Of a DNA stretch of 64,000 bases, positions 1-64,000 are shown piece by piece; position 1 is the first letter of the stretch, and each line of letters begins with the position of its first letter. The stretch is taken from NCBI GenBank assembly GCA_001600055.1, contig BCIV01000002.1, positions 438,287-502,286 on the forward strand. The letters are read 5' to 3'. The position numbers and the translations under genes are program-made. This DNA is from Filobasidium wieringae. Its lineage: Eukaryota > Basidiomycota > Tremellomycetes > Filobasidiales > Filobasidiaceae. The notes under the pieces are model-generated. The model was not told the DNA's origin and made no database searches. It saw only the letters and a program-made list of their open reading frames with translations.

Positions 1-1265
1 GTCGTTCCTTATATCTTTGAGCCAATGCCGTTCCCAGATTCAATACCGTCATCGGATCAGTCTGGAAGATACCAATTCCTGCCATATGATATGTCGAGAG
101 ATGGGGATTTCAATCAAACAGGTGAACCCTCAGACCAGTCACAGCGAGACCCTTTGCAACCCGCTGTACATGTTCCTGGTGTAACCGAAAGTGAGCTAGC
201 GGAAATGTGGGGTCTTCTTGAGGATGAGACCGTTGGTTTGGACTTTGGACATAACAATGGAGCGGATCTTGCCCAATCAAATTGGGCAGCAGATCCAAGC
301 GATATAGTCGATCAGTGGGCTAATCTGGGAGGTAAGCATTGTTTGGCGGCGGAATTATGCTCAAGCGACCGTGCTCACGCGTTTCTTGGCTAGGCCCTAT
401 CGACGATAATTACAACGCTCCGCGCACATTTTCTGGCTCTGTTGCTGGACGTATTGCTATGGATTGGGCACACCAGAACCAATCGCAAGCACCAGTACAG
501 GGACACCAGTCACAATATGCGAACCAGAACTACATGGGATATAGTCAAGGCGTCGATGGCACCAGTATTCCCTCGTCTAGCGCTTATCCCTCGTCTAGAC
601 CTGGATATGTCACGATTGAAGTACCAGTGGATGCATTGGCTGGATCATACCAACCTCCATCATCTTATCTGGCATCTCAAGGACCAGCATTGTCAGCTAT
701 GACGCCTTTGAGCCCCGTCAACGGGGCCTTTAACTCTGAGGGATGGCCCATGATGAATGGCCAGACTGGGCATGGCAGCCACCTGTCTTTCTCATTGAGC
801 ACCAATGTTCAGAACGATTCTGGGTCTCAGCGTGGACAAGATTATGCTTCTCCTTTTTCGGCACCTGGAATGCCATTGGATCACCGTTATGCAAGTCGTT
901 ACAATTCCGGTTCCTCATACATACCTCCACCTACAACGCCTTACGACACATATCACGACCGTCGGGTATCGGAAGGCGGCATCTTCGAATGCGAACCTTC
1001 CATCGGAAACTGGGCCGATTCGCCTTCGTTTTCGGAAATCAATAGGATACCTTCATTTGCAGACTATCAACGAGCGCCTAGCCACGTTTCCTTCCCGGAG
1101 TTAGAGATAGATCAGGCAGAGAAGACAAACACATATACACAACCAGGAGAACTTCCGGAACATAAACGCTTTGCCCCAGTCAAGAAATCTAGGGTCGTAG
1201 CAGCTCAGCATGTGCCTTCAACACCACAACCAGTCCCAGCACCAGAACCAGCACCACAAGGTTGA
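1..1265 (+). CDS. C-terminal part of an unknown Gln/Ser/Pro-rich protein (5' end outside window)
   Basis: The reading frame is already open at base 1 and runs to 331. It crosses a 62-nt intron (332-393, GTAAGC..TAG) and continues from 394 to a TGA at 1263-1265, giving about 400 visible residues. The first Met seen (base 25) is internal to the open frame, so the true start lies upstream of the window. The protein is rich in Ser, Gln, Pro, Tyr and Gly with no recognisable folded domain, and it ends in a Pro/Ala/Glu/Gln repeat (PAPEPAPQG). A basic KKSR patch near the end could be part of a nuclear signal. Such composition is common in the disordered tail of fungal transcription factors, but no DNA-binding domain is visible here, so no function is assigned. 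The splice junction restores a G-P-I-D-D reading across the exons. Confidence 0.6.
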
Positions 1266-1573
1266 AGGAAACAGGATCGGTTCACGAGGAATTCAAAAAC
1301 CTATTGTTATCAATCAACAGGGATCATGTAATCATTATGCTAGCTAAATTACAGTTGTATTCTCCGACACTTATACATGACGTACAGGATCACGTGATCT
1401 GATGACGAAGCTGTTTTGCTGAGTCTTGCCGCTGATGACCTAGAGTAGTTCAGTCGTGGCTGTATATGCTGGACCGTTCAATAGTTATGTAAGGTCTGTA
1501 ACACGATCATCAGTCTTCCAGCTCATCAACTACCAGACAGAATCATTCTCACAACTCCAATCAGACCAACACT
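1266..1573 (+). promoter_or_regulatory. TSR2 upstream region with palindromic CACGTG box
   Basis: This 308-bp interval between the unknown gene and TSR2 holds a perfect palindrome ATCACGTGAT at 1389-1398, centred about 180 bp upstream of the TSR2 ATG. CACGTG is the core of bHLH (Cbf1-type) sites. A closely similar box lies at the same distance from RPA190. No gene is seen in the interval. Confidence 0.5.
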
Positions 1574-2179
1574 ATGATGTCCGTGACTCCCGATATCCCT
1601 CTCTTTGCTCGTGGAACGATCGCACTCTTCAAGCTTTGGCCCGCGCTCAAGCTTGCTGTCGCCGAGCAGTGGGGTGGCCCCGAATCCGCAGAAAAGAGGA
1701 CTTGGATGATCAGCGAGGTCGTTGACTATTTCGAAAGCTGTCTCCCTAAACCTGGTGAACAGGTATCAGGACCTGAGGCGCTTGTCGATTTGGTCGACCA
1801 GGATGAACTTGCCGAGATGTTGGAAGGCATGATTAGTGACGAATACGAGGTAGACCTCGATGATGGATCTGCCGATCAGGTTGCTGGAGATGTCGTCAGG
1901 CTCTGGAAGAAGGTGGTCATGGGGGACAAGGCCATGGTGGACGAGCTGGAGGAACTCGTACGGACTACTGGTGGAAGGAAAGTACAGGCTCAAGGAAACA
2001 GTGAGGACGAGGTCGAGCTTGATGAGGACGGCAATCCTATTGAGGACGATGACGAGAACTCTGACGAAGAAATGGCCGATGCAACATCTGCAGTCCCACC
2101 AAAGGAGAAGGAGAATCAGGAACCTGTAGTGGACGACGATGGATTCACCTTGGTACAGAAAAAGGGAGGCAAGCGATAA
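1574..2179 (+). CDS. TSR2: Pre-rRNA-processing protein TSR2
   Basis: A single-exon gene for 201 residues. The N-terminal half matches the WGG/TSR2 family: a hydrophobic helix followed by EQWGG (Trp33-Gly34-Gly35) and a second helical stretch around the VVDYFES segment. The C-terminal half is highly acidic (EDEVELDEDGNPIEDDDE region) and ends with the family's typical DDDGFTLVQ plus a basic KKGGKR tail. In yeast Tsr2 is a nuclear escort for ribosomal protein eS26 (Rps26) and is needed for late 20S to 18S pre-rRNA maturation. Two Met codons are adjacent (1574 and 1577) and either may be used. The gene lies head-to-tail with RPA190, another ribosome-biogenesis gene, and has its own upstream CACGTG element. 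I am confident of the family; the role is inferred from homologues. Confidence 0.9.
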   Translation: MMSVTPDIPLFARGTIALFKLWPALKLAVAEQWGGPESAEKRTWMISEVVDYFESCLPKPGEQVSGPEALVDLVDQDELAEMLEGMISDEYEVDLDDGSADQVAGDVVRLWKKVVMGDKAMVDELEELVRTTGGRKVQAQGNSEDEVELDEDGNPIEDDDENSDEEMADATSAVPPKEKENQEPVVDDDGFTLVQKKGGKR

Positions 2180-2668
2180 CATGGGACCATAGAACCACCA
2201 GATACCGAGGGAGAAGGTTTATGAGATGTGATAGTTGTCTGGATATAGGCAGAGGGACGGAATGATGGCATGGATCGCGACGATATAACCCATTTGTATA
2301 ATTTTCAAGCGACAATCATTGCATACGCCTGTATGAATCATAACAAAGATCCTATAGGCCACATGCTACTTGACATCCCTAATTGGAGGGAATCACTAGT
2401 TTAGACATCCGATCACTTAGCTCTAATACCTGTGGCCGTGGGATAACGCTCAAAGCAAGAGAGCTCAGCGAGAAAATTTCACGTGATCGCGTAAATGTTG
2501 AACTTACGCCGATTTCTTGACCCGTTTCACCTCGAATTCCTGGTCATGTCGAAGCTCTAGTCAACGACCTTGACTCTTTGTACCACCAAGGCTACTTGAC
2601 TGATACCCCCAAAAAAGGCCTAGGCCTCGCCTCACCGAAAAAACAAGCGATATTCTAGGCCGTCCATC
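2180..2668 (+). promoter_or_regulatory. TSR2 3' flank and RPA190 upstream region with TCACGTGA box
   Basis: This 489-bp intergenic stretch carries TCACGTGA at 2479-2486, about 185 bp before the RPA190 ATG. That nearly equals the distance of the similar box before TSR2. No open gene was recognised in it. Confidence 0.5.
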
Positions 2669-5600
2669 ATGGATATCGCACACTCCTTACCTACCCAGGC
2701 CAAGGCCATTTCTTTCTCCTTCCTCTCGAGCAAGGACATCAAGGATATCTCTGTCAAGCAGATTACGAACCCCATTTTGCTGGACAACTTAAACATGCCT
2801 ACTACCGGAGGACTGTATGATCCGGCGTTAGGCCCTTCTGACCGAGGCGATGTGTGAGCCTTCATTCAGCTGGTTGACAGACGAGATCGCAATTAACCTT
2901 CTTGTGGGTTGGGACCGGCAGTTGTGCTACATGTCACCTTTCGTCTTACCAGTGCCCTGGCCATTTCGGACATATCGAACTTCCATTGCCAGTATATCAC
3001 CCATTGTTCATGAACCAAGCTTTTGGATTACTGCGAAGCGTTTGTATGTTCTGTCATCAGTTTAAAATGCCTGAACTAGTCGTACGTTGGCTTGAGTATT
3101 GAAGGAAGAACGTTCGAACTGACGTCCTATGATAATCAGCTCAAGAAGTATATTGCTCGTCTGCAACTACTGGATCACGGTCTGTTGGCGGAATCTCAGA
3201 TTATCGCCAATATGTCCCCCAAGACTCGTGCAAACGGCAACAACGGCGTAGAGGGGGAGGATGCTGACGAAGCCGTCCCCGTCGAGACAGTGGAACAGTT
3301 TTCTGCAAGAATAGATGCAGCAGTAAAGGAGTACATAGACCAGGCTCTTATGCCTGACGAGGGTGTTGCAGATGTTGGCAGCTCTGACAGCAAACCAGAC
3401 ATTGAGAGGCGCGCAAAGCCAGCTGGCCGGGACAGCTACAAGGATGGCCTGGTCTACTCGGAGAGAAGAGACGTGCTGCACGATTTTGGGAGAAAGGCGT
3501 ATATGAAGTGTTCTCATTGTAATGCGTGAGTGTCTTGGCCGGATTGACTCTGAATCGTATAGTATTAACCTTCGACTCGCTGTAGAGCTGCGTTCACCTA
3601 TCGAAAAGAAGGAACCGTCAAGATCATTGAGTACAGTTTGTCAAAGAAGCATCAGGATCAAAACCAGGCTTTAGGCAGAAAGCGACCCGATGTTCTCGCT
3701 ATGGCCAAGCGGATATCGCGGAAGTCTAAGCAACGTCAAGATCGAGGTGCCGATAGCGATTCAGGCCATGGAGGTAGCGAGACTTCTGGAGATGAGGCAG
3801 ACGAAATGGATGTCGATCAACCTGAATCCGAAGGTGAAGGAGAGGTTTTGATGGATGATGACCCGACAGCGGTTCCTCGAGGTGTCAACGGAGTGATCAA
3901 AGGCGCTCGAGGCCGTGATGAGCGAATCATGATGGCAGAGGAAGTTCGAGAACACCTCAAGAAGGTTTTCCAGAACCAGCCTGTCGTATGTTCATTGCTT
4001 TACGGTCGGCATGGACCGAACGTATGGCAAGAAAGGACACATGCCGGATCTGCTTTCAACGCTCCAAAAGCTAGTGCTGACATCTTCTTCATGGATGTCG
4101 TTCCGGTTCCTCCAACTCGATTCCGACCTGCGTCCAAAATGGGAGATTCTTTGTTCGAGAACCCACAGAACAGTCTTTTGTCCAAGATCTTGACGACAGC
4201 GCAACTTTTGGTATCTACGCAACAAAGACTGGCGGAGTTGCAAATAGCAGCAGCTGAAGCAGAGGAAGCGTTAGAGAAGACAGCCTTGGAGGCTGCTGCA
4301 CGAGCATGGACTCAGCTTCTGGAGGGAATCTTCCAGATGCAACACGATGTCAACAGTTTCTTGGACAGCTCCAAGAACCCTACCATCATGAAGGGTGGTA
4401 TGCTACCCCCTGCAGGTGTCAAGCAGATTTTGGAGAAGAAGGAAGGGTTGTTCAGGAAGCATATGATGGTTAGTTGCCCGCCGTCTTTATGTCAGCGCAT
4501 AATGCTAAGGACCTTTTAATGTAGGGTAAACGTGTCAATTTCGCTGCCCGATCCGTCATCTCGCCCGATATCAACATTGAGACGAACGAAATCGGTGTTC
4601 CCCCCGTTTTCGCTCGAAAACTGACCTTCCCAGAGCCAGTAACCCCTCACAATGTTCATGTCATGCGACAGCTGGTCATCAACGGTCCTAAGGCATACCC
4701 TGGAGCGATTATGGTCCAAAATGAGGATGGTCAACAAATTTCCCTGGAGCGAAAGACGTTCGAAGAAAGAACGGCGATTGCCAACCAGCTTCTCACGCCG
4801 CAGGAAGGTTCAGCCGCTACAAATCCCAACGGGTTGACGACTCGAACTTCGGCGGTCAACAAGAAGGTTTTGAGGCATCTCCAAGATGGAGATATCCTTA
4901 TTTTGAATCGACAACCTACCTTGCACAAGCCCTCTATGATGGCCCATCGAGCGAAGATTCTGAAGGGAGAGAAGACCATCAGGATGCACTACGCTAACTG
5001 TAACTCTTACAACGCCGATTTCGACGGAGACGAAATGAACATCCATTTTCCTCAGAATGAGGTAGCTCAAGCGGAGGCTAGGATGATTGCCAATACTGAT
5101 AACCAATACCTAGGACCTACTTCTGGTAGTCCATTACGAGGATTGATCCAGGATCACGTCGTTGCTGGTGTTCATATGTGCAATAAGGCAACGTTCTTTT
5201 CCCGTGAACAATACTACCAGCTTATTTACGGAGCTTTGCGACCGGAAGACAACTACACTGGTCAAGGCCGTGTTCACACCCTGCCCCCGGCGATCTGGAA
5301 GCCTAAACCTATGTGGACTGGTAAACAAATCATCTCTACTATTATGCTCAACATCACTCCTCCTCAATCGAAGGGTCTCAACTTGAACTCAAAGAACAAG
5401 ATCCTAAACAGTCTGTGGCAACGTGACGACGGTCTAGATTCTAACATGTCCGAAGAACAGGCTGTCTTCCTTGACGGATATCTGGTTCGAGGAATCTTGG
5501 ACAAGTCGCAATATGGAGCTTCGGCTTATGGTTTAGTGCATTCAGTATATGAAGTGTATGGTCCTGAAAGTGCTGGTCGACTGCTCAGTATCCTATCTCG

Positions 5601-8476
5601 GCTCTTGACTAAATACCTTCAGCACATCGCTTTCACATGTCGAATGGATGATCTGATCCTTACGCAAGAGGGCGAAAAAATTCGTGCTCAGATCTTAGAG
5701 GACGCTAAGGGAGATGGTGCTAAAGCAGCAATGGAGTATGTTGGTCTGCCCAAAGATGGCAATCCCAAAGATCCCGGCACGGCCAGGAACTTGGCCATTC
5801 GTTTGGAGGAAATTTTGCGAGATGATGACATGATGGCTGGACTTGACGGAGCTATGCAGGCTGCGTTCAACAAAACGACTTCGAAGATCAACAACGTTGT
5901 GATTCCAGCGCATTTGATCAAACCTTTCCCCGAGAACAACATGCAAACCATGACACTTTCAGGAGCCAAAGGATCGAAGGTCAACGCTACCCAGATCTCT
6001 ACACTCCTTGGTCAACAAGCCCTGGAGGGTCGGCGTGTACCGACCATGGTTTCGGGAAAGACGCTACCCTCCTTCAAACCCTTCGATACGTCTGCTAGGG
6101 CAGGAGGGTATGTTGCCAATCGATTCTTGACGGGAGTTCGTCCTCAGGAATATTACTTCCATTGCATGGCAGGTCGTGAAGGTTTGATCGATACTGCAGT
6201 CAAGACGAGTCGTTCGGGGTACTTGCAACGATGTTTGATCAAGCATTTGGAGGGTATCAGGGTACATTACGATCACACTGTACGTGATGCCGATCAATCG
6301 GTATTGCAATTCTTCTATGGAGAAGACGCCTTGGATGTCACACGTCAAAAGCATTTGTACCAATTCGACTTCTGCTTGCGTAATATCGAGAGTTTCGCCA
6401 GTCGTTTCTCCGTGGCCGATATCGAAGGCAAGATGGACGAAGAGACTGCAGTCTCACTGATGAAGAAAGCTCTGAAGAGGCCTGGCAAGTATGAGCCACC
6501 GATGTCCAAATATTCTCCTAGTCGATACCTTGGAAGTATGTCTGAGAAGTATGCCGCGGAACTTGACAAGTACATCGAAAAGAACCCTGCGAAGATCCTC
6601 GGAAGCAAGAAGACGGCAGCGGAAGACATTCCTCAAGGTATGAGACAACATCAGCTCATCGGATCCAACACGTTCAAAACGATGTCGAGAGTGCGATACG
6701 TTCGATCATTGGTTGATGCCGGAGAGGCTGTTGGTCTTTTGGCATCTCAAGGGTGAGCAGAGCATGGCGCAAATGAGAATTCGAGGGACATCTGCTGACT
6801 TTTCTTTCTCTGTTACTAGTGTTGGAGAGCCTTCCACCCAGATGACTTTGAATACTTTCCATCTGGCAGGGCATGGCGCAGCTAACGTTACCTTGGGTAT
6901 TCCTCGTCTTCGGGAGATTGTCATGACTGCTGCGCAGAAGCCCAAGACGCCGACAATGAAACTGCCAATCCAACCATCAATTGCCGATGAAGATATCGAG
7001 AAGTTCATCAAGAAGACTAGCAGACTGAACCTATCCGAAGTTGTCGAGCGAGTTACCGTTACAGAAAGGCTTTCTGGCAAGACTATCGAACAGGTGGATA
7101 GACGCCGTACCTATACGGTTTTACTGGAGTTCTACGACAAGGCAGAATATCTTGAGGAATACCATGTCACACCAAGGCAGATCATGGAGAGCTTGCCATC
7201 CTCATTTGCCGTCTTGTTGCAGAAGGAGATCACAAAAGAATTTAAAGCGGCTGCAAGAGCGCTTGCGAACGATATCAACAGCGTAGGAAAGGGTCGAGCA
7301 GTCCGGGAAAGTGCCGACCAGATCAATGAGGAGGATGAAAGGGCAGGAAGAGATGAGGAATTGGATGATGACGGTGATGCTTACGAAATGAAGCGAAAGG
7401 CCCAAACCGAGCAAATCGCTACTTACGATTCCGATGAAGAAGAGGATAACGAGCAAGATGAGGAAGATATCTTAGCAGCTCGAGTAGAAGAAGATAGCGA
7501 TGCCGAAGATGAGGGTGAAGGCAAGACTGACGAGGCTACTACCAAGGCTAAGAATGATCAACGTATGGAGGATGTCGGAGAGTTCTTCAAGCTTGCGTCC
7601 AGATATGCTACCACTTTCAGTTTCGATCTCGTCAATGGCAAATCTTGTCAATTCGATCTCGAGGTAAGTGCAGGTATTCTCCACGAGTCATACGACGTTC
7701 TAATATTGCTGTTACAGTTTACTGGAAACTCGCAGAAGTTGCTGCTAGTAGACGTTGTGGAGCGATGCTGTAGGAAGGCGGTTATTCATGAAGTTCAGAG
7801 CATCGGCCGCTGCATGAAGGTTTGGGACGACAAGGGCGAGTTCACTGTAAGCAACTATCCGAATTCGGTGTACAGTTCCTCCTACTGAATCCCTCAATCT
7901 TCCAGCGACAACTGATTACAGAAGGATCTAACTTGCCCGCCATGTGGCGTATCGCATCCGAGTTGATCGATGTGAACAAGATCGACACAAACGACATCTA
8001 TGCTGTACTCGAAACCTACGGAGTCGAGGCCGCCCGAGCTGCCATCATCCGAGAAGTGTAAGTGTCAAATTCGATATGGGTAACACTTTACGGTTATTGA
8101 CTTCTGTTTCTGCAATGAATTTATAGGTCTGGAGTCTTTGGAGTTTACGGAATCGCGGTTGATTATCGTCATTTGACCATTCTTGCAGACTACATGGTGA
8201 GTCTGATGCGCACGTGTAACGTGTACTTGTGTTAATCCTGCACTTCTCTAGACTCACGATGGAGGCTACAAGCCATTCAACCGTACCGGTATTGCCAATA
8301 AGAGTTCGCCCCTTCTCAAGGCCTCCTTTGAGACTACGGCTGCTTTCTTGTCTGATGCAACTTTGCACGGTGACTTTGACGATCTACGCAGTCCGAGTGG
8401 AAGTATCGTTATGGGAACTCCAGTCAAGACGGGAACCGGTTCATTCGACATCCGGGCGGCTGTCACGGCGTATTAG
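2669..8476 (+). CDS. RPA190: DNA-directed RNA polymerase I largest subunit
   Basis: Ten exons: 2669-2853, 2922-3081, 3140-3525, 3586-4468, 4525-6752, 6820-7663, 7718-7846, 7906-8057, 8127-8196, 8252-8476. All junctions are in phase and give 1753 residues, close to other Pol I largest subunits. The N-terminal zinc site VCATCH..CPGHFGH is assembled across intron 1, and a second CMFCH pair follows. The clamp/active-site core carries [10 protein letters not shown] (the Mg-binding aspartates) and a GAKGSK funnel motif. After the trigger-loop region ([19 protein letters not shown], rebuilt across intron 5) there is a Pol I-style acidic insertion near 7330-7560. The end matches the family (YGVEAAR, then TGTGSFD). 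The product transcribes 35S pre-rRNA in the nucleolus. Intron 2 (3082-3139) was chosen over a 23-nt alternative because it has a CTGAC branch site and gives the conserved LLDHGLL spacing. Confidence 0.95.
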
Positions 8477-9111
8477 AGTATAAAAAATTGTCATTAGTAC
8501 CACGTTGTGCGGATAGATTGTATCACGAAAGGCTGTCTTACTCGTGTAGATTATTGTAATTGCATAATACCAAGATTTCACTATGCAACATTTGGGAAGT
8601 TCAATTCACGATTTGCATAACATAGCAACTTGCCGAAGGGCAAGGGTAGTTCCATCCCATAACTATCACTCTCATCCACCCTGGTTCGTTTTGACTTGCG
8701 TCGTTCCGAGGCTTGGTGGGGTTGTTCCGAGCGAGGAACACATTTCGTTGAGAAGGAAGGGGTCCATACTGACCGTACCCAGAAATGTTTGGTATTTGAC
8801 TCATTACTAACAATGATTACAATCACTTATAATGATTGTTGACACGGGCTTGGCTTTCGATACAGATAATGTGATAATGCAGATATACATATAGACAGCT
8901 CACCTGGCACAGCAGTACACAGAGTGAGCGAAACTGACAGCTGACCAGCGGCAATGAATCCGATAACCACGTGGGATCCGTTCTTTCTTTTGACGACGTA
9001 ACCCAAATAAAAGAGTTGACATTCCAGCATGTATTGGATCTGTTGGCAAACATCGGTGTGGCTTCTTCGGTCTGAGACTAACTGCTACATGTATCATAGT
9101 TACCGTCGTTC
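8477..9111. other. Convergent intergenic region
   Basis: This 635-bp interval separates the 3' ends of RPA190 (plus) and the next gene (minus). Several short open frames exist on both strands, but none starts well, matches a family or has splice support. I see no RNA gene in it. Confidence 0.5.
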
Positions 9112-11820
9112 CTAGTACTTCTCTATCAGTTCAGATGGCCTGCCCTCCGCATCATCGCCAGAAACGACTGCCTGCTCGATCACCTGCTCACGGGCATCTG
9201 ATCCTCTTTGTAATACGTGATCCTGGACTATTACCCCTTCGATCGGTTCGACAACAATTGCCGCAGAGGCTCTGGGTATACGACTGGTCACGGTTTCTGT
9301 AGCAATGTAGGTGGCTGGGCCGCTGATCTGGCTGGCACTATCTACTATCTGGCCGGCTACACTCTCCAACTGAGAATGAACTTCCCGAGAAGCACTGTCA
9401 GCAACAGAGGTGGCGGAGACTGCTGATTCGACAGCAAGGGACGAAACGCTGCTAGCGGTGTTCTTGAATTTCCTGGCCGCAGATACTGTCTGGCTGGCAA
9501 TCTGCTCCAATTCGGACGAACCTAAAGCTGATATAGAATTGGCCCCCCCTACGACCTGACTGGCAGCGCCGGTGGCTGAAGCGGCAGCTTGACCGGCGAC
9601 GTTTCCGATAACGGAGGATGCACTAGACGCAGATCCATGCGCTTGCTGAGCGACTCCAGCAGCATAACTTGAAGCCGCCGCTGAGGCAGAAGAGCCTGTG
9701 GCTCGGAGACGGCTGGTTCCGTCTGTAATCGTTTGAACAGCCTCGACAGAGACAGAGGATACAGAAGGCTCGATCTGAGCGACGACGGATTCGACGGTAG
9801 AGGTCGCCGCTGCAGCAGCTGCAGAAGCGGAAGACGCAGCGATCGATGCAGCGCTACCAGCACTCTCGCTCACGCTGCTGGCCTGGTTGGTGGCCTGCTG
9901 ACTTAGACTGGCAACTGAGGCAGCACCACTGTTCACAGCAGAGGCGCCTGAAGCACTAGCGGCGTAAGCGGCTTGTTTCGCGGCATCGGTCGCATGTATT
10001 ACCTGATCAGCAGCCTCGGTGGCAACGCTGGAAGCAACGCTGCCAACGACACCTCCCGCAGAGGCGGCAGAAGCTGAGATACTGAAGGCAGTGGCCTGAA
10101 CCTCCTTGCTAGCGGACTTTACCGAGGCGCTGACAGCGGAAGAACCCGAAGTTGCCGCTCTTATAGCCTGATTGTTTGCGCTGGAGGCAGATGCCTTCGC
10201 CTGAGTAGTTACTCTTTCGGCAGTCTTGCGAACGTTGTTGGTCACGCTCTTCGCCGAAGCAGCTGCCTTAAAAGCTACGCTTTCAGCGGAAGCACCTGCA
10301 ACGCTACCAGTGGAGCTGATCTGCACCGACGCTTGGGAGACTGCATCGGCAACGTTGTTCTTGACAGCATGAGCACCTTCCTTCACGTTGGTAGCAGCAA
10401 CATCGAGATTGTCCTTTGCGCTCTCATAATATCCCTTGAGACCCCCACGGATATCCTCCAACGAAGGAGCGAGAAGGAGGGACCCAACGAGAGGCACTGC
10501 GCGGTTAACGTGCTTCTTGATAATCGGGGTGTAGGAAGTACTCGTCAAAGCACTGATTTTAGGCTCAACGTGAGTCTTATAGTGCGGATGCAAAATAGGG
10601 TGAACATAAGTGTTGAAGAACTGAGTGATGAACCTGTAATCGCGCTTGCTCAGTATGTGCACCAAACATCGCGGAAGCGTATGGCTGTCAAGCATTACTT
10701 ACACCATCAATTGCCTGAGCTTGACCTCAGCCAGGTCTAGCGCGCGGACAGCGCCTCTAGCAGCCTGAGGTACACCAGTCTTTTTGGTCCACTCGTAGCT
10801 TTGCAATCCTTTCTGCGAACCATAAATTCCCGCTCGGTGTAAGTGAGGAAGGGACTTCCTATAGGCGAAGTGAGCGTGTTTTTGAACGGTGTCCACAGTA
10901 GGGTGGTTATAAATGTCGGTTGCAGCTTTTCTGGCACGAACAACCTGAGGATGTTGAGTGTAAGGAGATGCCACCTTCTGCAACTGCGCTACCAAGTCGA
11001 GTAATTTTTGCCAAAGCTGGAGGGTAATTCTTTGAGCTTGTTGGATTAGCTGAGTTACAGCTCGACGGACATGAGGCACATAAGGCTTGATGAAACGACT
11101 GTGTAATCGCTGAGACTTGAGCTGAATACTACGTCTCTGCTGTCTAGTCCTGAACTCGATATTGTGATATGCTGGCTCAACGTGGTCCTTCACGATAGGG
11201 TTGGTCCTGATCTTGTGGATACGATTTTGAAGATGGGGAATAACGTATGGTTCCAAAATGTGACGTCGGTAAGCAGTTGTTGGCTCGCAAACATGCCGTT
11301 CCCAGGCAGGAATAGAAGAGTCCGATGACGAAAAAGGGTTGAGGTTGTTTAGGTTGAAGTAGGAGCGGGTGACGCTTTTGTCGATTTCCGTGGGTGATGG
11401 GCAGAAGGACAATGACAAAAACGAGACAAGGAAGAATCCAAGGATGAATAAATTCAGACCGGTATGAGACGAACCCGCCGACCGTGACAGCTGATTGTGT
11501 TTCTGAGCGGGCCGAGAGAGATGTGAGCATCCCGGATGATAAGTCTCCGCATCGAAGTATCGCCTTACCTTTCCCTTGACATCAACAACGATCTTCGGAG
11601 CAACCGCTTTGGTCTTGCCTTGCTCCTTAGGCTTTACCGCGTTTCCAGCGTTGGAACTCATGGTCGATTTAGTGACAGTTGGACCATTCTGAAATGGAAA
11701 AATCGGTCGCAAAGTCAGACGAGCACATTCCGGATTTGGCTGCGGCATACGAACATAAAACTTGGGTTGAGCAGGGACCGCCTGCTTGACATTTCCACTT
11801 TTCTGTCTTTTCATAGACAT
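9112..11820 (-). CDS. Unknown membrane-anchored protein with long Ala/Ser-rich helical tail
   Basis: Two exons, 10703-11820 and 9112-10633 (intron GTAAGT..TTACAG), give 879 residues. A single hydrophobic segment (LNLFILGFFLVSFLSLSF) follows a basic N-terminal region and would anchor the protein. After it come about 280 residues rich in His, Arg, Tyr and Gln with a recurring HVEP/YVxPH-type phrase. Then come about 330 residues dominated by Ala and Ser ([23 protein letters not shown]) with spaced Val, Gln and Glu, as expected for long amphipathic helices. I do not recognise the family; LEA or apolipoprotein-like tails are only a compositional comparison. The start is uncertain: the Met at 11660 could be used. 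An in-frame 66-nt stretch (revcomp GTAAGG..GCTCAG, near 11504-11569) could be a further intron just before the membrane segment. Confidence 0.65.
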
Positions 11821-12233
11821 AATAGATATAATAATATCGATTACGATTTGGGATGATCGGAGGAAGGTCCTGTTCTCATCGAGATGACAGAGGTCGAGCT
11901 CGACAAGTTGGGTTGCTCATCATTCATTGCGTCATAACACAAACACACCGTAAGCGCGTTGATCCTGCCCAGAAGCGCGACGCATGCCCGAGGTACCTTC
12001 TAGATCCAGCCAACCTTCAAGAGGTCACGACGAGCCAACAATCGCTCATATGTATACATGATACAGCTTACAGCTCAAAACTTTACAACTTGAAAGTTAT
12101 GCAATAAGGACAACGAAGGTATGGTCAAAAAGTCGACAATGATTACGTGAAATATCAGACAAGGAGTTGTAATTCGGCGTAAGAGTCAGCGGGTGAGAAG
12201 TGGGTTTTTAGACCTCGAGTGGACGGCGTGTAT
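11821..12233. other. Intergenic region between two minus-strand genes
   Basis: 413 bp lying 5' of the Ala/Ser-rich gene and 3' of CRK1. No feature was recognised beyond the presumed promoter and 3' flank. Confidence 0.4.
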
Positions 12234-15200
12234 TTATTTGCCTTTGGGTTGACTGTCTGCCAAGGAAGCGATCTGTGCGAATGGCGGCAATGACATGGAT
12301 CCATCGGAAGGACCAGATAGATGCTATAAACAGCCGTTAATCAGTCATTCTGTTGACTTCAAGTCATGCCAAATGCTTACATTGCGAACCAGCGCACTGG
12401 CCGCGTCCAGATGAACATCCTGGCCATTTTCCCAGTCCTTCGAAATGTCCTGAATCGAAGGTAAGAATTGACCATGTGCCAAAACTTGATTGCGCCCTAT
12501 ACCGTTTCCAGCAGCAACCGCCTGGCCATACGGGTGACTGTATGGTGTAGTAGGACCGCTCAGGGAGACTGAACTAGCATAACGACCTAGACTGAGGCTG
12601 CTGTTACTCCCACTAGCACTGGCACTAGCTATCGCGGAACTAGATCCTGGTCCAGCCATATAGGAACTGCTCAAGCCTGGATTGACAGACGCGTGTGCGC
12701 GGAAGTCTTGTGCAAGTTGACGGTCAACGGAGGCAGTTGATCGTGCGAAAGAAGAGGAGGAGCGAGCGAATGATGAGGTGGATCCAAAACGGGAAACGGG
12801 TCTCTGATAAACATGATGCGTTCGTGGTGGCCCCGGACTATTGTAAGGCGCAGTAGTCAGCCTCCGAACGGACGAGGTTTGACGCAAACAATCCAACTTA
12901 CTCGCTGTCTATAGTGCCGACCGTCAAAGAACTTGTGTTTCGATATGCTTGACCGCTCAAAGAATGATCGTCACCAGCACTCATCTTCCTTGATTTGGAC
13001 CGATATGCATCGGGATTGGAATCCTCACGATGACGTCTCTCCAAATCCTGACTCGGAATCAGATCAAGGGTCGAGGTTGATGGTAAATTTCCGATGTTGG
13101 ATGGTGTAGAACTCGCTCTAGACATCAACTCCTGTTGGCTTTGACTTTTATGACCGGCAGGAATGCTTGTATTGCTGGTATTGCTGGTCCTCATGCTTGC
13201 AGAGTCGATGGTACTGAGTTCGGTGTTCCACTCGATCTCGTTGGTCTGAGTTCCATTAACCCGTCGGGTTTCAACCAATTGAGTTCTTTTGGCGAGTACA
13301 GCCCTAGCGCGCTCCTTCTGAGCATCTTCCATGGCTTTGCGACGAGCTGCTTGCAACTGCTTCTCCTGCTCTTTGGCCTGCTTGTCGAGCTCCTTCCTGT
13401 TCTTCTTCGAATCCATGCCGGGGTTCAGATTGACTTGAGTAACTGCAGATCGATCAGCACTTGCGACCTCGGATTGAGGTCGTTTGAGCGAAGCATTATT
13501 GAGGGCCGACGAAGCTATATTTGCGGCTGGAGGCGGCCTGTGATCGGCCTTAGACTCGTTATGACTGTTACCTCCGACACCAAAGACGGAACTCAATCCC
13601 CATTTCTTTTTCTTTCCAGTAGCTGCAAGATCTCCTAATCTCGAGTTTACGTTCTGTTGTGGCGGTTCTCTAGGCGGTTGTGGCTGGTAAGGATGAGGAA
13701 TAAACTTGTTAGAAGGAGCTATTGGCAAAGGTTCCGAGACATCTTGCATATCCACATCAGTCTCCTCCGCAGGTGGCAAAAGAGATTCCCCAGAACCCCG
13801 ATGGTGATGAAGGTCAAATGATCCAGGTGTTCGGGGCGTTTGGCCAGACATAAGAGCTGTCGGAGTTGACATGTGTGGAGGTAAGTAGCTGCGCTGATAA
13901 GCTGGCGCGACGGGCGGTGCCTGTGGATACGAGTTGTGACCGCTATTGCTCTGATTGAGAGACGATTGTGATCCGTGTTCGGGCGTAGCCAGGGACATAG
14001 ATTGCAACGCGACCAGATCCGAAGATCTCCTTTCGCCGTGTTGATGGGGCACAGGTGCGGGTCTCTTGTTCTGTTGACCGGGGGATAGAGAACGGTGGCC
14101 ATATGTGGATAGATCCGCTGTGGGCAGATCCAGCTCCCTGAGCGACTCTACTAGAGCTGAAGCGCCATTATTGTGGCTGAGGGTTGGCAGTAGTGTCTGC
14201 GACGTCGAAGTGGAATTGCTAGCACCGACTGGGCTATTGTATCGGCTAGGACGTTCAGGTGAAGGGTGGTATGATCGATTGTGTGGCATGGTATGGGGCG
14301 AAGCGACAGGCGGGGGAAGTGTTCTGATGGATTCCGATCCCATACTGAATGCGGGCTTTTCGTATGCCGGAGAGTTGGATGAGATGGCAGGAGGAGGGGC
14401 CGAGCGAGTAGGTATGGAGGAGATTCTAGCTTCATGCAGCCGCTGTAACCTCTGTTGCTCTAAACGTTGAAGGATCATATCGAGCTCAGCACGAGCAGGT
14501 TGTCCCCGCCCAAACGGAATCTGGGGCAGATCAGCGTTGGCCTGCAAGTGAGGAGCGACCAGAGCAAAGTACGGATGATTCAAGCATTCCTCTGAAGTTA
14601 ACCTGTGCTTCGGATTATACCTCAAAAGCTGTCGTATACAGTCGATCAGGGATATAGGCACCTTGGGAGAGAAAAGAGAAGCGAAAACGATGGGGATTTT
14701 CTGGAAGGCAATAATTTATGAGATGAAGCTAGTCCATACGGCTTGACACATTCAGGTGCATACCTTAGGGAAACCGTAGCCAACGTTCTTTGCGAGTTTC
14801 AGTCCCCTGTTCCATTCCCCACCCCCTCTTCTTAGGCCTCGTTCGTCATGACCATATTCTGCACTCGGGTCTCCCAAAATATCGTTTATGCGCCAGCACT
14901 GGTCGATCTCGCTTTGCCCCGGGAACAGAGCCTTGAGATTTAACAGTTCAGCGAGGATGGTTCCCAAAGCCCACATATCGACTGGTGCAGAATAGTCTTT
15001 GGATCTTAGCAGCACCTCCGGAGCACGGTACCATCTTGTCGATACGTATTCCGTATATGGCGGCTTCGATTCCAGCGATCTAGCAAGACCAAAATCGGCT
15101 AGTTTGACGATGACAGTGACGTCCTTCTCCACTTGAGGGGTAGGTCTTTCGGGAGGTTGTCTACCCGCGTTGACAAGGGCCTGATCCATCGCTACATCTT

Positions 15201-16594
15201 CTGGGTCTACCACAGGTAGATAACTTTGTAGTCCCGTCGTCGTTACCAAGAGATTCTCTGGTTTGAGATCTCGATGAAAGTACCCGTATTGATGTATATG
15301 ATGGAGACCCTCTGCGACCTGTCGGAAAACGCTGGCGATCAAACCAGATGCCAAATGACGACCCTTACGAGATTTCGTCAACTGGTACAGGTTGCCTTCC
15401 ATGCACTCAAAGACAAAGTATAGCTCTTTGGTATCTGGCTGAAGAAAGGCATCGTAGAGCGGAATGATGGCGGGATGTTGAGGGATATCACGTAGCGACT
15501 GAATCGAACCTTGGATCAGGGAAGATTGCCTGAACTGCAACCCTGTTGTGCTTACCACCAGTTCACCTAGCTTAGATGCTTGTTGCCAGCCTCCTTCCCA
15601 TACCCTCTTCATTCGTTTTACTGCTACCAGTCGTTTGCCTGTCCATTCCGGTCTCGCTCCGGCACCACATTGCATAGCAGAAAGCACGGTCGATGGCGCT
15701 AATTCAGACTTCCAGTCGCATAACCATACTGTTCCAAACGATCCGTCTCCGACCAGTTTTATAGCGGAATAGCTTCGAGGGTGGTCTGTGAATTCTCAAG
15801 TATGAGTCCAAGTGTGAATCAGTAATGGCGAAGCCGGACTGACCAGGAGGTAGTATCCCTAATCTTCCGTCTTCGTAAGACCTCCGCCTTGAAGCCTGCC
15901 TGCTGCCTCTATCCATAATGCCTTCCAGCCTCAATTCTGACCCTCGGCCATTTCTGATGTCTAATTGAGGCTGCTCTTGATATACGTTGTTTCCGCTGTA
16001 ATGTTCATTAGATGCACGAGGCGAAGGTTCGTATGTGGGATTATGATTGAAGTCGCGATCTAACAATCGTCCCCTCTGATCTGGGACTGGATGTTGCTGA
16101 TGGCGATGGCCATCATCGGATCGATAGAGCTCTTCGTGCGATTGCACCCCGACGTTGTGAATGACAGGTCCGCTAAGCACAACGCCTTGAAGCATTTCGC
16201 TGGGTGATGCGTTATGGCCGTGCCGAGCGGAATCTAGATGGTGCCTTTGCTGGTAGCTCGACAACCTCTGTTGGTTTTGGAATTCTGCTTCCTGTTGATG
16301 TCTCTGTTGCATGTTCTCCCATGTTGTCGGTCCCGGTCCAGATCCGCTCCGCGAATGGACTGGGCTTTGTCTGGGAAATAAAGAATGCTGATCTTGTCTC
16401 GTCGGACTAGATGAATGGCTCGAATGATGGAGATGAGGTGAGAGTTCTGGAGAGAGAACTTGAGGCGAGGGATGACCTGCGCTCGTAGGTGCTTGTAGGT
16501 TGTCTCGGTATTCTAATGAGGAAGGAGCCCAGTATTGTGGATTTAGACTGGATCCCGGGTGAGACATAGTTCGGGATTGGTAGGCGTCCACCAT
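12234..16594 (-). CDS. CRK1: Ime2/MAK-like (RCK family) protein kinase, Crk1-type
   Basis: Five exons: 15844-16594, 14764-15785, 12902-14661, 12381-12837, 12234-12323. All are in phase and give 1359 residues. A 250-residue Gln/Ser/His-rich N-terminal extension precedes the kinase domain. The domain shows the GDGSFGTV glycine loop, VAVK (Lys about 307), FHRDLKPEN (about 420), LADFG (about 481) and a MAPK-like TEY activation motif (about 495-497) followed by STRWYRAPE. Together these are diagnostic of Ime2/ICK/MAK kinases. A small insertion separates HRD from DFG. The remaining ~740 residues are Ser/Pro/Gln-rich with one basic coiled segment. In Cryptococcus, Crk1 is an Ime2 relative acting in mating and meiosis. 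The last exon (30 codons) was found from a GTAAGC donor and an ACTGAT branch site. The 1.3-kb gene-free upstream region fits a regulated gene. Confidence 0.9.
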
Positions 16595-17937
16595 TCAGAA
16601 GGCTGCCTCGACAGCCTGCCGGCTCAGGGGATTATGGCCGTATCCTTTAGCTTGTGACGATGACCAGCAGTGATAGAGCAGGGACAGTGGTGTAAGTGGC
16701 GTAGGACAGGAGAGGTCAAAGACGATTTAGACGTTGTACGCAGTGTATTCAACTTGTGAAATTGGTGAATGCGAGAGACAAGCCTGACGCGGAAGCAACC
16801 CGGATTGAATAATACTCCGTTTGCGATCGAGAAAAGCAGCCTTTGCTTGTAAATCAATATGGCTGCGCAGTGATTCAGCACCTGGATTCGTTCAGATGTT
16901 TCGTACAATCATAGTCAAAGATCTAGCCATAGTCGACATAAACCCGACAGAATACAACCCGGGATCTGCAAACTTGTGAATCGAATGGGGATCTACCAGG
17001 ACAGCAAGCTCGCAGCTAATTTGATCGCAACTAGCAGTCGCAGCTTCTGGCTCGCGAGAGCTAGAGTCGACCGGTACCTACCAGGTGCCGGCTTATTGTC
17101 TGCTGGACTTCGACTAGAAGCCTCGAGGGACTGTCTTCAGTGGTAGTGAGAGATCTTGATGCTCTTCGCAAATGCTGCCGGACCCTCGGGCCCTAGAATA
17201 CGCTCGCGCGACACCAACTTTGTATTGCATGCATGGCCCGGCCCTGAACCTGAATCGCTGCGATCCTTCCCTCTCTCTGACCCGCTTGTTTGACGTCCTC
17301 GATCACATTCCCCGTCTTCTACGTAATGAATCATGTGAAAGGCTTGCCATCTGGGTTTACGCGGTCCCTGGTTTCGATGAGATCGCTTTCTGTAGACAAC
17401 AATTGGACATGTTGCCTATTGCTGCCTACCCAAGCTGGTACTGCAGTGGGATTGTTTCGACCATGGATGGCTTCCTCGGTCAGACTCTCGCTTATACAAT
17501 TTAGTTCCGGGCGCAGGGGAGCTTTGTCACTCTAGTCCCTTCTAGCGCCACGCGGGTGCAGCAAGCATTGAGAAATCGACACATACGGCGGTGGGGAATC
17601 ACACCACCTCCAGAGTCCAGAGTCCGGTCTGCCCAGATCCGTTTCAAAGCAAGGAGGGCTGTCCGCGGAGGTATCGCACCGAATGCCAGACGACCCGATG
17701 TCGATATGAGGGAACGTCTCATAGTAGATGGAGCAAAGCAACAAGCACCGACGTGAAAGCTTTTATCAACGCTTCGGAGCCGCCCAGGATGCCATGGTGC
17801 ACGCGGAATTGTGGCACGGAATGACGAACTCAACGGAAGGATCAATGCGTCGTCATACAACAGGTAGGGGTATCTTTCGTAAATTAACTGATATCGTGGA
17901 AGCCTCCCGGTTATCATCTTGCAATTCCTCGGCTCAA
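16595..17937. other. Long gene-free region upstream of CRK1
   Basis: About 1.34 kb between the DnaJ stop and the CRK1 start, both on the minus strand. Short open frames occur (for example 17501-17941 minus), but they begin without ATG, lack family features and overlap on several strands. I read the region as a long CRK1 promoter/leader plus the DnaJ 3' flank. Confidence 0.45.
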
Positions 17938-19090
17938 TCACGAGGTGACATGTCCCAACACCTTCATTGCCAATACTCTCAAGATCTGGTTTGGGAAGCG
18001 ATTAATACCGAACTTTATCGATTACGACCACAAACAGACCCACCTCTGCTTTGGATCCCGCGTCTAAGCTCGTAAACACTTCCGCAACGCTTTTTCCCTT
18101 TGCATCTCTTACGGCGCCGAGACGATTTCCAGCTAGGCCACCTGCAACAGCCCCCGGTGCGTTCCCCACGATGAATCCGAGCGCTGCGCCGGAGGCTCCT
18201 CCCAAGTATGACCAATATGGTCTGACATGCGCCACTTCCGGTGCGAGCCTACAAGAGAGTGATAGCAGACACCAGGTTGGATTCCCATTTCGAAAATGAA
18301 GATTGTAATCTCCGGCTCGTAACTCACATGTCTTCGAACACATCTCCGAACATCTTGTTGGCATCGGGTCTCCCATCGTTCTTCTTTCCCCCGTATCCAA
18401 ACATGCAGGCGAAGGTCTTGAAGAAGCCACTTGACTCGTCATTCTGACGCTTCTCCTCGTACTCCTCTTCTTCCTCTTCTTCAGCCTCTTGTGCTCGGGA
18501 GCTCGATTGCCGCTTTCTTGCATTGTTCATGTTGTTCATAAAGTCCGAAAAGTCGAAGTCAGGGAACCCTCCCGCCCCACCCGCTCCCGACTGTTGTTGT
18601 GATGAACCACCCCCGGTAGAAGAGAACCCGCCTGCACCCGGACCAGCACTTCTGCCACCCCTTTGACGAGCGAGATCATCGTAATCTCTTCTCCTTGTTG
18701 GGTCGGATAGGACATAGTATGCATCGGCTACCGCTTGGAACCGTTCCGTAGCTCTCTTCTTGTCTGCAGTAGTAGAGCCTTTGGGCAGACGATCAGGGTG
18801 AGTCTTAAGAGCTTTGTGCGCAAGCGAAATGTGTGAGTGCAAGTTCCACGTAGAAAGACGAGTCGCTTTTAGAACCCCTTACATTCTTTCTTGTATGCCT
18901 GACGTATCTGATCGGAGGTAGCAGTACTAGTGATATTCTACAGGATGATTCCATGTTAGACAGGTCACTATTCATGGTCGGTGCTTTTCCTTACAAGGAT
19001 TTTATAGTACTGTGATGGCGGCATCTTTTCAGTTCTGAGCGTTTACAATGTCTCCTCAGATGCATCGGAACTCACTTGAGGGAACGACAT
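17938..19090 (-). CDS. J-domain (DnaJ/Hsp40) protein
   Basis: Six exons: 19076-19090, 18995-19024, 18883-18937, 18328-18811, 18044-18248, 17938-17985. The total is 278 residues in a continuous frame. The J domain lies at about residues 8-85: YYKIL, IRQAYKKESLKTHPDRLP with the His-Pro-Asp signature, then FQAVADAYYVLSDPTRRRDYD. A Gly/Ser/Gln-rich linker, a DFSDFM segment and an acidic poly-Glu patch follow. A small Gly/Ala-rich stretch (GGASGAALGFIVGNAPGAVAGGLAG) could associate with or insert into a membrane. The protein ends in a helix (ILRVLAMKVLGHVTS) built from a small last exon. It should stimulate an Hsp70, but the client and compartment cannot be read from sequence. A second possible start is Met at 19024, at exon 2. 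The 15-nt first exon is supported by a GTGAGT donor. Confidence 0.85.
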
Positions 19091-19403
19091 GATCTAACGT
19101 CAAGAAATTCGCTGCTGTTTCAAAGTTGCAACGTTTGCGGATTCATGCGATGCCCTTTCCTAACCTCGCTCTTCAAGATGTCCTGTGTTGCAATAAGTTT
19201 GAACTTGCGTTGCTGAGCATAGCCGTGACGTCATTAAGACACGACAGCGGATGCAAACTACTTAGAAACGTGCCGTGAATATGATCGATCGTCCTGACAT
19301 AGATTCCAGAAGACGGAATCCTGGTTCGTGAACGACTGTACACTCCCTGACTAGGTCTTTGTGATCTTCAATCCTTCAAATCGGTACCTTTATCTCAGTA
19401 ACC
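19091..19403. promoter_or_regulatory. Divergent promoter with CRE-like TGACGTCA
   Basis: 313 bp between the divergently transcribed DnaJ gene (minus) and the DUF1769 gene (plus). It contains a perfect TGACGTCA palindrome at 19226-19233, the consensus for ATF/CREB bZIP factors. The site could serve either gene. Confidence 0.45.
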
Positions 19404-20627
19404 ATGCCCGTCCTACTTAAAGTCATGTTCCCCAAGGCGGGGACCACCTATCCCCCGGTGGTACCCGTCCCAGTCAACAGCACGAACCCGAACAAAGTAA
19501 AGAATGAGCATTTCGAAGGGGAAATTTCTCTCTGGATAAAGAATTATAACGGACTAAAGAATAAAGGAGAGGAAGACGAGTACTTTAGTCAGCCAGGAAG
19601 AGAGGGGAGCACATATGCTATCGTAGTTAAAGGCAAGCAGGCTATTGCGCCTTATATACCTATCAAGCTTACAAGGCTGACTATTCTCACCTTTGTAGGG
19701 AAATACTTGGATGCCATTTCCGCAGATAATCTTTTGTTTGGGAATGTTTTCGAAAAACCCATTCGAGCAAGCTTGCCATGGGGGACATCAATCGCTATGA
19801 AATTCATTAAGTAAGCAACGTCACCGTGAAATAGCAACTACACTCATACTGACTCGTTCTGTCAGCTGGGTAGATCCAACTGTTGAAATGGACCCTTACT
19901 CTGACAAACCATGGGCACTGTACGTTCCTCCGGCTGTGATAGCTATTGATTACTTATTGTGGGCAAAATATAGATCACCCCTATTGGCTTCTATGAACTA
20001 CCTATCGGTACACAAAAAGGGATCCGAACCTACCCCTCACCCTACTGTATCAGAAGCTTCCTCATCCTCGTTGTCGACTCTATACGAAACCAAGCCTGAA
20101 TCGGTCACTAATCCTTCTGATGAACCCGTTGAATGGGAGGACGGAACTCAGGCGGGAATCAACGCTAGAAGGAAGTGGTTGACGAAGAAGGGTAACAGGG
20201 AGAGCATTGTGGTTGACAAGGATTGGGAAATCGGTTGCGAGTTTGGCAATGGCCTTGTTGGTATGTCCTTCGTGGAATTTGCATCAGTTGATATGAGATC
20301 CGTTTCTCACCCAAACACACAGATTTCAGCACCCTCCATGTTGTCCTCCCTCATCCCTTCCCGCTTCGAATCCCTCTGTTGAAATACTGGGACGGTCAAC
20401 CTGCGATCTATATATGTAAATCACGGGATGGCAAGAAGATCTACTGGTCCGTCGCTATACAAATCGAGACGGTGGACGATACAGATTACCAGGAAGCCGA
20501 TGAAGAAGACGTAGAAGCAGAGAATGTGGAGGTTAAGGACGAAGTATCCAAGAATGAGGCGTCCGCCAACGGCAAATCGGAAATCACGAAGGGCAAACCG
20601 GTTGTGGATTCAGATGACGTAGACTGA
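19404..20627 (+). CDS. DUF1769 family protein (Duc1-like cortical protein)
   Basis: Three exons (19404-19810, 19866-20260, 20323-20627) give 368 residues. The conserved core of the fungal DUF1769 family is visible: an N-terminal beta-rich part, then FGNVFEKPI, a P-W-G-T-S segment, WVDPTVEMDPYSDKPWALYV, and later FSTLHVVLP with IYICKSRDGK. A Ser-rich loop interrupts the middle, and the last 50 residues are acidic and disordered. A fission yeast member (Duc1) has been reported at the cell cortex binding phosphoinositide. I recall that as family knowledge; this sequence alone does not prove it. No transmembrane segment is evident. Junctions were fixed by GTAAGC and GTATGT donors and by frame continuity. 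Confidence 0.8.
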
Positions 20628-22634
20628 GACATAGAGATGTAGCAAGAGGGGCCGCCGCTCCTCTTGCTTGACTTGCATGGTACCTGTTCTGTTGTAGCTT
20701 AGCGAATTTGTGTGTACTCGACCGGCTGTAAATACTGTAGATGTCGACGCTCTCATAGATACGAATGAATACCCTAAGCGCGACGTAAATCGCGCTGCCT
20801 ATGGATAGCGAGGTCATGATAGGAGCACACGCGAGATATCCGCCGATTCGTGTGTTTGGCTGAGGACGTAATTGTCTACTACACACTCGTATCCAAGGTC
20901 CAGTCTGTTGTTCGTATTGAGAACGAAGTCGATCTCAGTTTGATCTAAACCTCACCATTCCTTCGAGCATGATATCTGTATCTGTGGGCACGGCCAGCGT
21001 TCACCGTTAAAGACTCATCTACCAGCCTGACGACTCAGATAGTTTAACGGACTTCTCGTCCGTTTGGTGGACCGTGCCCTTATATGGTTAGCAGCAGACG
21101 TTGGAGGTTTGGATCGTGACTCTTTTAGGTTTGAATGAACGAAAGCACAACCAGACAGCGCCTATTGCGACGCAAGTCTGATGGGAGTGCAGGTTGCCAC
21201 TGACCACTCAAGGCTTCCTCACGGTATTCGCTACTCGCTGACCCGCTATCAAACCAGGATATCCTGGTACTTGTCGTCTAATTGAAGAATTTCTACCAGT
21301 AAAGGAGAGCCTATTTAGATATAGACTGTCTGACCCGGAATAGCAATGCGCAAACCCGCTGCTCTGATGACGAACGCTACTGGGCTGGGAGGTCCAAGTG
21401 ATTCACGCAAGTGACAAGGGAGTGTCAAGATATCGAACGGATTGTAATTGGCGACCTAGTGGTGGCACTACCCAGACCTCACCATCACGCAGCGCTTTCG
21501 ATGCTGGACTCGGTATCGTCTTTACGACCAGTTAGGCAGAACTGGCACTACTGACGTTCCAAGTGTAGGAACCCTTTGTCGCATGTCGTAAAGGTGCCAA
21601 CGAAAGACGTGATCAAGGCCATAATTTACGACATGAACGCTCATTGCAGTTCACTTATGCAGGTACCCTAGTAGGAATTGTAAACCATTGTTGGGACGTG
21701 AGTTTGTGTGAAACATCAATATAGGTGTTGAATCTGCAAGATCGATTGATTTCTGGCCTGACACCATTACTACTGCTACATATGCCCTACTCATGCGGGG
21801 TTGTCCTTGTCTAAGAGTTTACCATCAAGCTCTTGCTATATGAGCGGGGCTTTGTGAGAGAGCTACATGTCCGACGGGTACTCACTGAACTTCAGATCCC
21901 TAGCCCGTCGGATTTGTTTGATACACGACCAGGAATACATGAACGGTTCAGTCGGGTATATGAGCATGTCTTCATCAGTATCTAATATGCTTCGGTCTGA
22001 GGAACCCTGAGTGAGATGATACTTGGTTTGCGAAACTGAAACGACGGGTTCTTCGCGTTTCATCGGTCGTAAAATCGAAAGTAAGGAACGGAACGGATGA
22101 CGTGTCAACAAAGGCGGAGACCCGCGGATGAAAGGAAGCTGTTTGCTTACCGGTCGGTCAAACACGGGCCGGAGGATCATTCACCCACAAGCAGCAGCTC
22201 GACTTTGGGTCATTTCCCATTTAGCTCGCAGTGGTAAACATCCAAGTCTTCGAGGTTGCCCACGTCTCATAACACAACGTCCTTCTCATCTTCCGCAACT
22301 TCATCACCTCTTGCTTCAGATTCCAACTCGTAAGTCCCTACAACCCCATACTCCACAGCGACTTCGAACCGAAGGCGCTATTTTCCTCCAAGCGACCCCT
22401 ACCTAGCATTCCCTGCTCTCCACCTGCCTGTCGTCCGTCTAGTCGTTTCTGACGTCAAGCGTTATTGTCCCTATCATATATAGCCAGCAAAGCGCTTGTC
22501 TTTTCGCCATCCACTGCAAAGGTCCGTTTCCTACCAAATCACACGACGAAACCAATCGAACGTATTGTTGACGGTCGACGAAGCACCACAGAACAACTTA
22601 TCAAATCACAACTAGAATAGCATACCGCATAAAA
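20628..22634. promoter_or_regulatory. 2-kb gene-free interval ending in the FBP1 promoter (CRE and TATA)
   Basis: No convincing gene was found. The longest frames (21863-22180 minus, 22128-22406 plus) overlap each other and lack family signals. The last 200 bp before FBP1 hold TGACGTCA at 22450-22457 (about 180 bp before the ATG) and a TATA-like ATATATAG near 22477-22484. This arrangement suits a regulated promoter. The rest may be distal regulatory sequence or an unrecognised non-coding transcript. Confidence 0.45.
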
Positions 22635-24205
22635 ATGTCCAACCAAGATCAAATGCCCAGTGCTGATTTGGTAACTTTGACCCGGTAGGTCATCGTATGA
22701 AGTGGACGAGATCGTACAGGTCCGCTCATAAACGCCGTTGAATTGTCAAAATAGACACGTGTTGGATCAGCAGTACATCAAGGGAAACGCCGCGAGCGGT
22801 GATCTTACTTTGCTCCTGACCGCTATCCAGGTCAGTCTCGCAGATGCCGAAGTGATAAACCGGATAGCGAACTTGATAGCTGACCGGATCGCCTTCTGCT
22901 GTGCAGGTTACCAGCAAGTACATCGCCAGTAATGTCCGAAAAGCTCGACTCATCAACCTGTTCGTCGGACATTATTGTCTAGTGGCATGTGCGTTGACTG
23001 ATACGAATCTCTCTTCACAATAGTGTCGGTTTGGCTGGTCAAGAAAACGTCCAGGGAGAAGATCAGAAGAAGTTGGACGTACTGAGTGATGAGATCATGG
23101 TGAACGCTTTGCGTGCTAGTGGAAAGACCGCCGTGCTTGTCACCGAAGAGCGAGTGAGTCGATGGTCTTATCGATTCTGGGACATGTAGCGTTTACCCAT
23201 CGAACCATTTCTATTATTGTAGGAGGACGCCATCATCATCGGCTCTAACCCCAAGCACGCTCATTTGGTCGGAAACTACTGTGTGACTTTCGACCCCCTT
23301 GATGGAAGTAGTAACATCGATGCCGGAGTCAATGTCGGTACCATCTTTGGTATCTATAAGGTCAAGGAGGGATCCAAGGGATCGCTTGAGGATGTTTTGA
23401 GACCTGGAAAGGAGATGGTCGCAGCTGGATATACCATGTATGGGTCTTCCTGTAACGTGCGTTCCAACCCCCTCCTCTATCGTCAATTGGCATGAACTAA
23501 CCATTCGAATTACATAACGACTACTACAGTTGGTCTTGTCGACCGGACAAGGAGTCAACGGATTCACTCTGGATGAGTCTCTAGGAGAATTCATCCTCAC
23601 CCACCCCGACATCCGAATCCCTAACCGAGGCAAGATCTACAGTTTCAATGAGGGTAACTCGAAGTACTTCCACGAGCCTACTACCAAGTACCGTGAGTCC
23701 CTGTGGCAGCCTTGGAGGTGGAACCTAGCATTAACCCTTGCTGGACACATATAGTCGAGTCTATCAAATTCCCCAAGGACGGAAAGAGCCCTTACAGTGC
23801 TAGGTATATTGGATCGATGGTTGCTGACGTCCACCGAAGTCAGTATAATTTGGCGAGTTGTTCAAATGTGATCATGCTAATCTGAGATATTTACAGCTCT
23901 GCTCTACGGAGGAATCTTCGGTTATCCTGGTGATACCAAATCGAAAGGTATGTCCGGCTATATGAATGGATCGAATCGCGTCCGGTTACTGATTTTGGTC
24001 GTTCTCTGACTTGTCAGATGGAAAGCTGCGAATCCTTTACGAAGCGTTCCCCATGGCTTTCTTGACGGAACAAGCTGGAGGGTTGGCAACAACTGGAACT
24101 GAGAGGATCTTGGACGTTCAGCCTACCGGGATTCACCAGCGATTGCCTACTTTCCTCGGATCCAAGGAGGATATCGAGGATCTCATGAGCTTCTACAAGA
24201 AGTGA
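22635..24205 (+). CDS. FBP1: Fructose-1,6-bisphosphatase
   Basis: Nine exons: 22635-22684, 22755-22830, 22907-22959, 23024-23153, 23223-23456, 23530-23692, 23755-23838, 23897-23947, 24018-24205. They encode 342 residues, the usual length for class I FBPase. Visible motifs are [10 protein letters not shown], the metal-binding [38 protein letters not shown] and the [15 protein letters not shown]-terminal region. The enzyme hydrolyses fructose 1,6-bisphosphate to fructose 6-phosphate and Pi, the committed step of gluconeogenesis, in the cytosol. The exon 3 donor is an unusual GTTCGT, the only weak splice signal. The upstream CRE/TATA pair suggests nutrient or cAMP control, as for FBP1 genes in other fungi. 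Confidence 0.95.
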
Positions 24206-24670
24206 GGGAGGATTCAGATCGAGACAGAGCATGAGGGAAATCGAGGAGTTTGAACATTTTATCTAGTTGCATCGAGTTTGTGAAGAAACGTTGTAAATAT
24301 TCGATTCGATCGTCGTCGTTGCGGAGTTGAGACTGTGCGGGAAAGGACCCATGCTCCAGCTTGAACACGCCTGTGTTTCTTAGCACCACCGCTTTTGCCG
24401 GCATCGTTTGTGTGCGCGCTATTCGTCATAGTTCTGCCTTGACGTCATCAGGTGATCACTCGCTCACTCGTCGTCGCCCATTCGATGGTCACGCGGCGAT
24501 CCTTGAGCTGGCGCTTCCGATTTCCTCCTGCTCAGCCCAGTTATATATATCAGCTACACCTCAGCTCAACCGTCTCGATCTCACCACAGCCAGCAGTTAA
24601 CAACCAATCAGCTATCAGCAACCCAATCTAGACACCAACAACCAACAACCAATAAACCAAACTTTTCATA
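24206..24670 (+). promoter_or_regulatory. FBP1 3' flank and promoter of the MLRQ-like gene (CRE and TATA)
   Basis: A 465-bp interval. It has TGACGTCA at 24440-24447 and an alternating TATATATAT run at 24542-24550, about 125 bp before the next ATG, both consistent with a strong promoter. The leader that follows is rich in CAACCA-type repeats. Confidence 0.45.
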
Positions 24671-25383
24671 ATGGCCTCTCTTCCTCCTAAGCCCAACGCC
24701 GTATGTTTAAGTCTGCCAGGTCATGCTGGAAGACGATACTTACATCCGCTACGATACTACAGGCTGAGGCTGCCCGTCTCGAGCAGGCTTCTCACGCTGG
24801 AAAGGCCGCTTCCACCGTCAACAAGTTCGCCAAGCGTGACCCAGCCCTTTACCCTTTGATCTTGATTGTCGGAGGTATCTTTGCTACTGCCGGGTACATG
24901 TTGAGTAAGTATAGAGATGTTTGCCATTGCAGGACGACGAAATTGATTCATGATTTTGTTCCCCTCAGCTTCCAAGGGAACCAACGACCCTGCTAAGGCC
25001 TTCACCAAGGATCTCGTGAACCCATGGGATGCTCAGGCCAAGCACGACACCCACCCTTCGTGAGTAATTATGCCAGTTGTTTTACGCAAGGTATTTACCA
25101 TCAGCTTTGTGAACGACGCAAAACAGTCAAGTCGCCGCTTTCAAGTACCGATACCGAAACCGGGAGGGTAACATGGAGGACTCCATGCCCACTATCAACA
25201 GTGAGATGAAGAACGTGAGTAGACCTTCGGACCAGGATTGGTTCCATGCTTCTTCCTGAAGGCGGATGGTTATGGGACCAATCCCTCGACCGGGTTGAAT
25301 TTGACGCTGATTACAACTGTGTGTGCGTTTGCTCTCTCGCTTTGACGAAACCACAGCTTACTTCCAAATTCAAGTCCACCTGA
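24671..25383 (+). CDS. Small mitochondrial membrane protein, NDUFA4/MLRQ-like
   Basis: Five exons (24671-24700, 24763-24904, 24969-25059, 25127-25214, 25357-25383) give 125 residues. A basic, Ala-rich N-terminal part leads to KRDPALYPLILIVGGIFATAGYML in two pieces, a single transmembrane helix preceded by the D-P-x-L-x-P-L phrase seen in the MLRQ/B12D family. After the membrane come a polar segment with PWDAQAKHD and FKYRYRNREG, then a basic end. Family members associate with respiratory complexes (complex I or IV) of the inner mitochondrial membrane, which is the likely setting here. The assignment rests on short motifs, so I am confident of the topology and less so of the exact complex. The promoter carries TATA- and CRE-like elements, suggesting high expression. 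Confidence 0.7.
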
Positions 25384-26073
25384 TTTTTTGACGAATCACT
25401 ACGAGACTTTGGGATCTGGACGTTTGGACGAACATCACTTCTTGATTGACAACTTCGATCCAGAACAACGACAATACATGTATTACTATCTCTCCTCATC
25501 TGATCAGAGCCGTGCCATGGTGCAGGCAAGCATATTGTATTAAGATAAAAAAGCAGCGAGACGAAGCGAACATGATTTATCAAATGTCTATTGCGCCGAG
25601 CCGAACGCAGAATTGCCAGGTTCAACAACCCCCGTACCAAATAGTCTGATTCACGGACAAGGCAGGATGTTCTTTCCTTATTTCAAGGACAGATGCCTGA
25701 ACGTGAACAGTGTACCATCCCGTCTGTCGACCAACTTCTATCGTGGATTTACTGCTCGAGATCGTTTTTCCTCGATGGCTCCAGCTGACTGTTATTTCAG
25801 CTTGAGGCAGGTCGATCAGCGTGACGTCCAAAGATCCCTCATGGCCCTGACATCTGACTGCAAACTTTTCAATCAAGTTTACTCGTTCGAGTAAGCTGAG
25901 ATATAGGCTCTCCAGGCAAACGGGACAAAAGTCTAGTTTGCAGATCCTCTCAGTATAGAGCGAGCAGTATGAAGGTTCACTGGGGACTTACTAGGATAGG
26001 TGACGTCCCTCATCAAACACGACTCGCTCGTCTAGATGAGAAGCAGTAGTATAAGCGTTTCAGACCTCGTGTT
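25384..26073. other. Convergent intergenic region
   Basis: 690 bp between the 3' ends of the MLRQ-like gene and the M64 peptidase gene. Small open frames on both strands (for example 25613-25894 plus, 25622-25876 minus) show no family features. I see no RNA gene. Confidence 0.4.
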
Positions 26074-27884
26074 TCACCTCGACCGATCATAGAACGCGGG
26101 ACTTGCAGGTCTCAACGTGACGCGCCCCTTATCATCATAGGTCGCAAATGCTCCGATATATCCATCAGCTTTCTCGAACCTAGATTTCGTTGTGGCTCAG
26201 AACAGTCACATGTAGACGTAACTGAAGCAGCCGACTTACATGGATTCCTCCCCGTATTCGATAATCTCGATTGAAGTCAGCATTTTCCCACCTTGTCCTT
26301 CTTCTTCCTTCCTTCCTACTTCGGTCAATTCCACTTCGAGAGTATGAACTCCGTTGCTTGTTTGGAACGGTCGTAACCCTTGGGGCAAAGGTACTTGTAC
26401 CCAAGCGCGATCCTTACTACCTTGCGAGATAGGGGGTATTGTGTAACTGATCAGGGTACCATCTAGGGTCACTTGTAGATGGGATTCGCTAGGTATACTG
26501 GACACTGAGAATCGCAGGAAAGCAGTAGGATATGACCCTTTCGAGGCATTGAATTCTACTTCATACGGCGATTCAGTCAAGTTTAGCCAGCTTATGTACA
26601 GCAGCTCAAGATATATCAGTCGAGTACTAGCGTGAAAACCGGCGTCCTTGCGACTCACGGATATGCTTGCAAAGGAACTTTACTATCCTCCATTCGCAAT
26701 TTCGCTTCTGGCTGTGTCAACCAATTCTTCCAGCTGATTTCACCATGAAGGGCTGAAACAGGTGCGGAATTCGCTCCGAAGTAGGCGTACCCTAATCCAG
26801 TCGCAAAATTAGCTCTCTCCCCGTTACACCAGTGCTTTAATGTTGCTCGATTACCTCCATCGTATTCTTCTCCCGCCGGAATTAGCGTATGACCCAGCTC
26901 ATGCCTATTCGATATGGGCGTTTGATGAGATAGCTCTCGAAACCGAGAGCGTCTGAAAAGATGATTGCTTACCTCAGAACCAGGGGCCCGTTCACTTTGG
27001 AAGCAGTGATGACTCTTTTCACAAATCGTATCGATCTGTCAGATAGCTTGTTGAGCATCGCGTTGAGACTCACGTTGGTGTACCCCCTAATCCACCATAT
27101 AGAGGGTCATTACCTGTTACCCAACCTAGCTTCAGCCAAAACGGATACGGCGGTACTCATTTCCTTGTACAGACCCAGCAGAATGGGTTCGTCACACCCC
27201 TTCCCTTCCGCTTTCCAGTAATTGCAAGCCTTCATAACCCTTGATCTATGCGCGTAAAAGACTCCACGCAATTCTGGTCCAGGGCGGTACAAGCCGAACG
27301 GAGTACTGTTGGGGATGACTGTCAGGCTTGCTATGGTTACAATAGGGAAGACAACATACTCCTTGGGTTGATCATGAATTCCAATACCGCTCTAAGGCTA
27401 CTCATCAGTCGTCAAGCGGTAAAGACGGCACAGTCTGTACCCCTTACCTCCTGAGAGGGAACAAAGACCGCATGCACGTTTATTAAAGCTGCGACTGGCC
27501 CGTACGACGAGTTTGGCGTGATGATATCCTCGGTCAACGTTTTAGCGTCGTGGAAGAATTTCTCCTTCTCCCCAAGCGTATCTGCGACATTGGATCTTTA
27601 AGACTGCCTACAATAGTGAGTAGACGAAGGAAGCGCTCACAGCCATCACCAAAGAACACCAAATTTACCCTGTTCTCAACAGATCCTGAGACTGCCAAAG
27701 AGCGGTGTTCCATCCCCTTGACAATATCAAGTTGTGAAGATGCGTCGGTATCCTCCTCATACGGACTTTCAAAAGCTTTATTGAAAGTCGCCTGATCATG
27801 TGGATGTGCTAGTGCAAACAAAACATTCAAGCCAGCAGGCAATAGCATCGCAAACGCTCCAAGCCTAACATTGGCCAAGAGCAT
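26074..27884 (-). CDS. Secreted M64-family (IgA peptidase-like) zinc metallopeptidase
   Basis: Ten exons: 27641-27884, 27448-27581, 27360-27391, 27121-27305, 27074-27086 (13 nt), 26973-27014, 26855-26904, 26659-26791, 26240-26590, 26074-26179. They sum to 429 residues in frame. The only ATG at the 5' end (27884) opens a signal peptide (MLLANVRLGAFAMLLPAGL..ALA). The catalytic site is HELGHTLIPAGEEYDGG (His218, Glu219, His222), an HExxH motif with the downstream acidic/Tyr residues typical of M64. Supporting family features are VFFGDGYTLGEKEKFF, GIGIHDQP, PFGLYR and SKVNGPLVLR. The C-terminal third is beta-rich, likely an accessory domain. The family name comes from a Clostridium IgA peptidase; substrate here is unknown. 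Exons 5 and 6 are the least certain part of the model. Confidence 0.82.
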
Positions 27885-28167
27885 CGTTGAATTGTGAGTT
27901 CCGATTGAGACGGGAATTGCGACTTCCAAGATGAGTTAAGGTAGTAAGGTGTACTCGACCTGAACATCTATCGGTCAATTCGGCGACATCCGAAACGCGG
28001 ATGTACATCTAAATCCATGTCCGTTACGCGATTCCAGAGCGTGATGACGAATATCTACCCCTTCAACTTTTGAGGCATGAAACGTATCAGATCAGACTCT
28101 CGACTGACTCGATTAAACTGGAACCCGACAATAAACGTCAACCCTTTCCGTAATTGCGCAAAAAACC
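27885..28167. promoter_or_regulatory. Divergent promoter between M64 peptidase and MDP-1 genes
   Basis: 283 bp between two outward-facing starts. No specific site was recognised, so it is inferred to be a shared promoter from gene orientation alone. Confidence 0.4.
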
Positions 28168-29359
28168 ATGTCTCCAATGTTTACTGGACGAATGCCCAAG
28201 GTAGTTGTGTTTGACCTTGAGTGAGTCGTCGCGTTTGCAATTGAGAATACATGATTTTAGCGACGGAGCTAATCTCAAGCCGGATAGCTGTAAGTTCGCT
28301 CTTGAACTAGCTATGGCAAAATGTCTGCAGTTTAAGACTTATCAATGGTATCAAAGATACACTGTGGGACCTCTGGTATGTCGGGTTCGCTCGGCCGTTA
28401 GGAATCGAAGCGCTAACATTCTGGATGTGGCCTTTCAAAAATAGGATTGACACACATATCACTCCAAAGTTAACCAGGAAGGGGGATACTGTAAATCAGT
28501 TGGTTGATCGGTAGGAAACTCGGGGGCTAGTATTCAGCTGATGTGGAATGCTAATACACTTTTCGAACCTGGGTAGACGAGGCACCACCTTGGAGTTCTA
28601 CAATGAAGTTCCAGAGATCCTCGAAGAGCTGAAGAAGATCGATACCCATGTGGCTGCTGCGTCAAGAACACAAACGCCGGACCTGTACGTCCCCTGACCT
28701 ACCGAGTTGCGAACCACGGATATCGCTGACCTTATTCCATTGCAAAAGGGCTCGTGAGGCGTTGAAGCTGTTGTTAATGCCGAACGGGAAGAATGCTATC
28801 TCATATTTTAACACTGTAAGCAGCTTGTAGTGTTGTGGTGGGACGAGCTCTAGCTGAAGTTCCTCTACCTTCCATCCTTGACTAGATGGAGATATATCCT
28901 GGTGAGTTTCATCGTTGAGGTTGTGAAGTGGGAGTCTGTTCTGATAGATGGCTATCTATAACCAGGCTCTAAGCTTAGGCATTTCAAAGGTAAGTCTTTC
29001 CAACCGGTATTCGAGCAAGTAACAAGCTGACAAAAAGCCTTTCTTCTTCTTCTCAGAGATCCATAAGAAAACAGGTATCGAGTACTCGGAAATGGTGAGC
29101 CCGTCTATAACCTCTTGTAAACAGCTCGGAAACTGACATGGATGCCCGCGCCTAGCTGTTTTTCGACGATGAAGCACGTAATCGGGAGACGGAGAGCTTA
29201 GGGTGAGTGTTTAACGGCGATCACAATTGAAGGTGTGCTGTCGAAACTTAATTGCGATTCCCACACAGTGTGACGATGATGCTGGTGGAACACGGTGTCG
29301 ACAAAGCGACGTTCAAGAAAGGGTTGTCTAAGTGGAGAGAAAGGAATGGGCACAAGTAG
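28168..29359 (+). CDS. MDP1: MDP-1-type HAD phosphatase (magnesium-dependent phosphatase-1)
   Basis: Eleven exons: 28168-28220, 28288-28289 (2 nt), 28357-28375, 28445-28510, 28577-28684, 28749-28815, 28886-28901, 28966-28989, 29057-29094, 29156-29202, 29269-29359. The frame gives 176 residues, the normal MDP-1 size. HAD motifs are all present: FDLDYTLW (nucleophile Asp16, acid/base Asp18, Thr20), AAASRT, the EIYPGSKLRHF basic motif and LFFDDEARN. The protein probably dephosphorylates small substrates or protein adducts; in mammals MDP-1 acts on fructosamine 6-phosphates and has phosphotyrosine activity. The DxDxT motif is correct only if a 2-nt exon CT is spliced in at 28288-28289. The alternatives (a 29-nt exon from 28261, or one intron ending at 28330) insert 8-9 residues into the catalytic loop. 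Several other exons here are only 16-24 nt. Confidence 0.88.
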
Positions 29360-29672
29360 AGATCATGATTAGTCTTTGCAGAATACCTGATAGATGCGGC
29401 ATTGAGCATTCATGACGATACGAAATGTTTCGCTGGGTGCGACTTCTGGTAACTGCTTCCTCGGAATCCTTCCATAACGATTGATTTTCGGCAGCAGGAT
29501 TGATCTATGCTCGGTTACAAGTTATTGATCGCCTTTACGTAACGGTCGTGCACTTCTTCGAAGCGATTCTCTCAAACCTTCACCGCCCATGACCGTAAAT
29601 CATGATAAGCTATTTCACTACTAAATCGTCCACTGTTGCCCCAGGGCTTCTCAACGCTTCAGATCCGGCCTC
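29360..29672 (+). other. Intergenic region between MDP1 and URK1
   Basis: 313 bp between tandem plus-strand genes. It is presumed to hold the MDP1 3' flank and the URK1 promoter. No motif is claimed. Confidence 0.4.
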
Positions 29673-31964
29673 ATGATCTCCTCTCAGAAACCCGTCCGAA
29701 GTGAGCTATCTATGCGGTCTATATGCTTCACGATAAGCAGCTTAGATTACAACTTATGCTTCCAGAGGATGAGGTCCTGCTCAGCTCAAGCAGTCGAGGC
29801 AGATTGCCTTGGTATGATCCTACGGGATCACCAGTCAAGGCGTATGTGATCGGTATCGCAGGTAAGCTGCTTCTCTCGAGCAGTCATATGGCTACACCCA
29901 ACCGTCTCTTTTGCAACAGGCGGTTCTGCGAGTGGAAAGACCCATGTAGCGACTTCTATCTTGCGACAGCTCAAGCATATACCAACATGCCTCATCCTGT
30001 CTCAAGATTCCTTTTACAACAAATTGAACGCCGAGAAGAATGCCTTAGCTCACAAGAACGAGCTGGATCTAGATGACCCGTCGGCGATAGATATGAAGCT
30101 GTTTGCGCAGGTAAGTGTCTTTCGGTGTGTGGGCATTTCAGGTATCTTACTATCAATTTGACAGTGCGTCAGGGATCTCAAGGAAGGGAAAGCTGTCAAC
30201 TGCCCTGTGTACAGCTTTAGTCAACACAACAGATTAGAAGAGACTAAGTACCTCTATGGTGCAAGTGTTATCATTGGTACGGCATAAAACAAAGTATCCA
30301 CATTTAGCAATGCTAAATGACAATTTGCTCTCAGTTGAAGGAATATTGACTCTATGCTCTGAAGAGCTTAGGGGTTTGTACGACCTGAAGATTTTCGTTG
30401 TAGGTCAAACTATAGAGCTTTTGTTCTGCATACGGAAATCGATAACCATCTTTCCTGTCCACAGAACGCAGACTCGGATGTTATGCTCTCTCGAAGGATT
30501 TTACGAGACGTCAAAGAGCGTGGACGAGATGTTGAAGGGATCATCACCCAATACCTCAGATTCGTCAAACGAAGTTACGATACTTTTGTGCTTCCCAGTT
30601 CCAAGCACGCGGACATTATTGTTCCAGGTCAAGACAACGATACTGCAAAAGTCCTCTTGGCAGCACATGTGCAAAGAGAGATTGACGCAAGATCTCTGAG
30701 ATTCCGGAGCAAGCTGAGTCACAACTCTGAGGTGGAGGATGGCTTTGTGGCAGGAGAGAAACGCAACTTGGGGCGAGAGGTACAGGAGCCATTCTTCACG
30801 CTGATCAAGCAGACGAACCAGTTGCAGGTGAGCCTTATAAAACTTTGCGTGTCACGAGACTATGCTAAGTGTTCATGAATACAGGGTATCATGACAATAC
30901 TACGCGATGCCTCTACAGCTCGTTCAGAGTTTATTTTCTTCGTCGGTGAGGAATCTGGCGTAATTTGTCAGCAAAAAGGACATGCTCTAACGCTTGCTCT
31001 TTCTAGATCGTCTGTCTTCCCTCGTAGTCGAAGAGGCGATGTCCGCACTGGAGTATCAGAGCGCAGTTGTCACAACACCGCATGGGGAGAGCAGTCGAGG
31101 TATGGCCATGAAACGGAAGGTATGATGGAACAACTCAAGGCCTCTTGTCGTAAAGTAAAAAGTCTCTAACCCATTTGGTAACCATCAGCACATTGTCGGA
31201 GTCTGCATTCAGCGATCGTGAGCGCTTCCATCTTCCTTTCTTATAGTCTCAAGTTGATTTGAACCATTGGTTCCGAAGTGGCGGGCCCTTTGTGAAGGGA
31301 TTACGAAGAGTTATTCGAGACGCACAGATCGGATCTTTGTTGATCCAGAGTGACAATTCCACTGGAGAGCCGCTGCTTTTCCACACCTCAGTGCCAGACT
31401 GCATCAAGGGTGACGAGGCAGTGGATACAGTCGTCTTCCTGATGGACGCGCAAATTTCGACAGGTGCAGCTGCTATAATGGCCATCCGGGTGATGCTTGA
31501 TCATGGTATTCAAGGTAAGTTATCGAAGCGAGCTTACGGAAGAGGTATCCTGCTGAATGCTTTTGCCCAGAAAAACACATTGTATTTTTGACGTATCTGG
31601 TTGCACCGCAAGGTTTAGCGGCTGTTTACCGCGCTTTCCCCCAAATTCGTATAATGGCTGCTGCGAAGGGTTACGATACAGAAGAATGGACGTTTGCGTT
31701 ACCTGGCCACGCAATCGCTGCTGAAGAGGAACGACCTGCTGCAGAAGACACCGATGGTAATGTCAACCACCTTGAAGAAACTTTCAAACGACTCCAGTTC
31801 CATCGACGTACCTCGGACGCGCCTACAGATCAGAAGAAGAAAGCCTGGATCGTTGTCCCTGGTAAGTTCTGTCGCTCAGTATAGGTCATAGTCTAGACTC
31901 CTAAATATACCACTTTCTCTTCCAAGATTGCGGTGCTTTTGGCGACCGATATCTTGGAGCTTAA
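29673..31964 (+). CDS. URK1: Uridine/cytidine kinase with UPRTase-like C-terminal domain
   Basis: Twelve exons: 29673-29700, 29766-29861, 29920-30110, 30165-30276, 30335-30399, 30465-30827, 30885-30945, 31007-31119, 31189-31217, 31279-31514, 31571-31861, 31927-31964. They encode 540 residues. The kinase half has the P-loop GGSASGKT, LSQDSFY, a PVYSFSQHNR nucleoside-site segment, VEGILTL and SRRILRDVKERGR. The C-terminal half resembles uracil phosphoribosyltransferase (SGGPFVKGLRRVI, IGSLLIQSD, DCGAFGDRYLGA), as in eukaryotic Urk1/UCK-like proteins where it is often catalytically degenerate. The enzyme phosphorylates uridine and cytidine for pyrimidine salvage. The start is uncertain: I prefer ATG 29673 spliced over a 65-nt intron with a GTGAGC donor. 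An unspliced start at ATG 29723 also stays in frame and would change only the first residues. Confidence 0.92.
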
Positions 31965-32139
31965 CAAAGCTTCACATTCTTGATAACGAATTTTGCATGA
32001 CAATGTAGGAAGGGCAAATTGCATACTATAACGAGCTATGAGGCATTATGAGACTACTCTAGATTACAATGTGTCGTGACCTATGGACGAATGATGATAC
32101 AGTATTATGACGTTGGACTATCCAGTGAAGTCATGTCCT

Positions 32140-34249
32140 TCAAGCGGAAGCGTACGAACGAGCTCGTTTATTCGATTGCTCAGAGGGTTCTTCCGCCTTT
32201 CGTTTTCCCTTGCTCCCACTAGGAGCGACCCCCGCTTGGATGACAGCTGCGTCGTCGGCAGTGAAATTGATGAACGAACACTTGGAGGCCTCTGGATGCA
32301 TGGTGGCCTTCTTTTTGCCGGCGCTAACTTTACGCGCTTTGTTTTCGGAAGTCCTTCTTTTGCTGGGCAGAGGAGCTACTGCTCGAACCGTGTCCGCACC
32401 CAGCTCTGGGATTGCGAGCGGCTTGCAAGTAAGAATAGGCTGAGGGGGTGCCCGACGACAGGTTGCGGGAATAGGCGTGGTCCCAGGTTCGATGTTTTCC
32501 GACTGAGCGGAAGCGGTCGACAACGTCGGTTTGGAGGGAGTTGCCGAAAGAGGAGGTGCAATGTTGATGTTGCCAGGAGCTGGTTGCATCACAGATGCAG
32601 AGCCGATGCTCATACGACGAGTAGGCAAGGGAGGGGCCAAAGGCATCGATGCGTAATTATAAGCGTAAAGTGGATAAGGTGGAGCAGAAAAAGGTACAGG
32701 CTGCATCGAGTACGGCGAAAGCTCGGAACAGTCGTTTAGACCGTATGCAGTGGGCTCGAGAGGAGCAGAGTGGACGGCAACAGATTGCGCCATCTCTCCA
32801 GAATGGCTGTACGATTTCCCCATGAACGGAGCATACAGAGCTCGCTCCGAGTAAGGAATCTGCACAGATAATTGCGTGACACTTCTTCGAGAAGACAAGC
32901 CTGGTTGTGAGTTTGCTGGAGAAGCTAATGCTAAATTAAACTCGCTGCTTGGGCCGAATAAAGCAGTAGAACTCGATGAAGTGTGGTCCACAGGGTGGAA
33001 CGCAAACAGATCTTTCGCTCGCATTGAGCTCCTTCGTGACCCGCCATCGGCCGAGCGCGATCTATAGGTTCAGAGGCATGTCAGTTACATCCAAGGCGAA
33101 GGTTTACAGATGGACTTACTTTTCCATCGAAGTGGCTCGGGGTACCGTAAGAAAGGATCGACTCATGTGCGCGGGACCAGCCGTCGCAGAGTAGCCAATG
33201 TTCGAGCTGTTGAGAACGGGTTCCGTTCTGAAGAACTGCATGTCCCCCTGACTGGACGCATCCTCAAAGTCCAGCAACGAAGGATAGGTCGGCGAGCTGT
33301 GCTGCCAACCTGGAACGTTCCCGACGATACAGGCTGGCGGCAGAAGGCTGGCGTCTTTTGGGGACTGAACGGGTATTACGATACTCTCGTCCAGGCTTTG
33401 CTGCTGGCGCTCGAATGCGAAAGATAGATCACGCCCTGCGAAAGGAGGAGCAGAATAAGGGTTCCGCCCTGTTCCGAGGCTGTCCTCATCTGCTGATTTT
33501 GCAGCGATCTCAGTAGGCACGTAATCCTGTTCATCATCGATTAAAGGCATGATCGATTCTGCATGACCAGCCTGACCGATGAGGGTCGAAAACGACAATC
33601 GTTTGTTGTCAGTGACAGAGTCGTCAAACTGATCTGACGACTTCGGTACCCAATCCAGCGGGCAGGCGAAATTCGTACTGCCTGATGTGGTCGCTAGATC
33701 ATCCCATGCATAAGGTTGCGACGATACCGAGTGGCGCGGCGTCAAGAGATATTCGCTAATACCCGAGGTGGAAGAAGCGAAAGATTCGTTGGATGCTTTG
33801 CTAGCCAATGAGGAGTTGGAATATCCTCCAGACGAGAAGATGTTTCGTTCAACGAACCGTCCGCTACTCGATCGATTGGTGCTGGATTCCTCCGCATAGC
33901 TAGTGCCTGATGTTTCACCAGTTTGTGTAGGATAGTCAGTGGGAGGGAACGGGAGACCTGGATAGCTGATCTCTCCAGATACGTAGGATTGGGGAGAGAT
34001 ACCCCCATAGGAGGATTCGGGCGAATCCAATAGATAACAGTCTGCAAAGTCTTGTTCTCCGGCAGGGTAGGCTGCAAAGTTGTTCATTTTGCTAGCTCGC
34101 GATGGTAACCATTGACGGTGTGCAGAATTGCTGTGTTGCAGATCGAGGTCGGCGAGCGCAGAGAAAGACAAAAAAGGATTCGACGAGTCCGGATGTTCGA
34201 AGATAGACGACGGGTCGAAGGGAGACCGGTTCTCGAAGATATCAGACAT
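32140..34249 (-). CDS. Unknown Ser-rich, probably nuclear protein with conserved-looking C-terminal motif
   Basis: Two exons (33120-34249 and 32140-33061, GTAAGT..TATAG) give 683 residues. Most of the protein is disordered and Ser/Pro/Tyr-rich. Near residues 570-683 there is a basic stretch (SKRRTSENKARKVSAGKKK), then a compact hydrophobic segment FINFTADDAAVIQAG and VAPSGSKGKRK, then a final NKRAR. The basic clusters look like nuclear localisation signals. The FINFT/GVAPSG block resembles a short motif I associate with fungal regulatory proteins, but I cannot name the family. The start MSDIFENRSPFDPS is the first ATG in frame. An upstream open frame reaching 34686 on the same strand is in another frame and may be leader sequence. 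Confidence 0.65.
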
Positions 34250-34980
34250 CTGTGTTGGATCGGGAAGCGTTCCACCTTTTGAACAGAAGGATTATTCCGG
34301 ACGATCTCGCTTGATTCTACAGCAGCTCGAGGTGTCTTCCGAGCAACCGATGGGTGGAGTTTAACGTGAGGATGACGCTCCGTTACCAGATCCTCGTACT
34401 GTCCGGCCAGCGATGTACCGTGTCTTGTCTCAGAAGTCAACACTATAACCTTGCAGTCAGGCAAGTTCGGGCGCTTGATTGATTTTGATAAGGATCTGCC
34501 AGAGACCCGTAACTGAATAGAAAACGAAGGGGATGCTGACCAGCAGGATGAGTGAAGAGCGATTGGAAGTGATGAACGAGCGTGAGGTGCGTCCGAGAAG
34601 AAAGGCGAGACGATGAAGAGGATTCTGAAGATGGGTGAGATCGATGCAGAATCCACGTTTTCATCGTCTTCCGTCTCAGATGACATTGCTAGTCCATCAG
34701 CCGATGGGCGGCGCGAATCGTAACCTTCTGGAAATATTCAGGAACGCCTCGTCGTCGTATAGCTGCATGATCACGCTTGAGCCCGGAAGGTACAGAAACA
34801 CACTCGGACCAATTCATCCGTCTCCTGACTCTCCTGCCAACTAACATTCAAGATCTGTTCCGGATGGGGAAATCCTCGACTTCCACCCGCGCGCTACGGA
34901 TCTCGCGTGCGGTCACGAGATGGCTGACCACGCCAAACCTCCCGCCATTCGCCCCGGATGAAGAAACCCCCGCCTAGTAA
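34250..34980. other. Intergenic/leader region between two minus-strand genes
   Basis: 731 bp 5' of the Ser-rich gene and 3' of the dienelactone hydrolase gene. It contains a 200-codon open frame on the minus strand (34084-34686) that overlaps the Ser-rich gene in another frame, without family features. I treat the interval as promoter and leader. Confidence 0.4.
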
Positions 34981-36171
34981 TCAATCGTTCTTCAGGAATC
35001 GGTCGAACCTGTGGTGGATGATCAGCAGGGATTTGGTGGGAATGGACGGGAATTGAACGAGCTTACCACATCTTGAGGCTTTCTGCACTCCTTTCCTTAG
35101 CCCATCGGTTCCTCTCGATATCGAGGTTCGCTCGTAGAGCGAATCCATGACGAACGCCCGAGAAGACCTGGATCATATAGTCGTAGCCTCCGGTTCCTAC
35201 CTTGTCATCATCATGCGCATCGCCGTCCGGGGCTTCAGGACTAGCAAGACTTGTAAGTGCCATTTCCAAAGCCCGCCTTCGTGCAGGTGGGAAATGGGAA
35301 TCTTGCTCTGCGTAACGTGATAAGCACTCATCAGCAGGGCTGATGTGATTCAGCGCAGTTCACATACCTGCAAGGGAGGCGTAAAGCGGTTGTTTCAGCT
35401 TGTGGAATACCACGTCGCTGTCGCACCGAGCCGGATGGACGATAGAACCTTTCGACCGAATCACATGTCAGTTTTCGGCCGGAGCATGACATTGCTCGGG
35501 AGGCAAGTACAGGCTGAGACCTCATCGGTTGTTCCGTAGTGAAGCGTATAAGGAGCTCCGAAGCAATATCCTAAGTTTATATCCGAGCCGATAATCAGCG
35601 ATGCCCCAAGGCACCCGCTGGGTGTACAGTCTTACCTACGATCCCATACTTGGTCGTGGGTTTTCCGAACATCTTCTTGACGATTGGCATCCATTCACGC
35701 AAAAGCAACGTTGTCCTCTCTACATCATTGCCCTGGTCATCCTTGACTTTCTTGCACCACTGAGGAATGAAATCAGCCAAGTCGAAACCTTCCGTCTTGT
35801 TGAGTTCCTGCACTTGTTGACCATGGAAGTAATCTGGTGATACAACGACATAACCTAGTAGAGTTTGCCAGTTAACCAAACCATTTTGTTCCGAAATTCC
35901 ATTCCAGAAACGTACCCTGAGAAGCGAACCAATCAATCAACAGGCAGTTATTGATAAAGTGTGGTCCATAAATGTCTGCCATCCATAGAATGATACGGTC
36001 ACTCTTTTGAGATTCAACATCTGCTTTGCTTCGACCTTCTGGAGCTGAGAAATAGTTGGCAATAGTTCCGGATAATGGAAGGTCGAGCTCAAAGTATGAC
36101 CCCTTCCTCTCGCCTGTCTGAAGCTTGACAGCGAGGCAGTCGTTTGCGCACGATCTGGATTGTGACATCAT
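34981..36171 (-). CDS. Dienelactone hydrolase family alpha/beta-hydrolase
   Basis: Six exons: 35916-36171, 35636-35854, 35511-35570, 35368-35448, 35067-35307, 34981-35008. All are in phase for 294 residues (or 293 from the second of two adjacent Met codons). Family features in order: WMADIYGPHF, GYVVVSPDYFHG, the nucleophile elbow GYCFGAPY (catalytic Cys), IVHPAR, LAEQDSHFPP (catalytic Asp) and VRHGFALR (catalytic His), ending WFDRFLKND. DLH proteins hydrolyse cyclic or other carboxylic esters in the cytosol, and fungal members are numerous with mostly unknown substrates. Splice choices restored the Cys-Asp-His triad. The exon 3 donor is a weaker GTACTT but gives the conserved His-Pro after the core. 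Confidence 0.88.
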
Positions 36172-36365
36172 CGCAAGTAACAGCGGATATCTGGCTCAAG
36201 TGACCTCGAATGTGATTTGGTGATAGGAAAACACCAGTCATATGTAAGAGTAATCTCACTAGGAGCTTTGACAATCACGCGGATGACGTAGCATTGTGAC
36301 CTCCACATTTGGGGCTGGATATCATTACTCATAAGGACTACGATCGCTACTTCCACTCAACTAAT

Positions 36366-39300
36366 CTATTTGGTAGGACGCCAGCATTTCAACAATTCGC
36401 AGAGAAACTCGTCGGATGAGTCTTGAGGTACCAAAGCAGGTGAAATCTTGTGTGGCAATTCGAGGACTGGGACGACGATCCGCGGGGATTGAGATGACGC
36501 GTAAAGTGCCGATGACCTCAAGTCAGCCCAGTCGTCGAGACTACATCTGGCAGCAGACTCAACAGAGACCCGAGCAGTTTTGATGCCCAAACTCAGAGCA
36601 TGAAGGCGCTGGATGACGGGGAACTCCCAGACGTCCTGCATGCTCCAACGTTCAGCAGGATCGCTCCTCATCATTCCCTTGATAGTGACTAGGAGTTCAC
36701 GGCTAGGCTTTCCTGAGAAGCCTGAATCTGCTTCGAGAGAAGACAAAGAACTTTCGGTCGTGATGGAGGTTCCAGACGGTGAAGAAGGTGTTGCAGTGTC
36801 AGAGCATGAGACCGGTTCTAATTGCTGGTTTATGAGGTGATCTTCCAAATCGCTAAAGTCGTTAGAGCGAAGTTTTTGCCAAGCCTCGCCATCTACAATC
36901 ACAAGCAGCGTCAGCATATCAGACTGCTGAACGATAATGGTGAATATGGCATACTGGAAGGTAGTGCGATATTGAGACTGGCTTCAAGAAGTGTAATCCC
37001 CAGACTAGAAGCCATTCAGATGAGTCTTTTGGCCAGCGAGACACTCTAGCTCTCCTAAGTCTGACATACCTGAAAACATCAGTGGCTCGACCGAATTGGC
37101 CATCCAAAGTCTCTGGGCTGAGATATTCTCGATCTCCTTCTCGAGGGGAGCCGATGGTAGGCGTACGGCAAGTAGCGGATTTCCGGTTCTCAAACGTAGA
37201 CAGCCCAAAATCACTGATCTGTAAACTTCCGATACCCGTAACAAGGATGTTGGCTGGTTTCAAGTCGAGGTGTAGGATACCGAGTGAATGTATATGTCTC
37301 AATCCCTGAACGTAATTGAGGTTCATTAGTATGCGAATGCGTTGATCCGTCTTTGATACGTACCGAGGATAATTCGAATAACAATTTCCAGCACCTCCCT
37401 TCATCAAGTCCACCGGTATCACCAATTGCTTCGAGGTACGTCGCAAGATCTCCGCACTCTGCTAAAGCGGTCCTAATATGTAGCTGCTGTCGTTCTTCCC
37501 AAGCTTCCTTGAACTGTATGATAAATGGATTCGGATGCCTCATCAAATTTCTCAATATCTCCACCTCTTCGAACTGTCTTTCCCTGCATCAATCCAAAGG
37601 CTTAGCAAGTGATAGAGTGATGACGTGAAAAGATAGTCACCTGTCCTTCTTGCCAAGATATGGTTTTCCTCGCTTGACGGCCCATATAGTCTTGGTTGAC
37701 TTCTCCTTGACTTTCCAAACTGTACTGAACTCCCCATTGCCTACAGGCTCCAAGAGTATGAAGTCCCTCTCGAATCGCGTGATACCGCCAGGCGAACTGA
37801 TCAGTGAAGAACGAGGCCTTCTGGCTGCCCGGATGATGTCATCTGTACCGCTTTGCTTCGTACATCCGGCCTGCGACTGATTTTCCCCCAGCCTGTAAGC
37901 GGTAGACAGTAATGGATTGGAAATCTTGCGCAGCGCCTTCTGCTTCGTTCCTTGCCACCTCTGGAACAGATTCTTTCTTTTGGGAGGCGACGGTGAGACA
38001 TGTCGTACTTTGCCACTTTCGAAAGGGTAGTCCCGCCCACTAGCTGCCTTTGGCGAGGGAGTATCGACCGACGCGAATTCTAAACGACCAGCTACAAGTG
38101 ATATCAGAATGTAAGAAAGAGGAAGATCTTGTTGGTAAGGTTACAAAACGAGAAAGGAACTCACTGGGGTTATCCTGAGTCCTGGTTGGCGTCATCGGTA
38201 CTTCCTCTTCGATCCCTCCTGCTGTCTGCCTCGACCACGACCCATTTGACCAATTACCGCTAGTAGTCCTTGCGAACAAAGCACTACCTTTCCGTCTTAA
38301 ACCTCCTGACCGATGCACACTTGCTCGATCGAAAGGAACAGCGGTCGCTGTACTATCTTGAGTATCTGATCTTTCCCAAGTCCTGTTGCTAAATTTGCTC
38401 ATCTTGTGCTCCCGACTCACTGAGGGAGCGCTGGCTAAACGGCTTGGCTCAATAAAATCGGCTATTGGCAATGCCGATCCCGATGACGGCAAGCGCATTG
38501 GTAGAAGCCTGAGATTATTTGATGCCATCAATGGAACAGCGGGTAAGCCAGATGGCGGCTTCACGGGCGTATCCGGCATCCTCTTCATCTGCGTATCAAC
38601 AAATAGAGTATTGGGCCTTCGTATAATGGCGGAAGGCAGGGGTGCCCCATTCGTAGCGGATCTCTCCCTTCGCCCAAGTCGAAACGATCCCTTCTTCACC
38701 AGACCGCTGCTCATGAAAGCAGCTGGACTAGGTTTTTCCTCGCAGAATGCGTTGTTAGGTGTGCCAGTGATCGAATTATCCATCGACGTTCGTGGTGTGT
38801 TATCAGCCGTGATCAACGCACTCTTTCGGCTAGTAGAAGGAATCAGGGGGAAATCTACACCTCCAACACGGCCCGCGGCAGCTGGAGCGGTTGTTCTCCT
38901 TGGTATACCTGGCCGGTTCAATAGTGCTCGATTGGCTTTTGGGAACAACTGATCCATCAGCGTACCCTCCTGGAGACTGGTTCTGGCAGCAGGAGCCTGT
39001 TCTACCTCTTCTTCAGAACTCGAACCAGATGTTTCACTAAGCATAGCTGACTGCATAGTTGGAGAGGCACAGCCGGGGCGAGTAGGCGAGTCAGGACTCG
39101 AGCTGTCCTTTCTTAGCAAAAGAGGAATAGCTTTCGGTTTGCGCTCGTGGGCGCTGAAGAGATTAGGGGACGATGTGCCCTGTTCAGCCAGGAACACGGA
39201 ATGCGGAAGACCTGGTGTGAGGGAACCACGGCGTCGGCTGAACGAATCATATTCGTGGAAAGCAACGATGGGTGAAGGTTGATCCCGCGTTTTGCCTTTA

Positions 39301-40820
39301 GCTAACGGTCTTTTGCCACTTAGTCGATCAACTGTCCAGAGACTGGCGATTGAATCTTCAGCATGGTTTACTGTGAGCACAGAGTCCTCCTGATCTCCTA
39401 TTAAGCTCGGCGTTCGGTCGACGAAGTAACCGTCCGCCGCAAAACCAGGGTGACCGGAGTCGTCCCGACCGAAATCTATCTCATCCAAGTCAAATCCATC
39501 TTTTTCTTTCTCGTCCTGGTCCGCAGATGTATCAATCTCCATGTCCGACAATGAGAAATGCTTTGATAAAGGGCTTGTCGCCAACTTATCTGTCGGTTGA
39601 GGATTGGCGCTCAGATGATTGGTTGATAAGGGTAAAAGCGGGGTTCGTTGCGCACGTCTGTGCTGAACGCTCAAAACCCCTAATTCACGTAAGGTACCTT
39701 GATGACCAGGACTTGGGGTAGGAGATTGACTGTGACCTTCTCCAGATTCCACAGTGATATCCGTCTTGATAGAGATCGATCCTTTAGAATCAATAGATCC
39801 TAGGATCGGCTGATCTGGTGCACGAGACACCGATTTCGAATGTTTCCCCTCCCATTGCTCTTGTGAGATCCTTGGTATAGGATAGGCTCCCTGACTTCTA
39901 GTGTGTACTTTTGTTACCATTCCGCAGCCACTTGCCATTGAATCGAGGGAAGAGCTCATGTGACTCTCAACCTCGATGTCCACCTCAAGCGATGATGGCT
40001 TCTGAGCTATTCCACCTGTATCCGCAGCCCAACGCTCTACTCTGCTCTGATTCTCTAACATTCGGTCCAGTACCATCTTGGAAGACTCGAACATCAGTTC
40101 CTTATCCTCGTCCTCCGCTCGTTCGGTGATTACGAGAGACATAGGTCGACTGAAGGAATTTGATGGAGCTGAAAGGCCTCTAGGTGCCAAAGCAGGTCTG
40201 TCTTTGATATCTCGAGGGTTATACGAGACTGGTCGTTTTCGTCGGGGTGCAGCACACGTTTCTGCCTCTCTAGGGGCTGGTAGGAAAGGGGAAGCCAAGA
40301 AGGTCGAGGTATACCTGGGAGGGGTGGTGTGATTACGAACCCTCTCACCCGACGGCTTCGATTCCTTGGTGACCTTACAAAAGGTTTCCACAGGGACAGA
40401 AGCCCTTGAAGTAGTAGAGCGAGACGGTCGAAGAGATGGTCGTAAGGAAGGTGACGGGGATGGCGGAAGCGGTTGACCAGGGGAATACGTGGAAGATGTG
40501 ATTTGAGCTAAGGTCAGAGCGGGAGCTGTGGTACGAGTTCTTCGACGGGTAATAGAGAAGCCTGAGAGGTTTCTCGAGAGCTGTGAGATTTTGAAGAGGG
40601 GACAAATTCGTTTAACAGGATCATCCGATGGACCAGAAGATGAAAAGTTACTCACCTCTGGCAGGTCGCGATCTTGCTTGTCCTCTATCCCTGTTCTGCA
40701 CTTTGGACTCTTCCATGGGCTTTCCAGAGCGATCTCATCCATATTTCTGCGGTGAAGCCATACAGGAGACTGTTGTGGATCTGCGAGCTTTTCCAGCTCA
40801 GGGGCAAGACATCGAGCCAT
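36366..40820 (-). CDS. WEE1: Wee1-type mitotic inhibitor kinase
   Basis: Seven exons: 40656-40820, 38165-40580, 37641-38091, 37364-37583, 37070-37305, 36955-37004, 36366-36892. They encode 1354 residues. About 960 residues of Ser/Pro/Arg-rich regulatory sequence precede the kinase domain, which opens with FERDFILLEPVGNGEFSTV and WAVKRGKPYLG. The catalytic loop is the Wee1-specific HLDLKPANI (about residue 1096), not HRD. Then come ISDFGLS, an EGDREYLSPE segment and LPSNGEAWQKLR, typical of fungal Wee1/Swe1. Wee1 phosphorylates the inhibitory Tyr of Cdk1 and delays mitosis. The true start is ATG 40820, because the frame extends upstream only from a TTG. Intron 1 (75 nt, GTGAGT..CACAG) keeps frame whether or not it is removed, so that segment is uncertain. 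Confidence 0.93.
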
Positions 40821-41575
40821 TGTAGTGTAGGTAGAGTAGAAGTGGTTCGTCTGTTTTTGTCGAGTCAACTGTTGGAAGGAAAGCTATTGATGTATTTGTC
40901 TGAATGAAGTGATTGAGGTGACTTGTAAAGATGAGAAGCCGGAATGATTATGTATGCTAAAAGTCTATTCGTAAGAGAATTTGTTTGTATTCGGGTCGGT
41001 CGTTTGTTGCTGATATTTCGTTGATTTGTTGTGGCCAGGTGGAAGACAAGAATCTATGTATCGTAGAGGTAGTGACGTCGATGCAAGAGACAGGGAGAAT
41101 GCGTAAAGGGGCAGAGGTGACACGGAGTACGAGGAGGAAGAGGTGCAGATTGGACGTGTGATATGCTTGGTTGCCTCTGTCCGCAGGTCGCCTGGTTGCG
41201 CTGGTTGCACTGGTTGATTGTATCTCTGCCGCAAGGTCGACCGTGTTGTTTGTTTACGCTTTCTTAGCTGCTACTAGTCATCTTATGCATCCGAACAAAT
41301 TTACGTGATTCGGCTATCGCGTGTCCAGGGTCGGTGGCAAATTATAAAACGACGCCACTGAGCAGACCAGGTTCCAGCAAGACCGTCAACAAACACACTC
41401 GCTCTCTCGCATGTGCTGGTCCTTGGCCGAGCAGTCTTACAGCGGAGCAATAACAGCATGGATCACATTCGGTCTGAACTGTACACCCGATCGATCTCGA
41501 GGGCCAGTGCGGAAAAATCGTGTGGTCCAACCTTATTTTATTTATCAAGCCAAGATCGGGCTGACTTCTCGAGGC
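40821..41575. promoter_or_regulatory. WEE1 upstream region
   Basis: 755 bp between the WEE1 start and the stop of the M24 peptidase gene, both minus strand. It should hold the WEE1 promoter. No gene or strong motif was recognised. Confidence 0.4.
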
Positions 41576-43770
41576 CTACAACTGGTACAAGCTGGAGGCA
41601 GGGCCCGTGAACATTCGTGCCTTCCTATTACCCTTGGCGTCCTCCTCTAGAATCCAGCAGTCTTCCAGCCTCACGCCGAGCTCTCCTACGATATAAATGC
41701 CTGGTTCGTCCGAAAAGGTGTTTCCAGGCAAGATAGGTTGATCGTTCGATCCAACCAGGAAAGGTGATTCATGACCTTCCAAGCCAATCCCGTGGCCTGT
41801 TGGTCAGGCGCTCGATCAATCCCGTTCATCGGAACACTGTCATGAAATATGAACTTACCCAAACGATGACTGAAACCATGTTTCTCCTCTGGCCGAGTGC
41901 CCAAGTCTTCTATTACGCTTCGTGCGGCAGCATCGATGCTAGCACCGGTAGCATTCTGCAGAACAGCTGCGTCGAGTGCAGCCTTCTGAGCAGACTTCAC
42001 AGTCTCCCATAGCCTCTCTTGCGTCTTGGAGATCTTTGACCCTTTCAAGGCAAACGTCTGGCGTTACAACATGTCAGCAATTTGATTGAGTACGGGGATC
42101 TTCGGCTGAAACTTACTCTTGTGATGTCGGAGACGTATCCTTTGAAAGTTCCACCTGCGTCGATCAAAATCAGATCTTTGTCCGTTAAAACTCGTCCAGT
42201 TCCACTTCCATGAGGCAGTGCAGCGTTTTCTGAAATCAGACATAAACAGTGTTCTCCTATAAGTCTCATTGCATAGCGCTCAGTTGCTTGCAGCCTGGCT
42301 CACCTCCGAAAAGAACCAAACCTTCTCCATCAGGCATTCCAAGAGACTCGAATTCCGATTGCAAGATCTCGCTGACCTTGTGTTCGGTCATGCCGAATTT
42401 GATTAGTTCTCTCGTCTTCTTGATAGCTTGAAGAGTGAACTGTTGAATTCAAAGATCTTGTCAATACGAGTCTGAATGGAAGTACGACAGATACCCACTT
42501 GGTTAGCGCACTCCAGAAGGGCGATTTCTTCTCTAGACTTTCTCTCCCTAATGCTCAGAACTTTAGGGTGAGCGATGTCGATCGCTACCTGTTTCCCCAG
42601 AGCATGGGTGACCCCGGACGAGATGAAAGATCTGACGCCAGGATCCAAATGGATCCTGATCTCTTCGCTATCCACAGACGTCTTTGCTAGATGGCTGGCA
42701 AGGATTTCGTAGGGGGATGTTTCTTCCGGCCAAGCGATGTACTCGATGGTGTACGCGTCATCTCCGTGCAGGATCGTCTCGACCGCACTCTGTTTCCTCT
42801 CCAAGGCCCACTCTTTAGGTGTTTCACGATGAGGGATCCCAAAGTAAGGTAGAATTCGTCCTCGGTCCTCTTCGAACTGAGGTGTCAGGATCTTTAGATC
42901 GATATTGTGGCCTACTTGAACAGGGGAAGATTCGACGATGAATAAGAAAGGACGCTCGGAAAGGTGCCATTCCTTCTGTGAGATTGCGGTGTAGTAGGAG
43001 GAAGAGGCGGATGGCTCGGAAATCCAGACTTGACGACGATGTTGCTCATCTTCTTCTTGAAGCAGGTCTAAGGTGGATTGTAACGTTGCGATCCGGTCCA
43101 GATAAGTTCCAGTGGTGACTCCTTGCAAAGCGTTACACTTCTCGTGAGTATAGGCGAATACATCGGCGGCCAGATCGTTGGCTCGAAGGTGAAGGACAGT
43201 TCTCCGCAAGAACAGTACGCAATATACGAAAAGTACCACCGATGCTGCTAGCTGCGGCATATTGAGACCGAAAAGCTTTCTACCTCGAGGAGAGGTTGGT
43301 GAATTGGTATGATAAAGCGGCAAGTCGGGCGACTTTTCGTTCCAGTATGTCGATCTCTGATCGATTACGGAAAGAGCGTTACCATAAGTCAACATTTTGT
43401 AATCTACAGATATTGAAAACGGACTCACAGAGTTCTCCAAAGATCTCTCTTGAAGAGGGACCGAACCTCTGTTCGTGTATTCTGGTTTCTTCTGGCTTGC
43501 GCCTCTGAGTAAACGAGAAGGTTGCCTGGAGAAGTCATGCTGGACATATGAGGGCGATCTTGGTACCGAATGTGATTGTATAGTCGGCTTTGAGGTTCTC
43601 GGTGACTCTTCTGAAGGCATTATGATCATCCGTTCCTTATCGATAGGCTTGTTCGCATTGATGCAGGTTGACAAAGGAGATTTCATCGTTGCTCGAGAGT
43701 GCGACTGGCAAGCAACACTAGCTGATGAAGATTGCGGTTGCGGGTCATAGAAGTGCCAAGAAGGATCCAT
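41576..43770 (-). CDS. Type II membrane-anchored M24 (Xaa-Pro aminopeptidase-like) metallopeptidase
   Basis: Six exons: 43429-43770, 42499-43356, 42304-42439, 42117-42229, 41859-42057, 41576-41796. They give 622 residues. About 140 cytosolic-like, Ser-rich residues come first, then one membrane helix (PQLAASVVLFVYCVLFLRR), then an aminopeptidase-P-like N-domain and the M24 pita-bread fold. The five metal ligands can be placed: the two Asp in LIDAGGTFKGYVSDITR, the His in GHGIGLEGHE, the Glu in FSDEPGIY and the Glu in VRLED. Such enzymes cleave X-Pro bonds at peptide N-termini or act on dipeptides; the membrane anchor suggests a secretory or vacuolar location. Intron 1 (43357-43428, 72 nt) is in frame with flanking exons, so splicing there changes 24 residues but not the frame. 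Confidence 0.85.
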
Positions 43771-44886
43771 CTTGGCTGATTGAGGGTCGTTGTGAGAGTA
43801 ACAAAGTAGTGTCTATGTTATGTATCTCGATCAAATATGTCAAGTCGTCCGATGTTACAACGAATTGTACACCTCATCGCGGCCAGCTCGGGTAACGCCG
43901 GGAGGGGAAATTGAAAGGATGACTTGCTTATCAACGCATCGCTTCCCTTCGCTTCCTGATCATGCTCATACGGCTACTCCTATACACCTAGACACCCTAA
44001 GCTGCCTCTCATGCCTCATGCCTCTAGGGACTTTAGACTTCAAACTAGATATACAACCAATTGGCATGCACGGGTTAGCGTTTACGGATTTCCGTGCATT
44101 TCAAGGATAATCTCAGCCTTATCATCTCTGTATATCTTAACGTGATGTTCGACTTTGATTCATAACATACAAGTAGTTTGAGGTCAAGGATGCAAGGGGC
44201 TCATCTACCACCATACTACTGTCTCCATTTCCCCCTTTTCTGTGTCAAGGTCCATGTCATGACATGATGCTTCTTCATTCTCCTCACCTTCACTCTCATA
44301 AAAACATAAAAACCCACTGACCCTTCGTTCATCGGATAAGGGCGAGCTTCCCCTCGGACTTCCGACCACTCGATGTGGAGCGTGCCCGTCTCGTTTCTGC
44401 TGCCCGTCCAAGTCGTACCCGATCAATTTGCTCTAGCCTCGGCTTCCTCCTCGTTTGAATCATACTCGTCGTGTCCCGTATCAATGCTCTCTCCTGGTAG
44501 AACCGCCTCGCTGATAGGTGTTGAGATGCATCTATGTCTGTTTTTTGACGAATATAACAAGGTCCGCATGTCTTATTGGGCTTTTGACGATATCTGTTTC
44601 GTCCCTTCCTCTCCGCTTCCACAAGTTCTTAGTCCCACTGGCACCTCCCTTGACCCTTGCTACGATTGGACCAAATGTGTGCATCGTCCAGGGATTGATA
44701 TAACGGGAGCGCCATGAAGCCTTGAGGAAGTCTCTAGCCAAGTATGGGTAGCGCATGAGCGATGCTGAGGACTCTTGACACTGACGAATGATGGTTATTG
44801 GTATCCTTTTACAACGGTCCTCCTCACAATGCCCACATTATTCACATTATAATTCCCCTCCTTTCCGGCCGTGCTTAGGAGGTATC
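43771..44886. other. Gene-poor interval upstream of M24 peptidase and downstream of peroxiredoxin
   Basis: 1.1 kb. Open frames on both strands (44205-44426 and 44532-44756 minus, 44373-44717 plus) overlap one another, and I could not join them into a gene by splicing. Part of it (44350-44500 minus) has an acidic, protein-like phrase but lacks a start and an upstream exon. I leave it unannotated. Confidence 0.35.
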
Positions 44887-45647
44887 TCACACCCCTCCTC
44901 GTTTCTCGATTTCCGCTCGCAAGCATCTCTCGACCATCTCGATATGAGGCTTGTGCCTGATCTGCCTTACGCAGACGTCTTTGATGATCCCATCTTGCCC
45001 TATAAAGAACGTTTCTCGACCTACAAGGAGGACAACGGAAATTGTTATCGATTAGCAGCGACAAACAAGGGCGGAGAGCTATAACATACCAGGAATGAGT
45101 CCGAGCATGACATTTGTCACTCCGTATGCTTTTCTCGCTTCTCCAGAGGTATCGCTCAACATGACATGATTCAGGTTATGATTTTGGACGAATTTTTGTT
45201 GCTTCGAGATGGGATCTGTCCGCGGTCGAAGAACGAATCAACGATAGCTCTAACCGTTCTGTCGGATTCCGACATCATCTTACCTCCGGAGATACCAACG
45301 ATCTCTAAATCTACCTGACCTTGAGTTTGGAAGACGGGGTTGAATTCCGCTGCCTCGTTGAAAGCACACGCCTGTCGCGGAAAATAGTGTCTCGGTCGAT
45401 CTTCCTCGGTGAAAGTCAACGGACTTATAAGCTACTCACCTCCTTGGTGCAAACTCTGCTGCCGGCTTTTGGGAAGACGTATAGAGCGATAGCCTGCGTT
45501 GTTGTTTCAGCTCTTGAGTGAACTGACATTCGACGTGCTCGAAAGCAGGCTCACCTTTTTACCGATCGGCAACTCGTACAAGTTTCCATTGGCGTCTGGT
45601 AGAGCTATGGCTGGAGCCTTCTTGCCGATCATAGGATGACCAGACAT
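44887..45647 (-). CDS. PrxQ/BCP-type peroxiredoxin (Dot5-like)
   Basis: Five exons: 45555-45647, 45440-45493, 45284-45371, 45090-45215, 44887-45020. They give 164 residues. The thioredoxin-fold start KAPAIALPDANGN is followed by VFPKAGSRVCTKEACAF. Cys46 is the peroxidatic residue and Cys51 the likely resolving residue in the C-x4-C spacing of the BCP/PrxQ class. EIVGISGDPISKQQKF, LSDTSGEARKAYGV and LIPGRETFFI complete the fold. The enzyme reduces hydroperoxides with thioredoxin as donor; fungal relatives (yeast Dot5) are nuclear, but no localisation signal stands out here. Intron 3 begins GTAAGATG, and an unspliced reading would miss the conserved D-P-x-S segment. Confidence 0.92.
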
Positions 45648-46559
45648 CTTGTAGTTCAGCCGACCGTTTCTGGAAGCTAATCAACAGCTGTCGGAGAGTT
45701 CAAAAGAGTCCTGCAGAAGGCGACTGAAGGCTGCACCACCCAGAGCTTGTACAGTCTCGCAGTATATACCTGATGGACTGTCTCAGGAATGCAGGCGGAT
45801 CCACGATCGAGGCGAGAAGAAAGGTGAAAGGTGCAGCATCAATTTTCAGGATGAATTCCCGTTTCTAGGGTATATTTGTTGTATCGCATGTCTCGGATAA
45901 CCGGGTGACGCGATGGCGGGACGGGAACATGCGAGTCATTGTTCCCGATCACATGCGCTAGCAGCGATGCAGGCACCATCAATCGTTTCGCGTTTCAGTA
46001 GAGGTGACCGGTGATATGTGAGCCACCAACCCAACTGTCCACCCGACAAACCTGATAGCACCGGGCTTATGTCTTCACTTGGCCCTGCATCGCCAATACC
46101 TGAGGAAATGTGGCATCAGGAAAGTGCGATGAATATCAGACCAACCGAAGCCACCAAGTGTAACCTCAATATGAGTAGATTTGATGATTGGAACATGATA
46201 TATACCATCCGTCGAGATCCTTTCACAAGTTCTAAGGCAAAGGGAAAACGCTCTTCCATCCCATCATATGCCCCGAGGGATCCCGTTTGAAGGGATCAAA
46301 CGGGGGTCGAAGCCGAGGGACGCATCGAGTGACGCTAGTCCAAGAACTTGAACAAACCAAGAATTCAGAATTCGGCCAAGATCGGTTCATTCACTCGAGT
46401 ACAGATCGGAGCTTTCCAACAACTGAACCTGTCATACATACAGTTGCACAAGTAATAACCCGATCCGACCTCCTAGTCATCACACAACATTCGAAGTAAC
46501 ACACATCGATACACGTCTAGTCTAATCTCTCTATAACAATCGCTACGAAAACGACCACC
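45648..46559. other. Intergenic region with a strong hairpin
   Basis: About 0.9 kb upstream of the peroxiredoxin gene and downstream of the MFS gene (both minus). A perfect 9-bp inverted repeat lies at 46282-46304 (CCCGTTTGA, 5-nt spacer, TCAAACGGG). The frame at 46018-46290 lacks an ATG start and family features. Confidence 0.4.
46282..46304. repeat. Perfect inverted repeat, 9-bp stem with 5-nt loop
   Basis: CCCGTTTGA and TCAAACGGG flank AGGGA. The stem is perfect and GC-capped. It lies in a gene-free stretch about 250 bp beyond the 3' end of the MFS gene. It could be a protein-binding palindrome or an RNA hairpin, and sequence alone does not decide. Confidence 0.6.
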
Positions 46560-48604
46560 TCAATCCTTCTTGACTCGACCAGCGAAGAACAAGACCGCTC
46601 CCCAAGCGACCGCCGTCCCTCCGATCATACTCACGACCAAAGGTTGTAACACCTTGACTCCATAGGCGGTAGAGAGGGCGCCGGTGGCGAAAGGAAGGAT
46701 GGCGCTTCCTACCTGACCCAGACTTAGGGAGAGGCGCAAAGCGAACCGAATTGAGCGGGTGGTCCCGGCGTATCACGCTGCATCTCGAACTCACCTCTCG
46801 ATCCAGCACAGTGCTCCTCCTGCCAATGCGCGCGGGATCGACTGGCTCGCTACGGAAAGCATGATAGGGAACATGGGTCCTGTGAAACCGAGCCACGATC
46901 AGATCAGACTCTACGCGAGTCGATCTCCCAAACTCACCTAGGCACAGACCGACCAGGGCCACGGAGACGGCGTTCCCGATCAGGTTGGGAACGAACCATA
47001 CGATCATCTCCAAGCCTAAAGCGACGAGGGCGTATCCGAACATGACTTTCCGTTCGCCGAGCTAGGAAATGTCGGTTCGATTGGCTTGATTTCGTTGGAA
47101 CGTAGGCCGTTATCAAACTCACCTTTTCGTTCACCCAGATGAAACATAATCTTCCGACAGTCAACCCGGCCCAGAACCCTTTACGGCGCGAGATCATATG
47201 GTGAGCTCAGTCCAACGGATCAAGCGGGAGAGACAAAGCGTACCGGTAGAGATATAACCGGCGGTATGATCTCCTCCTCTTACTTGTTGAATGTAGGTCG
47301 TGATCCAACCACCGATCGTGACCTGATATCCAACGAGATCAGTGAACGTTCGCTACGGGCGATGAGCCGACGATCAAACGCACCTCCAATCCAACATAGA
47401 GGAACGCCCAGAGCGCCATGGCGTGAATGACCCTGGACCGTAAGATATCCTTCATCTTCTTCCAACTATCCTGATCCGTGACCAGAGCCGAAGCACTGGA
47501 CCTCTCGCTCCTCTCCCCCTCGACCGTCCCGACCTCGATCACGGGGTTCGTGACGTGAACGATCTCCTCGGGTAAGAGTTTCTCTTCGGGCTGGAACCTG
47601 AAGACCCAGACGATGAGTCCGAGAGAGGTACAGGCTAGTCCGAGTGAGATGAGGTAGTGGAATCGCCAGTGTTTCGGGAGGTTTGAGAATTGGGTTGCGG
47701 CCAAGGGAGCGCACAGTGCTCCCAGACCTAGAACCGATCGCATCTCGGTCAGCCCTAGACTCCTCTGACCGACTCCATCAGCCAGGATGAGGAAGCGATA
47801 TACCCACCATAACAAGCCTGAAACAAACACATCTTCAAGTTCTGCCTGGCCGGTAGTTTCGTGACGAACGCTGCGGAGAGGGAGATGACGAGTCCCGATC
47901 CGAACCCGGCTATGGCAAAGCCTATGCAGAAGACTGGGAAGGGGACTGGGGTTGACATGATGATGTAGGAAGACATCTGAGGGAATAGGCGAGAGGTCAG
48001 GAAGTATGCGATCAGACTTGCCGGGGCGGGTACGTACTTGGGCTAAGGTGCCGATACACAAGACCTGGGATGGATACGGCATGAGTATGGTTCGGATTGC
48101 GAGCTGAAATTGTTCCCCTCGCCTACCTTGCCGACTCCCAACCTGTCTTCCAGATAAACGTTCGAAGCCGCGGCCGCGAAGAAGCCTAGTAAAGGAAGGT
48201 GGGTAAATCTCATCAGCATCGACTTCAGGCAAGGATCTTAACGAAGAGCTTACCGATACAAATACTGACGAAGATGAGCGAGACGATCGTATACGTCAAG
48301 TGATAGAATTCCTGCATTCTCGGTAACAAAGGCCCACTGTGTGCGGCACGGCGATCCATCAGTGCTCACCGAGGCGTTGCGAAAGACCACCCGAGCGGAC
48401 TTACCTGGAAGCATCGTTCCATCCGCAGACGATCATGATCCAGAACAGCGCTGCGAGGTACCGGACCTCGATTTCCCAGGGAATGGAAGGGACGTGAGGA
48501 GAGTGACCATTCTCGAGAACGTGGTTGGTCGGTGATAACTCGCTATCGCGTCGACGTGTGAGTTCGATCTCTGACGGCGCTTTGGAGGACAACACTTTCG
48601 ACAT
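46560..48604 (-). CDS. Major facilitator superfamily transporter
   Basis: Eleven exons: 48405-48604, 48254-48336, 48127-48185, 48038-48064, 47808-47976, 47384-47727, 47244-47322, 47123-47178, 46938-47061, 46795-46879, 46560-46722. They give 462 residues. After a 40-residue polar N-terminus, about twelve hydrophobic helices can be followed: YLAALFWIMIVCGWNDAS, TYTIVSLIFVSICIG, FGSGLVISLSAAFV, FHYLISLGLACTSLGLIVW, VGLCLGPMFPIMLSVA and the final VVSMIGGTAVAWGAVLFF. An MFS-like FWAGLTVGRL segment follows helix 7, and a long acidic cytosolic loop sits in the middle. The N-terminal GPLLPRMQEFY phrase resembles FucP-like or yeast Bsc6-type fungal MFS proteins. Substrate cannot be inferred. Every junction is in phase despite exons as short as 27 nt. 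Confidence 0.85.
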
Positions 48605-48907
48605 GTCTATGCGAGGTTTCGGGTGTCACAAGTGTCCAGGCTGTGATTGCTTTCATTCGCTCAGAGTCGAGTGAAGAATTCTTTGGAGCTGTCGAGAGCA
48701 TCGCTTTCGACTCGAAACTCGATTCTCGCGCGCTAGCGAGACGGGCAACACCGAGCCGAGTCGTTCGGCGTTGGACCTGATCCCGAGGTTACAGCGAGAA
48801 TGAATATCGTGAATAGACTGAATAATGCATATGAATGCTATGAAACAACAAGACAAGAAGCGAGACGACGTAATGACAGTTACAGATAGTTGTTCTCCGT
48901 CGTTGGT
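48605..48907. promoter_or_regulatory. MFS gene upstream region
   Basis: 303 bp between the MFS start and the stop of the next minus-strand gene. It is presumed promoter, and no motif was recognised. Confidence 0.35.
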
Positions 48908-50437
48908 TCACATGACGACACACATCCTCCCACCCGTCTCATTCCCCTCTCGTTCCGCCCCCGCCCCCGCCCTCGCTTCCTCTTGCTCGTACCAAGCCTG
49001 CTCGCTCCGCATCTCTTCATAAGTAAGCATCCGACCGGGCGGTGCGGGAGGGGGACGATCGTCCCTCCCGCTCATCCCACCCAGCTCGACCAACTGGTGG
49101 TAATGACCCCGCGCCTGTCCCGTCGTCGCCCCGTCTTCATCTTCGTCCTCATCTTCATGGTCGGAATCGGAATCGGCATCGTCGAATAACAAGTCATCGA
49201 TCTCGACCAGCTCGAACCCCGACGTAGCGTTGTAGGGGGGTGGAGGAGGGGGGGATCGATTGCCGTACTCGATCCTCGTATAGTTGGGTAACTCCTGAGG
49301 GGGGGTTCGAGCGGGGGTCCTGGGGGGCGCGATTTCGGTAGCGCTGGGTTGAACGAGGAGGCTCCCTACCGGAGGGTAAACGGGAGGATGGGGGTTCGAC
49401 CTCCTCAACTCCCTCTCCCTCGCTTCCCTCTCCCTCTCTCCCCTCGCCTCGGTCTCCCACTGAACGATCTGCGCGGCCCTACAGACGGCTTCCCTCTCCT
49501 CCCTCTCCCTCCCCTCCCTCGCCCTCCTCTCCGCCTCCTCCCTCATCCTGTTCCTCTCCGCCACCCTCCTCCTCTGTTCCAAGGACCGACGAACCTCCCT
49601 CTCCTCCTGAGCGGCGAACCGGGCGTCCCACGTCCGATCGATGATCTGCCAATCCTTTAGCTGGCGGAAGCGAGGTTCAGTCTCGGACAGGCGGGAGCGA
49701 TAACGTTGGATGAATTCCGGATAGAGGGGTTCGGTTCGCGTCAAGTGGTCCGGGTCGGTGTATCCTCTCCTCTTCGTCCTGGTCGTCGTCTCCGCGGGAA
49801 CGTGAACGTGAACGTGAACGTGAACGTCCTCCATAGGTCCCGGTCCAACAGGGTGAACCCTCCCCTCCCCCCTCTCCTGCTCCATCTCTCCAACCCTACC
49901 CAAAGCCCTCCCCTCAACCGCACCCATCCCCTCAACCGCACCCCTCCCCCTCCCCCTCGTAAAAGTGGCAGCAAACGGTTCCCACCCATCCAAAGCGGCG
50001 TACCAATCCCCCAAAACCCCTCGGGCCCATTCACCCGTGACCCCCGCGAGCTCGGATCGGGCTCGGGAACGTCTGAGCGTGTTCATGTAGGAGATCCGGG
50101 CGTGGCGTTCTGCCAGGAAGATGGGGAGGGAGAACCCGCCCGCTCGATCGAGGTCGGTTCGTCGGGTCCGGTCCAGCGCTTCCCTGATCCTTGATTCTCG
50201 GGGGCTCGCATCTCCACCCCCATCCCCACCTCGACCCCCAGCCCGACCCCGAGTTCGAGCTCGACCGCGACGCCGAAGACAAACCAACCTCCCAAACCTG
50301 CCCCCTACCACCTCCCTGCCACCCCTGGGGCCGGCCCTGAATCGTTCTCCCCCGAAAGAAGGGGTGTGCGGGGAGAAGAGCTCGTTCAGCCGGTTGAGGT
50401 GGGTCAGACGGACTTGATCCGGCAGGGGGAGGTGCAT
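48908..50437 (-). CDS. Unknown low-complexity protein ending in a CaaX box
   Basis: A single open frame of 509 residues starting at a real ATG (50437). The protein is rich in Arg, Glu, Gly and Pro. A basic Gly/Arg section comes first, then a His-Val dipeptide run (VHVHVHVHV, encoded by a hexanucleotide repeat near 49798-49827), and then a long Arg/Glu helix (about residues 290-370) that should form a coiled coil. A Pro-rich linker with PPPPPP and an acidic DSDSDHEDEDEDED patch follow. The last four residues are CVVM, a good CaaX prenylation signal with Met at the end, which favours farnesylation. No known domain is recognised. The DNA is very GC-rich with a purine-rich coding strand. Confidence 0.6.
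   Translation of the reverse strand: MHLPLPDQVRLTHLNRLNELFSPHTPSFGGERFRAGPRGGREVVGGRFGRLVCLRRRGRARTRGRAGGRGGDGGGDASPRESRIREALDRTRRTDLDRAGGFSLPIFLAERHARISYMNTLRRSRARSELAGVTGEWARGVLGDWYAALDGWEPFAATFTRGRGRGAVEGMGAVEGRALGRVGEMEQERGEGRVHPVGPGPMEDVHVHVHVHVPAETTTRTKRRGYTDPDHLTRTEPLYPEFIQRYRSRLSETEPRFRQLKDWQIIDRTWDARFAAQEEREVRRSLEQRRRVAERNRMREEAERRAREGREREEREAVCRAAQIVQWETEARGEREREARERELRRSNPHPPVYPPVGSLLVQPSATEIAPPRTPARTPPQELPNYTRIEYGNRSPPPPPPYNATSGFELVEIDDLLFDDADSDSDHEDEDEDEDGATTGQARGHYHQLVELGGMSGRDDRPPPAPPGRMLTYEEMRSEQAWYEQEEARAGAGAEREGNETGGRMCVVM
49798..49827. repeat. Short hexanucleotide tandem repeat inside a coding region
   Basis: About five copies of GAACGT on the plus strand encode the alternating Val-His run on the minus strand. 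It is a likely length-variable microsatellite. Confidence 0.6.
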
Positions 50438-50516
50438 GGGGGATCCTGCGTTGGAGTCCGATTCCGACTCCGATTCCGTGTCCGATGACAGGTCGAGGGG
50501 GATGGTCTATCAGGGG

Positions 50517-51650
50517 TCAGACCATGATCAGGACCCTCCTATCCTCGCATCCACGACCCAACGAAAGGACCGCCGGACTGACCAATTCCAAAACCCTCCT
50601 CTCTTCGTTCTCATCCTCATCCTCATCCTGGTCGTCGTCGTCGTCGTCATCGCTGTCACTGATCATCTGCACATCCCACCCGATCAGATCCCTGACGACC
50701 CCTTCGTCCTGCTCATCCCCTTCCATCCCGCGTTCATATTCATATTCATGTTCACGCCCGCCTGATCGGATTGAACATCCCCCCCTACCCAGAGTTTCGA
50801 AGACTTCGGGAGAACCGAGGTGTTGCAGGCCAGTTGTCAGTTCGGAGATGGTCGGTCGGAGTTGTCTCTGCGTCGGCGCAGGGGTGGGACTGAGGATTAT
50901 GGGGGGCAGGAGGTTCAGCTGGATTGGGTTCTGCTGGACGGCGGAGTCATGGGAGTCGAGGTCAGGGGCTGTGTGTGGAAGAAAGTAGATAAGAGGGGGG
51001 TGACTCACGTGGAACTTGTACTTGTCTTCGTTCTCCCTCGCTCTTGATCTCGCTCTCTCCCTCTTCTTCTCGGTAAGGACGGTGAACCGACTCATCTCCC
51101 TCGCACCAGCGCCCCTCTCCATCTCGCTCGAATCACTCTCGTTATCAGCCTCGCTCTCCTCCTCCGTCGTCTCCCCCTCGACCGTGACGATCCCCCTGGG
51201 TGAGTGGAAAGCCGATCCCCCGTGCGTAGTCGACGCTCCGTGAGCGTCCCCGACGAGCGCACGTCCACGGTCCCTCGCGAACCGCACCAACGACCCGCTC
51301 TTGGGGAACCTCTCGAGCGTGGGCAGAGCCGAGGGAAGTGCGGGGGAAGGCGGGAAGAGCGTGGATTCGAGTGTGCTCAGCTCGAGCTCCCTCTCTTCGT
51401 CCGAGTCCGGCTCGGGAGGAGCAGCAGCAGCAGCAGCAGCAGCAGTGCTGATAATGGGAGTCCGTGTCCGTGTGCGGGTGCGTGGACGGGGACGTGCGGG
51501 TCGACGTGATGGATGAGGTCCTTTCGATCTGCTCGGCTTCGTTGTGGACGCTACTACGGTGCACTCGAGTTTCCGCCTGACCGAGCGAGAGTGACCGTCC
51601 GTGGAATCGGGAAACTTTCGTTTGAGTGAAGGCCGTGAAGGAGGATGCAT
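50517..51650 (-). CDS. Unknown acidic, disordered protein
   Basis: The frame from ATG 51650 to the stop at 50517 is open throughout. An internal 75-nt stretch (50934-51008) has a GTGAGT donor, a CTGAC-like branch site and a CCAG acceptor and is probably an intron, leaving exons 51009-51650 and 50517-50933 (352 residues). The N-terminus is basic (LKRKFPDS, VRRKLE, Arg-Thr repeats) and could be a nuclear signal. An Ala-8 run (encoded by a GCA-type trinucleotide repeat near 51419-51444), acidic patches and a near-terminal poly-Asp stretch follow. A moderately hydrophobic block (QLNLLPPIILSP, then ISELTTGLQHLGSPEVFETLG) is the only part that looks ordered. No family was recognised. The stop lies 79 bp from the start of the neighbouring gene. 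Confidence 0.55.
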   Translation of the reverse strand: MHPPSRPSLKRKFPDSTDGHSRSVRRKLECTVVASTTKPSRSKGPHPSRRPARPRPRTRTRTRTPIISTAAAAAAAAPPEPDSDEERELELSTLESTLFPPSPALPSALPTLERFPKSGSLVRFARDRGRALVGDAHGASTTHGGSAFHSPRGIVTVEGETTEEESEADNESDSSEMERGAGAREMSRFTVLTEKKRERARSRARENEDKYKFHVSHPPLIYFLPHTAPDLDSHDSAVQQNPIQLNLLPPIILSPTPAPTQRQLRPTISELTTGLQHLGSPEVFETLGRGGCSIRSGGREHEYEYERGMEGDEQDEGVVRDLIGWDVQMISDSDDDDDDDQDEDEDENEERRVLELVSPAVLSLGRGCEDRRVLIMV

Positions 51651-52042
51651 CGTTGTTCACTGATCACTGATCGCGCTGATAGAGTTTAGCGTTCAGATCT
51701 GATCTGATCTGGTTGCAAGTGCAGTGTCACCGCTGATCGCTGATCGCTGATCGTCCTTTGTATGGAAACTTCTGACAACCATGAAACGTAGCACGTAGCA
51801 ACGCAGCACAGCTCTCCCTCTCTCCCTCTCACTGGGAATTACCACAATCAGCTCACCCCCCCCAGATCCCTCGAGATCGTCACCCACATCACCTTTCCAA
51901 ACAACGTAACCCGTTCCTAGATCCGCGTCACGCTACACGCACCGCCCACACGCGAGCGACGAGACTGATCTCCGGCAATCCCCTCATCAATGCTTCATCG
52001 CTTCATGTTCACGCTCACATTCATCAATCGCTCTTCTCAACT
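51651..52042. other. Intergenic region with clustered CTGAT/GATC tandem repeats
   Basis: 392 bp upstream of the acidic-protein gene and downstream of the HDAC-Tpt1 gene. Between 51660 and 51755 the sequence repeats CTGATC-like units: TCACTGATCACTGATCGCGCTGAT, then ATCTGATCTGATCTGG, then three CGCTGAT units at 51731-51751. No gene is seen. Confidence 0.45.
51660..51755. repeat. Cluster of short CTGAT(C) direct repeats
   Basis: At least eight copies of CTGAT within about 95 bp, in three tandem groups, immediately upstream of the ATG at 51650 on the minus strand. They could bind a factor or simply be unstable simple-sequence DNA. Confidence 0.5.
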
Positions 52043-55000
52043 CTACAAGTTCAACCGGATCATCCCCTCCTTCCTCACGACCTCCACATCATTCCCATCC
52101 TCGAAAACGACCTCGTCCCAGAACCGAACCCCTCCTCCCCTTTTCCCCCGTTTACTCGTGCTCGTCTTGACCTCGTCCACGGGCACGTTCACGGGCACGT
52201 TGACGTCCACGTTCCCGTCCACGTTCCCGTCCATGGGGTCTTCCCCTGTCCCCGTCACGCCCGCCGTCACGGGTTCCACGACGCTGACACTACCGGGGAT
52301 GACCTCCTTCCGAACGAGGACGACCCGTCTAAAGTACTTGCTCGGGATGAACCCGTCCTCGTCCCCCGGAATGAGGACGACCCCGTTCGTACTGACGTAA
52401 ACGTGAAACCCATCCCGGATCAAACTCGGGAAATCCAGGTAGATGAACAGGCTCGAGTTCGTCCTCGGTCCTGCAGAACCAGCGTCGTCGTCGTCGTCGT
52501 GAAGCGCTGTCGGTCAGCGTCTGCGCTCGCTCATCACCCCGCTCAGACCTCGGGACTCACCGCTCTTGGCGCCCTCCCTAGCGACGGCCAGATGGACATG
52601 TAACCTGCCCATCCTGCCCAACCCCTTCTCCCTGATCCCCTCCCAAACCTCACTCCGAGTCCCATGCACGAGTTCCCCCACCCGCTTCCTCCCCTCCCCC
52701 TCCGGATCGTCCAGGACTCGCTCGAGATGGTCGCTCGAGACGGTCACGATCGAATGACCCTGAGCGGCCCGGATGAGATATTCCCCCCCGCCACCGTCTT
52801 GCACCCCGGCCAATCGTTCTTCCTCATTCCCGAACCGATCCCCAAGAACGGGATCGTACCCCTGCCCTTCATTCACGACGGGCGGCGCATCCATCGCCAC
52901 GATCTCCCCCTGTACCCACCCCTGACCCAACTTGACCCCCTTCTTGAGTGGATAAACCGGTCGACCGGAAGAAGTATCCCTCCCATACTGCAGCGTGAAT
53001 CGTTGTTTGGCGTTGGACCGGACCAGGTGGGATAGGTAGGAGAACGAGATGGGTTGGAGTTTAGGATGGTTGAGCTGTCACGTGTACGTCGATCGATCAG
53101 TCCCAGGTAGCTCACTCGACGCCACACGCCACACGCCACGCGCCACGCGCCGACTCACCAAATCCAAACACCTCACGAACCCGTCCTTCCTGATGGGCAA
53201 CCTCTCCTTCTCCGCCCCATGTCTGAGCAGATAAGCGAGCGTCTTGGAGTACCGGACCTCTTCCGGATCCTTCTCCAGTCCTCTCAGCTTCGGGGTGGCC
53301 GCGGTCGACGGCTGGTCGGTGGGTGAGACGAGGTGGGATGGGGGGGAGGTGACGGTCTTGATGGGCGTACGGGAAGGAGTCCACGGTTCCTTCTTCGTCC
53401 GTTCTCGAAGCGTCATACGTGGTGTCGTCGCTGTCGTCGATCCTGTAGATACGGGGGAAGGGACGGAAACGCCATGCGATTCGAATCGTTCCAACAACGC
53501 TCGAGTTCGAGTGAGATGAGGGGTGGTCCCGTCGAGAGGTAACAAGCCTCCCTTTCTATTCCGTCTCGAAATCTTCTCTAGCTATCGTACCGCGACCCTT
53601 TCTCTCAGCCTCTCTTCTTCCCTTCTCACGACCATCCAACTCACCATCCCCAAGCTTTCTTCGCTCCACCACCCCTCGCTGCCCTCCCTCTCCTCAAAGA
53701 ACCCGGCGACATGTCCCATAGCCGCGCTCGTAAGCGCCTTGTCGCTATACCCTCCCTCGAGGACCGAGATCACTTTCCCCCCCGCGTGTCGGTCGGCGAA
53801 ACGACGGATCGCTCGGGTATATTGGGAGAAGAACGAGGTCTGTCGGAAAACGGTTTCGAACGTTCAGAGCATGTCCCGCGGTGGATAACGAGACGAGATG
53901 AACCGAGACTTACCGGGACTCGTCGACCGTGTCTCTGCATAGCGTCGTACTCGTGCTCACAGGCGTCGAACCCGGCACTACAAACCGATCGTCACCCCAC
54001 ATCAACACCCTCCCTCACCCCGCGCTTACCCGCCGAGAACGGGATCACTCACCTGATGAATACCGTAGTCCGCTCAGGATCAGCCTCGGTCTCCCTCAAA
54101 AACCTCTCCGCGCTATCGAGCAGTTCAAGGTATTTCGGGTAGAGTCGATCGTAAAAGTCCGATTCCGACGTGTACGTATCGAGATGAACGTTATCGCTAT
54201 CGATCGGGATGGGAGATCAGCTCGGTTCTCAACACGCTCGAGCATCAGAGGCGGACTGGACTGACATGTATTGACCGTGCGCTGCGATCTTGACGCTAGC
54301 ATCCTTGATCAAATCGAGGTTCCCATCTTCACAGGGATAACTTTGCTGTCCGATCCCAGTCCTTTCAGATTTCCCCGTTTCTCGATCACGATTCCCCATG
54401 ACGACGTCGACTTACGATATCATGCACGCTCCCGTAAAACCCTTTCCACCCTCTCCCTCTCCTCCCACTCCTCGCCTCCTCGATCGTCATGACCCTCTCC
54501 GGCTTCCCGCCCTCTCTAAGCAGATCCTCCGCCCACCCCAGCTCGTTCAAGCCCATGACGATCTCCTGCGTCCCGTTCCCGTGGTGCAGATCGAAATCGA
54601 TGATGACCGCTCGATCTTGAGAATAAGTCTGGTGCGCGTGGAGGGAGGAGACGAGGAGGTTGTTGATGTAACAGAAACCCGAGGGGGTGGTAGGGCCGCA
54701 ATGATGGCCTGGAGGACGGATCGTACAGAACGCACCGGAGTACTTGGGGGTGGCGGTGGCGGTGGAGGAACAGATGAGGTCTACGGCTTGACAGACTGTT
54801 CTTACCTGAACGCGCGGGGGGGCCAGGTAAGGGGAACCGGGGTTCAGCTTTCGACATCTCTGTCTTTTTGATAGTAGCGAACGCATGACAGACTCACACA
54901 TCCTTCAATAGCTTCCACACTTCCGGGAGCTAGATAGAGATCGTTCTGGTTCAACTCGATCGTCTCTTCTTCCCTCGTTCCTCCTCCCCCCGTCCCAGCT

Positions 55001-55626
55001 TCCGGTCCGGAGAGGGTGAAGGAGGAAGGGATCTCGCATTCCCCCTTCTTGATCTTCTCCGGAGCCTCCAGAGCCCATCGGGTCAATTTCCTCAAGTACT
55101 CTGATCGAGGAAACAAGGTCGCGGGGCCGGAAGAGAGGGGGAGAGGGGGGGAAGGGTGTTCCGACGCTGGAGTGTGGATGATTTGGAGGGCCGGGTGAGT
55201 ATGGAGTAGACGTTCAGGACCGTTCGAGTTGAGAGGTACGGGCGGGACGTGGACGTAAGGAGAATCCATCGAGCTCAAGGTGGATTCCGAGCGGGGCGTA
55301 TCTTTCCGAGGAGTCGCCGTGGAGATGTTCAAATTCCCCAGTAAATCCGCGACATCCGGGGTCCGTTCCCTCTCCCTCGTTCGTTCCTCCTCAGCCGTAT
55401 CATCCTGCAAACCAAGCTCCTGCTTCACGGCGTCACCTTCCGAACCGGATTCTTCGAGATGAGCGATAGCAGCTGCCGCTCCGAGCAAGACGGCACGGAT
55501 CCGTTCGGGTCTTTCGTAGATATGAGCGGCGCTCTGGGTCCTTATCCATTTATGCTGGGCGCAAGCTGGTTGCAAGCACAGAGCGAGGGGTGAGGGTGTC
55601 GAGGAGGATGAGGAGGGGGAGGCCAT
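52043..55626 (-). CDS. HOS3/TPT1: Predicted fusion: Hos3-type histone deacetylase + tRNA 2'-phosphotransferase (Tpt1/KptA)
   Basis: Nine exons: 54898-55626, 54416-54805, 54266-54345, 54053-54196, 53914-53977, 53645-53839, 53159-53572, 52561-53074, 52043-52506. All are in phase and give 997 residues. Residues ~1-530 are a deacetylase: RPPGHHCGPTTPSGFCYINN, IIDFDLHHGNGTQ and SAGFDACEHE place the catalytic His pair and zinc ligands, and YSYPCE-like and EGGYS elements fit Hos3. A linker with MTLRERTKKEPW (Met587), a phrase I recall from Hos3 tails, leads without a stop into Tpt1 (~630-960): VRYSKTLAYLLRHG, EYLIRAAQGHSI, VHGT, GRLHVHLA and FHVYVSTNGVVL..DGFIPSKYF. Tpt1 removes the splice-junction 2'-phosphate from tRNA, giving ADP-ribose 1''-2''-cyclic phosphate. 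The key junction is a 72-nt intron (53573-53644). If it is not spliced, the HDAC ends at 53582 and Tpt1 could start at ATG 53416. Confidence 0.75.
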
Positions 55627-55658
<32 letters not shown>

Positions 55659-55992
55659 TGAATTCGCTGTGAATCCCTTTTCGAAGGATGAGAGAGAACC
55701 CGTTTTTGGTTGTTTACGAAGCCAAAGTTGCGAAAGTGAACGAACGAGCGGAAGCAAATTCGACCTAATTCGTCAACGAGCGAGCGAACGCACCGACTCG
55801 AAGCTTTTCAAACTGGAAACACTTTGACGGGAATTTCATTCGACAACCAGTCGATTCTTCAGTGAACGCTCGACTGATCCCCTTCGAACACCTCTGCATC
55901 GTATTCTCCTCGAAATTCCATCCAGCTGGCGGCCAACTTTGAAAGCTCTGTGCCGCTACGAGCCGAGTCACACCACCTCACCTCTCCCGGCT
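55627..55992. promoter_or_regulatory. Divergent promoter of HDAC-Tpt1 and ARG2, with (GTC)n tract
   Basis: 366 bp between two outward-facing starts. Directly before the HDAC ATG lies a tract of about ten GTC units (55627-55656, GAC on the coding strand), so the deacetylase leader would be (GAC)n. No other motif is claimed. Confidence 0.5.
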
Positions 55993-58105
55993 ATGAAAGT
56001 CCTGTCCCGTGTCTTTCCATCCAACGTATCCCAGCGACTTGGAGGTGTCGTTTCCAGGAGAAAGACGTTATCTGGGACGACTTACCGAATAGTAAGGACA
56101 TCATTTCCAATCTCTGCTGGCTGTGACGATACTAATGGGTTCGCTGCTGACGTGACTAGCCGAACCATCAACGTCATGTATCCAGCTCTGCTATCATCAA
56201 GAACGACAACGAGACCAATGTGAGCTCTCTTCTCTCTTCTTTCTCATCTCCTCGACTCGTTTTAATCAATCTATCGGCGATGTGCTACAGGACTTTGTCT
56301 TATCCCTCCTCCAAGCCGGCCCTTCTGCGAGGGACAGTAAAAAGTTCCTAGCTTCCTTCGGAGCCGGTCCTTCTCATACCCCTCCCAATCCCTCCCCATC
56401 CTCAAAACCTACGACGACTTCGAATCGAGAGATATCGCCTACCGATCCGTCCACCCCGACAAATACGGAAAACCCTATCGTCCTAGACGTCTTATCGCAC
56501 CACGCTCGTCGTCCAGCACTAGTCAAGATCCAGGGCCCATTCACCGACACGCAACTGGATTCCGTAGCGAAAGGTCTAGCCTATCTTCAGAAACTCGGTC
56601 TGGTCAGTGTCATCCTCGTAGATCGGGACGATATCGCTCTAGATCGACATGGTCGTCCCATGTGCGGGTCGGAAGCGAGGAGATTAGTATTGAGGGAGAT
56701 GGAGCGGACCGTCTCCTTCTTGGCCAAACATCGAGCGGGGGCTAGACCCATCTTGTCCACGGTGATAAGATCCCGACCGGTCCCTTCTTTCCGATCAAAC
56801 AACCCTTACTTGTCTCGACATGTCGAGGAGGAAGAGGAGGGACGTTCGTTCGAGACGTATGTCGAGGAAGAAGGTCTGGCTCATGTCAGACGGGCGGTGG
56901 AGGAAGGTGAAATCCCCGTCCTCATCCCCGTCGCGTTGGATCAAGGGTGCAAGTCTAACCTGATAGATGGGAATCTCGTCGTCAAGGCGCTGGCGGAATC
57001 GATGGGTCGATCGGGCAGGGATTTCGTCGCCGCTACCAAGGGGACAGGGACGGGCTCGGAAAGGGAAGACACGTCGATCGGGGACAAATCCCAGATCCCT
57101 CCTTCCTCCGATCTCACCCCCCTTCGACTGCTCATCATCAATAGGGAAGGAGGGATCCCATCCTACGCTCGATCGGGGATGCCCCATCTTTCCATAAACC
57201 TTCAGACAGAGTACGACTTTATCCAACGCAACTTCCTCGATCAATGGAACTCGACTCATCCTTCCGCCCTGTCCAACCTCACCCTCGCGAGGGATTGTCT
57301 GGAACACATGCCTCCCAGCGCTTCCGCCTTGATCGCCAGTCATAAATCCCCCGCGGCGCTGATAGCCAATCTGATAACGAACAAACCGGCATATTCGGCC
57401 AGTCTCCCTCACGCCCTGCTGGCAGAGGGGGAGGGCAAGATCACGCCTCACACGCCCACCTTGATTCGTAAAGGTCTACCGATCAGGATCATCAGGTCGT
57501 CCCGTGAGATCGACAAGGAAAAGATGAAACGTCTGTTGGAGAGGAGTTTCAATCGGGTCCTCGATGAAGGCCCGTTCTGGGCGAGGATGGAGGAGAGTTT
57601 GGATTTCGCCATCGTCGCGGGGGACTATGCTGCCGCCGCGATCTGCACGAACGAAGGGGGGCGAGACGATCCTCATGCCGCCCCGTCATGTTATTTGGAC
57701 AAGTTCGCCGTCTTGCCGTCCCATCAGGGAGACGGGACCGTGGATTTCCTCTGGGTCGCGTTGAGGGACGAGACGTTCGGTCTAGGGTTGAAGGACGCCG
57801 CCAACGCCAACGTGGGTTCCCTCTCCGGTGCGGGGGCCGGGAGAGATCTCGTCTGGCGATCACGAGCGGATAATCCGGTGAACAAATGGTACTACGAACG
57901 AAGCAATGGATTCGTGACGCTCGGCAATTGGAAGATGTTTTGGTGTGATGCAGAACAACGTATACGCGGGATGAAGTCGTCCACCGGGACGAGCGCTTCT
58001 CGCCGTGACAGAGGCATCCCAATAAGGGTGGTGGAGGACGAGGAAAGCGGTCGACTTTTGGAATGGGCCAAACATATAGAACCAATCCCATCAGCATGGC
58101 ATTGA
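55993..58105 (+). CDS. ARG2: Mitochondrial amino-acid acetyltransferase (acetylglutamate synthase)
   Basis: Three exons (55993-56091, 56160-56219, 56291-58105) give 657 residues. The N-terminus is short, basic and Ser/Arg-rich ([18 protein letters not shown]), as expected for a mitochondrial presequence. Next comes a degenerate amino-acid-kinase-like half ([44 protein letters not shown]). The C-terminal NAT domain has [42 protein letters not shown] and WKMFWC, all hallmarks of fungal Arg2. The enzyme makes N-acetylglutamate from glutamate and acetyl-CoA, the first step of arginine biosynthesis, and is usually feedback-inhibited by arginine. The downstream gene CRM1 converges on it. Confidence 0.93.
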
Positions 58106-58335
58106 ACACTGCATAGTCTGTAAAACCTTTGTAATCACGCGCTCGATGCGAATCAAGAGACCGAAAAAAAGGTTCATGCCGCCGAAATATGAGCACATCG
58201 AATGTCATGTCGTCATTATTGCTAGAATTCCGTATTGAGAAAAATGATACAGCGCGTAAGGGGAAGAAACACGTCATGAATGGCCGATGGCTGGTACCAA
58301 AGGCGCCTTGGCTCGAGAGCGATGCTCGACCATAC
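58106..58335. other. Convergent 3' region between ARG2 and CRM1
   Basis: 230 bp between two stops, presumed to contain both polyadenylation regions. No gene is seen. Confidence 0.4.
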
Positions 58336-61300
58336 CTATAACTCCGCATCGTCGTCCAATTGACTGGGCTTGAGTAGACCCGGTACACGCATAGCAGCCT
58401 CCTTTTCCGCTTGTTGTTTGGCTTCAAGCTCAGCCTCCTTGTCTGCCACGTACAGCTCGGCATTGTCGTCTTCGCCTGCCGAGAACTCCTTGAGCGAGAT
58501 CAAGAAGTCTCGCAGAGTCAACTTGAAGCGTTCCACATCTCCAGAAGCTTCAAACAGCAGGTTGACAAAGGTCTTGATTTGTGCGCTATCAGGGGATGCG
58601 TCTCGTCAGCAACGACTTCGAACCATACTCGACGAGTACTTACGATTGCACGTGGGTGAACGCATTCTGTAGAAGACTGGCAATGTGTTCTCTCAAAAAG
58701 ATGGGGTTCGTCATACCCGGTTGTGTAACAACAGCGGCGTCCCACAGGGAAGCAGTAACCTGGCCGGATTCGACCAGGTTGATCAACTTCTGCAGCAGAA
58801 GTGCTTGCAATTTGAATCCTATGAAGCCCAGCATGATTAAGTTCCCGATAACGAGTCGCTGGGTTGATAGCAACTCACCACTCTTGTGGTCAGTGTCCGT
58901 CAAGACATAGAACACGTCTCCTAGCATGGCGAGCAGATATTGTTGGAAGAAAGAGTTTGCTACACTAGCTTCTGTTTTGGTGAAGTTCCTAACCAATTCG
59001 ATAGCCACTATATATATATAGCCTCTGATAAGCACTGATTTCCGTCAAACGCATGTTCACAAGGGCTTACAGTTCAACCCAATCTCGGCGATATCCCTCA
59101 TAGTGTGCTTGATAGCCCAAATAACGGAGTCGATCACAAGCTTGAACTGAGGAGGTGGCAATTCGAGAAGGGCTACAGATAGGGTTTTGTCAATGAGCTT
59201 CGGACAGCTAAGGAGGCCGTCGCGGTGCGTACCAGGGAAACAAGAGATATCGATGGCACGAAGCATTCGGAAGAATCCCCCTCGATGTTCTGGGTATTCA
59301 GCAAAGTCCTTGTTAATCATATCGAGAGTTGGTTCGAAGACGGCATCAAGGATAGGAGCAATCTGGGGGTTGAGGCGCGACTGAATCATAGCAAGAGTTG
59401 ATGAATCAGTCATCCTGATACCCTGCATAGATATTGGGACGAACATACCCCAAGTACGCCGACAATGGTGGCCATCAAGTTCAGTACTTCCGCGTCTCGA
59501 GCTGGGGGCACATTTCGCTGATAATCGCCCAAAACTGCTTCAAGTAAGCCAGGAATAAGGTTCGCATTGGTCCCGTCCAAATCCTCCGCTCTCTTGATGT
59601 AGGTTTCGACCAATTTCAATATCTCCTTCTTGATGGTTCTAAGACCTCGGACGACAGGCGTGCGGGTGGCGATAACACCTGTCAAATTGAACATGGCTCC
59701 CTCAGTTTACAGTCATAAAGCGTTGCTGTAGAATCGTTGAGCTAACCTTGTCGAGTCACCGCTTCACTGATGTTGTTGCTTGCAGCACCATAAAGACCAA
59801 GCATATCTACCCACAACTGACCCAGTTGCGGAAGGAAATGGGGACCAATAGCGACACACGCTGCTACATTGGTTTTCAAGACATTGGAAAGGACTTTGAC
59901 GTTGCCAGGGTCGCCCAAGACATCGACTCCCTTCGCAGCATCAGTCATCAATGCTCTCCACTATGGCTCAATAAGAATCAGCTGAGTTCGTTTCATGAGA
60001 CAGCAATCGATAGCTTACAGCGTCGTTGGGCATACGCATCAACTGGTCAATCAATCGCTCTTGCACAGCCTTGTGGGGTTGAGCTGCTATCATGTAACCC
60101 ACAGCTTCGTAAAAGGTATGAACCTAGAAGTCGGAGCAAGTAGGACGTCAATCACAGATCACTTGATACAAGATGTTTCGCATTTCTCACCTGCTGAGGT
60201 TGTAGATCCGAAGTGATACGGTGGAGATTACGCAGAATTTCATCGATGAATGGTTCAGATTCTCCCGATTGTTGCATGATGAAGTGACGCTTGCACTTCT
60301 GCGAGATCTTGATAAAGGTATCACAAGCCATGTCTTGGACACCTGTAGTCAGATGTAGTCAGCGTCTTGTGCCACAAGACAGTATCATGATCGAAACTTA
60401 CCCTCGTGCGTCTCGTGCATGAACTCGAACAACTTGTTGACGACAGTCTTCAGGAACTTCCAGTGCGCTTTGAGGAATCTAGGATATTGCCCAACGATGT
60501 ACATGATGTCGGAAGCACAAACTGCTTTGTTGTCCTTGCCTCGCTTCATCTCAGTTAACCCTAGCAGGTCTTTGATAACAGTCACCAGGAATCGTTTTTC
60601 GACGTCCTCGCCTGGAAATTCGTATTAGCTGAGGAATGTGTTATCACTTCGGCTGCTGAATTGAACTCACTCATTGCTCCGGATATCGAACCGATAGCCC
60701 AACACAGAGTGTTGAGGTTGTTCCAAGACCATTCAGTTCCGTCGATCTGGAGCAACCATCGATGATTAGCATGAATCGCAAAACTTCGGTGCAGATAATT
60801 TACCTGCTTGCTCAATTTCCTAGTCATTATGGTTTCAGTATCGACAACATCCAAGTGGGTCAAGTAGACCAAAATGGATTTCATAGTTTTGTATAGCACG
60901 ATAGTATCCGAGTCCTTCATGAACTCTCGTACGATCTCTCCTTCGTCGTTCTCAACGATCAGGACCTATATATCATTCAGCACTTTAGCTCGGAACCAAT
61001 CCTATTTGAAAGGACAGGGCTCACCTCCTCCGGTTTAACCATTCGAGAGATCATTACTAAACGAAGTTGAGAAAGGATTTCCGCATAGACTCCCTTTCTT
61101 ACCCCAGACGCTCCGCTAGGAGCGACTGCGCCCAGTCCCATACCGGCAGAAACACCACCCAAATTCAGTGCCATCAACGGGTTGATATCACCCATGATTG
61201 GTGCCAATTGTGTCTCCTCGTAGAGGTCGCTGACCAACTATGTGGCAAGTTGCTGAATGAGTAGGGTTCGAGATAACACGGCACCAATTGACTTGCCTTC

Positions 61301-62906
61301 GTCCAGTACTCGAGACAGATCTTGAAGATTTCTCGATCATCCACACTGGAAATCTTGACCAGATAGAAGTGGGCATTCAACAAGAGGTCCTTCATCTCGT
61401 CAGTCTCGATAAGCCGCAAATGAACTCCGAGGAAATTCGTCAAGAACAAGGCGAGGTTATTGACCAGTTGCTGCTCTTCGTCTGATGAGGTTTCGTAAAC
61501 AGCTTTGATGTCTAGCGAGGCAAAAAATGCTGAGCGATGCGAGTTCCAGAGAAGATTGGCCTCCGGACTTACCGGTGTTACCAGGTATCATACGGTTGAC
61601 AGAAGTCATCACTCCAGCAAACATGGTCACGAACTTCTCGTTGTAACCTGTAGAGATGTCCAAACCACCGATTTCTGAAAGACACTTCAAGGTGGTGTTT
61701 CGGAACTCAGGCGGATCGAGGAACTAAAACACGAAAGGTCAATTTTGATGCTAGCGGTAAACTTTCTGTCAACTCACTTTCGAAACCAGCATCTCAATCA
61801 AGGGAGTCTCGAAGATAAATCCCAGTGGGATCCAATTTAGGAATCTCAGCAAAGTCTCCAGAGTAGCCTTGATGAGACTCGTCTTGTTGGCCTTTTCCAG
61901 GACTTCACTACATAATTGGAAAATTTCGAAGAATTCTCCCGACATCTGGTTCTTCAAGTTCTTTGTCTTGGCTTGAGTCATCTGTTCAGCGGAGTAATCG
62001 AAGATCTCTTCTGATAGGAGCTTGAGGATGACCATGTTGTTTTCGCATAATGAAAGGTTGGTTTTGGAAGAAGCAACGATTTCGGGGATGAAGGTTGGCC
62101 AGTCATGTGGCCAGGCCTGCTTAAGGATCTGCAACAAGGGTGATTTATTGTCAGCCATGGCTTGCATCCGTCTGGAACCTAGTACCCACCTGCACTAAAA
62201 CAAGGTTAAGCTTGTTCACATAAGCCTTTTCAGATCGCATTCTGCCTTCATCGGACGAAACTTCAACAATAGTCTGAACAATGAAGTTTCGGATTCCTGT
62301 GTTAAGGAGAATGATTAGGCTTTTGCAAATTCCGCGATTGTGACCCAGACATACCTTGCTGCTGATCGACAGGCAAAGCTTTCCATCTCGTCTGAATCAA
62401 CTTCTCCAAAATTTGTAAGGCGATGTACTTCGGGGACAACATGCAAATCAGCCGGTTTGTAGGATGCGAAAAATCGATCAAGACTCACCTTCGTTTGCCC
62501 TCCTACTGAAGATTCTAGGATAGCAGGTACACGACTCCAGGCATCCGGGTTTTCTAGAGATTGCGACCAGATGATAAGCGACCGATTCGGGAAATTAGGT
62601 TAGGAGAGAGTCGAAACTTACCTTGGAATTGCGTGAGAACTTGTTGAGCCATTTGTTGCTGATTATCGTCGCAATTGATAAGAACAACAGTCATGCACAT
62701 GTTTAGCTGGAGGAAATAACGCTTGCAATCAATTTTCAAAGCGAGAACTTACCTCTTGTCCGTTTCCAGAGAACATGGCCGTCACTACCCTATCTAACAT
62801 CCCCACGTCCAGGTCCTGAGAGAAATCGAGAATAGCCTGTTCAAAAAGTAACACGTTTGTCAGTAAGGGACCTAAAAGCGGTGATAACCAGTTCACTTAC
62901 CTCCAT
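58336..62906 (-). CDS. CRM1: Exportin-1 (CRM1), nuclear export receptor
   Basis: 22 exons by upper-lower bounds: 62906-62901, 62836-62753, 62706-62622, 62553-62489, 62427-62355, 62296-62190, 62128-61778, 61723-61573, 61511-61297, 61237-61025, 60965-60804, 60746-60671, 60611-60402, 60342-60191, 60123-60019, 59960-59747, 59696-59449, 59380-59233, 59172-59071, 59007-58879, 58818-58644, 58585-58336. The sum is 1106 residues. Exon 1 is only ATG GAG. Features: [17 protein letters not shown] at the start, AQQVLTQFQ and [16 protein letters not shown] of the CRIME region, [62 protein letters not shown] and the acidic end DDDAEL. CRM1 with Ran-GTP exports proteins bearing leucine-rich NES. The residue at the leptomycin-B Cys site is Thr. 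Intron 9 uses a GC donor. Confidence 0.95.
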
Positions 62907-64000
62907 CTTGATGCAGCAGCGGAATTTCCTCTATGATCAGGCAGTTCGAATGTATCTGACAATTGAGGAGATTAAATCTCGCAGTTTCAAGTTTACAGCA
63001 GATAACGTTTGTGTATCTACCTATATGTGCGCCACTAAGCTCAGGGGACTTGTGAACACCTGCTTATGCTCTGTGTCTTCTCCCTGCTCTTCTCCGGGGC
63101 TATTCCGAGGAGAGTAAGCGATGAAAGTTTTCCAGAGATTGAGTTGCTATCTAGCAGCTGTCGATGATAATGTAGATCTCTGAAGTAGACTTGAGGCAAT
63201 ACGTTGGTAGGTTTGCGGAATGAGGAATAGATGAGTAGTACTACTCTGGATGTTGGTCTACACGGCAGCTGCTTGACGCGGATCCGTGTCGCCCATAAAA
63301 TTAGGTAAGCAGATTTGTAGAAAGTTCGATATGTTTCGCTTACCTTTTGTACGATGAAACAATCGACCGCAGCGACTTGAGTGACTCATGTCGAACCAAC
63401 CCCCAGTATAAAAGTACTTCATCTGGAATAAGGGGGCATTCTCGAGCGAGGCCCCTATACATCGTGCGGTGGAACCACATTTCTGAACCTTAGTGCGTCC
63501 AATACCATACCTGCATAGATGGTCAACGAGGAGAACAGAGAAAAGGAGGAAAGATACATACCTGAAGCGGGCGCAGTAGATCTGACTCTCGAACCTTCTG
63601 GACTGAGAATGCGAACTGGACTTTAGCGAACCTCAATCTGAACTGTCCATCGCGATCATATTTGCTAGCCGCCATGTAATAAGAAGATCAAAAGCCTGGG
63701 CAACGTAGCCTTTACTGTAAAAATCTTGAGCTGGATAAGTACATGATGTAGAATATTGCTTTCTCTGTATCTGATATTCGCTCTTGGTCAACAGAAGTGA
63801 GACAAGGGGATCTTCCGTTTCGAACCTTGCGCTAGCATTCGTATCGTGGGGACCGCCATGTACGGGAGCAATCTCATAGAAAGCATTCCGGACAGAAGAT
63901 GCATTTCGTTATCTGCGTATCCACAACTTGAGATCCTCCATCTTTGGATCTGAACAAAGCAGTCGGGAATCCTGTACTCTCTACAAAGCTCATAAGGCCA
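62907..64000. other. CRM1 upstream region with unexplained exon-like frames and a hairpin
   Basis: 1.1 kb to the window end. A minus-strand frame from ATG 63675 runs 38 codons to a GTATGT donor (63562-63675). A second open stretch (63344-63488) sits between an acceptor-like AAG and a GTAAGC donor in a compatible phase. They might be exons of a small gene or of the CRM1 leader. An imperfect hairpin (AGGGGGC..GCCCCT) lies at 63431-63456. No family was recognised. Confidence 0.3.
63344..63675 (-). CDS. Candidate small two- or three-exon gene, or CRM1 leader exons
   Basis: Exon-like pieces 63562-63675 (starts MAASKYDRDGQFRLRF) and 63344-63488 join in phase through an intron with a GTATGT donor and a TAAG acceptor. 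A third short exon ending near 63270 would close the frame at roughly 90 residues. The predicted peptide has no recognised domain and odd composition (many Cys, Phe, Arg). I list it only because both ends of the middle piece carry splice-like signals. It is as likely to be non-coding 5' leader of CRM1. Confidence 0.22.

What the first reader, a model, noticed from the sequence alone, without database searches (positions are those of the whole stretch)
52043..55626. Histone deacetylase (Hos3-type) appears fused to the tRNA-splicing enzyme Tpt1
A Hos3-like deacetylase and a complete tRNA 2'-phosphotransferase lie on the same strand with no room for a promoter between them. A 72-nt intron (53573-53644: GTGAGT donor, branch-like CTGAG, AAG acceptor) joins the last HDAC exon to the Tpt1 frame in phase, and all nine exons then give one 997-aa frame. 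The Tpt1 frame is open for 52 codons upstream of its first possible ATG (53416), and that ATG sits in an MTLRER phrase I associate with Hos3 tails, so it is not an obvious Tpt1 start. A protein linking an NAD-using RNA phosphotransferase to a chromatin or protein deacetylase would be new to me. It could couple acetylation or NAD state to tRNA splicing, or simply co-express two enzymes.
Basis: partly seen in the sequence, partly recalled or inferred. Interest (0 to 1): 0.85.

Follow-up and report, generated by a model that had tools for sequence, protein, structure and literature searches.

The report
Deacetylase fused to tRNA-splicing enzyme Tpt1
In this yeast-like fungus and several unnamed relatives, the enzyme that finishes tRNA splicing appears to be made as the tail end of a protein deacetylase, joining two normally separate proteins into one.

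Summary
The minus strand 55626-52043 encodes one nine-exon, 988-aa frame: a Hos3-type deacetylase followed by a complete Tpt1. Intron 6 is 63 nt (53644-53582, acceptor CGATAG), not 72 nt; the corrected exon 7 restores the conserved Hos3 tail ending in MTLRER. The ATG at 53416 is therefore inside Hos3 sequence, and no in-frame ATG follows it before Tpt1. Six unnamed proteins (6 of 35 Tpt1 hits) also carry the MTLRER-type motif and a Tpt1 start in one open frame; five show more Hos3 tail upstream, and two of those have Trp at the putative start. So the fused exon recurs and is hardly an assembly accident. Named Naganishia, Cryptococcus, Tremella and Kockovaella entries are separate Hos3 and Tpt1 proteins. 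The window's genome search found one Tpt1, a fungal-type tRNA ligase, no RtcB, and tRNA introns at 20 of the 30 best tRNA loci, so this is probably the sole, needed Tpt1. Best reading: a lineage-restricted bifunctional Hos3-Tpt1 protein. Why the two are linked (tethering, dosage, neutral) is untested. No transcript data; separate isoforms are not excluded.

The parts
54898..55626 (-). exon 1: start codon and N-terminus of the Hos3-type deacetylase
   Evidence: ATG at 55626; LALCLQPACAQHKWIRT resembles Naganishia LAVLLQPACTNHKWIRT; blastp 52% over 13-606 to P0002
54416..54805 (-). exon 2: HDAC core (RPPGHHC, DFDLHHG)
54266..54345 (-). exon 3: HDAC core
54053..54196 (-). exon 4: HDAC core
53914..53977 (-). 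exon 5: HDAC core (AGFDACEHE)
53645..53839 (-). exon 6: end of HDAC domain (EGGYSDKALTSAAMGH...WWSEESLGM)
53582..53644 (-). intron 6, 63 nt, GTGAGT...CGATAG; its retention would end the protein at 554 aa
   Evidence: acceptor set by homology of LEKISRRNRKG to Hos3 tails; retained product
53159..53581 (-). exon 7, the fusion exon: Hos3 tail (53581-53399), linker, Tpt1 N-terminus (KLRGLEKD from 53290, LLRHG motif)
53399..53416 (-). MTLRER motif of Hos3 tails; only in-frame ATG between exon-7 start and the Tpt1 domain
52561..53074 (-). exon 8: Tpt1 (KQRF, AQGHS, HGT, GRLHVH)
52043..52470 (-). exon 9: Tpt1 C-terminus and stop

Best explanation
The locus encodes one bifunctional polypeptide: an N-terminal Hos3-type zinc deacetylase, a Hos3 tail and linker, and a C-terminal Tpt1 that takes the place of the end of the usual Hos3 tail. 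Shown: single frame; Hos3 tail and Tpt1 start on one exon; recurrence of that exon in unnamed relatives; one Tpt1 found in the genome search. Inferred: the fused mRNA is the main one; both domains are active; the Tpt1 part removes the 2'-phosphate that the fungal-type tRNA ligase leaves on spliced tRNAs. Least certain (about 0.3): the Hos3 part positions Tpt1 where Hos3 acts (in budding yeast, the septin ring and the nuclear pore basket); otherwise the link mainly fixes equal dosage or is near neutral.
For: Both domains found. HDAC best PDB match is HOS3 7wjl at 2e-57, next 1.5e-28. Exon 7 starts with the Hos3 tail; an M-x-L-R-x-R type motif lies after EGGY in 55 of 119 Hos3 rows and in 28 of the 29 tremellomycete rows P0002-P0030 (the 29th, P0008, reads MILRDR in the alignment). 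Six of 35 Tpt1 hits (P0130, P0149-P0153) carry the motif and Tpt1 in one frame; five also carry RT[RH]ALL upstream. Linkers of 42, 73, 74, 84 and 152 codons all keep frame. P0150 and P0153 have Trp for the Met of the motif, and the window has no Met in its linker. No GTRAG or GTRNGT donor lies in 53416-53255. One PF01885 match in the 19.76-Mb genome, and no second Tpt1 with the whole protein. tRNA ligase CPD domain found, RtcB not found, tRNA introns at 20 of the 30 best tRNA loci. Location of yeast Hos3: PMC6960265, passages.
Against: No RNA or protein data. A full-length fused protein was not seen: none of the 120 listed of 785 whole-protein hits carries PF01885, and one search found none at E<=0.01 among the 7991 candidates scored (a capped list); unannotated genomes and unspliced metagenome frames could explain this. 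P0130 begins at the motif, so its upstream part is unseen; the HDAC domain itself is not seen upstream in any of the six. Named tremellomycetes keep separate proteins, so the link is dispensable. A viable Cryptococcus neoformans hos3 deletion (PMC5979944, passages) implies Hos3 is not the sole Tpt1 carrier there. Single origin of the fused Tpt1 has only 66/85 support. The motif scan of the window's linker and open frame is not by itself beyond chance.
Confidence: 0.86

Rival explanations
1. Fused and separate products coexist: retained intron 6 gives a 554-aa deacetylase alone, and an internal transcript start or leaky initiation at 53416 gives Tpt1 alone. (Overlaps with the best explanation; the odds need not sum to 1.)
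For: The retained intron reaches a stop after 554 aa; an in-frame ATG exists at 53416.
Against: In P0153 the retained intron reads through without a stop, and P0150 and P0153 lack the Met, so neither device is conserved.
Confidence: 0.2
2. Two separate genes packed tightly: Hos3 ends at the stop at 53582 and Tpt1 starts at 53416.
For: Separate proteins in named relatives; an ATG is available.
Against: 53581-53399 encodes conserved Hos3 tail; only 165 nt separate the stop and the ATG; fused exons in relatives; the Met is not conserved.
Confidence: 0.07
3. Assembly error joining two distant genes.
For: In five named species seen in both lists the two proteins come from contigs of different length.
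Against: The same join, with diverged linkers, occurs in six other protein clusters forming at least four groups.
Confidence: 0.01

Closest known systems
Hos3-type lysine deacetylases of Tremellomycetes (P0002-P0030) and HOS3 (PDB 7wjl)
   Same: HDAC core; conserved tremellomycete tail with LEK..KKR-type and MTLRER-type motifs
   Different: No PF01885 in any of the 120 rows listed and no LRHGA-type motif in them; the terminal K-[IV]-[IV]-L-[RK]-[IF] motif, found in 21 of 29, is missing here
Stand-alone fungal Tpt1, nearest Naganishia liquefaciens (P0121, 47% identity over 97% of the query, 368 aa)
   Same: Whole Tpt1 domain, KLRGLEK start region, similar C-terminal extension
   Different: P0121 and P0122 begin MSKLRGLEK, with 16 residues before the SKTLAYLLRH motif; here Hos3 precedes it
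Other Tpt1/KptA fusions: with PF00300 (P0141), SAP PF02037 (P0147), Nudix PF00293 (P0155); Nudix in Bodo saltans mimivirus (PMC9503650, passages)
   Same: Tpt1 joined to another domain
   Different: No deacetylase partner

Membership tests
Hos3-type (class II) lysine deacetylase | HDAC domain closest to HOS3 | tested here: met
   PF00850 1.7e-40; HOS3 7wjl 2e-57 against 1.5e-28 for the next match
Hos3-type (class II) lysine deacetylase | HDAC active-site motifs | tested here: met
   RPPGHHC 273, DFDLHHG 313, AGFDAC 449, EGGY 497; which residues bind zinc is recalled family knowledge
Hos3-type (class II) lysine deacetylase | tremellomycete Hos3 tail (EK..KKR-type, RT[RH]ALL-type, MTLRER-type) | tested here: met
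   alignment
Hos3-type (class II) lysine deacetylase | terminal K-I-I-L type motif of stand-alone tails (common, not universal, so not a strict criterion) | tested here: not met
   absent in the window, present in 21 of 29 tremellomycete Hos3 rows
Hos3-type (class II) lysine deacetylase | deacetylase activity | not testable with these tools
   needs an assay
Tpt1/KptA RNA 2'-phosphotransferase | PF01885 over full length | tested here: met
   profile positions 2-177 of 177, 4.3e-45
Tpt1/KptA RNA 2'-phosphotransferase | Arg-His-Arg-Arg tetrad and HGT motif (PMC6333775, passages) | tested here: met
   R654, H655, R700, R832 and HGT 812-814 by motif; these motifs align with PDB Tpt1 7yw2. No alignment to the CthTpt1 residues named in the paper was made, so the equivalence of R832 is inferred
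Tpt1/KptA RNA 2'-phosphotransferase | NAD-dependent 2'-phosphate removal | not testable with these tools
   needs an assay or yeast tpt1 complementation

The most novel reading that the evidence does not exclude
An essential tRNA-splicing enzyme has been permanently captured by a protein deacetylase, whose targeting (nuclear pore, cell-division side) now decides where or when the 2'-phosphate is removed from spliced tRNAs, or whose activity acts on Tpt1 or its partners.
Probability: 0.25. Interest if true: 0.85.

Novelty: new variant of a known kind. Interest (0 to 1): 0.62.

Why it matters
Two unrelated enzymes, an NAD-using RNA repair enzyme and a zinc deacetylase, appear to share one polypeptide in a fungal lineage that probably depends on it for tRNA splicing. 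It gives a natural test of whether tRNA splicing is tied to deacetylase location or activity. If it is the sole Tpt1, deleting Hos3 there would also remove Tpt1. And Tpt1, named as a potential antifungal target (PMC6333775, abstract and passages), can come in a very different protein context.

Tried and rejected
Rejected: the AAG acceptor at 53573 and the 997-aa length; 53416 as a conserved Tpt1 start; misassembly. Retroposition of Tpt1 is thought unlikely because two introns lie in its part; whether they are ancestral was not tested. Paper searches: no paper of the library holds both 'Tpt1' and 'Hos3'; the listings show no HDAC-Tpt1 fusion in titles or the abstract starts shown, and the passages read in PMC9503650 and PMC7050489 mention none. 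The library holds only open-licence PMC papers, and most subscription papers are missing. No structure prediction was run. Monophyly of the fused Tpt1 is weak (66/85), and grouping Naganishia with the jgi rows was not rejected (p-AU 0.376). A first tRNA scan that allowed only introns of 5 nt or more gave 25 of 30 loci; with no intron also allowed it is 20 of 30, which I use.

Full report
What was checked. The minus strand of 55626-52043 was read in three frames and spliced by homology. Eight introns of 63-92 nt, with GTGAGT, GTAAGT or GTCAGT donors and AG acceptors, give 988 aa. Pfam places a histone deacetylase domain at 168-514 and PTS_2-RNA (Tpt1) at 638-879 of the 985-aa first version; the Tpt1 figures shift by 3 in the 988-aa version.

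The key exon. With the acceptor at CGATAG, exon 7 begins LEKISRRNRKGGLLPLDG..PHLTRTRALLERFE..TTPRMTLRER. In an alignment with P0002-P0031 this stretch is the tail of Hos3. An M-x-L-R-x-R type motif follows EGGY in 55 of 119 Hos3 rows; of the 29 tremellomycete rows P0002-P0030, 28 match and P0008 reads MILRDR. The 120th row, P0001, was left out of that count because it has no EGGY; its sequence looks like an unspliced translation. So the HDAC frame crosses intron 6 and runs, with no stop, into KLRGLEKDPEEVRYSKTLAYLLRHGAEK, the start of Tpt1. Between 53416 and the Tpt1 domain there is no further in-frame ATG, and there is no GTRAG or GTRNGT donor in 53416-53255 by which Hos3 could leave. Openness of the frame alone is weak: 134 of 5000 Markov-1 sequences do as well.

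Relatives. A search with the Tpt1 part gave 35 proteins among 1740 candidates. Six of 35 carry [MW]xLR[ED]R ahead of Tpt1 in the same open frame: P0149-P0153 (source jgi) and P0130 (sources lgn, ena); five of them also carry RT[RH]ALL. Their pairwise identities (43-68% between groups, P0150/P0153 88%, P0151/P0152 98%; some compared stretches include intron read-through) suggest at least four groups besides the window. Linkers from the motif to KLRG measure 42 codons in the window and 73, 74, 84 and 152 in the others. P0150 and P0153 have Trp in place of Met at the motif. P0153 also contains the residues before intron 6 and reads straight through an intron at the same place. None of the six reaches the HDAC core itself. 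The linkers of five rows tested (P0149, P0150, P0151, P0153, P0130) all match a loose pattern of a short helix-like motif that I wrote after seeing them; it also matches 17 of 29 tremellomycete Hos3 tails. No shuffled control was made and the window was not in that list, so this is a lead only.

Separate genes elsewhere. In the search with the whole protein, 785 proteins passed and 120 were listed; none of the 120 carries PF01885, and none holds an LRHGA-type Tpt1 motif. Naganishia, Cryptococcus, Tremella and Kockovaella Tpt1 (P0121-P0129) are proteins of 297-375 aa. A Tpt1 tree puts the window, P0130, the jgi fused rows and Naganishia in one group at 91/85, unresolved inside. In a smaller tree the fused rows form one side of a branch at 66/85, too weak to prove a single origin; the jgi rows fill only 16-20% of the columns.

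Need for Tpt1. The genome search found one Tpt1 match and, with the whole protein, no second copy, only one weak match elsewhere, to another HDAC. A tRNA ligase CPD domain is present and RtcB was not found. Of 54 tRNA matches (a lower bound) the best 30 became loci. Aragorn, free to choose introns of 0-120 nt, calls intron-bearing tRNA genes at 20 of 30 loci and only intron-less ones at 10. With introns of at least 5 nt forced it was 25 of 30; in the intron-less bacterial setting 11 of the 30 loci gave no gene at all. L033 and L034 overlap and show the same two genes. Tpt1 is described as essential in fungal tRNA splicing (PMC6333775, abstract and passages).

How it may work. Both active sites look intact by motif. 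Each domain is probably an independent module on a flexible tail, with Tpt1 doing the last step of tRNA splicing. In budding yeast Hos3 sits at the septin ring and at daughter nuclear pores (PMC6960265, passages). That Hos3 carries Tpt1 to such places here is a hypothesis. Retention of intron 6 would give a deacetylase alone in this genome but not in P0153, so it is not a conserved switch.

Verdict. A recurrent, lineage-restricted gene fusion of two known families is the best reading; its physiological reason is open.

Noticed in passing
P0002, P0007, P0030 (Naganishia Hos3 proteins): These three Hos3 models are 1105-1157 aa long; Pfam finds a Mur ligase domain after the HDAC in P0002 (above cut-off) and weakly, below cut-off, in P0007 (P0030 was not scanned). 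It may be a gene-model merge or a second Hos3 C-terminal fusion; in the window's genome the one Mur_ligase_M match lies at C2:1033910.
   Followed up: partly
G000, 30 best tRNA loci (L011-L040): 20 of 30 loci hold tRNA genes called with introns of 11-21 nt, an intron-rich tRNA set.
   Followed up: partly
55980-58105, + strand: A divergent neighbour resembling an N-acetylglutamate synthase by eye (stop-to-stop ORF 56156-58105); not tested.
   Followed up: no
about 55627-55660, - strand: A GAC repeat lies directly upstream of the start codon and would read as poly-Asp in frame.
   Followed up: no
P0141, P0147, P0155: Tpt1 joined to PF00300, SAP (PF02037) and Nudix (PF00293) domains in other proteins.
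   Followed up: no
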